Of a stretch of 37,066 bases of DNA, positions 1-37,066 are shown in pieces (positions within the stretch are counted from its first letter, which is position 1; the number at the start of each line of letters is the position of its first letter). This stretch comes from a virus. The position numbers were made by a program, and so were the translations under genes. Below the pieces are notes generated by a model. That model ran no database searches. It had not been told where the DNA came from and saw nothing but the letters and a program-made list of their open reading frames with translations. The stretch is taken from positions 1 through 37,066 of the IMG/VR virus record IMGVR_UViG_3300042905_002643; one strand, written 5' to 3'.

Positions 1-191
1 CTTGAAGTTTGCAACCTATGTTTCCGGACGCCTCACCTACCAAGCCCGCACGGGCGATAAGGATGTTGATGAGCAAGTCGAGCGTTACTGGCGCAACTGG
101 TGCAGGGGTTGCGATTTCCTGCGCAAACATGATTTCGTCACGCTGCTTCAACTCGCGGTGATAGCGATCCTTCGCGATGGCGATTGCGGGT
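1..191. repeat. Left copy of 191-bp terminal overlap
   Basis: This segment recurs at 36876-37066 with 188 of 191 bases identical. The three differences are at positions 58, 60 and 64 and change Asp-Lys-Asp to Asp-Arg-Glu in the portal protein. Reading across the join restores one continuous portal frame, so the repeat most likely marks a circular or permuted genome that was read slightly past its own start. Confidence 0.9.
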
Positions 192-1975
192 TCATCATCG
201 TTCGCGACAAGGGCGAGCTAAAATTACAGGCCGTCGAAGCCGATCGCATTGGTTCGCCTTACAACCGCTTGATTGATTCGGATACCTACATCGGCGGTAT
301 CAATCTTGACGAATATGGCCGACCTTCCAGCTACCAGATATTCGTTCGCACGATCAATAATCAATACATCTCGCCCACCGACATCCCTGCTGCCGAGTTC
401 ATTCACCTTTTCGACGCCACCCGCCTTGACGAATATCGTGGGCGCTCGGCATTCGCTACCGCACTCAATGCGGCTCGCGACTTGCAGGAAGCTCTGAAGG
501 CCGAAATCCAAGCGATCAAATATGCTTCGTATCAGACCGGCGTGATCGTCACCGAAAACGGATCTGCCGACGCTGCCGACTACTTCGCCACCAGCAACCA
601 GAATGATCTCGGACAGACTGAAAAACTTTCTAACATTGATCCAGGCGCGATCAACTATCTCAGTCCCGGCGAGAAAATGGAGATGTTCAAAAGCGATCGC
701 CCAGGCGGAGCGTTCGGCGAGTTCGTGCGTCTCGTTCAATCCCACATCTGCATGTCGGTTGGCCTGCCCTACGGCTTTGCATTCGACGCCGATAAAAGCG
801 GCCCAATGGCTCGCATGGAAGCCGCGATGGCGGAGCGCACCTTTGCTCGCTGGCGCAGGCTCTTGGAATCACAGTTCCTTGAGCGCATCAAGAACATCGT
901 GCTTCTCGACGCCCAATCTCGCGGCCTGCTTCCCGACAACGAATTCCTTCTTGATGGCCGCTGGTGCTGGCCTGCGAAAGTATCGATTGATTATGGCCGC
1001 GAAGCCAATGCCGACATTGCTTTGTGGAAGGCGGGACTCAAAACCGCTGGGCAGATTTACAGCGACATGGGAGAGGATTACGAAGAAGCCTTCCGCGCTA
1101 GGGCGAAGGAGGCGGCGATGATCAAGGATTTAGGCATTGAGTATAGCCTTGAGCCGATTCGCATTTCCGATTCTGTTGTCAAGACTGAAATCGATGCGGT
1201 CGCCCAACCCGGCCAAAAAGATGAGCCGCCACTTATTGATTCCATCGGCATCGGCGGCACGGATGCCTTGGCTGGAATCCTTGATGCTATGGGGCGCGGC
1301 ACGCTTACGCCGGAACAGGTGGCGATTATCTTTGTTGAGGTGTTCGGCATGAGCAAAGAAGCCGCCGATGAATTGATCCAAGCGAAGGCAGTTCCGGCCC
1401 CCGCCGAGCCAGTGCAAGCCGAATTCCAAGCCGATCAGCACAAGCCCACCAAGGGCATGATCGAAGAAGCCAAGCGCGGCTTGGAATGGCGGCGTGAATA
1501 CGGGCGCGGCGGAACCAATATCGGCGTGGCCCGCGCGCGCAATATCGCCAATGGCGACAATCTTTCCGACGATACCGTGAAGCGCATGCACTCGTATTTT
1601 TCGCGCCACGAAGTCGATAAGAAGGGCAAAGGCTTTTCTCCGGGCGAAGATGGCTTTCCATCCGCAGGCCGCATCGCTTGGGCGCTCTGGGGCGGGGATG
1701 CTGGGCAGACTTGGGCGGCGGCGAAGGTGAAACGCATGGCCGCGAAGGAAGCTGCCAGCAACGCCCCGCGCATGACTCTGGAGCGCGATAACCACGGGCG
1801 CGTGCGCTCGCTCTCGTTGCCAGAGCCTACCGAACTCGTCATGCCTACACCGAGCGCGGGCGAGAACGAAAAGGATTTCGTCTCGCGCTGCATGGCCGAT
1901 GACACGATGATCTCCGAATATCCAGATTCAACCCAACGCGCAGCAGTCTGCTACGCACAACTCAAAACCAAATGA
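2..1975 (+). CDS. Portal protein, 3' part, with C-terminal extension
   Basis: This is the distal 657 residues of the portal; the first 82 residues lie at 36631-36876. The joined protein is about 739 residues. The portal is the dodecameric ring at the head vertex through which DNA is packaged and to which connector and tail attach. The body resembles lambda-type (gpB) portals, and the position after a GpA-type terminase and gpW-like gene supports this. The last ~190 residues are unlike a normal portal. One block (about 485-590) has a Lys-Pro-Thr-Lys-Gly-Met start and an Arg-Met-His-Ser-Tyr-Phe motif. A second, at the extreme C-terminus, has Glu-Asn-Glu-Lys-Asp-Phe and a late Cys-Tyr. From memory, such blocks accompany phage proteases or head proteins. 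The stop overlaps the next start. Portal identity is strong; extension function is unknown. Confidence 0.9.
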   Translation: MKFATYVSGRLTYQARTGDKDVDEQVERYWRNWCRGCDFLRKHDFVTLLQLAVIAILRDGDCGFIIVRDKGELKLQAVEADRIGSPYNRLIDSDTYIGGINLDEYGRPSSYQIFVRTINNQYISPTDIPAAEFIHLFDATRLDEYRGRSAFATALNAARDLQEALKAEIQAIKYASYQTGVIVTENGSADAADYFATSNQNDLGQTEKLSNIDPGAINYLSPGEKMEMFKSDRPGGAFGEFVRLVQSHICMSVGLPYGFAFDADKSGPMARMEAAMAERTFARWRRLLESQFLERIKNIVLLDAQSRGLLPDNEFLLDGRWCWPAKVSIDYGREANADIALWKAGLKTAGQIYSDMGEDYEEAFRARAKEAAMIKDLGIEYSLEPIRISDSVVKTEIDAVAQPGQKDEPPLIDSIGIGGTDALAGILDAMGRGTLTPEQVAIIFVEVFGMSKEAADELIQAKAVPAPAEPVQAEFQADQHKPTKGMIEEAKRGLEWRREYGRGGTNIGVARARNIANGDNLSDDTVKRMHSYFSRHEVDKKGKGFSPGEDGFPSAGRIAWALWGGDAGQTWAAAKVKRMAAKEAASNAPRMTLERDNHGRVRSLSLPEPTELVMPTPSAGENEKDFVSRCMADDTMISEYPDSTQRAAVCYAQLKTK

Positions 1976-2385
1976 TCGCACAAGGCATCGCACTATCAGC
2001 CAAGCAGGCATTCCTGCTCGGCGTCCACCAACCGACAGACACCTACAAAATCGCGCTCTATACAAGCCGCGCCGTGATCGGGCCGGAACTCAAAGCCTAC
2101 ACCGAGAATGGCGAAGTCTCCGGCCCCGGCTATGATCGCGGCGGCTATACGCTCACAGGCTTCAAGAATGGCATGGCGGGATCAAGCGCCTATGTCACAT
2201 TCAACGATCTTAAGATCGATCGCGCATCCTTCACCGCGCACGGGGCGGTGGTTTACAACGCCAGTAAAGGCAACGCAGTTCTTTGCACGCTGAACTTCGG
2301 CGGGGATCGCTCAGTTTTTGATGGCTCTTTTGAGCTTAAATTCCCGCAGCCCACAGAGAAAAATGCTTTGATTCTTTTGTCATGA
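1972..2385 (+). CDS. Small virion-associated protein, function unknown
   Basis: A 137-residue protein whose ATG overlaps the portal stop by four bases, implying coupled translation. It carries the pattern YKIALYTS, then a GEVSGPGYDRGGY loop, then a FTAHGAVVYN strand and a C-terminal KFPQP. I recognise this as a widespread phage family usually found among structural or fibre genes, with no firm assigned role. The repeated Gly/Ser/Thr-rich beta-strand pattern is consistent with a small beta-fold decoration, collar or fibre-base protein. No signal peptide or membrane segment is seen. The downstream fibre-like gene overlaps its stop, so they are probably co-translated. Alternative: a head-tail joining factor. 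Confidence 0.6.
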   Translation: MIAQGIALSAKQAFLLGVHQPTDTYKIALYTSRAVIGPELKAYTENGEVSGPGYDRGGYTLTGFKNGMAGSSAYVTFNDLKIDRASFTAHGAVVYNASKGNAVLCTLNFGGDRSVFDGSFELKFPQPTEKNALILLS

Positions 2386-3377
2386 TTGGCGCAAACATTC
2401 CAGCACCACCGGCAGCGGCGGGAGTGAGTGGCTCCACCGGCTCCGTTGACAACGCCATCCTCCGCGCAGACGGCACGGGGGGCGCGACCCTGCAAAATTC
2501 CGCCATCGTCATCGACGACGCCACCACCTCTACGCAGAACAATGTAGCCATCACGAACCAGCACACAGGCCAAACCAACTCCGCGCTTGTCCTCTCGCCG
2601 AAAGGAAATGGCGCGTTAATTATTGGGCCAAAACCTGATGGGACAACGACTGGGGGAAATGCCAGAGGAGCAAATGCAATTGATTTGCAATCAAGAGTGT
2701 TTGGCGGAAGCGCAACAACAATTGCAAGTGGAGTCTATTCGTTTGTTGCTGGATTATCAAATACAGCTTCAGGAAATACAGCGGTAGCTATTGGATTTAA
2801 TTGTTCATCAACAGGAATCCGTGCTTTTTCGTTGGGAGAAAACAATCAATCGAGCGCAGATAATTCATTTATTGCCGGAGGAATAAGCAACACATCTTCA
2901 GGTATTTATTCTGGAATTTTATCTGGACAACAAGCAACTTCAGATAGACGAGGAATGCAAGCTCACTCATCAGGACGCTTTGCGGCAAATGGCGATGCCC
3001 AGCGCGCCCGCTTTGTCCTTCGCTGTAAGACTACCACGAACACTGGAGTCGAGATGGCTCTTGATGGGTCTACGACATATCTTGGAATTCCATCTGGTAA
3101 AATCATCGCTTGCACGATCAACATTACTGGAACTAAATCGGATGGTTCTGCCGTTGCCCATTACCTTCGCCAATATTGCGTGAAAAATGTTGGAGGAACA
3201 TCGACAGAAGTTTATGCTCCTGTGACTATCGGAACCGATAACGCGGCAGGAACAACGATTGCGCTTTCTGCAAATAATACAGATGATACCCTTCGTATCT
3301 TGGTTACAGGTGTTGCATCTGAAACATGGAGGTGGGTAGCATCTGTGGACGCAGTTGAGGTTGCTTACGGAACTTAA
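2382..3377 (+). CDS. Fibre-like protein, copy A
   Basis: A 331-residue protein with three regions. Residues ~15-85 hold a SVDNAILRADGTGG block, seen in many phage fibres, followed by TNQHTGQTNSALVLSPKG. Residues ~85-190 are Gly/Ser/Ala/Asn repeats of the YadA-head type (for example NTAVAIGFN and NSFIAGGIS). The C-terminal ~140 residues begin AQRARFVLRCKTTTN and end VAYGT. YadA-head-like repeats form trimeric beta-rolls in adhesins and fibres, so a trimeric surface fibre is inferred. The gene is a diverged paralogue of 3633-4733. Its middle, roughly 2620-2960, is visibly AT-richer than the flanks, suggesting a swapped-in variable domain. Its location between portal and protease makes head fibre as plausible as tail fibre. 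No Shine-Dalgarno motif precedes the ATG, which overlaps the previous stop. Confidence 0.7.
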   Translation: MIGANIPAPPAAAGVSGSTGSVDNAILRADGTGGATLQNSAIVIDDATTSTQNNVAITNQHTGQTNSALVLSPKGNGALIIGPKPDGTTTGGNARGANAIDLQSRVFGGSATTIASGVYSFVAGLSNTASGNTAVAIGFNCSSTGIRAFSLGENNQSSADNSFIAGGISNTSSGIYSGILSGQQATSDRRGMQAHSSGRFAANGDAQRARFVLRCKTTTNTGVEMALDGSTTYLGIPSGKIIACTINITGTKSDGSAVAHYLRQYCVKNVGGTSTEVYAPVTIGTDNAAGTTIALSANNTDDTLRILVTGVASETWRWVASVDAVEVAYGT

Positions 3378-3381
3378 TATT

Positions 3382-3627
3382 ATGCTAAAAACATACGGAC
3401 TCATATTCTCAAATGGTGATAAATATCTTTCCAGCGTTGTGCTGGATGATGAAGGAAATCCTCGCATGGATACAATCCGACCATATCCTGTGCCAGAAGA
3501 TTGGGTTGATCCCACGCTTGTTGAGCTAATCAAAGCTGATCCTCCGGGGTCGGAGAGTGAATGGGTGAGCCACCTTGAGTGGTTCGATGACCGCGTGGAA
3601 GTGAAATGGGAACCAATTAACAACTAA
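3382..3627 (+). CDS. Small fibre-partner protein, copy A
   Basis: An 81-residue protein starting at the ATG just after the copy A fibre gene. An in-frame extension reaching back into the fibre gene is probably not used. It has a KTYGLIFSNG opening, a LDDEGNPRMDT core and a DRVEVKWEP end. It is clearly paralogous to 4744-4980. Two copies, each directly following a fibre copy, argue that it works with that fibre, as a chaperone, tip or attachment partner. That role is inferred from context only. It is soluble and acidic with no membrane segment. Small fibre-assembly chaperones commonly follow their fibre gene in tailed phages, but no sequence match to a known chaperone is evident. Confidence 0.6.
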   Translation: MLKTYGLIFSNGDKYLSSVVLDDEGNPRMDTIRPYPVPEDWVDPTLVELIKADPPGSESEWVSHLEWFDDRVEVKWEPINN

Positions 3628-3632
3628 AAGCC

Positions 3633-4733
3633 ATGCCTTCACCAGACCGACATTTCGCAAACGCCGCGATTTTCACGCACAGCACCGGACTTACACCGAA
3701 CAGCGGAGACGCGGCTCTCTACATCAAGAGTGATAATAAAGCCTACATCAAAGACTCTGCTGGAGCGGAAGTCATCGTAGGCGGGACGGGCACGATTGCC
3801 GGAACGCTGGGCACGGTGGACAATGCTGTGCCACGGGCGGATGGGACTGGTGGCGTGACGGCACAGGGTAGCGACATTAACATTGATGATGCCACCACCT
3901 CCACGCAGGCCAATGTTGCTATCACGAACCAGCACGCAGGCCAAACCAACTCCAGCCTCGTCCTTTCGCCGAAAGGAACAGGGGCGTTTATCCTTGGGCC
4001 GAAACCAGATGTAACAACTGGCGGAAGTGCGCGTGGAGTAAGGGCGGTAGATTTACAAATTGAAAAATCTGGTAGTTCGCAAGTTGCAAGCGGATCAAAT
4101 TCTGCAATTTTAGGAGGAGCAAGAAGCACTGCAAACGGAGCATATTCTTCAGTTTATGGAGGCTATCAAAATCAAGCGTCTGGTGCAGGAGCAATTGCCG
4201 CAGGCGGACACAATTCGGGCGCTGGAGGAACTAATTTAGCATCAGGCGAAATTTCAGCATGTAATGGTGGCGCTGGAGGAAGGGCTGATCGTTATGGAAT
4301 GCAAGCGCATTGCGCTGGAAATTTTGCTGGGGCATATTCAAACAACGGAGACGCCCAGCGCGCCCGCTTCGTCATGCGGAACAAGACGACCACGAACGCC
4401 GCAGTCGAGCTATTCCTCGACGGCAGCGCCACCCGCCTCACGATCCCGACTAACAAATACCTCACAGGAACAATCAACATCGCTGGCATCAAGAGTGATG
4501 GGACGGCGGCGGCAAGCTACATCCGCCAGTTCTCTATCAAGAATGTCGCTGGAACTACTTCACTTGTAGGAACCGTGAATACTATTGGAACAGACGAGGC
4601 CGCTAGCACCAGCATCAGCATTACGGCAAATGATACCAATGATGCCTTGAAGGTGGAAGTTACCGGAATCGCTTCAGAGACATGGCGCTGGGTTGCAGCG
4701 GTAGACGTTGTAGAAGTCGCTTACGGATCGTAA
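3633..4733 (+). CDS. Fibre-like protein, copy B
   Basis: A 366-residue paralogue of 2382-3377 with an extra ~45-residue N-terminal segment (HFANAAIFTHSTGL, then TPNSGDAALYIKSDNKAYIKD). That segment resembles the common phage fibre N-terminal attachment motif. Next comes a TVDNAVPRADGTGG block and TNQHAGQTNSSLVLSPKG. Then follow Gly/Ala/Ser/Asn repeats (AILGGARSTANGAYSSVYGG style) and a C-terminal part with AQRARFVMRNKTTTN ending VAYGS. The shared blocks are similar at both DNA and protein level, while the middle (roughly 4030-4345) differs and is AT-richer. This fits tandem duplication followed by domain replacement. Probably a trimeric surface fibre or receptor-binding protein; whether it sits on head or tail is not settled. 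Confidence 0.72.
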   Translation: MPSPDRHFANAAIFTHSTGLTPNSGDAALYIKSDNKAYIKDSAGAEVIVGGTGTIAGTLGTVDNAVPRADGTGGVTAQGSDINIDDATTSTQANVAITNQHAGQTNSSLVLSPKGTGAFILGPKPDVTTGGSARGVRAVDLQIEKSGSSQVASGSNSAILGGARSTANGAYSSVYGGYQNQASGAGAIAAGGHNSGAGGTNLASGEISACNGGAGGRADRYGMQAHCAGNFAGAYSNNGDAQRARFVMRNKTTTNAAVELFLDGSATRLTIPTNKYLTGTINIAGIKSDGTAAASYIRQFSIKNVAGTTSLVGTVNTIGTDEAASTSISITANDTNDALKVEVTGIASETWRWVAAVDVVEVAYGS

Positions 4734-4743
4734 TTTTAAAAAT

Positions 4744-4980
4744 ATGAAAACATACGGAGTAGTATTCGCTGACGGTAGGAAGGAACTTATTTCAATTGTA
4801 TTGGATGACGAGGGGAACCCGCGTATGGATACCTTGGCTCCATACCCGACACCGGAGGATTGGGTTGAACCAACGATCATTCCATTGGTAAAGATTGATA
4901 AACCCGAGTCTGGCGAATGGAATCCGGTTGTTGTGTGGTTTGAGGATCGTGTAGAGCGGCAATGGGAACCAACTAACTAA
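4744..4980 (+). CDS. Small fibre-partner protein, copy B
   Basis: A 78-residue paralogue of 3382-3627, sharing the KTYG opening, LDDEGNPRMDT core, YPTPEDWVEPT segment and a C-terminal DRVERQWEP. It directly follows copy B of the fibre gene, as copy A follows its own fibre. It has no membrane segment or signal. The core is better conserved than the C-terminal third, which may be the part that fits each fibre. Assembly chaperone or tip protein is inferred from context; no known family was recognised. Confidence 0.6.
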   Translation: MKTYGVVFADGRKELISIVLDDEGNPRMDTLAPYPTPEDWVEPTIIPLVKIDKPESGEWNPVVVWFEDRVERQWEPTN

Positions 4981-4985
4981 TAAGC

Positions 4986-5771
4986 ATGGCAAAAGAACTA
5001 AACACAGCACAACCGACAAGCGGGCTTTCGATCACCGCGCAACTTTTCCAAACCGGCATCACGGTCGGCGCAGCGATCACTTGCGGCGAAGTCGGCACAA
5101 CGAGATTTTACTCTGGCGACATGCCAGCAATTACGGCGGGAACCTATCAGGTTGTTTTTTATTCAAGCGCGATCACTCCTGTATCCTCTGGCTTTATAGC
5201 ATGGAATGGTAGCGCCGAAATTCTTGTGAACGATCTCTCCACCGCCACCACCGCAGGCATCGCCGACGCAGTGTGGGATGAAGTTCTCACAGGTGCAACG
5301 CACAACGTCAACAGATCGGCGGGGAAGAGGCTTCGCCAAATTGCCGACGAGCGTATCATCGCAGATGGACAGACGGTTTCAGCGACTACGAATACAATCA
5401 CGCTTGAGCCAATCGGAACCTTGTGCGTCGGGCAAACAATCGTCGTCACAAACCAAGACACCGACGAGAAACAGGCGCGATTCATTCTTGCTTTCGATAC
5501 CGGCACCGACACTGCCACCGTGGATTCCAACTGGTGCGTTGTGCCGACGGCAGGCGACGAGTATTTACTCACCACGGTGCGCGATCCGCTCGTTACGCGG
5601 GGCGATCACCCCACTGGAACTGTCGGCGCGGAGATCGATGAAATGTATCTCATCCACGGGCTGAAGACCGGAGACACGCTCACCGTCACGCCAACGAGCC
5701 GCACCGCTGGTGCGATCGCGCAAACGATCGGCGGTGATGGGACAACAACGACGACAGTTTCTCGCGACTGA
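4986..5771 (+). CDS. Virion structural protein, probable fibre or collar
   Basis: A 261-residue protein rich in Thr, Ala, Gly and Val, in beta-strand-like stretches. Residues ~85-125 contain IADAVWDEVLTGATHN followed by SAGKRLRQI, a short helical motif common in phage fibre or baseplate proteins between beta domains. The C-terminus (TDTATVDSNW, GDEYLLTT, then Thr-rich repeats) looks like a surface beta domain. It belongs to the cluster between portal and protease and overlaps the next gene through TGATG. A structural role is likely; the exact position in the virion is unknown. No enzyme motif is visible. Confidence 0.6.
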   Translation: MAKELNTAQPTSGLSITAQLFQTGITVGAAITCGEVGTTRFYSGDMPAITAGTYQVVFYSSAITPVSSGFIAWNGSAEILVNDLSTATTAGIADAVWDEVLTGATHNVNRSAGKRLRQIADERIIADGQTVSATTNTITLEPIGTLCVGQTIVVTNQDTDEKQARFILAFDTGTDTATVDSNWCVVPTAGDEYLLTTVRDPLVTRGDHPTGTVGAEIDEMYLIHGLKTGDTLTVTPTSRTAGAIAQTIGGDGTTTTTVSRD

Positions 5772-6256
5772 TGACAATTCTTACCAGCTTGCTCATCGCC
5801 ACGCAGGGCTTGCTGCCAAGCCCGACGCCGCTCTCGATCGGCTCGCAGGGTTTGCTTCAGATCGATAGCGGCCCCCCGCCACCGCCGCCCATCGTGGCCC
5901 GCGATCTGCCGGGGGGCTTCTACCGCGAGCGTCAGCGAGTGGTTGTCGAGATCAAGCGCGGCGTTACCGGCAAGCTCAAAGTCGGCTCGCCGCAGGTTCA
6001 GATTTCCAGTGCGGTTGCTGTGTGTGGAATAAAGGCGTCACCGGCGGCCGGGCCGGTGGCGCTCTCCATCTCCGCGCAGGTTCCCGTGACGGGCATGGCA
6101 ACCAACATCTCAGCCAACCGAATCAAGCCAGAAATCTCGACATCGTTCGAGATTGTAGGCTGCCGCGAAGAAAATGAGCTTGAGATTCTGATGCTCGCGC
6201 AGGCTGCTTTGGAAGAATTTTACCTTGACGATATCGTTAATCGATACAAGGATTGA
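5771..6256 (+). CDS. Hypothetical protein with proline-rich N-terminal segment
   Basis: A 161-residue protein whose ATG overlaps the previous stop (TGATG). Residues 1-35 are hydrophobic or neutral and hold two GSQGLL/TQGLL-like repeats, followed by a run of six prolines near residue 36. The middle has KRGVTGKLKVGSPQVQ, which resembles a strand-turn-strand unit. The C-terminal ~35 residues are acidic and helical (ENELEILMLAQAALEEFYLDD). It is the last gene before a 338-base gene-free region. I do not recognise the family; the neighbours suggest a virion part such as a linker or adaptor for the fibres. Confidence 0.55.
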   Translation: MTILTSLLIATQGLLPSPTPLSIGSQGLLQIDSGPPPPPPIVARDLPGGFYRERQRVVVEIKRGVTGKLKVGSPQVQISSAVAVCGIKASPAAGPVALSISAQVPVTGMATNISANRIKPEISTSFEIVGCREENELEILMLAQAALEEFYLDDIVNRYKD

Positions 6257-6309
6257 TCTTTCCCCGTTCCTATGCCGGACGAAGTAGGTTCTCGGAACTG
6301 AAAAGCGCG

Positions 6310-6378
6310 ATGTGGCAAGGCTTCTGGTTGTCCGGAAGAGCATCGCGGCAGGGTAAACAATTTGCGGTGGGGCATTGA
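6310..6378 (+). CDS. Possible 22-residue small ORF
   Basis: An ATG-initiated frame encoding a short basic and aromatic peptide that begins MWQGFW and ends FAVGH before TGA. Its start overlaps the CGCGATG arm of the hairpin, so it could be a leader peptide or merely chance. No clear Shine-Dalgarno motif precedes it. It is recorded because it is the only ATG frame of any length in the first half of this gene-free stretch. Confidence 0.15.
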   Translation: MWQGFWLSGRASRQGKQFAVGH

Positions 6379-6531
6379 GGGCGGCACGCTAATTGGTCGT
6401 AGCTCTAGGGAGGTAGAACGGCATCCGCATGGTTGACCCCTACCCTACTTGGCGCATTCGTGCGTTATTACTCCAAGGACAAACATAGAGCAGCCGAGCG
6501 ACCTGGACTCCATCGCACCTACCTTTATCAT

Positions 6532-6578
6532 AACCCCCGCGCCTCTTAACAATGCGTAATTCGGGGGTTCTTCTTTTG
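6532..6578 (+). terminator. Probable rho-independent terminator before head genes
   Basis: Bases 6532-6539 (AACCCCCG) pair perfectly with 6562-6569 (CGGGGGTT), and a T-rich run CTTCTTTT follows. The 22-base loop is longer than usual. The T-run follows only in the plus direction, so this would end transcription arriving from the fibre region. It lies 16 bases upstream of the protease start. Confidence 0.65.
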
Positions 6579-6594
6579 ACACTCGCGCCTTCGC

Positions 6595-7470
6595 ATGAGC
6601 GACATCATCGAAGGCGTTTCTGTTATTTCTGTGGGCGAAGCCAAAGGCCACGGCCTTTTCGTGGACGCTCAAACCCTGCGCGAAGTCAAGGCTTGCGCGG
6701 AAACCTACGCGGGCGGTGTGAAAGTAAACTTGGATCACGGCGCGGGCATCAAAGACATTGTTGGATTCTGCGACAATTTTCGCATCATAGGCGATAAACT
6801 CGTCGCCGATCTAAACCTTCTCCAGAACGCCGAGCGCCGGGAATATGTTCTCGAAATCGCCGAGAAGTTGCCAGACACCTTCGGTATCTCGATCGCTTTC
6901 TCTGGCCCTGTGCGCGAGATCGATGGCAAACGCTTCGCATCATGTGAAGAGCTTTACAGCGCCGATCTCGTCCAAACCCCTGCCGCCAATCCTACCGGCT
7001 TGTTCAGTTTCGAGGCAAAGGCAGTTGACAAAAATCTCACCAATATGGAAGACGAAAAGACCCAAGCTGAAGAGATCGTCAAAGAAGACGAGATCGATAT
7101 CGCTGACATCCTCTCCCGCCTCTCCGCTCTTGAGACCGCCTTTGGCGACTACAAGAACAAGATGGAAGAGAAGCCCGAAGAGAAAATGGCTGAAGAGAAA
7201 AAGGACGAAATGTGCAACTGCCAATCTGCCTCTCCTATCTCCAAGCTTGAAGCTAAGATGGATACGATCATCGCAAATTTCGGATCCGCTCCCATGAAGG
7301 GCAGCGCAGCCGCCGAAGAGAAGCCCGTCGAGAAGTTCGACCTTAAGGCACTCATCGAAGCGAAAACTTCCGAACTCGGCAGCAAGACCGCCGCGATCAA
7401 ATTCGCGATGACCAATCATCCCGCCGAATACATCGCTCTTCGCGATTCCAACCAACTCTCCAATCTCTAA
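6595..7470 (+). CDS. Prohead maturation protease fused to probable scaffold
   Basis: A 291-residue protein. The N-terminal ~140 residues look like a phage capsid maturation protease of the herpesvirus-assemblin-like fold. The motif NLDHG (His48) and FGISIAFSG (Ser99) fit the catalytic His and Ser, and LVQTPAANPTGLF (~125-137) is a typical end of this domain. Residues ~145-290 are highly charged and predicted coiled coil (runs of Glu and Lys), ending in a helical segment before NQLSNL. This is how scaffold domains look when fused to the protease. In such systems the scaffold guides capsid assembly, and the protease then degrades it and itself. It directly precedes the decoration-like and capsid genes. 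No Shine-Dalgarno motif is seen. Confidence 0.82.
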   Translation: MSDIIEGVSVISVGEAKGHGLFVDAQTLREVKACAETYAGGVKVNLDHGAGIKDIVGFCDNFRIIGDKLVADLNLLQNAERREYVLEIAEKLPDTFGISIAFSGPVREIDGKRFASCEELYSADLVQTPAANPTGLFSFEAKAVDKNLTNMEDEKTQAEEIVKEDEIDIADILSRLSALETAFGDYKNKMEEKPEEKMAEEKKDEMCNCQSASPISKLEAKMDTIIANFGSAPMKGSAAAEEKPVEKFDLKALIEAKTSELGSKTAAIKFAMTNHPAEYIALRDSNQLSNL

Positions 7471-7475
7471 TCATC

Positions 7476-7829
7476 ATGGCTACACAAATCGACAATACAT
7501 TCCGTTCGTTCTCCTTCGCGAGTGCGATTTCGGCAAACACGCTGGTGCGCGTCTCCGGCGACAATGCAGCCGCCGCGCTCGTCACTGCGAGTGAGGCAAT
7601 CGGCGTTGTTCAAGAAGATGTTTCTGCTACCGGCATCGGCAGCGTGAAACTTTTCAGCCCAACCCAATTCGGCTTGGTCTCTCCCGGCCCCGTGACTGCG
7701 GGACTCAATGTTTTCGCCACCACTGGCGGCGTCATTGTTGGCACGCTTGTTACATCGGCTCTCACCCTTGGCACCGCGATCAATAGTGGCGCAACCGGTG
7801 ACGTGATCGAATACGCTCCCAAGCTCTAA
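7476..7829 (+). CDS. Head decoration-like protein
   Basis: A 117-residue small protein rich in Ala, Val, Thr, Ser and Gly, placed between protease and major capsid genes, exactly where lambda gpD-type decoration proteins are encoded. Residues 15-60 (ANTLVRVSGDNAAAALVTA then EAIGVVQEDVSATG) and the closing GATGDVIEYAPKL resemble small capsid proteins annotated as DUF2190-like or decoration. A cementing role on the outer capsid is inferred from size, composition and position; direct motif evidence is limited. It is five bases downstream of the protease gene. Confidence 0.65.
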   Translation: MATQIDNTFRSFSFASAISANTLVRVSGDNAAAALVTASEAIGVVQEDVSATGIGSVKLFSPTQFGLVSPGPVTAGLNVFATTGGVIVGTLVTSALTLGTAINSGATGDVIEYAPKL

Positions 7830-7848
7830 TTTTTAAGGAACCAATACC

Positions 7849-8808
7849 ATGGCACTAACAACCACCACCATCCGAGGCGACATTGCCCAGGCCGTTTTCG
7901 AGGGCCGCAGCAATAAGCAAAACCTTTTCATCGGCGCAGAAGTCATGCCGATCTACGTAGCTGACGTGAAGAGCGGCGAATATCTCAAGATCAATCTTGG
8001 GCAGTCCGAAGCTCTTAATGACGATGCCACGAAGATCGCCGCTGGCAGCGCCTATCCCCGCGTGTCCCGCAAATTTGTCTCTGACACTTTTGCCGCCACG
8101 GAATACGGCCTTGAGGAAATCCTTCCTGATGCCACGCAGCGCGACTTGGCTCGCTTCCTCGATGTCGAGGTTGCCGTTGCCGACATGCTGCTCTCGCAAA
8201 TTCAGATCGGCCACGAAGCCCGCGTTGCCGCTCTCACCTATGCCGCGAATGGCTTGACTGCCATCTCTGGAACTGGCTCGACTGCCGCTTACACCGAGGC
8301 CAATATCACCACATTCGACCTTCCCGCCGATGTGGCCGCTGGCAAGTTGGAACTCGCCAAGTATGGCGTGCTTCCCAATGCGCTCGTCATGTCTGCAACT
8401 CTGTTCGAGCGCGTTCGCCGCAGCACAAAAGTTCAGAACCAGATGTTCGGCGTTGTTGCTACCAACAGCACCCGCTTGCTCTCCGAGCAGGAAGTTGCCC
8501 AGGCAGTCGGCGTCGAGAAAGTTCTCGTTGGCCGCGCACCCAAGAACACCGCCAAGAAGGGCCAAGCCTACTCTGGTGGATTTGTCTGGGGCGATACCTA
8601 CATGGCTCTTGCCTACATCGCCGGTGGCGAATTCGCCGCTGGTGGATTTGGCCGCTCGATCCTGTGGGGCGCTGATTCTCCGGTTCCCTTCGTGGCAGAA
8701 ACCTATCGCGACGAAGCCCGCCGCAGCAATGTTCTCCGCGTGCGTCAGCATGTGGCCGAGAAGGTTGTTGACGGAAGCTCGATCATCCGCATCACAACTG
8801 GCCTGTAA
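7849..8808 (+). CDS. Major capsid protein
   Basis: A 319-residue protein with the order expected of an HK97-fold capsid subunit. It has a mobile N-terminal part, a central ~150-residue region (FLDVEVAVADMLLSQIQIGHEARVAALTY), then ALVMSATLFERVRRSTKV. A late SILWGADSPVPFVAETYRDEARRSNVLRVRQ block resembles the C-terminal axial region of phage capsid families. Length, position after protease and decoration genes, and an efficient terminator directly after the gene all fit a product made in very large amounts. A weak AAGGA motif lies ten bases before the ATG. It needs no separate scaffold gene because the protease gene appears to carry one. Confidence 0.85.
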   Translation: MALTTTTIRGDIAQAVFEGRSNKQNLFIGAEVMPIYVADVKSGEYLKINLGQSEALNDDATKIAAGSAYPRVSRKFVSDTFAATEYGLEEILPDATQRDLARFLDVEVAVADMLLSQIQIGHEARVAALTYAANGLTAISGTGSTAAYTEANITTFDLPADVAAGKLELAKYGVLPNALVMSATLFERVRRSTKVQNQMFGVVATNSTRLLSEQEVAQAVGVEKVLVGRAPKNTAKKGQAYSGGFVWGDTYMALAYIAGGEFAAGGFGRSILWGADSPVPFVAETYRDEARRSNVLRVRQHVAEKVVDGSSIIRITTGL

Positions 8809-8835
8809 GCTTAGACAGTTGGTTTTTGTTTGCAG

Positions 8836-8869
8836 AAACCCGCCCTTGCAAGAGGGCGGGTTTTTTGTT
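8836..8869 (+). terminator. Strong rho-independent terminator after the capsid gene
   Basis: An inverted repeat with arms AAACCCGCCCT (8836-8846) and AGGGCGGGTT (8853-8862) around a six-base loop, followed by a T-rich run (TTTTTTGTTT from 8861, the first Ts also pairing). It stands about 28 bases after the capsid stop. A terminator here lets capsid mRNA be made in excess over the downstream sugar-transfer and tail genes. Confidence 0.93.
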
Positions 8870-8895
8870 TTATTGACAAGCCAACCCTTTTAGAC

Positions 8896-10572
8896 ATGAA
8901 CCAAAAAAAGAAACTGGTCGCTGCATTCATTGCAGGGAACGAAGAAGAACGCATCGCTCGATGCGTTGAGAGCTACAAGAAAATCTGCGACGAGATCGTT
9001 GTCGTTCGCGCTGTAGGGTCGCTCAAACCAGATCGCACTCTCGACATTGCCAAGGAACTTGGGTGCGTTACCGCCAAATACAGCAACTCGCCACTCTGCG
9101 CCGATTGGCTTCACTTGGACAACTTCGCCAACGCTCGCAATCAAGCGTTCGCTCTTGCCTATGATCTTACAGGCGAAGATGGCTGGGTGATGTGGGCTGA
9201 TGTTGATGACATCCTGCCAGAGTCTCAAGTCGAGCCGCACCTGAAGGCGCTGACAGAATGCCCAGAAGATTGCGATTGGATTCTTACCGACTATGTGATC
9301 CCCGAGCAGCACAAGCGTGCGCCACGGGAACGATTCTTTCGCTACAAGAGCGGCTGGTGGTGGAGACCGGTGCATGAGAACATGCATCCAACCAAAACGA
9401 TCAAAATCTGGAGCCGCCGCGATCTCGAAACCGCGCACCACAAGCCGCCGCTTGGGCGCCGCCCAAGCAATGAGCGAAACACGCGAATCCTTGAGTTCAA
9501 CGATCAATTCACGCCGAACATCAAGTTTTACCTGCACTACGAAAAAATGATCCAAGGCCAGCGCGAGCAGGCAATCCGCTACGGCGCGGAATCTCTTGCG
9601 CTTAAAAGCCTGGATGCCGTGCATCGCTACGAGACGATGGTGAATATGAGCAACATGACGGATGGCGATACGGCCCTGCGATTCGCCGCCAGTGCCGAAA
9701 AGCTCGATCCGAATCGCCGCGAAGCTATCGCGTTGCAGGCATCAATTCTTCTCGACCAAGGCAAGGCAAAAGAATCGCTCGCCGCGCTTGATCGCATGGA
9801 GAAGATTCCCGTGCCATCATTCCCGCAATGGACGCACCGCGCCGAATACTATGGGTGGAAAGCCACGCGCCTTCGCGCTTGGGCGCTTCGCATGGCAGGA
9901 AAAGCCAAGGAAGCCTTCGCGCTTGAGCAGGATTTGCTCAATAGCTCACAAGGCCCAAAGATCAGCATTCTTCACGCGACAAGGGGAAGGCCTATGCAAG
10001 CCGTGCAAACGATGAGTCTGTGGCTATCTCGCGCCAAGAACCCTGCCGCCATCGAATACATCTTTGCCGTGGATGCAGATGATCCCACCGCCGCGCAGTT
10101 GCAACGCTTTGGCGGCGTGGCGCAGGAAGGTGATGCCGGTTCCGTAGGCGCTTGGAACTTGGCGGCATCGCATTGCGTTGGCGACATCCTAATCCAGATG
10201 AGTGACGATTGGGAATGCCCGCCGGGCTGGGATCAAATGATCCTTGATCGTCTTGATATTTCGTCAGAAAAATGTCTGCGAATTTCTGACAATTACCGCA
10301 CCGATGAGTTGCTGCCAATGGCAATCGTCACGCGCAAATTCTATGATCGACACGCATTATTCAACCCGCTCTTCAAAAACCAATTCAGCGATGCCGAGTT
10401 CACCGTTCGTGCGGCGAAGGCGGGCGCGATTGTGGATGCGCGGGATATTGTTTTCGCTCATCATCATCCTGCTTTCGAGCCGAGTGTTCCTGTGGATGAT
10501 ACGCATCGCCGTGTCAGCGATCCGCAAGAGCGTGAACGCGCTAAAGCAATCTTTGAAAAATTAACAACATGA
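8896..10572 (+). CDS. Two-domain glycosyltransferase with central helical repeats
   Basis: A 558-residue protein starting at ATG 8896, after the capsid terminator. Residues 1-220 form a GT2-type (GT-A) domain: AAFIAGNEEERIARCVESYKKICDEIVVV, then WADVDD (Asp102, Asp104, Asp105) as the metal and nucleotide-sugar motif, then acceptor-side W/H-rich residues. Residues ~225-365 are helical repeats like TPRs, as in SunS-related glycosyltransferases. Residues ~375-558 are a second GT-A-like domain (SILHATRGRPMQA, FAVDADDP, QMSDDWECPPGWD) homologous to the next protein's N-terminus. It probably transfers sugars to a virion or host component. The start overlaps nothing and has no Shine-Dalgarno motif. 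Confidence 0.82.
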   Translation: MNQKKKLVAAFIAGNEEERIARCVESYKKICDEIVVVRAVGSLKPDRTLDIAKELGCVTAKYSNSPLCADWLHLDNFANARNQAFALAYDLTGEDGWVMWADVDDILPESQVEPHLKALTECPEDCDWILTDYVIPEQHKRAPRERFFRYKSGWWWRPVHENMHPTKTIKIWSRRDLETAHHKPPLGRRPSNERNTRILEFNDQFTPNIKFYLHYEKMIQGQREQAIRYGAESLALKSLDAVHRYETMVNMSNMTDGDTALRFAASAEKLDPNRREAIALQASILLDQGKAKESLAALDRMEKIPVPSFPQWTHRAEYYGWKATRLRAWALRMAGKAKEAFALEQDLLNSSQGPKISILHATRGRPMQAVQTMSLWLSRAKNPAAIEYIFAVDADDPTAAQLQRFGGVAQEGDAGSVGAWNLAASHCVGDILIQMSDDWECPPGWDQMILDRLDISSEKCLRISDNYRTDELLPMAIVTRKFYDRHALFNPLFKNQFSDAEFTVRAAKAGAIVDARDIVFAHHHPAFEPSVPVDDTHRRVSDPQERERAKAIFEKLTT

Positions 10573-11735
10573 AAAAAATAACACTACTACACGCAACCCG
10601 TGGCACGCCTGTGCGCGCGCTAACGACAAGGAAAATCTGGTTTGAAAGGGCAAGCCACCCAGAAGACATCGAGCATATTTTCGGCATACAGGCCGATGAT
10701 CAAGATAGCATGAAGGCTTTTAGCGACATGAATTATGGCGTGAGTGTGCCGCCGCCAGAGTGGGCATCATCGAGCGTGGCGAATTGGAACACCGCCGCCG
10801 CACTCTCAACAGGCGAGATTCTTGTCGTGATCGCTGATGATCTCACACCACCGATTGGCTGGGACGATGAGCTTCGTAAACTTCCTTCTGGCAAACTGCC
10901 TTGGGCCTGCTATGTGCCGGACACCGTTCGCGATGACGGATTGATGTGCCACCCCGTTCTCTCTCGGGAACTCTACTCGCGCCGTGGATACATTTTCCAT
11001 CCCGACTTCTATGGCGTTTTCTGCGACAATGACTTCACAGTTCGCACGCAATTGGAAGTGACGATCTTACAAGTGAAGGGTTTGAAATGGATTCACGATC
11101 ACCCGAGCAATGGCGGCAGGCCGGAAGATTCAATCGTCCTGCACCAGAACAGCAAGGAAGCGTATGCCTACGGTGGCGCCACGTTCATGAAGATGTGGCC
11201 GCTTTTGCAAACATTCAATCGTTGCCGCAGCGTTGAGAGCGACATCCACGCGCACCTTTTGCGGCTCGCGCAACTCGCGAGAGAGTGCAATCACGTTACC
11301 GAGTTCGGTGTGCGCTCTGGAATGTCTACCTTTGCCTTTATGCACGGGCTTTCTAACAAAAGCCGCGCCACGCTTCGCAGCTACGATCTGGGCGATCCTT
11401 ACAACCTATACGCCAGCATCCGCCCGCACATCGAGATCGATTGGACATTCGCACACGGCTCAACGCTCGATGCGCCGACGATCGAGCCGACTGATATGCT
11501 TTTTGTCGATACGCTCCACACCTACGCACAAGTGAAGGGAGAGCTTGAGAAGCACGGCAACCAAGCAAGGAAATACATTGCCTTTCACGATACCGTGGCC
11601 TTCGGCATAAGCGGCGAAGACTTCGGCCCTGGCATCAATTTAGCTATCCAAGAATTTATGAAAGACAATGAGCATTGGGTGCTTTTCGAGCATTACGAAC
11701 ACAACAACGGCTTGACAATTCTTGCAAGGCAATGA
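10569..11735 (+). CDS. Glycosyltransferase-like and methyltransferase-like fusion protein
   Basis: A 388-residue protein whose ATG overlaps the previous stop. Residues 1-210 are a GT-A-like domain resembling the C-terminal domain of the preceding protein: TLLHATRGTPVRA, FGIQADDQD, then VIADDLTPPIGWD. Residues ~225-388 look like a class I Rossmann methyltransferase or related enzyme. They have a motif-I-like stretch TEFGVRSGMSTFAF, then TDMLFVDTLHTYAQVKGELEKHG and KYIAFHDT, typical of the Methyltransf_24 or cephalosporin-hydroxylase-like families. The protein could add a sugar and then modify it. Both domains are judged from motifs only; the substrate is unknown. Confidence 0.72.
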   Translation: MKKITLLHATRGTPVRALTTRKIWFERASHPEDIEHIFGIQADDQDSMKAFSDMNYGVSVPPPEWASSSVANWNTAAALSTGEILVVIADDLTPPIGWDDELRKLPSGKLPWACYVPDTVRDDGLMCHPVLSRELYSRRGYIFHPDFYGVFCDNDFTVRTQLEVTILQVKGLKWIHDHPSNGGRPEDSIVLHQNSKEAYAYGGATFMKMWPLLQTFNRCRSVESDIHAHLLRLAQLARECNHVTEFGVRSGMSTFAFMHGLSNKSRATLRSYDLGDPYNLYASIRPHIEIDWTFAHGSTLDAPTIEPTDMLFVDTLHTYAQVKGELEKHGNQARKYIAFHDTVAFGISGEDFGPGINLAIQEFMKDNEHWVLFEHYEHNNGLTILARQ

Positions 11736-12421
11736 GCGCAACTCACTCTGTATGGATCGGCCCCAAGCTGGGCTTGATGGAAAAACTCACTCTTACACTT
11801 CTTGTAAACCACGGCCACGATGTGACGCTTTGGACGCAGGGCAAGGTTGAAGGCGTGCCGGATAGCGTAGAAATTAAGCAATTGCCGAAGGATATCTTGA
11901 AACCTGTCGGTTTCGCAGGCAACCCACATGCCCACATTCCCAATGGCGGCATCGGCAGCTTCGCGCATTGGAGTGATTACTTCGCGCTTGAAACACTCTA
12001 CCGCCACGGCGGAACCTGGGTGCAGATGGATTGCGCGGTGAACTGCAAGCTCGACCTGACCGATTATACCTTCTCGCCTTGGCTTTCCACCATCTCGCCT
12101 GTGGTGATGAAAATCCCCGAGGGTAGTGCATTCGCCGTCGATGTGGCCGGCAGGCTACGCGACATGTTGGCCGATGGCATGGCGGGCCGTGATTGGCATG
12201 AGGCGATGCTTGCGATTCATCACGGACTTCAGCGCCATGGAATCCAGTATTCCACACTTCCAAGCTACATCGACTGCGGGGGCGTAGATGTCTCGCCATA
12301 CACGCACGCAATCAAGGCCGATGTGATCCATTGGTCAAACGCCACCCACAACACCAGCAAAGAAAAGCCGGTGAAGGGTAGCGAATACGAGCGGCTCTGC
12401 AAAGAGTGCAAGTTGATTTGA
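11732..12421 (+). CDS. Capsular-polysaccharide-type glycosyltransferase (GT32-like)
   Basis: A 229-residue protein overlapping the previous stop by four bases (ATGA). The stretch SDYFALETLYRHGGTWVQMD resembles the nucleotide-sugar-binding block of small GT32 or capsular polysaccharide synthesis enzymes, whose usual pattern is SD...LY.HGG.W.D.D. Here the first Asp of the DXD is replaced (Gln-Met-Asp), so metal binding may differ. The rest (VWIGPKLGLMEKLTLTLLVNHGHDVTLWTQ) fits the N-terminal Rossmann half. It is the last gene of the sugar cassette and is followed 15 bases later by a connector gene. Likely transfers a hexose or similar to the acceptor used by the two preceding enzymes. Confidence 0.72.
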   Translation: MSATHSVWIGPKLGLMEKLTLTLLVNHGHDVTLWTQGKVEGVPDSVEIKQLPKDILKPVGFAGNPHAHIPNGGIGSFAHWSDYFALETLYRHGGTWVQMDCAVNCKLDLTDYTFSPWLSTISPVVMKIPEGSAFAVDVAGRLRDMLADGMAGRDWHEAMLAIHHGLQRHGIQYSTLPSYIDCGGVDVSPYTHAIKADVIHWSNATHNTSKEKPVKGSEYERLCKECKLI

Positions 12422-12436
12422 CGCTCTGTCCCTTTT

Positions 12437-12745
12437 GTGAGTCTGCTTGATATTTTTGCCGCTGATTTTGCTGCTGTTAGTGCCGAGTTGCCTGTATCCT
12501 GCTCGTTCAACGGACAGGCATTCACGGCCAACCGATCAACATTCCGGCGAGACAATCAACTTCAAGACGGTGGTTTTTTTGGCTCGGTGGCGATGACCCT
12601 GACAGCTCCCTATAATTCGGTGACACAGGCAATCTCGCTTGGGGATCGGGTGCTGGTGGCCGGCGCGCCATTCCGAGTAATGAGCGCCGAACTCGCGCAG
12701 GATGGCGTGAGCGTGGATTTCCAACTGGAGGATGTAAACAAATGA
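12437..12745 (+). CDS. Probable head-tail connector protein
   Basis: A 102-residue protein starting with GTG. It has the composition of small phage connector or joining proteins: an N-terminal helix (LLDIFAADFAAVSAEL) then beta strands with FTANRSTFRRDNQL, LGDRVLVAGAPFRV and VDFQLEDVN. Its place between the sugar cassette and the tail-terminator-like gene, with a four-base overlap to that gene, suggests a stopper or joining role similar to lambda gpFII. The family is not certain. It is the first canonical virion gene after the sugar cassette, showing that the cassette splits the head-tail block. Confidence 0.5.
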   Translation: MSLLDIFAADFAAVSAELPVSCSFNGQAFTANRSTFRRDNQLQDGGFFGSVAMTLTAPYNSVTQAISLGDRVLVAGAPFRVMSAELAQDGVSVDFQLEDVNK

Positions 12746-13227
12746 GCCTTTTCTTTCCAGAACCACAGCAACCAATTCAGCCAATCAAGCCGCCAGCAAC
12801 AACGACACTCACGCTTGAAAAGGCACTCACTGATGCCTTCATCCAGGCACTTCAAGCTGAACTCGGGACAGCACTCACCGTCACCGCTGCCGAGAATTTC
12901 GATGCCATCGCGCTTCCGGCCTGCTTCGTCAAGGCAACACGCCAACAAGAATCAATCATTAACTCGGCAATCTTCCAATTCTCGGTGGACATTTCTTTAG
13001 CCATTCAAGCCGACGATTCTGATCCGCAGGTATTGGAAAGCCTTTGGGCTGAGGTGCTGTGCGTTGCCTACGATGTGGACAATATTGTGGACAAACTTAA
13101 CTCCATCCGCCCGCAGTATTGTTATGTTTACGGCGTGATTCGCGATGGCGGGGTTTCTCTCCAGACTACCGAGCGACACTTCTTGCGCTCAGTTTCTCTC
13201 AGGGTTCATTCCGCGCTTGTGAGTTGA
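12742..13227 (+). CDS. Probable tail terminator or neck protein
   Basis: A 161-residue protein overlapping the previous gene. After a Pro-rich start it has helices and strands (LTLEKALTDAFIQALQAELGTALTV, then QFSVDISLAIQADDSDPQVLESLWAEVLCV). The alternating helix-strand pattern and a length near 140-160 residues fit minor tail proteins of the gpU or gpZ type that cap the tail tube or join it to the head. The following gene is a tail-tube candidate, the usual order. Functional naming rests on order and size. Confidence 0.5.
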   Translation: MSLFFPEPQQPIQPIKPPATTTLTLEKALTDAFIQALQAELGTALTVTAAENFDAIALPACFVKATRQQESIINSAIFQFSVDISLAIQADDSDPQVLESLWAEVLCVAYDVDNIVDKLNSIRPQYCYVYGVIRDGGVSLQTTERHFLRSVSLRVHSALVS

Positions 13228-13242
13228 CATTTTCGGCCAAAT

Positions 13243-13614
13243 ATGGCCGCAACCGTAATCACTTCTTCCGCCGCTTCAGGTGTCACTTTTGGCGCCACCG
13301 CCGAAACTGGCATCATCCTTTCTTCTTTCTCCCGTAGCGTTCAAAGCTCCAAATCCGAGCTAATGGACGAGGACGGCGACATTGTTGCTGTTTCGTATTA
13401 TGGGGCAACCGCTACCATTTCTGTTTCCGGTGCGATCAATGGATCGTCCGGCCTTGCCACTGCTTCTGTTGGAGGACTCTTGACCCTCGCCAACCCGACC
13501 ACTGCACATGGCGTGACTGGCGGGAAGATCGTTGTTGATAGCGTTTCTGCCGAATCTGGCAGCGATGCGTTCCGCACAGTGACGATTGAGGCGACTCAAT
13601 ACCCGAGCCTGTAA
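13243..13614 (+). CDS. Probable major tail tube protein
   Basis: A 123-residue beta-rich protein, very rich in Ser, Ala, Thr, Gly and Val, sitting between the tail-terminator candidate and the chaperone pair. The stretches FGATAETGIILSSFSRSVQSSK, MDEDGDIVAVSYYGATATISVSGAI and TVTIEATQYPSL are compatible with a short tube subunit. It is followed by its own terminator, as the abundant capsid gene is, implying high expression. No enzyme or transmembrane motif is present. It is short for a tail tube, so a small tube or spike subunit is an alternative. Confidence 0.62.
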   Translation: MAATVITSSAASGVTFGATAETGIILSSFSRSVQSSKSELMDEDGDIVAVSYYGATATISVSGAINGSSGLATASVGGLLTLANPTTAHGVTGGKIVVDSVSAESGSDAFRTVTIEATQYPSL

Positions 13615-13633
13615 TTTCCGGCGACGCGCCGCT

Positions 13634-13668
13634 GGCAGACCGGCTTGAAAAAAGTCTGCCTCGCTTTT
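13634..13668 (+). terminator. Terminator after the tail tube gene
   Basis: Arms GGCAGAC (13634-13640) and GTCTGCC (13654-13660) pair fully around a 13-base loop, with TCGCTTTT following. It lies in the 61-base gap after the tail-tube candidate. The T-run is broken at its start, so termination may be partial, which would tune the downstream tail genes. Confidence 0.7.
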
Positions 13669-13675
13669 AGAGAAT

Positions 13676-14089
13676 ATGATTACAGAGACAATAAACACGA
13701 AAGAGGAATTTGTTTGGACGGCAAACCTTAAAGCCGCCACTGCCCTTGCCACGCTTGGCTTTGGGCTTAAATACCCAAACCCCGTCACGCGCACGATTCG
13801 TTCCGATAAGAAGGAATCCACGGTTTTCTGGTTTAACTCTACCAATGACAAAGGCGATCACGCTGAAGAAATTTTGCTCTGGATGACGAAGGGTGGGGAA
13901 GACTTGGAGAAGCGCGATCCTGAACATCTCGTTAATTACTTGCGAGCCTACGCCGCCAACCGCGATGCGCTGGTGGACATCATTCGCGGCACACCCCGAC
14001 ACATCGTGATCGAGCGCAATGGGAAACGCATCGCAGTTCGTGAGGATGCAACCGAAGAGGATAAGGCGCAGATTGCTAAAATACTGTGA
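13676..14089 (+). CDS. Conserved-looking tail-region protein, function unknown
   Basis: A 137-residue protein of mixed helix and strand. The N-terminal half has TANLKAATALATLGFGLKYPNPVTR and STVFWFN; the C-terminal half is acidic and helical, with HLVNYLRAYAANRDALVDIIRG. It starts just after the terminator that follows the tube gene and overlaps the downstream frame through GTGA. The placement is that of tail assembly genes, but I see no recognised family. Possible roles: tail-tube accessory or assembly factor. No membrane segment or signal. Confidence 0.5.
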   Translation: MITETINTKEEFVWTANLKAATALATLGFGLKYPNPVTRTIRSDKKESTVFWFNSTNDKGDHAEEILLWMTKGGEDLEKRDPEHLVNYLRAYAANRDALVDIIRGTPRHIVIERNGKRIAVREDATEEDKAQIAKIL

Positions 14090-14091
14090 CT

Positions 14092-14526
14092 ATGAACGGC
14101 GTTGATCCAGGGCCGGACGATTTTCTTAATACCTTAAAATTTCAGCTTGAGGCTTTAAAGCAAAAGAAACAAAAAATTGCGGCCGGCATTGAAAACATTG
14201 GAGCTGAATTGCAGGGCCTCCAGAATGCAGCTCAAAACGATCCATGCTTGCCGCTTTCGCCTGAATATAAAGAAAAAATTGAACAATTAAAAATTCAACA
14301 AAAAGATGCAAAAGATATTTCTGAATACATTGATTGGCAAATTCAGAAAATAAATCAACGCATATCTGGATCAAGTAATTCAGCGCGGCCTGATGCGACA
14401 AGCGGCGCAAAGATAAAAGCAGCAGCGAAAAAGCTACAAGGGAAAGACGGGAAAAAGGGGGTTCGGGGCATCAAGGGTGCGGACGCATCAGCGACTACGG
14501 GGCAATCCAAGGTTTGTAAAAAATAA
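14092..14526 (+). CDS. Coiled-coil basic protein, unknown
   Basis: A protein of about 144 residues (two more if a GTG at 14086 that overlaps the previous stop is used). Residues ~10-95 are a charged coiled coil (FQLEALKQKKQKIAAGIENIGAEL-type heptads). The C-terminal ~45 residues are Lys/Gly-rich with collagen-like Gly-x-x triplets (GKDGKKGVRGIKGADA). The DNA is noticeably more A-rich than the adjacent tail genes, hinting at recent acquisition or relaxed constraint. It is wedged between tail-assembly genes, three bases before the chaperone start. Function unknown; a structural or assembly accessory role is inferred. Confidence 0.5.
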   Translation: MNGVDPGPDDFLNTLKFQLEALKQKKQKIAAGIENIGAELQGLQNAAQNDPCLPLSPEYKEKIEQLKIQQKDAKDISEYIDWQIQKINQRISGSSNSARPDATSGAKIKAAAKKLQGKDGKKGVRGIKGADASATTGQSKVCKK

Positions 14527-14529
14527 TTT

Positions 14530-14934
14530 ATGAAAAGAAAAAACCAAAACATTGAACTCGTGAAGGACGATGAAATCCTTCGCGAAGAAGGCATGGCCGA
14601 TGGGTCGACAAAAGTTGCAGGGATTGAGCTTCGGCCTATCACCGCACTCTCGGTATCGTGGATGCAGCGCAACGAGGTGTTTTCCGATGTCAAGGATTTG
14701 ATCTGGAAGACCTGTGCGTTTGCCTATCTCCATTCGGCACCAAAGCCCGAAATCCGCGCCGTCGTGAACGACAAGGCGGAGTTTGCCGAAGCGGTGGATG
14801 AATGGATCGATGAGAACATTTCCCATCACCTTCAGACTGGCGAGATCGCCGCAGGAATGAATGCGGCGTTCCGACGCTACGCAGCGAGCGCAAGTGAAAT
14901 CTTGGGCGCGAAAGGTTCCGCAGGGGGAAACTAA
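14530..14934 (+). CDS. Tail assembly chaperone, short (G-like) product
   Basis: A 134-residue acidic, helical protein (SVSWMQRNEVFSDVKDLIWKTC, then VDEWIDENISHHLQTGEI). It stands in the lambda G position, between tube and tape-measure genes. Its last codons before TAA form a slippery heptamer G GGA AAC (14925-14931) exactly in the required phase. A -1 shift there joins it to the frame that continues to 15158, as in the G/GT pair of lambda. Such chaperones coat the tape-measure protein so tube subunits assemble around it. The short form is made by normal termination; the long form comes from shifting. Confidence 0.72.
   Translation: MKRKNQNIELVKDDEILREEGMADGSTKVAGIELRPITALSVSWMQRNEVFSDVKDLIWKTCAFAYLHSAPKPEIRAVVNDKAEFAEAVDEWIDENISHHLQTGEIAAGMNAAFRRYAASASEILGAKGSAGGN
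14925..14931 (+). promoter_or_regulatory. Programmed -1 frameshift site (G GGA AAC)
   Basis: The heptamer GGGAAAC fits X XXY YYZ, with GGA and AAC as the last two zero-frame codons before the TAA stop at 14932. After a -1 slip the ribosome reads CTA and continues open until the TGA at 15156-15158. GC-rich sequence just downstream (around 14938-14948) could form a stimulating structure, though I did not confirm one. Position between tube and tape-measure genes matches the conserved phage site. Confidence 0.75.
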
Positions 14935-15158
14935 ACAGCCCCGGCTGGTTGGCTGGATATGTTTACCGCATTGCCAAAGCCACCGGCTGGGGCTGGCGCG
15001 AGATCACCGAAGAGTTGCCGTTCAGCGCGGGACTTCAAATCATTTTTTGCGACGATGCCGCCCAAGGCAAGCGGCGGGCCTGGTTGCGAGATAGCAAGGT
15101 TGCCGATGTTGACGCTCTCGCCCAATTGGAGGAAGCCTTTGCCAAAGTTCAAATTTGA
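14931..15158 (+). CDS. Tail assembly chaperone, T-like part of GT fusion
   Basis: This -1 frame continues from the slippery site for 75 codons, giving a GT-like fusion of about 209 residues with 14530-14931. The segment contains YRIAKATGWGWREITEELPFS, the short helix-turn pattern expected in T-type parts, and an acidic C-terminal helix (DVDALAQLEEAFAK). An independent start at TTG 14949 is possible, but no good ribosome-binding site precedes it. Its last 20 bases overlap the next gene. It would be made in smaller amounts than the G-like product. Confidence 0.7.
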   Translation, partial: LNSPGWLAGYVYRIAKATGWGWREITEELPFSAGLQIIFCDDAAQGKRRAWLRDSKVADVDALAQLEEAFAKVQI

Positions 15159-15936
15159 AGCCCACAAGCTCGAAGAGATTCTGAAGGAATACGCCAAGAT
15201 TCGTGAAGTCGAAGTGCCTAAGGCGGTGCTGATCAACGGGCGACTCTTGGCAAAAGAACTTGCTCGGCGCACGCAGCCATTCGGCACGAAGCCAGATGCA
15301 GGAATGCAGCGGGTTCGCAACGATATTGGCAAAGTGATCAAGGGCGATTCCAAGCTCGAAGAGATGATCGACAAGGTAAACGATGGCCGCATTGCCGCTC
15401 GGCTCAAGCAACTCTGGAATGCCCGGCGCTTTGATGTTCTGGAGACTGTCTTTCGCAATATCGGGTTCTTAAACAAATATGGCGACATGCAATTTGTTAC
15501 CGACTTTAAAGGCCCGCACCGCGCCAATCGCGATCCACGCACAGGACGCACGCGCGGCAAGACTGACGCGCTCTATATTGCCGCCAGCGATATTGGTAGC
15601 TATATCGAGGAGGTTGCCAAGCGAGTTGGGCTTTCCAAGGCGGGCTGGGCTGTGGCAGCCGAGGGCTTGCCTTCCACCGTGGCAAACAAGCGCAGCAGCT
15701 ACGACTTCCCGCAGTTTGTAAAAGACAACATGAGTCGCGGCAGCGGCTCTGCGCAAAATAATACAAGCAATATCACGAACCCAACCGTCACGCTTACCAA
15801 CTCAACGCCGTGGATTGATCGCATTTGCCCTGCAACCGAGCGGGCAGGAGCGGTATCTGTCGTTATTTCTAAAATGAAAACTCAGATGACGCAGATTCTA
15901 AAGAAACGCAAAAAAGCCGACGAAGTAGCGGATTGA
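15139..15936 (+). CDS. Minor tail or tape-measure-associated protein, unknown
   Basis: A 265-residue protein. The start is chosen at TTG 15139 because GGAGGAAG ends four bases upstream, the best Shine-Dalgarno match nearby. No suitable ATG exists at this end, and earlier in-frame codons lie inside the chaperone sequence. It is basic, with an N-terminal helix (KFEAHKLEEILKEYAKIREVEV), a central region with DPRTGRTRGKTDALYIAASDIGSYIEEV and a Lys/Arg-rich C-terminus. It overlaps the chaperone gene and precedes the tape measure by 15 bases, so it is probably a tail assembly or tail-end protein. No recognised domain. Confidence 0.6.
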   Translation: MPKFKFEAHKLEEILKEYAKIREVEVPKAVLINGRLLAKELARRTQPFGTKPDAGMQRVRNDIGKVIKGDSKLEEMIDKVNDGRIAARLKQLWNARRFDVLETVFRNIGFLNKYGDMQFVTDFKGPHRANRDPRTGRTRGKTDALYIAASDIGSYIEEVAKRVGLSKAGWAVAAEGLPSTVANKRSSYDFPQFVKDNMSRGSGSAQNNTSNITNPTVTLTNSTPWIDRICPATERAGAVSVVISKMKTQMTQILKKRKKADEVAD

Positions 15937-15951
15937 CGAAAGCATCTCTAT

Positions 15952-18507
15952 ATGGCCGATGTTAGCGTAGAATTTGGAGCGAAGGACACAGGTTTAGAGC
16001 AGACGCTTAAGACTGTGCAGGCGCAGCTTACTTCTTTGGAAGAAGAGGTAAAGAGCGGCACGCTTTCCTTTGATGAGCTTCAGCAGACGATGCGCAAAGT
16101 GGCGCAGGCTGAAAAATTACAAGAGCAATTGCAGGGCATGGCAACAGGCATTGATGCAGCAGGGAATGCTGCAACATCAGCAACGCCCAAAGTCGATGCC
16201 ATTGGCAATGAGATGAAGAAGACCGGGAACGAGGCGAAGGATGTCGGTGATAAATCAGAAGGCGGGTTCTTAAAAATGGCATCGGCAGTTGCCGTTGGGC
16301 AGGCTGCTGTAAACATTGCCACAGCAGCAATTGGCGCAGCATTCAATGCCGTTAAAGGTAGCATTGACGAATTTGGCGCGGCCCTTGATCTTGGTGGCAG
16401 GCTCTCCGATCTCTCAGAGCGCACTGGTGAGACAGCAGGCAATTTGCTTTTATTGGAACGCGCCTTCGACAATAGCGGCGCCGGAGCCGATAAGGTTGGG
16501 CAGTCGATCAACAAGCTGCAAAAATTCATTGAAGATGCAGGAACCGGTGCGGCCCCTCAGATCGAGGTGATGGGCCGCTTAGGGCTCACGCTTGAAGAGT
16601 TGGCAGGCAAAACGCCAACCGAGCAGATGCAAACTTTCGCGCAAAAGATTTCCGACATCGAAGACCCAGGAAAGCGTGCGGCTCTTGCAATGGAAGTTTT
16701 TGGCCGCGCTGGCGGCGAGCTGCTTCCCCTGCTTACAAATTTCAGCGGCGAACTTGGAACCGCGCAGGATCAGCTTGGCGGAATGGTGGATGTAATGAAT
16801 CGCAATGCGGCGACATTTGATGCCGTTAGCGACAAGGTGGACATCATCGGCGGCAAATTCATGGAGTTTGCAGCGGGTGTTCTTGATAAAGTATCACCCG
16901 CCCTTGATGCCGTGACAGAAGCCCTTTCACGGATTGATGCTGCCGCCATCGGGCAGAAATTTGCTGATATGTTCACGGGTGGCATTTCGGCCATGAATGG
17001 ATTTCAAGCAGCAGTAGATGCCTTCAAGACAGGAAACATTGAGGAGGCGCTTTCGCTTTTGTGGGAATCCGTGAAATTGCAAGCGATGCAAACGGCAGAT
17101 GCGATTTACAATAATCTTTCCGCAGCATTTACTACAGTTGGTCAAGTTCTTGGAGAAGTGTTTCGCGGCGACGGGCCTGCCATGATGGTTATCAAGTCGG
17201 CATTTGATTTTATAGCTTCATACATAAAAGAAAAAGTTGCTGGCGCATTGTCTGAAATGTTTGCTAGCATGGGGCCAGCGTTTGCAAGTATTTCAGAGAG
17301 CTTAAAACAACATGCAGAGGCGGGCGCCACCGCCGCCGAGTTAGCATTGCAAAGAATCCCAATTGCAGCAGAACTCGCGGCTGAAGATATTGGAACAGTT
17401 CTTGGTAATGCGCCAGAAAAGTTCAAAGAAAATCTGACCTCTGCCGGAAGTCTGTTCCCCGGCCTTCAAGAACAAGCCGCCGCACTTGCCGCCAAGCAGG
17501 AAGAGGTTGCGGTGGCAGCGGCAAAGCATGCTCCTGCCATTGACGCTGCCACAAATTCAGTGCAAAAATTATTAGAGGAAGAGCAAAAGAAACTTGCGGC
17601 AGAAATTGCATCAGCAGATGCCAAGGGCAAAGCTGCTGAAAAAGCTTTTGAGCAAATTGAAAATGAGATTGCATTAAATAATGCCATCGCCAATGGGAAT
17701 GCAGAAGAAGTTAAGCGACTGCAAGAAAAACAAAAACAAGTCGAGGCAGCGCAAAAAGCAAAAGATATTGAAGCAGAAATTCCAAGCATTATTCAAGACA
17801 TTATTGATAAGACAGGCACAAGCGAAGAGGAAGCCCGCAAACTTGCCGAGCAACTTGTAGCGAGCCGCATTGCTGCTGCTGATGTAGAATCTGAAACCGA
17901 GGATACATCTGAAAATCTAAAAGCTGCCAATTCTTTTGTAGATTTGCTCAAAGATAAAGATACGCCAAATGTCGTAAAATCTTTGTCTCAAAAAACAAAA
18001 GATGCCCGCGATGAAATCGAGGCCTTTGGGGATTACATAGGTCAAGATTTAAGCAGAATGTCATTTCCAGATATTGCGAAAAAACTCGGCATTAATACAA
18101 TGGGCATGACAGGCTCAGAGCAAATCAATGCCATCGTGGATTATATTAAATCTCAAATTCCCAATGCAAAACAAGAAGTCATTGATGAATCGGCATCGAA
18201 AAAAAAGGTTGACGATGTGACTGATTATATTGAAGGCCAACGTCCCGAAATCGTTGCCGAGGTCGATCAGGCCGCGCTAAACGATGCCGTGTCTCAAATG
18301 CAAGCCGAAATCACGAATGAATTTACAGGAGGCCAGGGCGGAGAGGGCGGCTCAGGAGGATCTGGTGGCGCTGGTGGCGCTGGCGGCGCTGGCGGCGCTG
18401 GCGGCGATGCAAGCGCCGATGTAACATCGATAACTGCAATACTCAACGGATGGACTGACATGATTACAGCCATTCGGGATCGCCTGCCAATGCGAGCCTT
18501 GGCATAA
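15952..18507 (+). CDS. Tail tape-measure protein
   Basis: An 851-residue, alanine-rich, largely helical protein, the longest in the window and placed after the chaperone pair, as expected for the tape measure. Residues ~1-90 are coiled coil; ~95-145 are hydrophobic (ASAVAVGQAAVNIATAAIGAAF), resembling the membrane-prone segment of tape measures. Several long charged coiled coils follow. At ~770-810 there is a Gly-Gly-Ala/Ser linker before a short C-terminal helix. By the usual ~0.15 nm per residue, tail length would be about 125 nm. No lytic domain is seen. It would fill the tube and be ejected ahead of DNA. Confidence 0.88.
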   Translation: MADVSVEFGAKDTGLEQTLKTVQAQLTSLEEEVKSGTLSFDELQQTMRKVAQAEKLQEQLQGMATGIDAAGNAATSATPKVDAIGNEMKKTGNEAKDVGDKSEGGFLKMASAVAVGQAAVNIATAAIGAAFNAVKGSIDEFGAALDLGGRLSDLSERTGETAGNLLLLERAFDNSGAGADKVGQSINKLQKFIEDAGTGAAPQIEVMGRLGLTLEELAGKTPTEQMQTFAQKISDIEDPGKRAALAMEVFGRAGGELLPLLTNFSGELGTAQDQLGGMVDVMNRNAATFDAVSDKVDIIGGKFMEFAAGVLDKVSPALDAVTEALSRIDAAAIGQKFADMFTGGISAMNGFQAAVDAFKTGNIEEALSLLWESVKLQAMQTADAIYNNLSAAFTTVGQVLGEVFRGDGPAMMVIKSAFDFIASYIKEKVAGALSEMFASMGPAFASISESLKQHAEAGATAAELALQRIPIAAELAAEDIGTVLGNAPEKFKENLTSAGSLFPGLQEQAAALAAKQEEVAVAAAKHAPAIDAATNSVQKLLEEEQKKLAAEIASADAKGKAAEKAFEQIENEIALNNAIANGNAEEVKRLQEKQKQVEAAQKAKDIEAEIPSIIQDIIDKTGTSEEEARKLAEQLVASRIAAADVESETEDTSENLKAANSFVDLLKDKDTPNVVKSLSQKTKDARDEIEAFGDYIGQDLSRMSFPDIAKKLGINTMGMTGSEQINAIVDYIKSQIPNAKQEVIDESASKKKVDDVTDYIEGQRPEIVAEVDQAALNDAVSQMQAEITNEFTGGQGGEGGSGGSGGAGGAGGAGGAGGDASADVTSITAILNGWTDMITAIRDRLPMRALA
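18364..18408 (+). repeat. Nine-base GGxGGCGCT tandem repeat in tape-measure gene
   Basis: Five units of nine bases (GGTGGCGCT, then GGCGGCGCT, last unit ending GAT) encode a Gly-Gly-Ala linker near the C-terminus. The perfect register and near-identical units make slippage-driven length change plausible. The preceding 40 bases are also Gly/Ser-coding but less regular. Confidence 0.8.
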
Positions 18508-18511
18508 AAAT

Positions 18512-19204
18512 ATGAGCAATTATACATACCACGGAACCCGTGACTTGATCGCCCTGCCAGGGCGCACGGTGCAAACCTTCCCTTCTGGCCTTGTGCGTGT
18601 GGATCGCACTTATGCCTGCCGTGCTGCTGATGCGGGGCGATTCCGCCAGCAGTTTGCGGTTGGGAGTCCTTTGCCATTTGATGATGGGACGCCATCGATT
18701 GATCAGATGAGCATTTTCCCAGAGCCGCAAGAAGAACGGGGGGATGATGGATTTGTTCGCTTTAGCGTTAGCGCTTATGGGCGGGTGAATACTACGGGAA
18801 CGGTGCAGTCGTTTTTTGAGGAAGGGACTTTTACAATAATCGCAAGTAGTCTGTTGCCGCCTGCTTCACAAACTAACATATTCCAAAGACCCTGTGTGAA
18901 TGAAATTGCAATTGTTAGCTTTGTAGCTCCAAACACTAACGAGCCAATAAATAATTTACCGCGAGATATTCCATTGCGCGTTTATGTGCGACAAGGCTCG
19001 CAGCTAGTTCCCATTGAAAGCGTATATGTTCCTGGTGATAATAGAAGCCCAAGCCCAACATTTGGTTCTATAACAGACAGAACTTCAGTAACGATTGAAA
19101 ATATCATTGAAGATTCGCCGGGCACTGTATTTGGAATATGGAAGGAAGTGGTTTATAAGTTGCGCGCAAGCGCTACTGTTCGTTTAACATCATTTCAAGG
19201 CTAA
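18512..19204 (+). CDS. Distal tail protein, unknown
   Basis: A 230-residue beta-rich protein just after the tape-measure gene. Its opening (YHGTRDLIALPGRTVQTFPSGLVRVDRTYAC) and many Val/Thr/Ser strands fit a tail-tip or distal-tail component. The region from about 18820 to 19190 is AT-richer than its start, suggesting a variable C-terminal half. No enzymatic motif, signal or membrane segment is visible. The next gene follows with a short gap. The name rests on order and composition. Confidence 0.5.
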   Translation: MSNYTYHGTRDLIALPGRTVQTFPSGLVRVDRTYACRAADAGRFRQQFAVGSPLPFDDGTPSIDQMSIFPEPQEERGDDGFVRFSVSAYGRVNTTGTVQSFFEEGTFTIIASSLLPPASQTNIFQRPCVNEIAIVSFVAPNTNEPINNLPRDIPLRVYVRQGSQLVPIESVYVPGDNRSPSPTFGSITDRTSVTIENIIEDSPGTVFGIWKEVVYKLRASATVRLTSFQG

Positions 19205-19208
19205 TTAA

Positions 19209-19475
19209 ATGCCAACCCGCCACCCAATAAACTTCGAGGAAAAAGTTCGCCTGCCGAAAGGCGGAACCAATGGTGATTACCCTTATGCAATCAAGGCGCA
19301 AGACTTAATGAAAAACTTTGTCTATGCGGCACTTGATATTCCCGGCAATGTAGTTGAAGAATTCAGCGGTGAAGGCGGCTATCGCCAGCGCAGGCTAAAG
19401 CCACCAGCAAGCGGGACTTGGGTGCTTGGGGCCAAGGATGGCGTGGTGCAATGGATCGAAACTGAAGGCTGCTAA
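19209..19475 (+). CDS. Small tail-region protein
   Basis: An 88-residue protein with KVRLPKGGTNGDYPYAIKAQDLMKNF and a C-terminal WVLGAKDGVVQWIETEGC that resembles a beta-hairpin ending. It is joined to the next gene by a TAATG overlap. The family is not recognised. Its position after a distal tail candidate and before a Cys-rich protein suggests a small tail-tip component. Confidence 0.5.
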   Translation: MPTRHPINFEEKVRLPKGGTNGDYPYAIKAQDLMKNFVYAALDIPGNVVEEFSGEGGYRQRRLKPPASGTWVLGAKDGVVQWIETEGC

Positions 19476-20176
19476 TGACGATCAAGACTCAAGACGGGAA
19501 GGTGATCACGAAGGACGGGAAGGTGAGTTGCACTTGTTGCGAGGGTGGGTGCTGCATGTATTCTGCGCAAGCGTTGCTTGATGGGCTTTATACTGTTGAT
19601 GATTTGCCAGATACTCTTGTTGTTATTGGAAGTGCAGGAACGCCATATTCATGTTTAGTGACAAAAACAAACGGGTCATCGCCGTATTATTCCGGAACAT
19701 GCGAAGGAGAACAAAGTCGGATTATTATCAACGATGATAACGCATGGGAATTTCAAACATTGTCTCCGGAAGACGGCTGGCTTGAGCCTCAAGACAGATC
19801 ACCCAATGCTTGCTTGATCTTTGATCCTAATTTAGCGGGAAATGCTTATATCGAAGACCAATTCGCGGATACTTATACGGTAACATCATGTTCAGAACCA
19901 AGTGCAATTGGAACCATATTAACAAGAACTTCTTTATGTTACTGGGAAGGGCAATATAATACGCCATTTGCTGGAACTCAAACTGTATCTATCTTTTACT
20001 GCCCTAGCGTTGGCCCAATTCCATCAGATGTATGCAATGATACATTTAAATTTTATTCTTTTTATAGTAGGGATGTAGGGGGATTAACTGATCCAATTAT
20101 TGCTGAAAAAACACCACATTCCAATACTCCTTCTGGAAATTATACAGCAGAAAACGGAAGCATTTCTTTCGCATGA
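19475..20176 (+). CDS. Cysteine-rich tail protein with variable C-terminal domain
   Basis: A 233-residue protein. Residues 1-30 repeat a short unit (TQDGKVITKDGKVSC) and then hold a dense cysteine cluster, CTCCEGGCCMY, with five Cys in nine residues that could bind metal or form disulphides. The rest is strand-rich and Ser/Thr/Asn-rich with scattered Cys. The DNA from about 19600 to 20160 is markedly AT-richer than the N-terminal part, as in the fibre genes, consistent with a swappable receptor-binding domain. Likely a tail-tip or adhesin component. Its stop overlaps the next start by four bases. Confidence 0.55.
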   Translation: MTIKTQDGKVITKDGKVSCTCCEGGCCMYSAQALLDGLYTVDDLPDTLVVIGSAGTPYSCLVTKTNGSSPYYSGTCEGEQSRIIINDDNAWEFQTLSPEDGWLEPQDRSPNACLIFDPNLAGNAYIEDQFADTYTVTSCSEPSAIGTILTRTSLCYWEGQYNTPFAGTQTVSIFYCPSVGPIPSDVCNDTFKFYSFYSRDVGGLTDPIIAEKTPHSNTPSGNYTAENGSISFA

Positions 20177-20394
20177 CATGTCAACATATTACAACCAGCA
20201 CCCGAGAATACAATGTTTGCGCTCTTAATCTATACGGCGGCAAACCCAGCCACGGCACTTGCAAACTTTGCATCGAAAAGGGCCAAAACAACGAAGCCTA
20301 CGCAAAAGAACTCTTCGCCAAGGCCGAACGCAGCCACCCAAGTTCCGCCCCCCGCGTGAGCGGGTGCTGTGATTCGGCCCGCAATTACATTTGA
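20173..20394 (+). CDS. Small cysteine/histidine-rich protein
   Basis: A 73-residue protein with possible zinc ligands: Cys3 and His5, Cys16, then HGTCKLC (about residues 27-33), and a C-terminal CC. It ends with SGCCDSARNYI. The arrangement suggests one small zinc-binding or disulphide-stabilised fold. It overlaps the preceding Cys-rich gene and may act with it. I know similar short Cys-rich proteins beside phage tail-tip genes but cannot assign a role. Confidence 0.5.
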   Translation: MTCQHITTSTREYNVCALNLYGGKPSHGTCKLCIEKGQNNEAYAKELFAKAERSHPSSAPRVSGCCDSARNYI

Positions 20395-20414
20395 CATCCT
20401 AACCAATTCAGACC

Positions 20415-22073
20415 ATGGCACGCGACCTTTTCATCGATTTAACCAACAGGCGACTTGTCGCCAGCGAAACAAACTCGGCCCCCGTGGGGCTGGCTACCTT
20501 CACCAAGGGCGACAACGGGGCCTTCAATCTCTATTTTCTTGAAGCCACGGGCGTCATCAACCGGCCTTTTGAAGTTGTCGATAAATCTAGCGCAAGCGTG
20601 AAGATGGGCATCGGCTCACGGCTCGGCGTGCCCGAGACAGGAACCTATACGCTCACATTCGGCGGCGATACCACCAGCGCCATCGATGCCGCTGCCACGG
20701 CAGGTGCGATCCAGACGGCGCTCAACGCGCTCTCGGCGATCTCCAGCGCAGGTGGAGTCTCCGTGACAGGTGAGCTTTCAGATCATTTCACCGTGCGCTT
20801 CACGACAGCAGGCACGCAAGGATCGATCACCGCCAATGTCTCGCAACTGATCCCCGATACGGTTGCGGTTATCGACGAGCGCATCGCTGGCTCGGCAAGC
20901 GTCAAAGAAATCCAGGAGATTCAACTTCGCCTTACGCCTGCCGTCTATCAGGATTCGTGGACGAATCTTGGCACAACCGTTACCGCCACGATTGCGACGA
21001 CGGTGACGGGGAATGATAGCACCAATGAAGTGCAACGGCTCACATTCACACGCGATCCGTTTTCGGGGACTTATCGGTTGACCCTTGGTGGTGTGCAAAT
21101 GCAGCAGGATGGTAATTTAGTCAGCTTGAGCGACGGTGTTTTTGTAAATCAAGAAAATCATGGACTAACATTAAATCAACCAATCAAAGTTGATTTAACC
21201 ACAACAGTCACGGGGCTTGTAGATGGAGGGATTTATTTTGTTCGAACAATCCCGCAGCCGACCAGCTTTACACTTGCAATTACCGCAGGCGGATCGATAA
21301 TCACATCGTCTGTAACTTCTGGACAATTAAATGATGTCAGAACCGAAAGCATTACGCGGCAAACCGCTCCTATTTCCGCCACCGCCAGCGCGGCAGATGT
21401 GCAAGCGGCACTGCAAGCCCTCGATTCAATCGGCGCAGGTGGCGTGATTGTTACAGGCATTCCCGGCGAGTATTTCGATATCACATTCAGCGGAGCCAAA
21501 GGATATGCTGGAAGCGTTTTTGAAAGTAAGGGTTCGGTAATTACTCCGCTCACCATCTCCCACAACCTCACCGCCAAACCCGGCAAAACAGCCGATGTCA
21601 ATTTCAGCACATTTGCCTTGCGCGATCTTCTCGGCAACAGTGCCGCTGTTGATCTCGATCTTGAGCTTGAGCTGACAGAGAGCGGCACTCGCCAGACGGT
21701 GATTTTGCAGGTTTGCTCGGTGGCGGAAGAGTTGATTGATGCGGATTCGTTTTCGCCGGTGCCGCAGTTTAATCTGCCGATCAATACGGTGGCAACGACA
21801 AGCTACACGCTCGCGCAATCCGATGCCTACGGGCTGATTAACGCCACCACGGGAATGACAATCACCGTGCCACCATTCTCCACGGCAGCATTCCCGACAG
21901 GCTCGCAAGTGCTTCTCTATCGCTCGGCGGTTAGTGCCGTGGCGATCACTGCTGGATCAGGAGTGACGATCAATGCGCCGGGTTCCGCTGATGAAATTGC
22001 CAGCCGATATAGCATCGCAACACTTGTGAAACTCGGAACAAACGAGTGGGTGCTGGGTGGCGACATTGTGTGA
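20415..22073 (+). CDS. Modular tail fibre or baseplate protein
   Basis: A 552-residue beta-rich protein with at least two related repeats of the GTYTLTFGG ... AAATAGAIQTALNALSAISSAGGVSVTG type (about 75-130 and about 310-360). The second is interrupted. After GTYRLTLGG comes ~85 residues containing NHGLTLNQPIKVDLTTTVTG and a TSFTLAITAGGS motif, a module common in phage fibres. The repeat then resumes with ASAADVQAALQALDSIGAGG. The C-terminal ~100 residues (TTSYTLAQSDAYGLINATTG then GTNEWVLGGDIV) resemble the end of many phage tail proteins. Likely surface-exposed and modular. The stop overlaps the next start. Confidence 0.65.
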   Translation: MARDLFIDLTNRRLVASETNSAPVGLATFTKGDNGAFNLYFLEATGVINRPFEVVDKSSASVKMGIGSRLGVPETGTYTLTFGGDTTSAIDAAATAGAIQTALNALSAISSAGGVSVTGELSDHFTVRFTTAGTQGSITANVSQLIPDTVAVIDERIAGSASVKEIQEIQLRLTPAVYQDSWTNLGTTVTATIATTVTGNDSTNEVQRLTFTRDPFSGTYRLTLGGVQMQQDGNLVSLSDGVFVNQENHGLTLNQPIKVDLTTTVTGLVDGGIYFVRTIPQPTSFTLAITAGGSIITSSVTSGQLNDVRTESITRQTAPISATASAADVQAALQALDSIGAGGVIVTGIPGEYFDITFSGAKGYAGSVFESKGSVITPLTISHNLTAKPGKTADVNFSTFALRDLLGNSAAVDLDLELELTESGTRQTVILQVCSVAEELIDADSFSPVPQFNLPINTVATTSYTLAQSDAYGLINATTGMTITVPPFSTAAFPTGSQVLLYRSAVSAVAITAGSGVTINAPGSADEIASRYSIATLVKLGTNEWVLGGDIV

Positions 22074-22864
22074 TGATTGCTGGATTCCCATTCATAGCGT
22101 CTTCTTTTGACCCTGATGCCCGCAACTTCGTAAATACCAGCGGGGCCGCTGATCGTGCGGCGATCAATTATTTCGTCAAGGGCATCAAGCGGCTCGGCCT
22201 TTGGGACGATATGGTTTGCTGGCCGCTTCGTTCCGCGCAGAACGCAGGCACGGGATCAACAGCTTACTCGCTCGGCGGGCTTGGAACCTACAACGGGACG
22301 CTGGTGAATGGGCCGACTTGGGGCGCGAATGGCATTACTTTTGATGGAACCGATGATAGGATTTCTACCGCGCTTTCAATTGATGGCACCGCGGGACTGT
22401 TCTCTGCATTTACTGTATTCAAACGAACCGCGCAGGGGAATGAAGTGCGCTCTTTGCTTGGGCATAGGAATATGGCAATAACAGGCGTTCGGCTGCTTTT
22501 TGAAAATCAAATTTTCTTGTATTCAGATTATTTGCCCTTTTCCGCTGGCGCTGAATTTGCAAGCATTTCGGGAGTTGCAAACGACACATGGGCGACTGCG
22601 GCCATGTCTTTGAACAAACCAGCGTTTACCGGAAACCTCTGGCAAAATACAACGAACGCAACGCTTATTGGAACTTCAAACAATGCCACAGGATCAGGGG
22701 ATTTTGGAATTGGGACACAGAGCGCAACCTCCTCTAGCAATCTTTGGAAAGGCGACATTGCATTTACCGCCGCCCTTGTAGGTCAGTCGCTAACATCAGC
22801 TCAAAACACAGCGTTCCGTGATCTCTACAAATCCACTCTAGGCCAAGGACTCGGACTACCATGA
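22073..22864 (+). CDS. Lectin-like tail adhesin
   Basis: A 263-residue protein starting at the ATG that overlaps the previous stop (TGATG). Residues ~45-230 look like a concanavalin-A/LamG-type beta-sandwich: YNGTLVNGPTWGANGITFDGTDDRI, then SAFTVFKR, then LWKGDIAFTAALVGQSLTSAQNTAFRDLY. This order is typical of LamG-like domains in phage adhesins that bind sugars. The centre (about 22480-22700) is AT-richer. It probably contacts the host surface. No catalytic residues for depolymerase activity were identified, so binding rather than cutting is inferred. Confidence 0.7.
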   Translation: MIAGFPFIASSFDPDARNFVNTSGAADRAAINYFVKGIKRLGLWDDMVCWPLRSAQNAGTGSTAYSLGGLGTYNGTLVNGPTWGANGITFDGTDDRISTALSIDGTAGLFSAFTVFKRTAQGNEVRSLLGHRNMAITGVRLLFENQIFLYSDYLPFSAGAEFASISGVANDTWATAAMSLNKPAFTGNLWQNTTNATLIGTSNNATGSGDFGIGTQSATSSSNLWKGDIAFTAALVGQSLTSAQNTAFRDLYKSTLGQGLGLP

Positions 22865-23091
22865 CGCAACACCCGCCAATGACACGCTATCGAGCGACCG
22901 AGCTTCACGACAATGATCTGCCGTGGTTTTGTTGGGATCAAACCGCCACCGATCAAACCCGCCCTATGGAGTGGGGTGTGACGCTAGTGCCGACACCCGA
23001 CGATGTTGACGAACCAACCTATTGGGAGTGGAGTGCGATGCTGCCGGAAGGAACGCCACTCCCGCCGTGGATTGAAATTGTTGAACCATGA
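22861..23091 (+). CDS. Small protein following the adhesin, unknown
   Basis: A 76-residue acidic, Trp/Pro-rich protein (DNDLPWFCWDQTATD, then TYWEWSAMLPEGTPLPPWIEI). It overlaps the adhesin gene by four bases and the first lysis gene by four bases. Its size and position echo the small partners behind the two fibre genes (3382-3627, 4744-4980), and it likewise ends in a short Trp/Ile-rich tail. A fibre-assembly partner is possible; no family recognised. Confidence 0.45.
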   Translation: MTQHPPMTRYRATELHDNDLPWFCWDQTATDQTRPMEWGVTLVPTPDDVDEPTYWEWSAMLPEGTPLPPWIEIVEP

Positions 23092-23279
23092 ATGAACACC
23101 CTTTCCTAATCGCCACCGCAGGAACAACGGCATCCGGCGTCTCGCTTTTCATCTCCCTTCTTCCCCATCTCACAGCAGGCGTTCAATTCGCGACCGCTTG
23201 CTTTGGGTTAGCCGCTGCCATTTGCACGGCGGTTTACATGTCGCGAAAACTGAAAGGCCAAAAGAATGAAATTGATTGA
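23088..23279 (+). CDS. Holin candidate with two membrane segments
   Basis: A 63-residue protein with two hydrophobic helices (about residues 8-28 and 32-50) and a basic C-terminal tail (MSRKLKGQKNE). This is the profile of class II-type holins that form membrane lesions to release endolysin. It opens a tight run of four overlapping genes ending in an M15 peptidase. The next gene encodes another small membrane protein, so one may act as holin and the other as antiholin. Confidence 0.6.
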   Translation: MNEHPFLIATAGTTASGVSLFISLLPHLTAGVQFATACFGLAAAICTAVYMSRKLKGQKNEID

Positions 23280-23448
23280 TACAGCACTTAACTATCTCGG
23301 GCAAAGCTCAACCTGGCGCGGGATAATCTTAATCGCAGGCAGCTTTGGGATCGTCCTTGAGCCGCAACTCGCCAACCAGATCGTGGCGACTGCAATCGGC
23401 GCAGTGGGAATAATCAATCTCCTGCGCAACAGCGGCAAAAAGAAATGA
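23266..23448 (+). CDS. Second small membrane protein (holin or antiholin)
   Basis: A 60-residue protein with hydrophobic stretches at about 18-31 (GIILIAGSFGIVL) and 36-54 (ANQIVATAIGAVGIINLL) and a basic Lys-rich end. It overlaps the preceding holin gene by 14 bases and the lipoprotein start by four. It could be the holin or a regulator of it. Residues about 14-19 (SSTWRG) are coded by a 17-base sequence that recurs in another gene at 29495-29511. Confidence 0.6.
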   Translation: MKLIDTALNYLGQSSTWRGIILIAGSFGIVLEPQLANQIVATAIGAVGIINLLRNSGKKK

Positions 23449-23603
23449 TCCCGCCAAGCAACTTGGCCACGGTGCTTGCCATTGCCTTCCTGATGACGGC
23501 TTGCCTGTTGGCTCTGTGTGGCTGCGAGACGCTGCGATTCGGAGTCTCGACAGACTATGGGACATTCAGCTACGAACTGCCGAAACCACGATCAACAAAA
23601 TGA
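23445..23603 (+). CDS. Small lipoprotein, spanin-like (o-spanin candidate)
   Basis: A 52-residue protein. Residues 8-27 are hydrophobic (TVLAIAFLMTACLLALCGC), and the Leu-Cys-Gly-Cys context offers a lipobox-like site near residue 29, so the mature peptide would be a short lipoprotein. Its ATG overlaps the previous stop and its stop overlaps the endolysin ATG (ATGA). Rz1-type o-spanins are small outer-membrane lipoproteins coded beside endolysins. A partner i-spanin is not obvious, so the assignment is tentative. It suggests a diderm host. Confidence 0.5.
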   Translation: MIPPSNLATVLAIAFLMTACLLALCGCETLRFGVSTDYGTFSYELPKPRSTK

Positions 23604-24031
23604 CCGCGCAACATCTGCGCTTCCAGAAATTTCTCGACCGAAACAAGATCGTATATTTTTCGGCGAGAGAAGTTCTGTATCTCGGCGCGATGAACGCCTA
23701 TTTGCGATGCAACGCGATCCCCGAAGAATCACTGTGGCCGAATATCATTCCCGCGCTGCGAGCCGCTGACGAGATTCGCGCCAGAGTGGGCGTGCCGTTG
23801 AAAATCCTTTCGGCATATAGGAATGAAAACTACAACCGCGCCATTGGTGGCGCGAAGGGTTCGTTCCACACCCAATTCCGCGCACTCGATTTGACGGCCC
23901 GCATAGCGATCCCTGATCTACATCGCGCCGCCATTGCCGTGCGTGAAGCCAAGATTTTCGATGGCGGCGTTGGCCGCTATCCCGGCTTCGTTCATATTGA
24001 TAATGGCCCGCACAGGAACTGGAATGGCTAA
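23600..24031 (+). CDS. Endolysin, M15-type zinc peptidase
   Basis: A 143-residue protein, starting at the ATG overlapping the lipoprotein stop; an upstream extension falls inside that gene and is ignored. Zinc ligands fit the M15/YcbK pattern. SAYRNENYNRAIGG is followed by GSFHTQFRALDL, giving His90 and Asp97, and FVHIDNG supplies His132 and Asp134. These enzymes cut peptidoglycan peptide bonds, here for host lysis. It sits after two holin candidates and a lipoprotein. No signal peptide is visible, so holin-dependent release is expected. Whether the cut is an L,D or D,D bond is not determinable. Confidence 0.85.
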   Translation: MTAQHLRFQKFLDRNKIVYFSAREVLYLGAMNAYLRCNAIPEESLWPNIIPALRAADEIRARVGVPLKILSAYRNENYNRAIGGAKGSFHTQFRALDLTARIAIPDLHRAAIAVREAKIFDGGVGRYPGFVHIDNGPHRNWNG

Positions 24032-24263
24032 ATCAGCACCAAAAGACCGCAAAGATGTCTTGGAGGATGTGAGAAAAATCCTTGCCGAGAATTTTGATTG
24101 CGGCCTTGTCATCGTCTCTTGGGAATCACAAGGAGAGACTTTCCACATGGAAACCAAGTGGGGCAATGACTACGCCACGCGCACGCTTGCAAGGGATGCC
24201 GATGAAATCTTGTGGCCTTGCGAGGACGAGGATGAAGAGGACGAGGAGGAGGAAGAGGCGTGA
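24024..24263 (+). CDS. Small acidic protein, unknown
   Basis: A 79-residue protein starting eight bases before the endolysin stop. It has a basic N-terminus (MAKSAPKDRKDVLEDVRKIL), a middle beta part (GLVIVSWESQGETFHMETKW) and an extremely acidic C-terminus of about 13 Asp/Glu in the last 15 residues. Such tails suggest a DNA-mimic or a partner for a basic protein. The stop overlaps the phosphoesterase GTG start, so both are probably translated together. No family recognised. Confidence 0.55.
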   Translation: MAKSAPKDRKDVLEDVRKILAENFDCGLVIVSWESQGETFHMETKWGNDYATRTLARDADEILWPCEDEDEEDEEEEEA

Positions 24264-24982
24264 GGGGATGGAAGAAGTGGATGGCAGTATCTTGCTCGCA
24301 CGGCGACTGCATCGACAATGAGGCCCGTGAGGCCGTTCTGACATTCCGCGACCGATTCAAGCCTGATACCATTTTGCACCTTGGGGATTTCATCGATGCC
24401 GCAGCCTGCCGAACCGGCGCGATGAACGATCCCAACGCGAAAGATAGAGCGGCGAGTGTGGCAGAGGACTTGGCGGCCGGCGTGGATTTTCTGCAAGAGT
24501 TAAAGCCAAACTTTATCCTTTATGGAAATCACGAAGCCCGCCTTTTCAAGCTCGCTGGCGGGCCGAATGCGCTTGCATCGCACGCCGCCACGCTTGTCAT
24601 TGACGAGATCGAAAAGACGGCGCGGAAGCTCAAGGCGCGACTCTATCCCTACCATATTCGCAGTTATGTCGAGCTTGGAGGAACCAAATTTTTGCATGGC
24701 TACATGTTCAATGTTCAGGCGATCCGCGACCACGCCGAAGCGTATGGCCGCTGCGTCATTGGCCACCTTCATCGAGTAGGGCAGGAGCGGGCGCGCACGC
24801 TTGACGGTGTGAGTGGATATTGCGTTGGGATGCTGGCGCGTTTCGACATGGAATACGCGGCAACGCGCCGAGCGACATTGGCCTGGAGCCAAGGCTTCGC
24901 CTATGGGCATTACAAAAACGATCAGATGACAATAAATCTATGCGAAAGAACAAGAGAAAATCCGTGGATTCTGCCGCTTTGA
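24260..24982 (+). CDS. Calcineurin-like metallophosphoesterase
   Basis: A 240-residue protein starting with GTG that overlaps the previous TGA. All metal-binding blocks of the family are seen in order: SHGD (His14, Asp16), LGDFID (Gly42-Asp46), GNHE (about 89-92) and GHLH (about 168-171). The fold hydrolyses phosphodiester or phosphomonoester bonds with two metal ions. The substrate could be DNA ends, a nucleotide signal or a phosphate adduct. Its tail overlaps a winged-helix gene. Phage metallophosphoesterases are known, but this one lies next to lysis rather than replication genes. Function beyond phosphoesterase is not clear. Confidence 0.85.
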   Translation: MRGWKKWMAVSCSHGDCIDNEAREAVLTFRDRFKPDTILHLGDFIDAAACRTGAMNDPNAKDRAASVAEDLAAGVDFLQELKPNFILYGNHEARLFKLAGGPNALASHAATLVIDEIEKTARKLKARLYPYHIRSYVELGGTKFLHGYMFNVQAIRDHAEAYGRCVIGHLHRVGQERARTLDGVSGYCVGMLARFDMEYAATRRATLAWSQGFAYGHYKNDQMTINLCERTRENPWILPL

Positions 24983-25215
24983 CGGCAGCATGGAATGCGG
25001 CATTTGAGGTTGCGAAAATCGACAGGCTTGAGGACTACGAGGCCGAAGGGTGGATGTGGTCTATGTCGTTTGCCGAGAAGGTGGGGATCACGAGAACTTC
25101 CGCCCTGCACCGGCTTGAGCGAATGCACGCCGCGGGCAAATTGGATCAAAAAAAGATTCGCGTGATCTATGGCGGATATGCGCGAAACATCTCGATCTTT
25201 CGCCCGAAGCTCTAA
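24940..25215 (+). CDS. Winged-helix DNA-binding protein
   Basis: A 91-residue protein starting at ATG 24940 inside the tail of the phosphoesterase gene (43-base overlap, different frame). The stretch FAEKVGITRTSALHRLERMHAAGKL is a clear helix-turn-helix with a following wing (KIRVIYGGYARNISIFR). It is a small regulator candidate, one of the few recognisable DNA-binding regulators here. Its stop overlaps a tiny frame (25215-25307). It might control late or early transcription, or a host gene; there is no direct evidence. Confidence 0.7.
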   Translation: MRKNKRKSVDSAALTAAWNAAFEVAKIDRLEDYEAEGWMWSMSFAEKVGITRTSALHRLERMHAAGKLDQKKIRVIYGGYARNISIFRPKL

Positions 25216-25307
25216 TGCCAGAGCGGCTCCACGAGCTTCTCGAAATCGTCAAGAAAATAATTTTCATGGGGGCGAAGATTTTTGTTTACATCCGGGCGGG
25301 AATGTAG
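25215..25307 (+). CDS. Possible 30-residue small ORF
   Basis: An ATG overlaps the preceding stop as TAATG, opening a 30-residue frame (starts MPERLHELLEIVKKIIF, ends RAGM). It is helical and basic with a hydrophobic C-terminal half. The stop-start overlap suggests coupled translation, the arrangement used by many real neighbours. It is too short for composition to be decisive, so it is uncertain. Confidence 0.4.
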   Translation: MPERLHELLEIVKKIIFMGAKIFVYIRAGM

Positions 25308-25378
25308 AGAATCCAACTCAAGCAAGCGGGAAACCGCGAGCATAACCAGAAACAGAAACACTAAATAGAAATAGAAAA
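25308..25378 (+). promoter_or_regulatory. A-rich leader upstream of 25379
   Basis: The 71 bases before the next gene have no gene and become almost pure A/G with the repeat AAATAGAAATAGAAA just before the ATG. The same sequence precedes the Sak4-like ATPase gene (26437-26451). No Shine-Dalgarno motif is present. This may be a translation-enhancing A-rich leader; a promoter could also lie here, but I see no convincing -10/-35 pair. Confidence 0.4.
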
Positions 25379-25579
25379 ATGAAAACACTCAGCAAAAAAA
25401 CTACCAACGCAATCTCCAAATACGGCAAAGAATTTTGCATCTGGGCCGCGCAAGAAAATAAAGACGGCAATGGCGCAAACACAATTTCATGGGGCTTTTC
25501 CAATCCCGCCTTGAGGGGCAAAACCAGATGCGCTGATGCAGCAATTAACGCAGGCCGAGAAATCCTGCAGAGCATCTAA
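25379..25579 (+). CDS. Small hypothetical protein (A-rich leader)
   Basis: A 66-residue basic protein (KTLSKKTTNAISKYGKEFCIWAAQE, then GKTRCADAAINAGREILQSI). It follows an A-rich leader with no Shine-Dalgarno motif. Composition and length are consistent with an early accessory protein. No known family. It begins the run of small genes that lead to the recombination block. Confidence 0.5.
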   Translation: MKTLSKKTTNAISKYGKEFCIWAAQENKDGNGANTISWGFSNPALRGKTRCADAAINAGREILQSI

Positions 25580-25631
25580 CAACCCCAAGGCGCAGGTTCC
25601 ATCCCTGCGCCACCAACCCCAACCCACAGAC

Positions 25632-25781
25632 ATGAACCTTTATTATTGCCAAGCGACATCCGCCTTCGGAATCTTCGGCGACCATATCTGGGCAGATAGC
25701 AAACTCGCCGCAGAACTTGCCTTCCAGAACCTTCACGACATCTGGCCCCACTACGTCATTTGTGAGAGGAGGGCCAAATGA
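25632..25781 (+). CDS. Small hypothetical protein
   Basis: A 49-residue protein starting at ATG 25632 (an in-frame extension upstream runs through the previous gene). It is aromatic-rich (MNLYYCQATSAFGIFGDHIWA, then FQNLHDIWPHYVICERRAK). Its stop overlaps the next ATG by four bases. A compact DNA-interacting or inhibitor peptide is possible; there is no functional evidence. Confidence 0.45.
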   Translation: MNLYYCQATSAFGIFGDHIWADSKLAAELAFQNLHDIWPHYVICERRAK

Positions 25782-25936
25782 GCCAGAGTGATTTCATCAT
25801 TACCTATCTGCTCGCCGGCATTCTAATGTTTGCCTGTGGCTACCTGCTCGGATCAATGCGCGCCGAATCCCGCGCCGAGACAATGCGGCGCTGGTGGTTC
25901 GAGCGCGAGCAACGCCTAAAGAACTGGAGAGAATGA
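25778..25936 (+). CDS. Small single-pass membrane protein
   Basis: A 52-residue protein with one hydrophobic helix near residues 6-25 (FIITYLLAGILMFACGYLL) and a basic, Trp/Arg-rich cytoplasmic tail (MRRWWFEREQRLKNWRE). A strong GAGGAGGG motif lies five bases upstream, supporting the start. It overlaps the previous stop (ATGA) and the next start. A membrane-active accessory function, for example superinfection exclusion or a lysis-related role, is inferred weakly. Confidence 0.65.
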   Translation: MSQSDFIITYLLAGILMFACGYLLGSMRAESRAETMRRWWFEREQRLKNWRE

Positions 25937-26091
25937 CACCCACAGCGAAAGATTGGGGGATCATCGCGTTCATCATGCTCACAACCTTTGCTGCCGTGTT
26001 TGCGCTTGCCATCAGTAGCTCGGCGCGCAAGCCGGACTTTAGTCTATGCCCGCTGTGTAACTCCAACCAGAATCTCGTCATTGAACTCTAA
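25933..26091 (+). CDS. Small membrane protein with C-terminal Cys pair
   Basis: A 52-residue protein starting at the ATG overlapping the previous stop. It has a hydrophobic helix around residues 9-28 (IIAFIMLTTFAAVFALAISS) and a C-terminal CPLCN pair that could bind metal. The downstream nuclease start lies inside its final codons. It belongs to the run of membrane-associated genes before the DNA-metabolism block. Function unknown. Confidence 0.5.
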   Translation: MTPTAKDWGIIAFIMLTTFAAVFALAISSSARKPDFSLCPLCNSNQNLVIEL

Positions 26092-26425
26092 ACAAAAAGG
26101 CAAGCGTGGCGAGCGTGAGGCTGCCGCGTTCCTAACTGAGGAGGGCTTCCCGGCTCGCCGTGGGCAACAGTTCGCTGGCGGCACAGACTCGCCCGATGTG
26201 GTGTGCGAGACTTTGGGTGGCCTGCATTTCGAGGTGAAGCGCTGCGAGAAGGGCAACCCTTACGATTGGGTGAGCCAGGCTCAACGCGATGCAGGCTACA
26301 AGCTGCCGGTGGTGCTTCACCGCCGCAACGATCACGAATGGTTGGCTATTCTGCCTGCAAAGGATTTTCTGCGGGTGATCCGCGAAAGCGCATTTGTCGA
26401 TTCGTCGGCGATAGATGCGGAATAA
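26081..26425 (+). CDS. PD-(D/E)XK nuclease, Holliday-junction-resolvase-like
   Basis: About 114 residues from TTG 26081; the start is uncertain because no in-frame ATG lies near, and a longer frame runs back into the preceding membrane gene. The opening NSKQKGKRGEREAAAFLTEEGFPARRGQQ, the acidic residue in SPDVV and the E-x-K of FEVKRCEK form the nuclease signature. These enzymes resolve or cut branched DNA. Its place before Sak4-like ATPase and Cas4-like exonuclease genes supports a recombination role. The tail (LRVIRESAFVD) is helical. Confidence 0.75.
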   Translation: MNSKQKGKRGEREAAAFLTEEGFPARRGQQFAGGTDSPDVVCETLGGLHFEVKRCEKGNPYDWVSQAQRDAGYKLPVVLHRRNDHEWLAILPAKDFLRVIRESAFVDSSAIDAE

Positions 26426-26456
26426 CAAAAAGACGAAAATAGAAATAGAAAGAGAA
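26426..26456 (+). promoter_or_regulatory. A-rich leader upstream of 26457
   Basis: This 31-base leader contains AAATAGAAATAGAAA, the same purine-rich repeat seen before the gene at 25379. There is no Shine-Dalgarno motif. ATG 26457 is preferred over an in-frame ATG at 26415 because the longer start would code a Lys/Glu-rich extension through the repeat itself. Confidence 0.4.
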
Positions 26457-27392
26457 ATGAAAATAACCAAAGGCAAACAAACCCGCGCCCAGCGCGTGGT
26501 AATCTACGGCGTCGAAAGCGTGGGCAAATCCACCTTCGCCGCACAATTCCCGAGACCCTTGTTTCTCGATGTCGAAGGTGGCACGGCTCACTTGGAGACC
26601 GATCGCGCTGAAATATCAGATGCCGCAGAACTCGACGCCGCCATTCGCGAATGCCAAACGGCGAGCTATGACACGATCGTGATCGACTCGATTGATTGGA
26701 CGGAGCGCATGCTTGTCGATCAGTTGCTCGCCGAGCATAAGAAGAAATCCGTTGAGGATTTTGGATATGGCAAGGGCTGGGTGATGACGGCAGAGAAGAT
26801 GGCGCGCCTGCTTGGCTCGCTGGAATCCCTGATCAACGCCGGAAAGAATGTCGTGCTGATCGCGCATAGCCAAGTCAAGCGCGTCGAGCCGCCCGATCTT
26901 CTTGCGGCCTACGATCGCTATGAACTCAAGATGAGCAAGCAATGCTCGCCGCTTGTTAAAGAGTGGGCCGATGAACTCTGGTTCTTTAAGTTCAAGACGA
27001 AGACCGTGGAATCCGAATCTGGACGCAGCAAGGGTATCGGTGGCAAGGAGCGCATTATCTTAACAACCCATAGCGCAGCCTACGATGCCAAAACTCGCTC
27101 TGGGCTGGCGGAAGAATTGCCGATGGCTTGGGATAGTGTGGCGCATTTGTTTGCGAAGCCAGTGGCGAAGGCGCAAGAGCCTGCCGTCAAGATAATCGGC
27201 AAGGAGACAACTGAACTTCGCGCACAGCTTGAGCATCACGAAGACATGGTGAATGCGTTTCTTATTGCCAAATCTCAGATCAACGAAGGCCAGACTTGGC
27301 GTGATGTCAGCGAGAAGGCAATGGGCCGCATCAAGGCTGATCCCGCTGCGTTCCTTGCAACCGTCAGCGATTGGAAAGAGGCACAGAAATGA
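26457..27392 (+). CDS. RecA-like ATPase, Sak4-type recombinase
   Basis: A 311-residue protein. A P-loop GVESVGKST (about 18-26) and a Walker B stretch TIVIDSIDW (about 73-81) define a RecA-like core of the AAA_24 type. The later VVLIAHSQVK fits the sensor region. In phages such proteins anneal or pair single strands, and the genomic company here (PD-(D/E)XK nuclease, Cas4/RecB-like exonuclease, SSB-like protein) matches known Sak4 modules. The start is chosen after the A-rich leader. Its C-terminal third is helical with TTELRAQLEHHED. Its stop overlaps the next ATG. Confidence 0.85.
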   Translation: MKITKGKQTRAQRVVIYGVESVGKSTFAAQFPRPLFLDVEGGTAHLETDRAEISDAAELDAAIRECQTASYDTIVIDSIDWTERMLVDQLLAEHKKKSVEDFGYGKGWVMTAEKMARLLGSLESLINAGKNVVLIAHSQVKRVEPPDLLAAYDRYELKMSKQCSPLVKEWADELWFFKFKTKTVESESGRSKGIGGKERIILTTHSAAYDAKTRSGLAEELPMAWDSVAHLFAKPVAKAQEPAVKIIGKETTELRAQLEHHEDMVNAFLIAKSQINEGQTWRDVSEKAMGRIKADPAAFLATVSDWKEAQK

Positions 27393-27622
27393 AACGCAGC
27401 AAAGAAACTACGACATTCAACGATTCTGCAATAGCCGCCCTAAAGGAAAAGCGAGAACAGGCATGGAGGCTATTAAAGGAAAAGTGCGAAGTCGTTAATA
27501 CATACGAGGGGAAGTGGGAAGAGACAGAAAAAGCCTATGTCGAGGCCGTCATGTATGAGCGAGCAAAGCGTGCCGTGATGGCAGACTTAATAAAAGCGGC
27601 AGGGAAAATATCAGAGAAATGA
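27389..27622 (+). CDS. Small helical protein of the recombination block
   Basis: A 77-residue, strongly charged, almost entirely helical protein (AIAALKEKREQAWRLLKEKCEVVNTYEGKWEET-type heptads). It overlaps the ATPase stop (ATGA) and its own stop overlaps the exonuclease ATG. A partner or adaptor for the exonuclease or ATPase is inferred from the tight spacing. No known family. Confidence 0.55.
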   Translation: MKRSKETTTFNDSAIAALKEKREQAWRLLKEKCEVVNTYEGKWEETEKAYVEAVMYERAKRAVMADLIKAAGKISEK

Positions 27623-28629
27623 AAGAAATATCGCCATCAATGCTTCCCAAGCTCGCATCCTGTCCTGTCTTCGTAGGGGCATCTGGCGCGAGCAAAGCGG
27701 CAGAACGCGGGACAGCCATCGACAGCATGATCCGCCAATCAATCAGCGGCGACACATTGCCAGATGTTGGGGAATACGCCGAGCCGGTAAATTGGGGCGT
27801 TGTTAAGCTGCTGGAACTCGCCAATGGCCACCATATCGAAACCCGTGAGGAATACTTGCAGATGGATGTGCCGGGGCTATCACGCCCCGGCACTGCGGAT
27901 GCGGTGTGCATCGGCGCGAAGTGGGTGGCCGACATCAAGACAGGGCAAGTGCGCAACTACCGTGAGCAACTCGCGGCCTATGCTCTCGCCTGCATGAATG
28001 CACATTGGGAGGAAAGCTGGACAGCCCATGTCGTTTATGTGGATCAACAGGCAGTGCGCAGCTACGAGTTCACCAGAGAGCAATGCGAGCGCATTGTGGG
28101 CGAAGTGATCGCAAGCGCCACGGCACCATCAGCCCAGCCGGTGCCGTGCGAGTATTGTGATTGGTGCGCGAATAAAAACCAATGTCCGGCACTTGTCACA
28201 CAAAGCCAGACGGCCCTTCGCGATCTTTCTTTTGCTGATCTCGGCGGCGAGACACTCGATCTTATGCGCGAGCGTATTCTTGCTGATGCCGCCAAACACA
28301 GCGACTTCGTGGCACGCTACAAGTGGTTCGTCAAAGAGTTTGGCGAGCCGCTGACTGATGCACTCAAGGAACGACTGCAATCCGGCGAGGAAATGCCGGG
28401 GTGGAAATTGACGAATGCGGCAAGTCGCCGGTATGTCGAGCCAGAGGATGCGATCAAAGTCATTTCACAAGTCACACCCGAGCGGGCCTTCATGCTCGCT
28501 GGAGGCAAAATATCTGCTGATGCTTTTTTAGAGGTTGCTGCCGAAGTCGGCATCGACAACCCCGAGAAACTGGTAAAGAGCGCGCCAGGCACAACGCAAA
28601 TGCGCCAAGTCAAAAAGAAAGAAAAATAA
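27619..28629 (+). CDS. Cas4/RecB-like PD-(D/E)XK exonuclease with Fe-S-type cysteines
   Basis: A 336-residue protein with the RecB-family motifs in order: GTAIDSMIR (about 31-39), GTADAVCIG with Asp94, VADIKTGQ with Asp105 and Lys107, and QLAAYALA with Gln117 and Tyr121. Cys15 together with the C-terminal set CEYCDWCANKNQC (Cys177, 180, 183, 189) gives a Cas4-like Fe-S arrangement. It probably resects DNA ends to feed the ATPase and SSB. It resembles the DUF2800 family. It lies directly before the SSB-like gene, two bases apart. Confidence 0.85.
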   Translation: MKEISPSMLPKLASCPVFVGASGASKAAERGTAIDSMIRQSISGDTLPDVGEYAEPVNWGVVKLLELANGHHIETREEYLQMDVPGLSRPGTADAVCIGAKWVADIKTGQVRNYREQLAAYALACMNAHWEESWTAHVVYVDQQAVRSYEFTREQCERIVGEVIASATAPSAQPVPCEYCDWCANKNQCPALVTQSQTALRDLSFADLGGETLDLMRERILADAAKHSDFVARYKWFVKEFGEPLTDALKERLQSGEEMPGWKLTNAASRRYVEPEDAIKVISQVTPERAFMLAGGKISADAFLEVAAEVGIDNPEKLVKSAPGTTQMRQVKKKEK

Positions 28630-28631
28630 AA

Positions 28632-29102
28632 ATGCCAAGTTACAAACAAGAAGAACCAAAGAAAGCCGGAACCTATTTCGTGGAGCCGGGAATCTACCGA
28701 GTCGAGATCAAGAATGCCGTCGAGAAGATCAGCCAAAACGGCAACGACATGATCAAGCTCGTTTGCAAGGTGCTGCTCAAAGATAATGTCGAGGGGCCGG
28801 AAGTCTGGGATCATCTCGTCTTTACTCCCAAAGCCTCATGGAAAATCGATCAGTTCCTTGCCAGTATTGGGCAGGCCGTTGTCCCCGGCGAGGAAGTCAA
28901 TGTCGAGGCGGCTGATCTGATCGGCACTGTCGGCGTGGCTGAGATCGGTGAGGAGCCGGGAGCCACAAATCCCGATCAGCGATTCAATACAATTGCCAGA
29001 TGGATTTTTGGCGATGAGTTGAAGGCGTGGAAATCGGGCGCTCCGAAGCCTGCTGCCGCGAATCCTGCCGGCAAGAAATCCGAGGACGATATCCCGTTCT
29101 AA
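28632..29102 (+). CDS. Single-stranded DNA-binding protein (DUF669-like)
   Basis: A 156-residue protein. The N-terminal ~100 residues form a beta-rich OB-like domain (GIYRVEIKNAVEKISQNGNDMIKLVCKVLL and WDHLVFTPKASWKIDQFLASI). A flexible Pro/Ala linker follows, and the last five residues are DDIPF. This matches the acidic tip that recruits partners in SSBs. In phage recombination modules this family coats the strand made by the exonuclease. The order with the exonuclease and Sak4-like ATPase strengthens the call. Confidence 0.8.
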   Translation: MPSYKQEEPKKAGTYFVEPGIYRVEIKNAVEKISQNGNDMIKLVCKVLLKDNVEGPEVWDHLVFTPKASWKIDQFLASIGQAVVPGEEVNVEAADLIGTVGVAEIGEEPGATNPDQRFNTIARWIFGDELKAWKSGAPKPAAANPAGKKSEDDIPF

Positions 29103-29123
29103 ATAACAAAGGCCGGGGCGCGC

Positions 29124-29366
29124 ATGGCTACAACGCGCAAACACTCTACACATTTGAAGATTAGTATTCGCTTGACTATATGCGCGAACGACGATGCGCC
29201 GGTAGGCCCAAGGCTGCACAGGGATGGGAAACCATTCCCAAGGCATCAATACACTTACGACGATACACCGGAGGGACGCGCACTGGCTGAGCATGATATG
29301 GAAAGGATCAAACAATATGTCAATGATTACGAACAAAGTTCAGCTTCTCGAAAACGCTCTCGCTAG
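29124..29366 (+). CDS. Small hypothetical protein
   Basis: An 80-residue basic protein (THLKISIRLTICANDDAPVGPRLHRDGKPF, then RSR at the end). The 3' part overlaps the next small gene in another frame. The family is not recognised. Short, basic proteins in this position may interact with nucleic acid, but no fold is evident. Confidence 0.45.
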   Translation: MATTRKHSTHLKISIRLTICANDDAPVGPRLHRDGKPFPRHQYTYDDTPEGRALAEHDMERIKQYVNDYEQSSASRKRSR

Positions 29367-29496
29367 CTATCAAGCGGCGGCGAACGAGTTGATTGCAGAA
29401 CTCAAACGCCAGCGCAATGAGTTGCTGGAAGAGAATGCGATGCTGCGAGCCGACATCGCCAAACTGGACAATTTTTTAGCAAACCAAGATGAATAG
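29317..29496 (+). CDS. Small coiled-coil protein
   Basis: A 59-residue protein whose ATG (29317) lies inside the previous frame (50-base overlap). Nearly the whole chain is heptad-like (LLENALASYQAAANELIAEL, then ENAMLRADIAKLDNF). Coiled-coil dimerisation is predicted. Its stop overlaps the next gene by eight bases. Function unknown. Confidence 0.45.
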   Translation: MSMITNKVQLLENALASYQAAANELIAELKRQRNELLEENAMLRADIAKLDNFLANQDE

Positions 29497-29683
29497 CTCA
29501 ACCTGGCGCGGATACCCGCTGCGGTGCTGGCCTAACCATCAGGACGATTGTTATCGGTGGGATTGGGAGATTCAGATCGATGGCAAATGGCTTGAGGTTG
29601 TGACGCAGGCGACGAGGTTTATTGAGAGTGAGGCTGATGAGAGCTTGAGAAGGCATCTTGACAAGAAGCGCAAATTGCAATAG
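29489..29683 (+). CDS. Small hypothetical protein sharing a repeat with the lysis region
   Basis: A 64-residue, Trp/Arg-rich protein (SSTWRGYPLRCWPN, then WDWEIQIDGKWLEVV). Residues 3-8 share both protein and exact DNA sequence (17 bases) with the small membrane gene at 23266. No family recognised. It is the last of three tightly packed small genes before a strong hairpin and the HNH gene. Confidence 0.45.
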   Translation: MNSSTWRGYPLRCWPNHQDDCYRWDWEIQIDGKWLEVVTQATRFIESEADESLRRHLDKKRKLQ

Positions 29684-29736
29684 ACATTGCACACGGGCCG
29701 TGAAAAAGCCCATCACAACATGCAACAAACATTTTG

Positions 29737-29805
29737 CCCTTCACACCGACCGGAGCCTTTGCATGGGCCAATTTTTCAGCCGGAAGGTGTGGAGGGTTTT
29801 TCTTT
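29737..29805 (+). terminator. Large hairpin and T-run; terminator or ribosome-site cover
   Basis: Bases 29737-29747 (CCCTTCACACC) pair with 29786-29796 (GGTGTGGAGGG), one wobble pair included, and an inner CCGG/CCGG stem lies at 29750-29753 and 29780-29783. A T-rich run TTTTTCTTT follows. The 3' arm contains GGAGGG, about 13 bases before the HNH start, so pairing would hide it. The element may end transcription or control HNH translation, or both. Confidence 0.7.
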
Positions 29806-29808
29806 ATT

Positions 29809-30252
29809 ATGGAAAATCTAAAAATTGAAAAACATGGAAAATATCTTCGCGTTATAGATATGCACGATCATCCGCTGGCCTGCACCCGAGGAAGAATACC
29901 ATATCATCGGCTAGTCTTATTTGAAAAACTATGCGCGAATCAATACGCCCCATGCCACTGGTGCCACTATCCATTAACATGGAAAACAAACCTAAATCCT
30001 GCATTTGTGCATGTCATAAATGCCGATCATCTTGATGGCGATACTACAAACAACGATCCAGACAATCTTGTCCCTTCATGCTGGTGGTGCAACGCAAATA
30101 GATCGTGGGCCGAATCCCATCTTGTCTTTTGGAATAACTGGAAGAAGTGGATGAAGCACATTCCCCCGGCCATGCGCCCAAATTTAATTGAGATAGCCAA
30201 AGATTGCGGAATAGAAGTTGAATTAAAAGCGGAGGATGATTATGGCCGCTGA
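29809..30252 (+). CDS. HNH endonuclease-like protein
   Basis: A 147-residue protein. The start is ATG 29809, just after a hairpin; an open frame runs upstream through the hairpin but would add unlikely sequence. The HNH core is CHWCHYPLTWKT, then NADHLDGDTTNNDPDNLVPSCWWCNANR, giving Cys pairs for zinc and the conserved His/Asn positions. This family cuts DNA and is used by phages for packaging, replication or self-spread. The DNA is AT-richer than its neighbours, suggesting a mobile or recently gained gene. Its C-terminus overlaps the initiator start. Confidence 0.8.
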   Translation: MENLKIEKHGKYLRVIDMHDHPLACTRGRIPYHRLVLFEKLCANQYAPCHWCHYPLTWKTNLNPAFVHVINADHLDGDTTNNDPDNLVPSCWWCNANRSWAESHLVFWNNWKKWMKHIPPAMRPNLIEIAKDCGIEVELKAEDDYGR

Positions 30253-30691
30253 ATGGATTAAAGTCGAACTCCACCTTCCCGAAAAGCCGGAAGTGTTACA
30301 GATCGCGAGCTTGACGAATCTCGACACGAATGCCGTTGTCGGCGCGCTCATCAAAGTCTGGGGATGGGCGTCACGCAATTGTAACGCTGACGGCGTTACA
30401 ACAATTGCAGCACTCTCGCATTTGAATCAATTGGCGGGGCATCAAGGTTTCGCTGAAAGCATGGTGGAAGCAGGATGGTTGCGCGTCAAAGATGCAAAAA
30501 TCACCTTTGTAAACTTTGATCGCCATTGCAGCCAAACCGCTAAAGACAGGGCGCTTGTGAGCCGCAGAGTCAACAAGCATCGAAGTAACGCTGATGTAAC
30601 AGAAATGAAACGATCTGAGCGTTACAAAAGCGTTACCAGAATAGATAAGAATATAGGGGCGGCTGCGCCTGCCCCCAAACGCTGCCTTTAA
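30242..30691 (+). CDS. Replication initiator-like protein
   Basis: A 149-residue protein starting at ATG 30242 with GGAGG six bases upstream. The opening WIKVELHLPEKPEVLQIASLTNLDTNAVVGALIKVWGWA and the later FVNFDRHCSQTAKDRALVSRRVNKHR match the winged-helix domain of phage replication initiators that bind the origin and load helicase. The gene carries GTAACGC repeats within it, as origins in some phages do. It is shorter than full-size initiators and ends in an Ala/Pro tail. It directly precedes the helicase gene. It may act as initiator and loader adaptor. Confidence 0.72.
   Translation: MAAEWIKVELHLPEKPEVLQIASLTNLDTNAVVGALIKVWGWASRNCNADGVTTIAALSHLNQLAGHQGFAESMVEAGWLRVKDAKITFVNFDRHCSQTAKDRALVSRRVNKHRSNADVTEMKRSERYKSVTRIDKNIGAAAPAPKRCL
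30381..30636 (+). repeat. GTAACGC repeats inside the initiator gene, possible origin iterons
   Basis: The heptamer GTAACGC or its reverse complement GCGTTAC occurs at 30381-30387, 30393-30399, 30585-30591, 30619-30625 and 30630-30636. The first two form an inverted repeat (GTAACGC, five bases, GCGTTAC). A partial copy (TGTAAC) sits at 30595-30600. Copies are clustered and fall in different codon contexts. In lambda, initiator-binding iterons lie inside gene O, so this could be the replication origin. Confidence 0.55.
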
Positions 30692-30694
30692 CCC

Positions 30695-31984
30695 ATGCCA
30701 ACCTACACGCCAAAGGCCAACAAAGACGAAGAGAACATTCTGCCAATGCGCCCAGCGTTGCCCGTGAACGAACCAAGCGAGCGAGCCGCCATCTCCTGCA
30801 TCATCCAAGACCTGCGAATTCTTGATGCGATGAGTTGGCCCGAAGACTTGTTTTTTTACCCGCAGCACAAGGAACTTCTCGCTTGCGCCAAAAGGTGCAG
30901 GGAAAAGGGCGCTGTGAGCGATTATTTCGCCATCGAAGCCGATCTGACAGAACGCAGCTTGCTTGATTCTATGGGTGGCCACCACGGGCTGATGGAGTAT
31001 TGGACGCTATACCCGAAGGCCGATGCCGGGATTGCTGCCTACCACCGCGAGATTCTTGCCGAAGTGGCCCGATACCGCAAAGCCTGCACACTTGCGCAGG
31101 ATGCCAGCAGGGAATTCGCTCAACAGCGCGGCAGTATCCCTGACGCGGCAGACGCGCTTGCAAAGGTTAGCACATCGATTGATCGCAACAGGGCCACACT
31201 TGCAAACGTGCTTGAAGAGGTGATCTCTGACATCGAGCGCGCAGAGCCGACAGAAGCCTTCCCGGCACGCATTCCCACGCTGGATCGATTAACCACGGGT
31301 GGCGTCAAGCGTGGAGAGCTTGCCGTTGTTGCCGCAGAGACTTCTGGTGGCAAATCGATCCTTTTGCTCCAGATGGCACTCGATGCGGCACAGAAGGGCA
31401 AGAACACCGCCGTGTTTTCCCTTGAGATGCCAGCGAAGGATGTTGCAAGGCGCATGGTTGGGAATTTGATCGGCACCAGGGTGCGCGCCATGCATGAAGG
31501 CATGAATCATTCAGAACTCGAAAGGGTGACGGCAGGCATCACGCAGTTAAGCCAGTTTCCGCTTCAGATCGAAGGCGGCTATGGCGATTGGGAATCCATC
31601 GAAGGGTGCGCGCGTGAGCTACGCTCAAAAGACAAACTCGACTTTCTCGTTCTCGACTACATCCAGCTTGTTCACCTTCGCGACTTGGCAAAGAACGAAA
31701 CGCGCGAGCAGCATGTTTCTGAAATCACCCGGCGACTCAAGGCGCTTGCCCTTACGCTTAACATTGCCGTTGCCACGGCTTCGCAACTCAACGAAGACGG
31801 GCGCTTGCGCGAAAGCCGCGCCATCGGCCACCATGCCGATCATGTGTGGCTGATCGTGCCAAACGAAGACGGCCCAATCCTTCGTATTGAAAAGAACCGC
31901 TCGGGTGAGCGGGACAAGATCGTTTCGCTCTACATGCGCGGCGACATCAGCCGGTTTGAAGAACGCCACATTGAGAAACAATAA
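30695..31984 (+). CDS. DnaB-like replicative helicase
   Basis: A 429-residue protein. The N-terminal domain has the DnaB-type opening (NEPSERAAISCIIQDLRILDAM). The C-terminal ATPase has Walker A AAETSGGKS (about 213-221; the usual Met-Gly-Lys-Thr context is altered to Gly-Gly-Lys-Ser) and Walker B LDFLVLDYIQL (Asp321). The late HHADHVWLIVP and IEKNRSGERDKIV match DnaB motifs H4. It unwinds DNA at the fork, probably loaded by the preceding initiator-like protein. No primase domain is seen, so priming would be by the host. Confidence 0.88.
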   Translation: MPTYTPKANKDEENILPMRPALPVNEPSERAAISCIIQDLRILDAMSWPEDLFFYPQHKELLACAKRCREKGAVSDYFAIEADLTERSLLDSMGGHHGLMEYWTLYPKADAGIAAYHREILAEVARYRKACTLAQDASREFAQQRGSIPDAADALAKVSTSIDRNRATLANVLEEVISDIERAEPTEAFPARIPTLDRLTTGGVKRGELAVVAAETSGGKSILLLQMALDAAQKGKNTAVFSLEMPAKDVARRMVGNLIGTRVRAMHEGMNHSELERVTAGITQLSQFPLQIEGGYGDWESIEGCARELRSKDKLDFLVLDYIQLVHLRDLAKNETREQHVSEITRRLKALALTLNIAVATASQLNEDGRLRESRAIGHHADHVWLIVPNEDGPILRIEKNRSGERDKIVSLYMRGDISRFEERHIEKQ

Positions 31985-31991
31985 TTCCCAA

Positions 31992-32294
31992 ATGAACTGC
32001 CCAGCCTGCAAAACCCAAACCATAGTTTGCGACTCGCGAGAACAACTTGACGGCTCCACCCGCCGGCGCAGGGTGTGTGCAAACGGCCACAAGTTCACGA
32101 GCAGGGAAGTGCCGGTGCTTACCGGCCTGTGCCGCCACACCCTGCACAAAAAATACCCCACGGCATTTTATGCTTGGCAAGCCCGGCGCAAGCGCGTAAA
32201 CAAAGAAAGCCTGCGTGCCCACTTGTGCGAACATTGCAGCATGTGGCACTTGACACAGGTTGAAAAAACCGATAAGAACTTTCAACAAACATGA
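31992..32294 (+). CDS. NrdR-like zinc-ribbon protein with second CxxC
   Basis: A 100-residue protein starting at ATG 31992. Residues 1-41 match an NrdR-type zinc ribbon: MNCPAC (Cys3, Cys6), a DSRE element, then TRRRRVCANGHKFTSRE (Cys29, His33). A second possible metal site (LCEHCSMWH) lies near residue 78. The ATP-cone of true NrdR is missing, so this is unlikely to be the ribonucleotide reductase repressor, and no reductase is in the window. DNA binding or nucleic-acid contact is inferred. It overlaps the next gene (ATGA). Confidence 0.65.
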   Translation: MNCPACKTQTIVCDSREQLDGSTRRRRVCANGHKFTSREVPVLTGLCRHTLHKKYPTAFYAWQARRKRVNKESLRAHLCEHCSMWHLTQVEKTDKNFQQT

Positions 32295-32746
32295 GCCGCC
32301 ACGAACCCCGAGACGCGAGTGATTACGACGAAGCGTCATACGAAATTGATTTTGCGGCGGTGTGTGATGGTGAAGCTGATGCGTTGCAAGGTGTGCGGTT
32401 GTTCCCTACCGAAGCCCCCCTGTCGGCATACCGCCAAGCAAGCGAGCGGCTGATGGGGACGCTCAATCGCTTCATCACCTTTTTTAGCGACCACGGTTAT
32501 AGCCGCAGCAAAACGCTCTGGGGCGTGGCCTATGCGCTGGGCCATCCATTGACGGCAGGCATGTCGATGCTTGAAGCCGCTAGGCACCTGGGCTGCACTA
32601 AGCAGGCGATCAGTAAAATAGCCTGCGACTTTCTGGCTGAGACGGGGCTTCCACCGTCACCGGCCCTCAAATCAGAGGAAGCAAAAGAAACATACAAACT
32701 GACAAATGGAAATCGTAGAACAACAAACAGCAACGCTCACGCTTGA
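32291..32746 (+). CDS. Helix-turn-helix protein
   Basis: A 151-residue protein with an acidic N-terminus and a clear helix-turn-helix near the C-terminal third: MSMLEAARHLGCTKQAISKIACDFL. The segment resembles sigma-like or Trp-repressor-type HTHs (CTKQAISKIA as recognition helix). It overlaps the previous stop and is overlapped by the next gene (41 bases). It could regulate late genes or act in replication. The final residues are an Asn/Thr-rich tail of low complexity. Confidence 0.65.
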   Translation: MSRHEPRDASDYDEASYEIDFAAVCDGEADALQGVRLFPTEAPLSAYRQASERLMGTLNRFITFFSDHGYSRSKTLWGVAYALGHPLTAGMSMLEAARHLGCTKQAISKIACDFLAETGLPPSPALKSEEAKETYKLTNGNRRTTNSNAHA

Positions 32747-33242
32747 AGCGATAGAGCAAAGAGCAAAAGAACAATACACGCTGGCGCAGCATCTCGCTGC
32801 CACAGCAAAGGACGCCGCACGGGATGCCGTGCTTGCCATGGCCGACTGTGGGCAGATGCTGCTTATGGGCAGGGAACATGTCCGGGGGCCGAAGGGCGAG
32901 TGGATCGTTTCGCTCGGTATCCCGCTTGCCGATGCAGACAAGGCCGTGTTCCTTGCTCGTAACCGTGAGCAGCTTGAACTGGAACTCTGGCCGCAGGACA
33001 TTGCTAAGGTAGGCGCACAGTTCTGTGGGTTGCTGCCACCGCCAGGCTCGGCCAACCGCAGCGAGCATGATCCCGAGAGAACCACGGGCGCGCCGAACCA
33101 CTGGTTGAGTTATGCAGGGAAGCTCAATCGCGGCCTCGTTGAACTGTTTAATTCTCGTCCTGTGGCCGAATGGCGGGTGGATGAGCGGACGAATGTGAAA
33201 CTCGCGCTGAAGCCGATTGTGGAGCTTTATGAAACTTTGTGA
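32706..33242 (+). CDS. Hypothetical protein upstream of the A-tract region
   Basis: A 178-residue protein with a helical N-terminus (TLTLEAIEQRAKEQYTLAQHLAATAKDAARDAVLAMADCGQML), then LGIPLADADKAVFLARNREQLELELW. Some similarity in composition to DUF3102-type phage proteins of unknown function, but this is not certain. It overlaps the HTH gene and is the last gene before the A-tract region. A role in early regulation or DNA transactions is inferred from position. Confidence 0.5.
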   Translation: MEIVEQQTATLTLEAIEQRAKEQYTLAQHLAATAKDAARDAVLAMADCGQMLLMGREHVRGPKGEWIVSLGIPLADADKAVFLARNREQLELELWPQDIAKVGAQFCGLLPPPGSANRSEHDPERTTGAPNHWLSYAGKLNRGLVELFNSRPVAEWRVDERTNVKLALKPIVELYETL

Positions 33243-33452
33243 GTTTACAAAATGCTGAAAAGTTTTTTGAGCGCGAAAAATTTTTTGAAAAATAAAAAAT
33301 GGAAAAATATTTTCAAAAAAAAATTTCCGAAAAAAATTTTTCAAAAATTTTTTGGAAAAAATTAGAAGGCTTCCGCAAAAATTCAATCCATGCGGGTAAC
33401 CAAACTCGTTTCCCTCCCTTATGAATAAACAATTTACACAAGGTAATTGAAA
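33243..33452. other. A/T-tract region: possible bent DNA, origin or packaging site
   Basis: This 210-base gap lies between an early-type gene and the small terminase. From about 33263 to 33363 it holds at least eight runs of five or more A or T, several spaced about 11 bases apart, and an imperfect palindrome near 33327-33355 (CCGAAAAAAATTTTTC then a near-mirror ending TTTTTTGG). Phased tracts bend DNA. Its place beside the terminase matches packaging-initiation (cos/pac) sites or a promoter, but no defined box was found. Confidence 0.45.
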
Positions 33453-33905
33453 ATGGCCGGACGCCCGCGATCTTCAACCGGCCAGAACGCTATCGCCCGC
33501 GCTTGGGGAATGACCCAAGGCGCTGTTGCAAAATGGGCAAAGCTCGGATGCCCGATGGATGATATCGCGAAGGCAACCAAGTGGCGGGAAGATTATTTGG
33601 CAGCGAACGGCAACGGCCAAAACGCACCGGCTTCACTCAACGATGCGCGGCTTCAGAAGCTCGTTCTCGAAAGCGAAAGGCTTCGGCTCAAGATCGCACA
33701 GGATCGCGGGGAACTTGTGGAAGTGACGGCAGTGAAAGAAAGCGGCATCCGCATCGGCGCAATCTTCTCCGCCAAACTCGCAGCCCTCGTCAACGATGCC
33801 AGCGGCGCGCTGGCGGGCCTGGGCGAAGCCGAACTGCGAAAGAAGTTGCACGAGCGCACGCAGCAGATATTGAGTGAGATCAGAGAGGAACTTGAGAAAC
33901 TATGA
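33453..33905 (+). CDS. Terminase small subunit (Nu1-like)
   Basis: A 150-residue protein. An HTH at residues ~12-30 (NAIARAWGMTQGAVAKWAKLG) matches DNA-recognition domains of small terminases such as lambda Nu1. Residues ~62-150 are helical and charged (LQKLVLESERLRLKIAQDRGELVEV, then ELRKKLHERTQQILSEIREELEKL) for oligomerisation and contact with the large subunit. ATG 33453 is preferred over the in-frame TTG six bases earlier. Adjacent AT-rich DNA could be its binding site. It overlaps the next gene (ATGA) and is followed by the large subunit three genes later. Confidence 0.78.
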   Translation: MAGRPRSSTGQNAIARAWGMTQGAVAKWAKLGCPMDDIAKATKWREDYLAANGNGQNAPASLNDARLQKLVLESERLRLKIAQDRGELVEVTAVKESGIRIGAIFSAKLAALVNDASGALAGLGEAELRKKLHERTQQILSEIREELEKL

Positions 33906-34210
33906 AACAAACCCAAATTAAAATAATGAAAGCAATCCTTGAATTCAACCTACCAGAAGACCGCGATGATCATGCATACGCCTTGGCGGGGCTTGATGCC
34001 TTGCTGCTCATCGATGACATTACTAACGAAATCCGCAGTTACCTTAAACATGGCGGCGGCGAATATTTGCAATTCAATGCTGAAGTTTATAACGAGGCTG
34101 AAGACAAATACGAAACAAAGCGAATGGATGCATGCCCTTACACGCTTGAGCGCGTGGCGCAACTCATCTATCAAGCCAAAGAAGAACGCAAGCTCCCCGA
34201 CTTGGTGTGA
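33902..34210 (+). CDS. Small conserved-type phage protein, unknown
   Basis: A 102-residue acidic protein; the ATG overlaps the small terminase stop. Starting from a second Met (about 33926) gives KAILEFNLPEDRDDHAYALAGLDALLLIDDITNEIRSYLKHG, a pattern found in many phage small proteins of unknown function. The C-terminal half is mixed with Tyr/Glu. Its position within the terminase operon suggests an accessory for packaging, without direct evidence. Confidence 0.55.
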   Translation: MKQTQIKIMKAILEFNLPEDRDDHAYALAGLDALLLIDDITNEIRSYLKHGGGEYLQFNAEVYNEAEDKYETKRMDACPYTLERVAQLIYQAKEERKLPDLV

Positions 34211-34440
34211 CATACGAAACGCGAACATTGAAGATTGCTGTGTGCGTGAAGGGTGAACCGATATTCCACGAAGGCACAACCGAGATCGAGATTGTTGATG
34301 AATGCGGTGGCGAGTTCTTAAAAATTACGCAATCGCCAGACGATGCCGAGCCGGGCGTGATCAAGATCGACCCGCACGAGTGGCCGGCGCTCAAGGCCGC
34401 AATCGACAAGATGGTGAAGGAATGCCGAAGCTATGACTAA
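34207..34440 (+). CDS. Small hypothetical protein in terminase operon
   Basis: A 77-residue protein with a GTG start overlapping the previous TGA. It is beta-like and acidic (LKIAVCVKGEPIFHEGTTEIEIVDECGGEFLKITQ, then IKIDPHEWPALKAAIDKMV). The stop overlaps the next ATG region by eight bases. No family recognised. It may be an accessory linked to packaging. Confidence 0.5.
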   Translation: MTYETRTLKIAVCVKGEPIFHEGTTEIEIVDECGGEFLKITQSPDDAEPGVIKIDPHEWPALKAAIDKMVKECRSYD

Positions 34441-34648
34441 ATCGTCGCTCTGGGCGATATATTGCCGCAAGAACCCAAAATTCGCCGAGGAGGGCGAGAT
34501 CGCGCTCACTACAAAAGGCCTACGCAAGATGTTCGATGTCACATGGGACACGGCCTTTTATGATGGCGACGAAGAGCCTTGCGCGCCGAAAGAATATAGC
34601 TCGCCGAGCGTGGAGACATTGATGAAGGCATTTGGGATGAAGCCATGA
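34433..34648 (+). CDS. Small hypothetical protein in terminase operon
   Basis: A 71-residue protein (SSLWAIYCRKNPKFAEEGEIALTTKGLRKMF, then SSPSVETLMKAFGM). It overlaps the previous gene by eight bases and the large terminase start by four. Family not recognised. Tight overlap on both sides argues for genuine translation. Confidence 0.5.
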   Translation: MTKSSLWAIYCRKNPKFAEEGEIALTTKGLRKMFDVTWDTAFYDGDEEPCAPKEYSSPSVETLMKAFGMKP

Positions 34649-36369
34649 ACCCGCTCGCATCAGGCATCAGAGACGGGATCAAGTTGGCCTATGAAGGCAC
34701 GATCTTGGATTGGGCTGAGGCCCATGTGAATTTCCCTAATTCGGATCGGGCGTCAAAGTTTGACAGGAATGTCGCGCCGTGGATGCAAGAGCCGCTGTTA
34801 GCAATGAGCGATGATGAGACAACTCAAATCTTTCTGCGCGCTTGCACCGGAGGATCAAAAACGACAACGATGGAGACTCTGGCATGTTACATAGTCGGCC
34901 AGAAGCCCGGCCCTACGCTCTTCGTGGGCCAAACAGATGACATGGTGAAAGATTGGACAGAATCGCGCTTGCTCCCGATATTTCGTGAGTGCGCACCTGT
35001 GAGAGAATTGTTTCCTGAAGATCGCCACGCCTTAAGAAAAACCACGATTTTCTTCCCGCATATGGTTTTGTTTGCTGGCGGGGCGAACATGACGAACCTG
35101 CAAGAGAAATCCATGCGCTATTGCATCGGGGATGAAGTGTGGCGCTGGAAGCACGGGATGATCCGCGAGCTAAAGGCCCGCCATCACGATCGCTGGAACC
35201 GGAAAACCATTCTCGTCTCGCAGGGCTGGGACAGCGATCACGAGGCCGATGCCGAGTGGGAAAGCGGGACGCGGGAAGTCTGGGGATGGCAGTGTGGCTG
35301 CGGATCGTGGAATCGTTACATGTTTGATGACATTAAATACGATGTCGCGAAGAATGAAACGGGTGAAGTGCTGTGGGACAAAGTTCAAGACTCGATCCGC
35401 ATGGAGTGCCCTGCGTGTCACGCTGCCTACTCCGATACCGCCGCGATTCGCAGGCAGCTGTCAACGAGCGCCAGTTACCGCGCTCTGAACCCGCACCCGA
35501 TTCGTGGGCATCGATCGTTCGAGTTCCCTGCCTACGCCGTGTGGTGGATTCCTTGGTTTAGCATCGTTCGCGAATGGATCGAGGCGCAGGAATCCAAGCA
35601 CGCTGGGAATCTGGAACCGCTCAAGCAATTCGTTCAGAAACGCAAAGCGCAGGTGTGGCAAGAGGAAGTGACAAGTAGCTTGCCAGAAATCTCCACTGGC
35701 GACTATTCCAAGGCAGACTTCATTGACGGGCAAAAGATCGATGGCGAGCATCGGAGGTTCTTATCCGTCGATGTGCAGAGAGACCATCAGTTCGTGGTTA
35801 TTCGCGCCTTCCGCGCAGATGGCAGTTCGATGCTTTTGGCGGAAGCCAAGGTATTGACTTGGGAGATGATCGAGTCGATGGCGATGCAATACCAAGTCCA
35901 TCCCCGCGCCGTGGTGGTGGATGCTGGCTTCGATACTGCGCTTGTTTACGAGCGATGCGCACGCAACGGCTGGACGGCATCGCACGGATCGGGGCAAGAT
36001 GGATTTTACCACATGGATGGCAGCAGGCGCGTGAAGAAGTTTGTTTCCAAGATCGAAACCGCCGTGGCCGGCAGCGACAACCTTCGCGCCTTCTATTTCT
36101 TCTTCAGCAACGAAGGGATCAAAGACAAGCTCGCCAGCCTTCGCCAACCTGGAGCCGCGCCGAAATGGGAAGTGCCGAGAGATGTGTCGGAAGATTACCG
36201 CAAGCACATGCTTTCCGAAATGAAGAAAGACATCGTGAACGCGAAAACAAAACAAGTTGAAGCCCGGTGGGTAAAGATCGGCGGGCGGCCCAACCATCTC
36301 TGGGATTGCGAATGTATCGCGCTTGCATCGGCCATGCTTGCCGGAGTGCTGCCGGTTGGCGAGAATTGA
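34645..36369 (+). CDS. Terminase large subunit, GpA type
   Basis: A 574-residue protein starting four bases before the previous stop. The N-terminal ATPase has a P-loop RACTGGSKTTT (about 65-75, a GpA-like form) and Walker B MRYCIGDE (about 157-164). Cys pairs at about 217/219 and 255/258 suggest a metal site. The nuclease domain begins near residue 370 with LSVDVQRDH (Asp376) and has VVVDAGFD (Asp426). This enzyme pumps DNA into the head and cuts it. The GpA type fits cos-like ends, so a permuted genome would reflect assembly rather than headful packaging, though either is possible. Confidence 0.92.
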   Translation: MNPLASGIRDGIKLAYEGTILDWAEAHVNFPNSDRASKFDRNVAPWMQEPLLAMSDDETTQIFLRACTGGSKTTTMETLACYIVGQKPGPTLFVGQTDDMVKDWTESRLLPIFRECAPVRELFPEDRHALRKTTIFFPHMVLFAGGANMTNLQEKSMRYCIGDEVWRWKHGMIRELKARHHDRWNRKTILVSQGWDSDHEADAEWESGTREVWGWQCGCGSWNRYMFDDIKYDVAKNETGEVLWDKVQDSIRMECPACHAAYSDTAAIRRQLSTSASYRALNPHPIRGHRSFEFPAYAVWWIPWFSIVREWIEAQESKHAGNLEPLKQFVQKRKAQVWQEEVTSSLPEISTGDYSKADFIDGQKIDGEHRRFLSVDVQRDHQFVVIRAFRADGSSMLLAEAKVLTWEMIESMAMQYQVHPRAVVVDAGFDTALVYERCARNGWTASHGSGQDGFYHMDGSRRVKKFVSKIETAVAGSDNLRAFYFFFSNEGIKDKLASLRQPGAAPKWEVPRDVSEDYRKHMLSEMKKDIVNAKTKQVEARWVKIGGRPNHLWDCECIALASAMLAGVLPVGEN

Positions 36370-36386
36370 CACAACGCACCAAACAA

Positions 36387-36634
36387 TGGCACTTTCCAAA
36401 TCCTACTTCGGCCTGCCGCTCGCCACGCTGCAAAGTCTGCAAACGCAGTTCATCGCCTGCTTGGAAGCAATAGCCGTGGCAGGCGCAAGTTACAGCATCG
36501 CAGGCCGCTCGTTCACCCGCGCCAATCTTGGCGAAGTCGCGCAAACGATCAAGGAACTCCAAGCTGCCATTGACAACGCACGGGGAACCAGAGTAAAAAG
36601 AGTTGTTACAGCATTCCCGACACAATATCCATGA
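36387..36634 (+). CDS. Head-tail connector, gpW-like
   Basis: An 82-residue protein starting at ATG 36387 (an upstream in-frame start lies inside the terminase gene). Its LATLQSLQTQFIACLEAIA, then YSIAGRSFTRANLGEVAQTIKELQAAID matches the helix-strand-strand-helix pattern of lambda gpW, a small protein that sits below the portal. The location between large terminase and portal is exactly that of gpW in lambda. Its stop overlaps the portal start by four bases. Confidence 0.8.
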
Positions 36635-37066
36635 AACAAGATTTCATCACTAAAGCACTTGCGGTTGTTTCGCCCAAGGCGGCGATGTCGCGAATGATCT
36701 CGCAGGAGAAACTTCGCAACTTCGGGCGATTCGATTCGGCGCTTGACTCCACCAAGCGCGGCATCTCGCGCAATATCAGCGGGGCAGAAGACACCGCAGG
36801 CACAGCAGAACGCTACAAACTTATTCGCGCCGCCCGCGATCTCGCAGACAATTTCCCTCCGGTTCGCTCGCTGCTCTTGAAGTTTGCAACCTATGTTTCC
36901 GGACGCCTCACCTACCAAGCCCGCACGGGCGACAGGGAAGTTGATGAGCAAGTCGAGCGTTACTGGCGCAACTGGTGCAGGGGTTGCGATTTCCTGCGCA
37001 AACATGATTTCGTCACGCTGCTTCAACTCGCGGTGATAGCGATCCTTCGCGATGGCGATTGCGGGT
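36631..37066 (+). CDS. Portal protein, 5' part (continues at window start)
   Basis: This holds the portal start. It opens MKQDFITKALAVVSPKAAMSRMISQ, followed by a basic and helical region (SALDSTKRGISRNISG, then AERYKLIRAARDLADNFPPVRSLLLKFA) typical of lambda-type portal N-termini. It runs off the window end and continues in frame from base 2 through the 191-base overlap. Within the overlap Asp-Arg-Glu replaces the Asp-Lys-Asp of the left copy. The start overlaps the gpW-like stop (ATGA). Confidence 0.88.
   Translation, partial: MKQDFITKALAVVSPKAAMSRMISQEKLRNFGRFDSALDSTKRGISRNISGAEDTAGTAERYKLIRAARDLADNFPPVRSLLLKFATYVSGRLTYQARTGDREVDEQVERYWRNWCRGCDFLRKHDFVTLLQLAVIAILRDGDCG
36876..37066. repeat. 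Right copy of 191-bp terminal overlap
   Basis: These bases match 1-191 except at three positions, all within seven bases. The genome is best read as circular with this piece present twice because the sequence was read past the join. A true terminal repeat inside the portal gene would be unusual for a GpA-type terminase. Confidence 0.9.

Follow-up and report, generated by a model that had tools for sequence, protein, structure and literature searches.

What do genes for sugar-transferring enzymes do between the capsid and connector genes of a bacterial virus? We addressed this question in the uncultured bacterial virus IMGVR_UViG_3300042905_002643, of which a stretch of 37,066 nucleotides (positions 1-37,066 of the record; hereafter the window) was analyzed. 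The first-pass annotation had described three overlapping genes between capsid and connector genes, and the coordinates of the following features bear this out:

7849-8808, plus strand: major capsid protein (MCP) gene; phrog_1005 major head protein, E 3e-30
8834-8865, plus strand: intrinsic terminator in the gap between MCP and cassette; perfect hairpin and T-run
8896-10572, plus strand: GT1 (protein 1), 558 aa, ATG start; Pfam and PHROGs
10569-11735, plus strand: protein 2, 388 aa; BLASTP, Pfam, PHROGs and AlphaFold2 model alignments
11732-12421, plus strand: protein 3, 229 aa; alignment, model and fold searches
12437-12745, plus strand: connector-like head-tail attachment gene; Pfam Phage_attach E 0.0018, below cutoff

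The GT1 and protein 2 genes, like those of proteins 2 and 3, overlap by 4 nt, and the connector-like gene is the conserved downstream edge that closes a swappable slot. Compared with relatives, dN/dS was ~0.04-0.19 for all three cassette genes, which are therefore real and under constraint (purifying selection). No integrase was found among the scanned window genes.

Enzymes encoded by the cassette

GT1 begins with a GT2 domain (Pfam GT2 at residues 15-174, E 1e-15; PF00535, 58 bits, above the curated cutoff of 23.3). Its residues 9-350 belong to phrog_13126 and residues 355-527 to phrog_14945, giving a layout of a GT2 domain (~6-200), a TPR-like middle part (~219-300; recognized as TPR only weakly from sequence, Pfam E 0.2) and another glycosyltransferase-like domain (355-527). 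The GT2 domain carries an acidic motif of the D-x-D type, W-A-D-x-D-D, invariant in 21 of 21 sequences and present as W-F-D-x-D-D in a deeper lineage of relatives (see below); motifs common to both lineages include W-x-D-x-DD, RER, HE, HAT, GAWN and SDD. A PDB profile search with GT1 matched GmaR (E 1e-7), SunS (5e-5) and a designed TPR (0.016); further matches were a third weak GT2 entry (E 0.15), presumably ThuS, as well as TPR designs and chance-level chains. All GT2 matches were thus protein or peptide glycosyltransferases, within a PDB set that is biased towards solved enzymes. The sole NCBIfam match was again SunS, far below the cutoff (TIGR04195, 16.5 bits vs 350), and by sequence GT1 is only a remote relative of the SunS peptide S-glycosyltransferase family.

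The first and second proteins had been suspected to share a duplicated domain. Indeed, the C-terminal domain of GT1 and the N-terminal domain of protein 2 are homologous (BLASTP, 34% identity over 180 aa, E 4e-28), the pairing scoring 103 bits vs at most 21 in 100 shuffles; residues 2-193 of protein 2 likewise belong to phrog_14945 (E 3e-10). Further downstream, residues 245-329 match Methyltransf_24 (E 3e-5) with 25.2 bits, slightly short of the curated cutoff of 26.3, and the stand-alone methyltransferase of one relative (L271) reaches 70 bits to the same family. Because residues 144-160, 178-207 and 217-224 of the protein 2 AlphaFold2 model are of low confidence, only its two domain cores were used. 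The GT-A part aligned with WrtF (Z 16.3) and the methyltransferase part with MycF (Z 16.4, 156 residues) and SpnH (Z 14.7, 160 residues), both of which methylate sugars. The model thus predicts a class I O-methyltransferase fold for the C-terminal domain, closest to these sugar O-methyltransferases.

Profile searches of the PDB gave no meaningful match for either protein 2 or protein 3, and the Pfam matches of protein 3 were all sub-threshold. For the GT32/DXD sugar-binding family, protein 3 stays below the cutoff (Gly_transf_sug, 13.3 bits vs 23) and has the usual D-x-D replaced by an invariant GG-x-W-V-Q-M-D, with Q-M-D in 27 of 27 sequences. Its AlphaFold2 model (pLDDT 83) matched GT-A enzymes in Foldseek (E 8e-8) and aligned with enzymes such as YeGT and glycogenin at Z 12-15, which indicates a GT-A fold glycosyltransferase of GT32/GT8-like type. 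Since the modeled fold is GT-A, the initial label "GT32-like" is right as a statement on the fold and only tentative as a family assignment. Pfam, PHROGs and the models of proteins 2 and 3 otherwise agree with the glycosyltransferase and methyltransferase-like classes assigned at first, and structure prediction for these two proteins, then proposed as a check, returned GT-A folds and an O-methyltransferase fold.

Conservation of GT1 and exchange of the downstream module

GT1 relatives are encoded by 55 viral contigs, and GT1 follows MCP wherever the locus holds MCP. The count covered distinct MCP ends followed by 300 nt or more of sequence, retrieved by GT1 and, against bias, by MCP alone. All 115 distinct contigs of this kind (and all 100 of those retrieved via MCP alone) carried GT1 downstream of MCP, 11 of the 115 having an extra gene of 0.6-1.3 kb in between, and the loci without GT1 all end within 125 nt past MCP. 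The idea that the whole cassette is a recent insertion was dropped, there being no informative relative without GT1. The deeper lineage consists of nine viral contigs and L188, a contig that matches a viral one, belongs to a Betaproteobacteria MAG and was the sole match in the genome collection; its MCPs are ~50-55% identical to that of the window. Here, GT1 (30-33% identity) is found downstream of MCP in eight of the nine viral contigs; the ninth stops ~600 nt past MCP, in a lineage in which GT1 can be 1.9 kb away. GT1 distances follow MCP distances with a Spearman coefficient of 0.84 (MCP vs connector, 0.62). This tracking leaves room for sugar acceptors besides the MCP.

Searched as DNA, the window region had no match in phage records. 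These records likewise gave no tblastn match to GT1 or protein 3, so no cultured relative with these enzymes was found. The cultured phages closest by capsid, Curvibacter phage TJ1 and Stenotrophomonas phage phiSHP3 (25-28% capsid identity to the window), have no annotated glycosyltransferase after MCP.

The slot between GT1 and the connector gene holds several module types among the relatives, in which the names GT9 and GT25 are motif readings of parts with no Pfam match:

Type A (the window; 29 distinct contigs): methyltransferase fusion and GT-A
Type B (40 distinct contigs): DUF5672 and GT9-like
Type C (L053): GT1 with a GT25-like tail, FkbM methyltransferase, second GT2, GT9-like
Type D (3 distinct contigs): Methyltransf_23 and GT9-like
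L137: possible sulfotransferase (motif only, no Pfam match), methyltransferase, GT9-like
Deeper lineage, L271: Methyltransf_24; exostosin GT47 fused to radical SAM
Deeper lineage, L273: exostosin GT47 fused to radical SAM
Deeper lineage, L188: GT2-like, HAD, nucleotidyltransferase and GT

Two pairs of close relatives illustrate the exchange, with the caveat that both mosaics could in principle be assembly chimaeras. L194 and L195 are 98.4% identical in MCP, 94% in GT1 and 97% in the connector and carry unrelated modules of type A and type D, respectively; their DNA alignment breaks at the end of GT1 and restarts just before the connector. The window and its nearest relative, L002, are 100% identical by sliding identity from 6595 to ~10,860 and from ~12,000 to 15,000, except for a patch at ~10,195-10,344. 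Between these two stretches lies the following feature:

10860-12000, no strand assigned: allelic replacement tract of ~1.1 kb, 83-88% identity to L002

MCP and connector have a synonymous difference of 0 in this comparison, as against 0.42 for gene 2 and 0.20 for gene 3. Mapping the module labels onto the MCP tree takes 5 changes, compared with a minimum of 4 and with 23 in shuffles. We therefore toned down an initial view of frequent module swapping: as the tree requires just 5 changes, swaps are real but occasional, and modules are as a rule inherited, with replacement now and then.

Candidate acceptors of the sugars

We interpret the cassette as serving virion glycosylation (probability roughly 0.6), with GT1 sugaring a virion protein, likeliest the MCP, in the cytoplasm and the other enzymes extending and methylating the glycan. 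Computation supplies the folds, the conservation and fixed position, the purifying selection and the exchange of modules; from these data we infer catalytic activity, order of steps, acceptor, sugars and benefit as follows. Late in infection, soluble GT1 would recognize a freshly synthesized virion protein in the cytoplasm of the host and, with host nucleotide sugars as donors, attach one or more initial sugars to Ser/Thr (or Asn). The MCP of the adjoining gene would be the likeliest candidate for this protein, followed by the small protein encoded at 7476-7829. Chain extension would then fall to protein 3, the GT-A domain of protein 2 and the second GT1 domain, and O-methylation of a sugar to the methyltransferase domain of protein 2. 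As GT1 is kept while the downstream enzymes are exchanged, one capsid type could bear differing glycan coats.

It is the position that points to the MCP; adjacency alone is no proof of this target, because all neighboring genes co-inherit. Direct glycosylation of a virion protein appears to be the best explanation given the kinship to GmaR and SunS, the TPR precedents and the lack of membrane segments: no transmembrane segment was found in the cassette proteins, whose maximum hydrophobicity is too low for membrane spans. Flagellin glycosylation, to which the TPR precedents belong, takes place in the cytoplasm with soluble enzymes. For GmaR, a GT and TPR enzyme that glycosylates flagellin, the authors proposed that flagellin is recognized by the TPR part (PMC9638930); in FlmG, which has a different GT fold, the TPR part binds flagellin directly (PMC7591256). 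GmaR and SunS resemble GT1 in their order of domains, with GT2 at the N terminus and a TPR-like region behind it, but lack its second glycosyltransferase-like domain, GmaR having an antirepressor part in its place. SunS, moreover, links its sugar to Cys, a residue absent from the window MCP. For this reason, an O-link is likelier than a SunS-type S-link, and S-glycosylation of the MCP was dropped as a candidate.

Alternatively, the enzymes might change LPS or another surface glycan of the host late in infection, so that virions stick less to debris or superinfection is blocked, with module swapping tracking host serotypes. The variant modules include GT9-like, GT25-like, FkbM and exostosin kinds known from surface-glycan clusters, module exchange between conserved flanks would also fit serotype change, and the PHROG name of the N-terminal GT1 family is beta-1,4-glycosyltransferase, a type that occurs in LPS core synthesis as well. 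The resemblance of some variant modules (GT9-like, GT25-like) to LPS enzymes counts against virion glycosylation. We nevertheless consider a role at the host surface unlikely: membrane proteins, flippases and lipid-carrier enzymes are absent from the cassette, the nearest solved GT2 enzymes of GT1 modify protein, and the position between capsid and connector is fixed in all informative contigs. The serotype-converting gtr modules of temperate phages are likewise phage-borne, exchangeable glycosyltransferases; the cassette differs from them in having no membrane-bound gtr-type proteins and in sitting in the structural operon. The earlier suggestion of an action on a virion protein rather than on the host surface is thus favored by the position of GT1, its likeness to protein glycosyltransferases and the missing transmembrane and lipid-carrier functions.

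More doubtful still, as a variation on virion glycosylation itself, is that a virion protein other than the MCP is the acceptor, be it a tail fibre, a receptor-binding protein or the 7476-7829 protein, and that its glycosylation tunes adsorption. The small protein is conserved beside MCP and consists of 22% Ser+Thr, and in mycobacteriophages, according to Freeman et al. 2023 as cited in PMC12363180 and PMC12619734, phage-encoded enzymes glycosylate the tail tube as well as the capsid (examples are Che8 gp110, Corndog gp38 and Myrna). However, the cassette adjoins MCP instead of tail genes, and GT1 tracks MCP. Glycosylation of modified phage DNA bases as a protection against restriction was dropped as the main role and is very improbable: the MCP-GT1 gap of relatives holds DNA-modification genes (Mom-like, DNA methyltransferases, QueD-like) and a TET/JBP oxygenase occurs in a single relative record, but TET/JBP is absent from 13 of 14 family records and a thymidylate-synthase-type enzyme from 14 of 14, whereas the cassette is universal, and Tet_JBP and Thymidylat_synt had no match in the window record, which may be incomplete.

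For virion glycosylation, the mycobacteriophages offer a parallel in principle, being tailed phages with glycosyltransferases that are proposed to act on their own virion proteins. The cassette differs by a clade-wide, putative initiating enzyme fixed next to MCP, an exchangeable downstream slot and a methyltransferase. The protein A064R of chlorovirus PBCV-1 combines two rhamnosyltransferases with a methyltransferase to synthesize the terminal portion of the capsid glycan, and its mutants are antigenic variants (PMC9614988, PMC5408694). It shares with the cassette, in principle and by domain order, the succession GT-GT-methyltransferase, and a methylated glycan is built in the cytoplasm on the major capsid protein; unlike the cassette, it belongs to a eukaryotic giant virus, has all domains on one protein and ends the chain instead of starting it. 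In the literature we found, proven virion glycosylation in tailed phages was limited to a few mycobacteriophages, and no capsid-to-connector cassette of this kind appeared. What is new here is the fixed initiating enzyme at the capsid side, present in every checkable member, together with an exchangeable tailoring slot.

A more far-reaching reading, to which we give slightly less than even odds, is that two related phage lineages possess an obligate virion-serotype locus, with GT1 starting a capsid glycan and a recombining tailoring slot deciding the coat. Tailoring chemistry might then comprise methyl, exostosin and perhaps sulfate or radical-SAM reactions, and particles could tentatively be expected to vary in an antigen-like manner with the capsid sequence unchanged. 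If true, sugar-coated particles would be a lasting trait of whole phage lineages (>100 distinct environmental contigs), their coat being exchangeable by recombination, as bacteria exchange O-antigens. One initiator with swappable tailoring pairs also provides a small, testable enzyme set for asking how head sugars benefit a phage.

Transcription of the cassette

A convincing promoter for the cassette was not found, and read-through is thus the simplest source of its mRNA. For the same reason, and with only 15 nt between the protein 3 stop and the start of the connector-like gene, the cassette is not insulated on the connector side. The first-pass annotation had the terminator isolate the cassette, which survives for the capsid side: the hairpin, which probably lowers transcription past the capsid gene, is real and kept in 86 of 86 distinct MCP-GT1 junctions, where the stem sequence varies (CCCGCCC, CCCACCC, GCCACC, GCCGGGGA) and the pairing is retained.

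Genes between capsid and glycosyltransferase in relatives

The gap between the major capsid protein gene (MCP) and the first glycosyltransferase gene of the cassette (GT1) is, in relatives, an insertion site for DNA-modification genes, found at the following loci:

L004, 4630-5178
L021, 5355-5981
L029, 5425-5979
L042, 4850-6004
L003, 471-1483
L222, 4022-4654

The inserted genes include a Mom-like gene (phrog_1384), DNA methyltransferases (phrog_757, phrog_363), a QueD-like gene and phrog_15826, a family without known function. One relative encodes a TET/JBP-type oxygenase (base hydroxylase type; L266, in the record of L021; G002:C1:37354-37767) and also carries a Mom-like gene in its own MCP-GT1 gap.

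Deeper-lineage genes and host link

In the deeper lineage, the MCP-GT1 gap of L271 holds a gene for a Laminin_G_3 lectin-like protein (10338-11099), possibly a capsid-surface protein. The exchangeable slot downstream of GT1 contains an uncommon domain pairing, a fusion of exostosin GT47 and radical-SAM-like domains:

L271, 13480-15333
L273, 14099-15976

L188, which binning assigned to a Betaproteobacteria MAG, is itself viral, as its match to L267, a viral contig of 56.8 kb, shows (MCP 98% and GT1 100% identical); the link to a host comes from binning only.

Protein 3 and two further window genes

In protein 3, the third cassette product (11732-12421, + strand), the motif GG-x-W-V-Q-M-D (residues 93-100) is invariant. 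Where D-x-D normally begins with an acidic residue, 27 of 27 sequences have Gln, and metal or donor binding may therefore differ from that of usual D-x-D enzymes.

The window genes at 2382-3377 and 3633-4733 look like paralogues, since both match identical places in relatives; they show a weak YadA-head match and are absent or divergent in many relatives.
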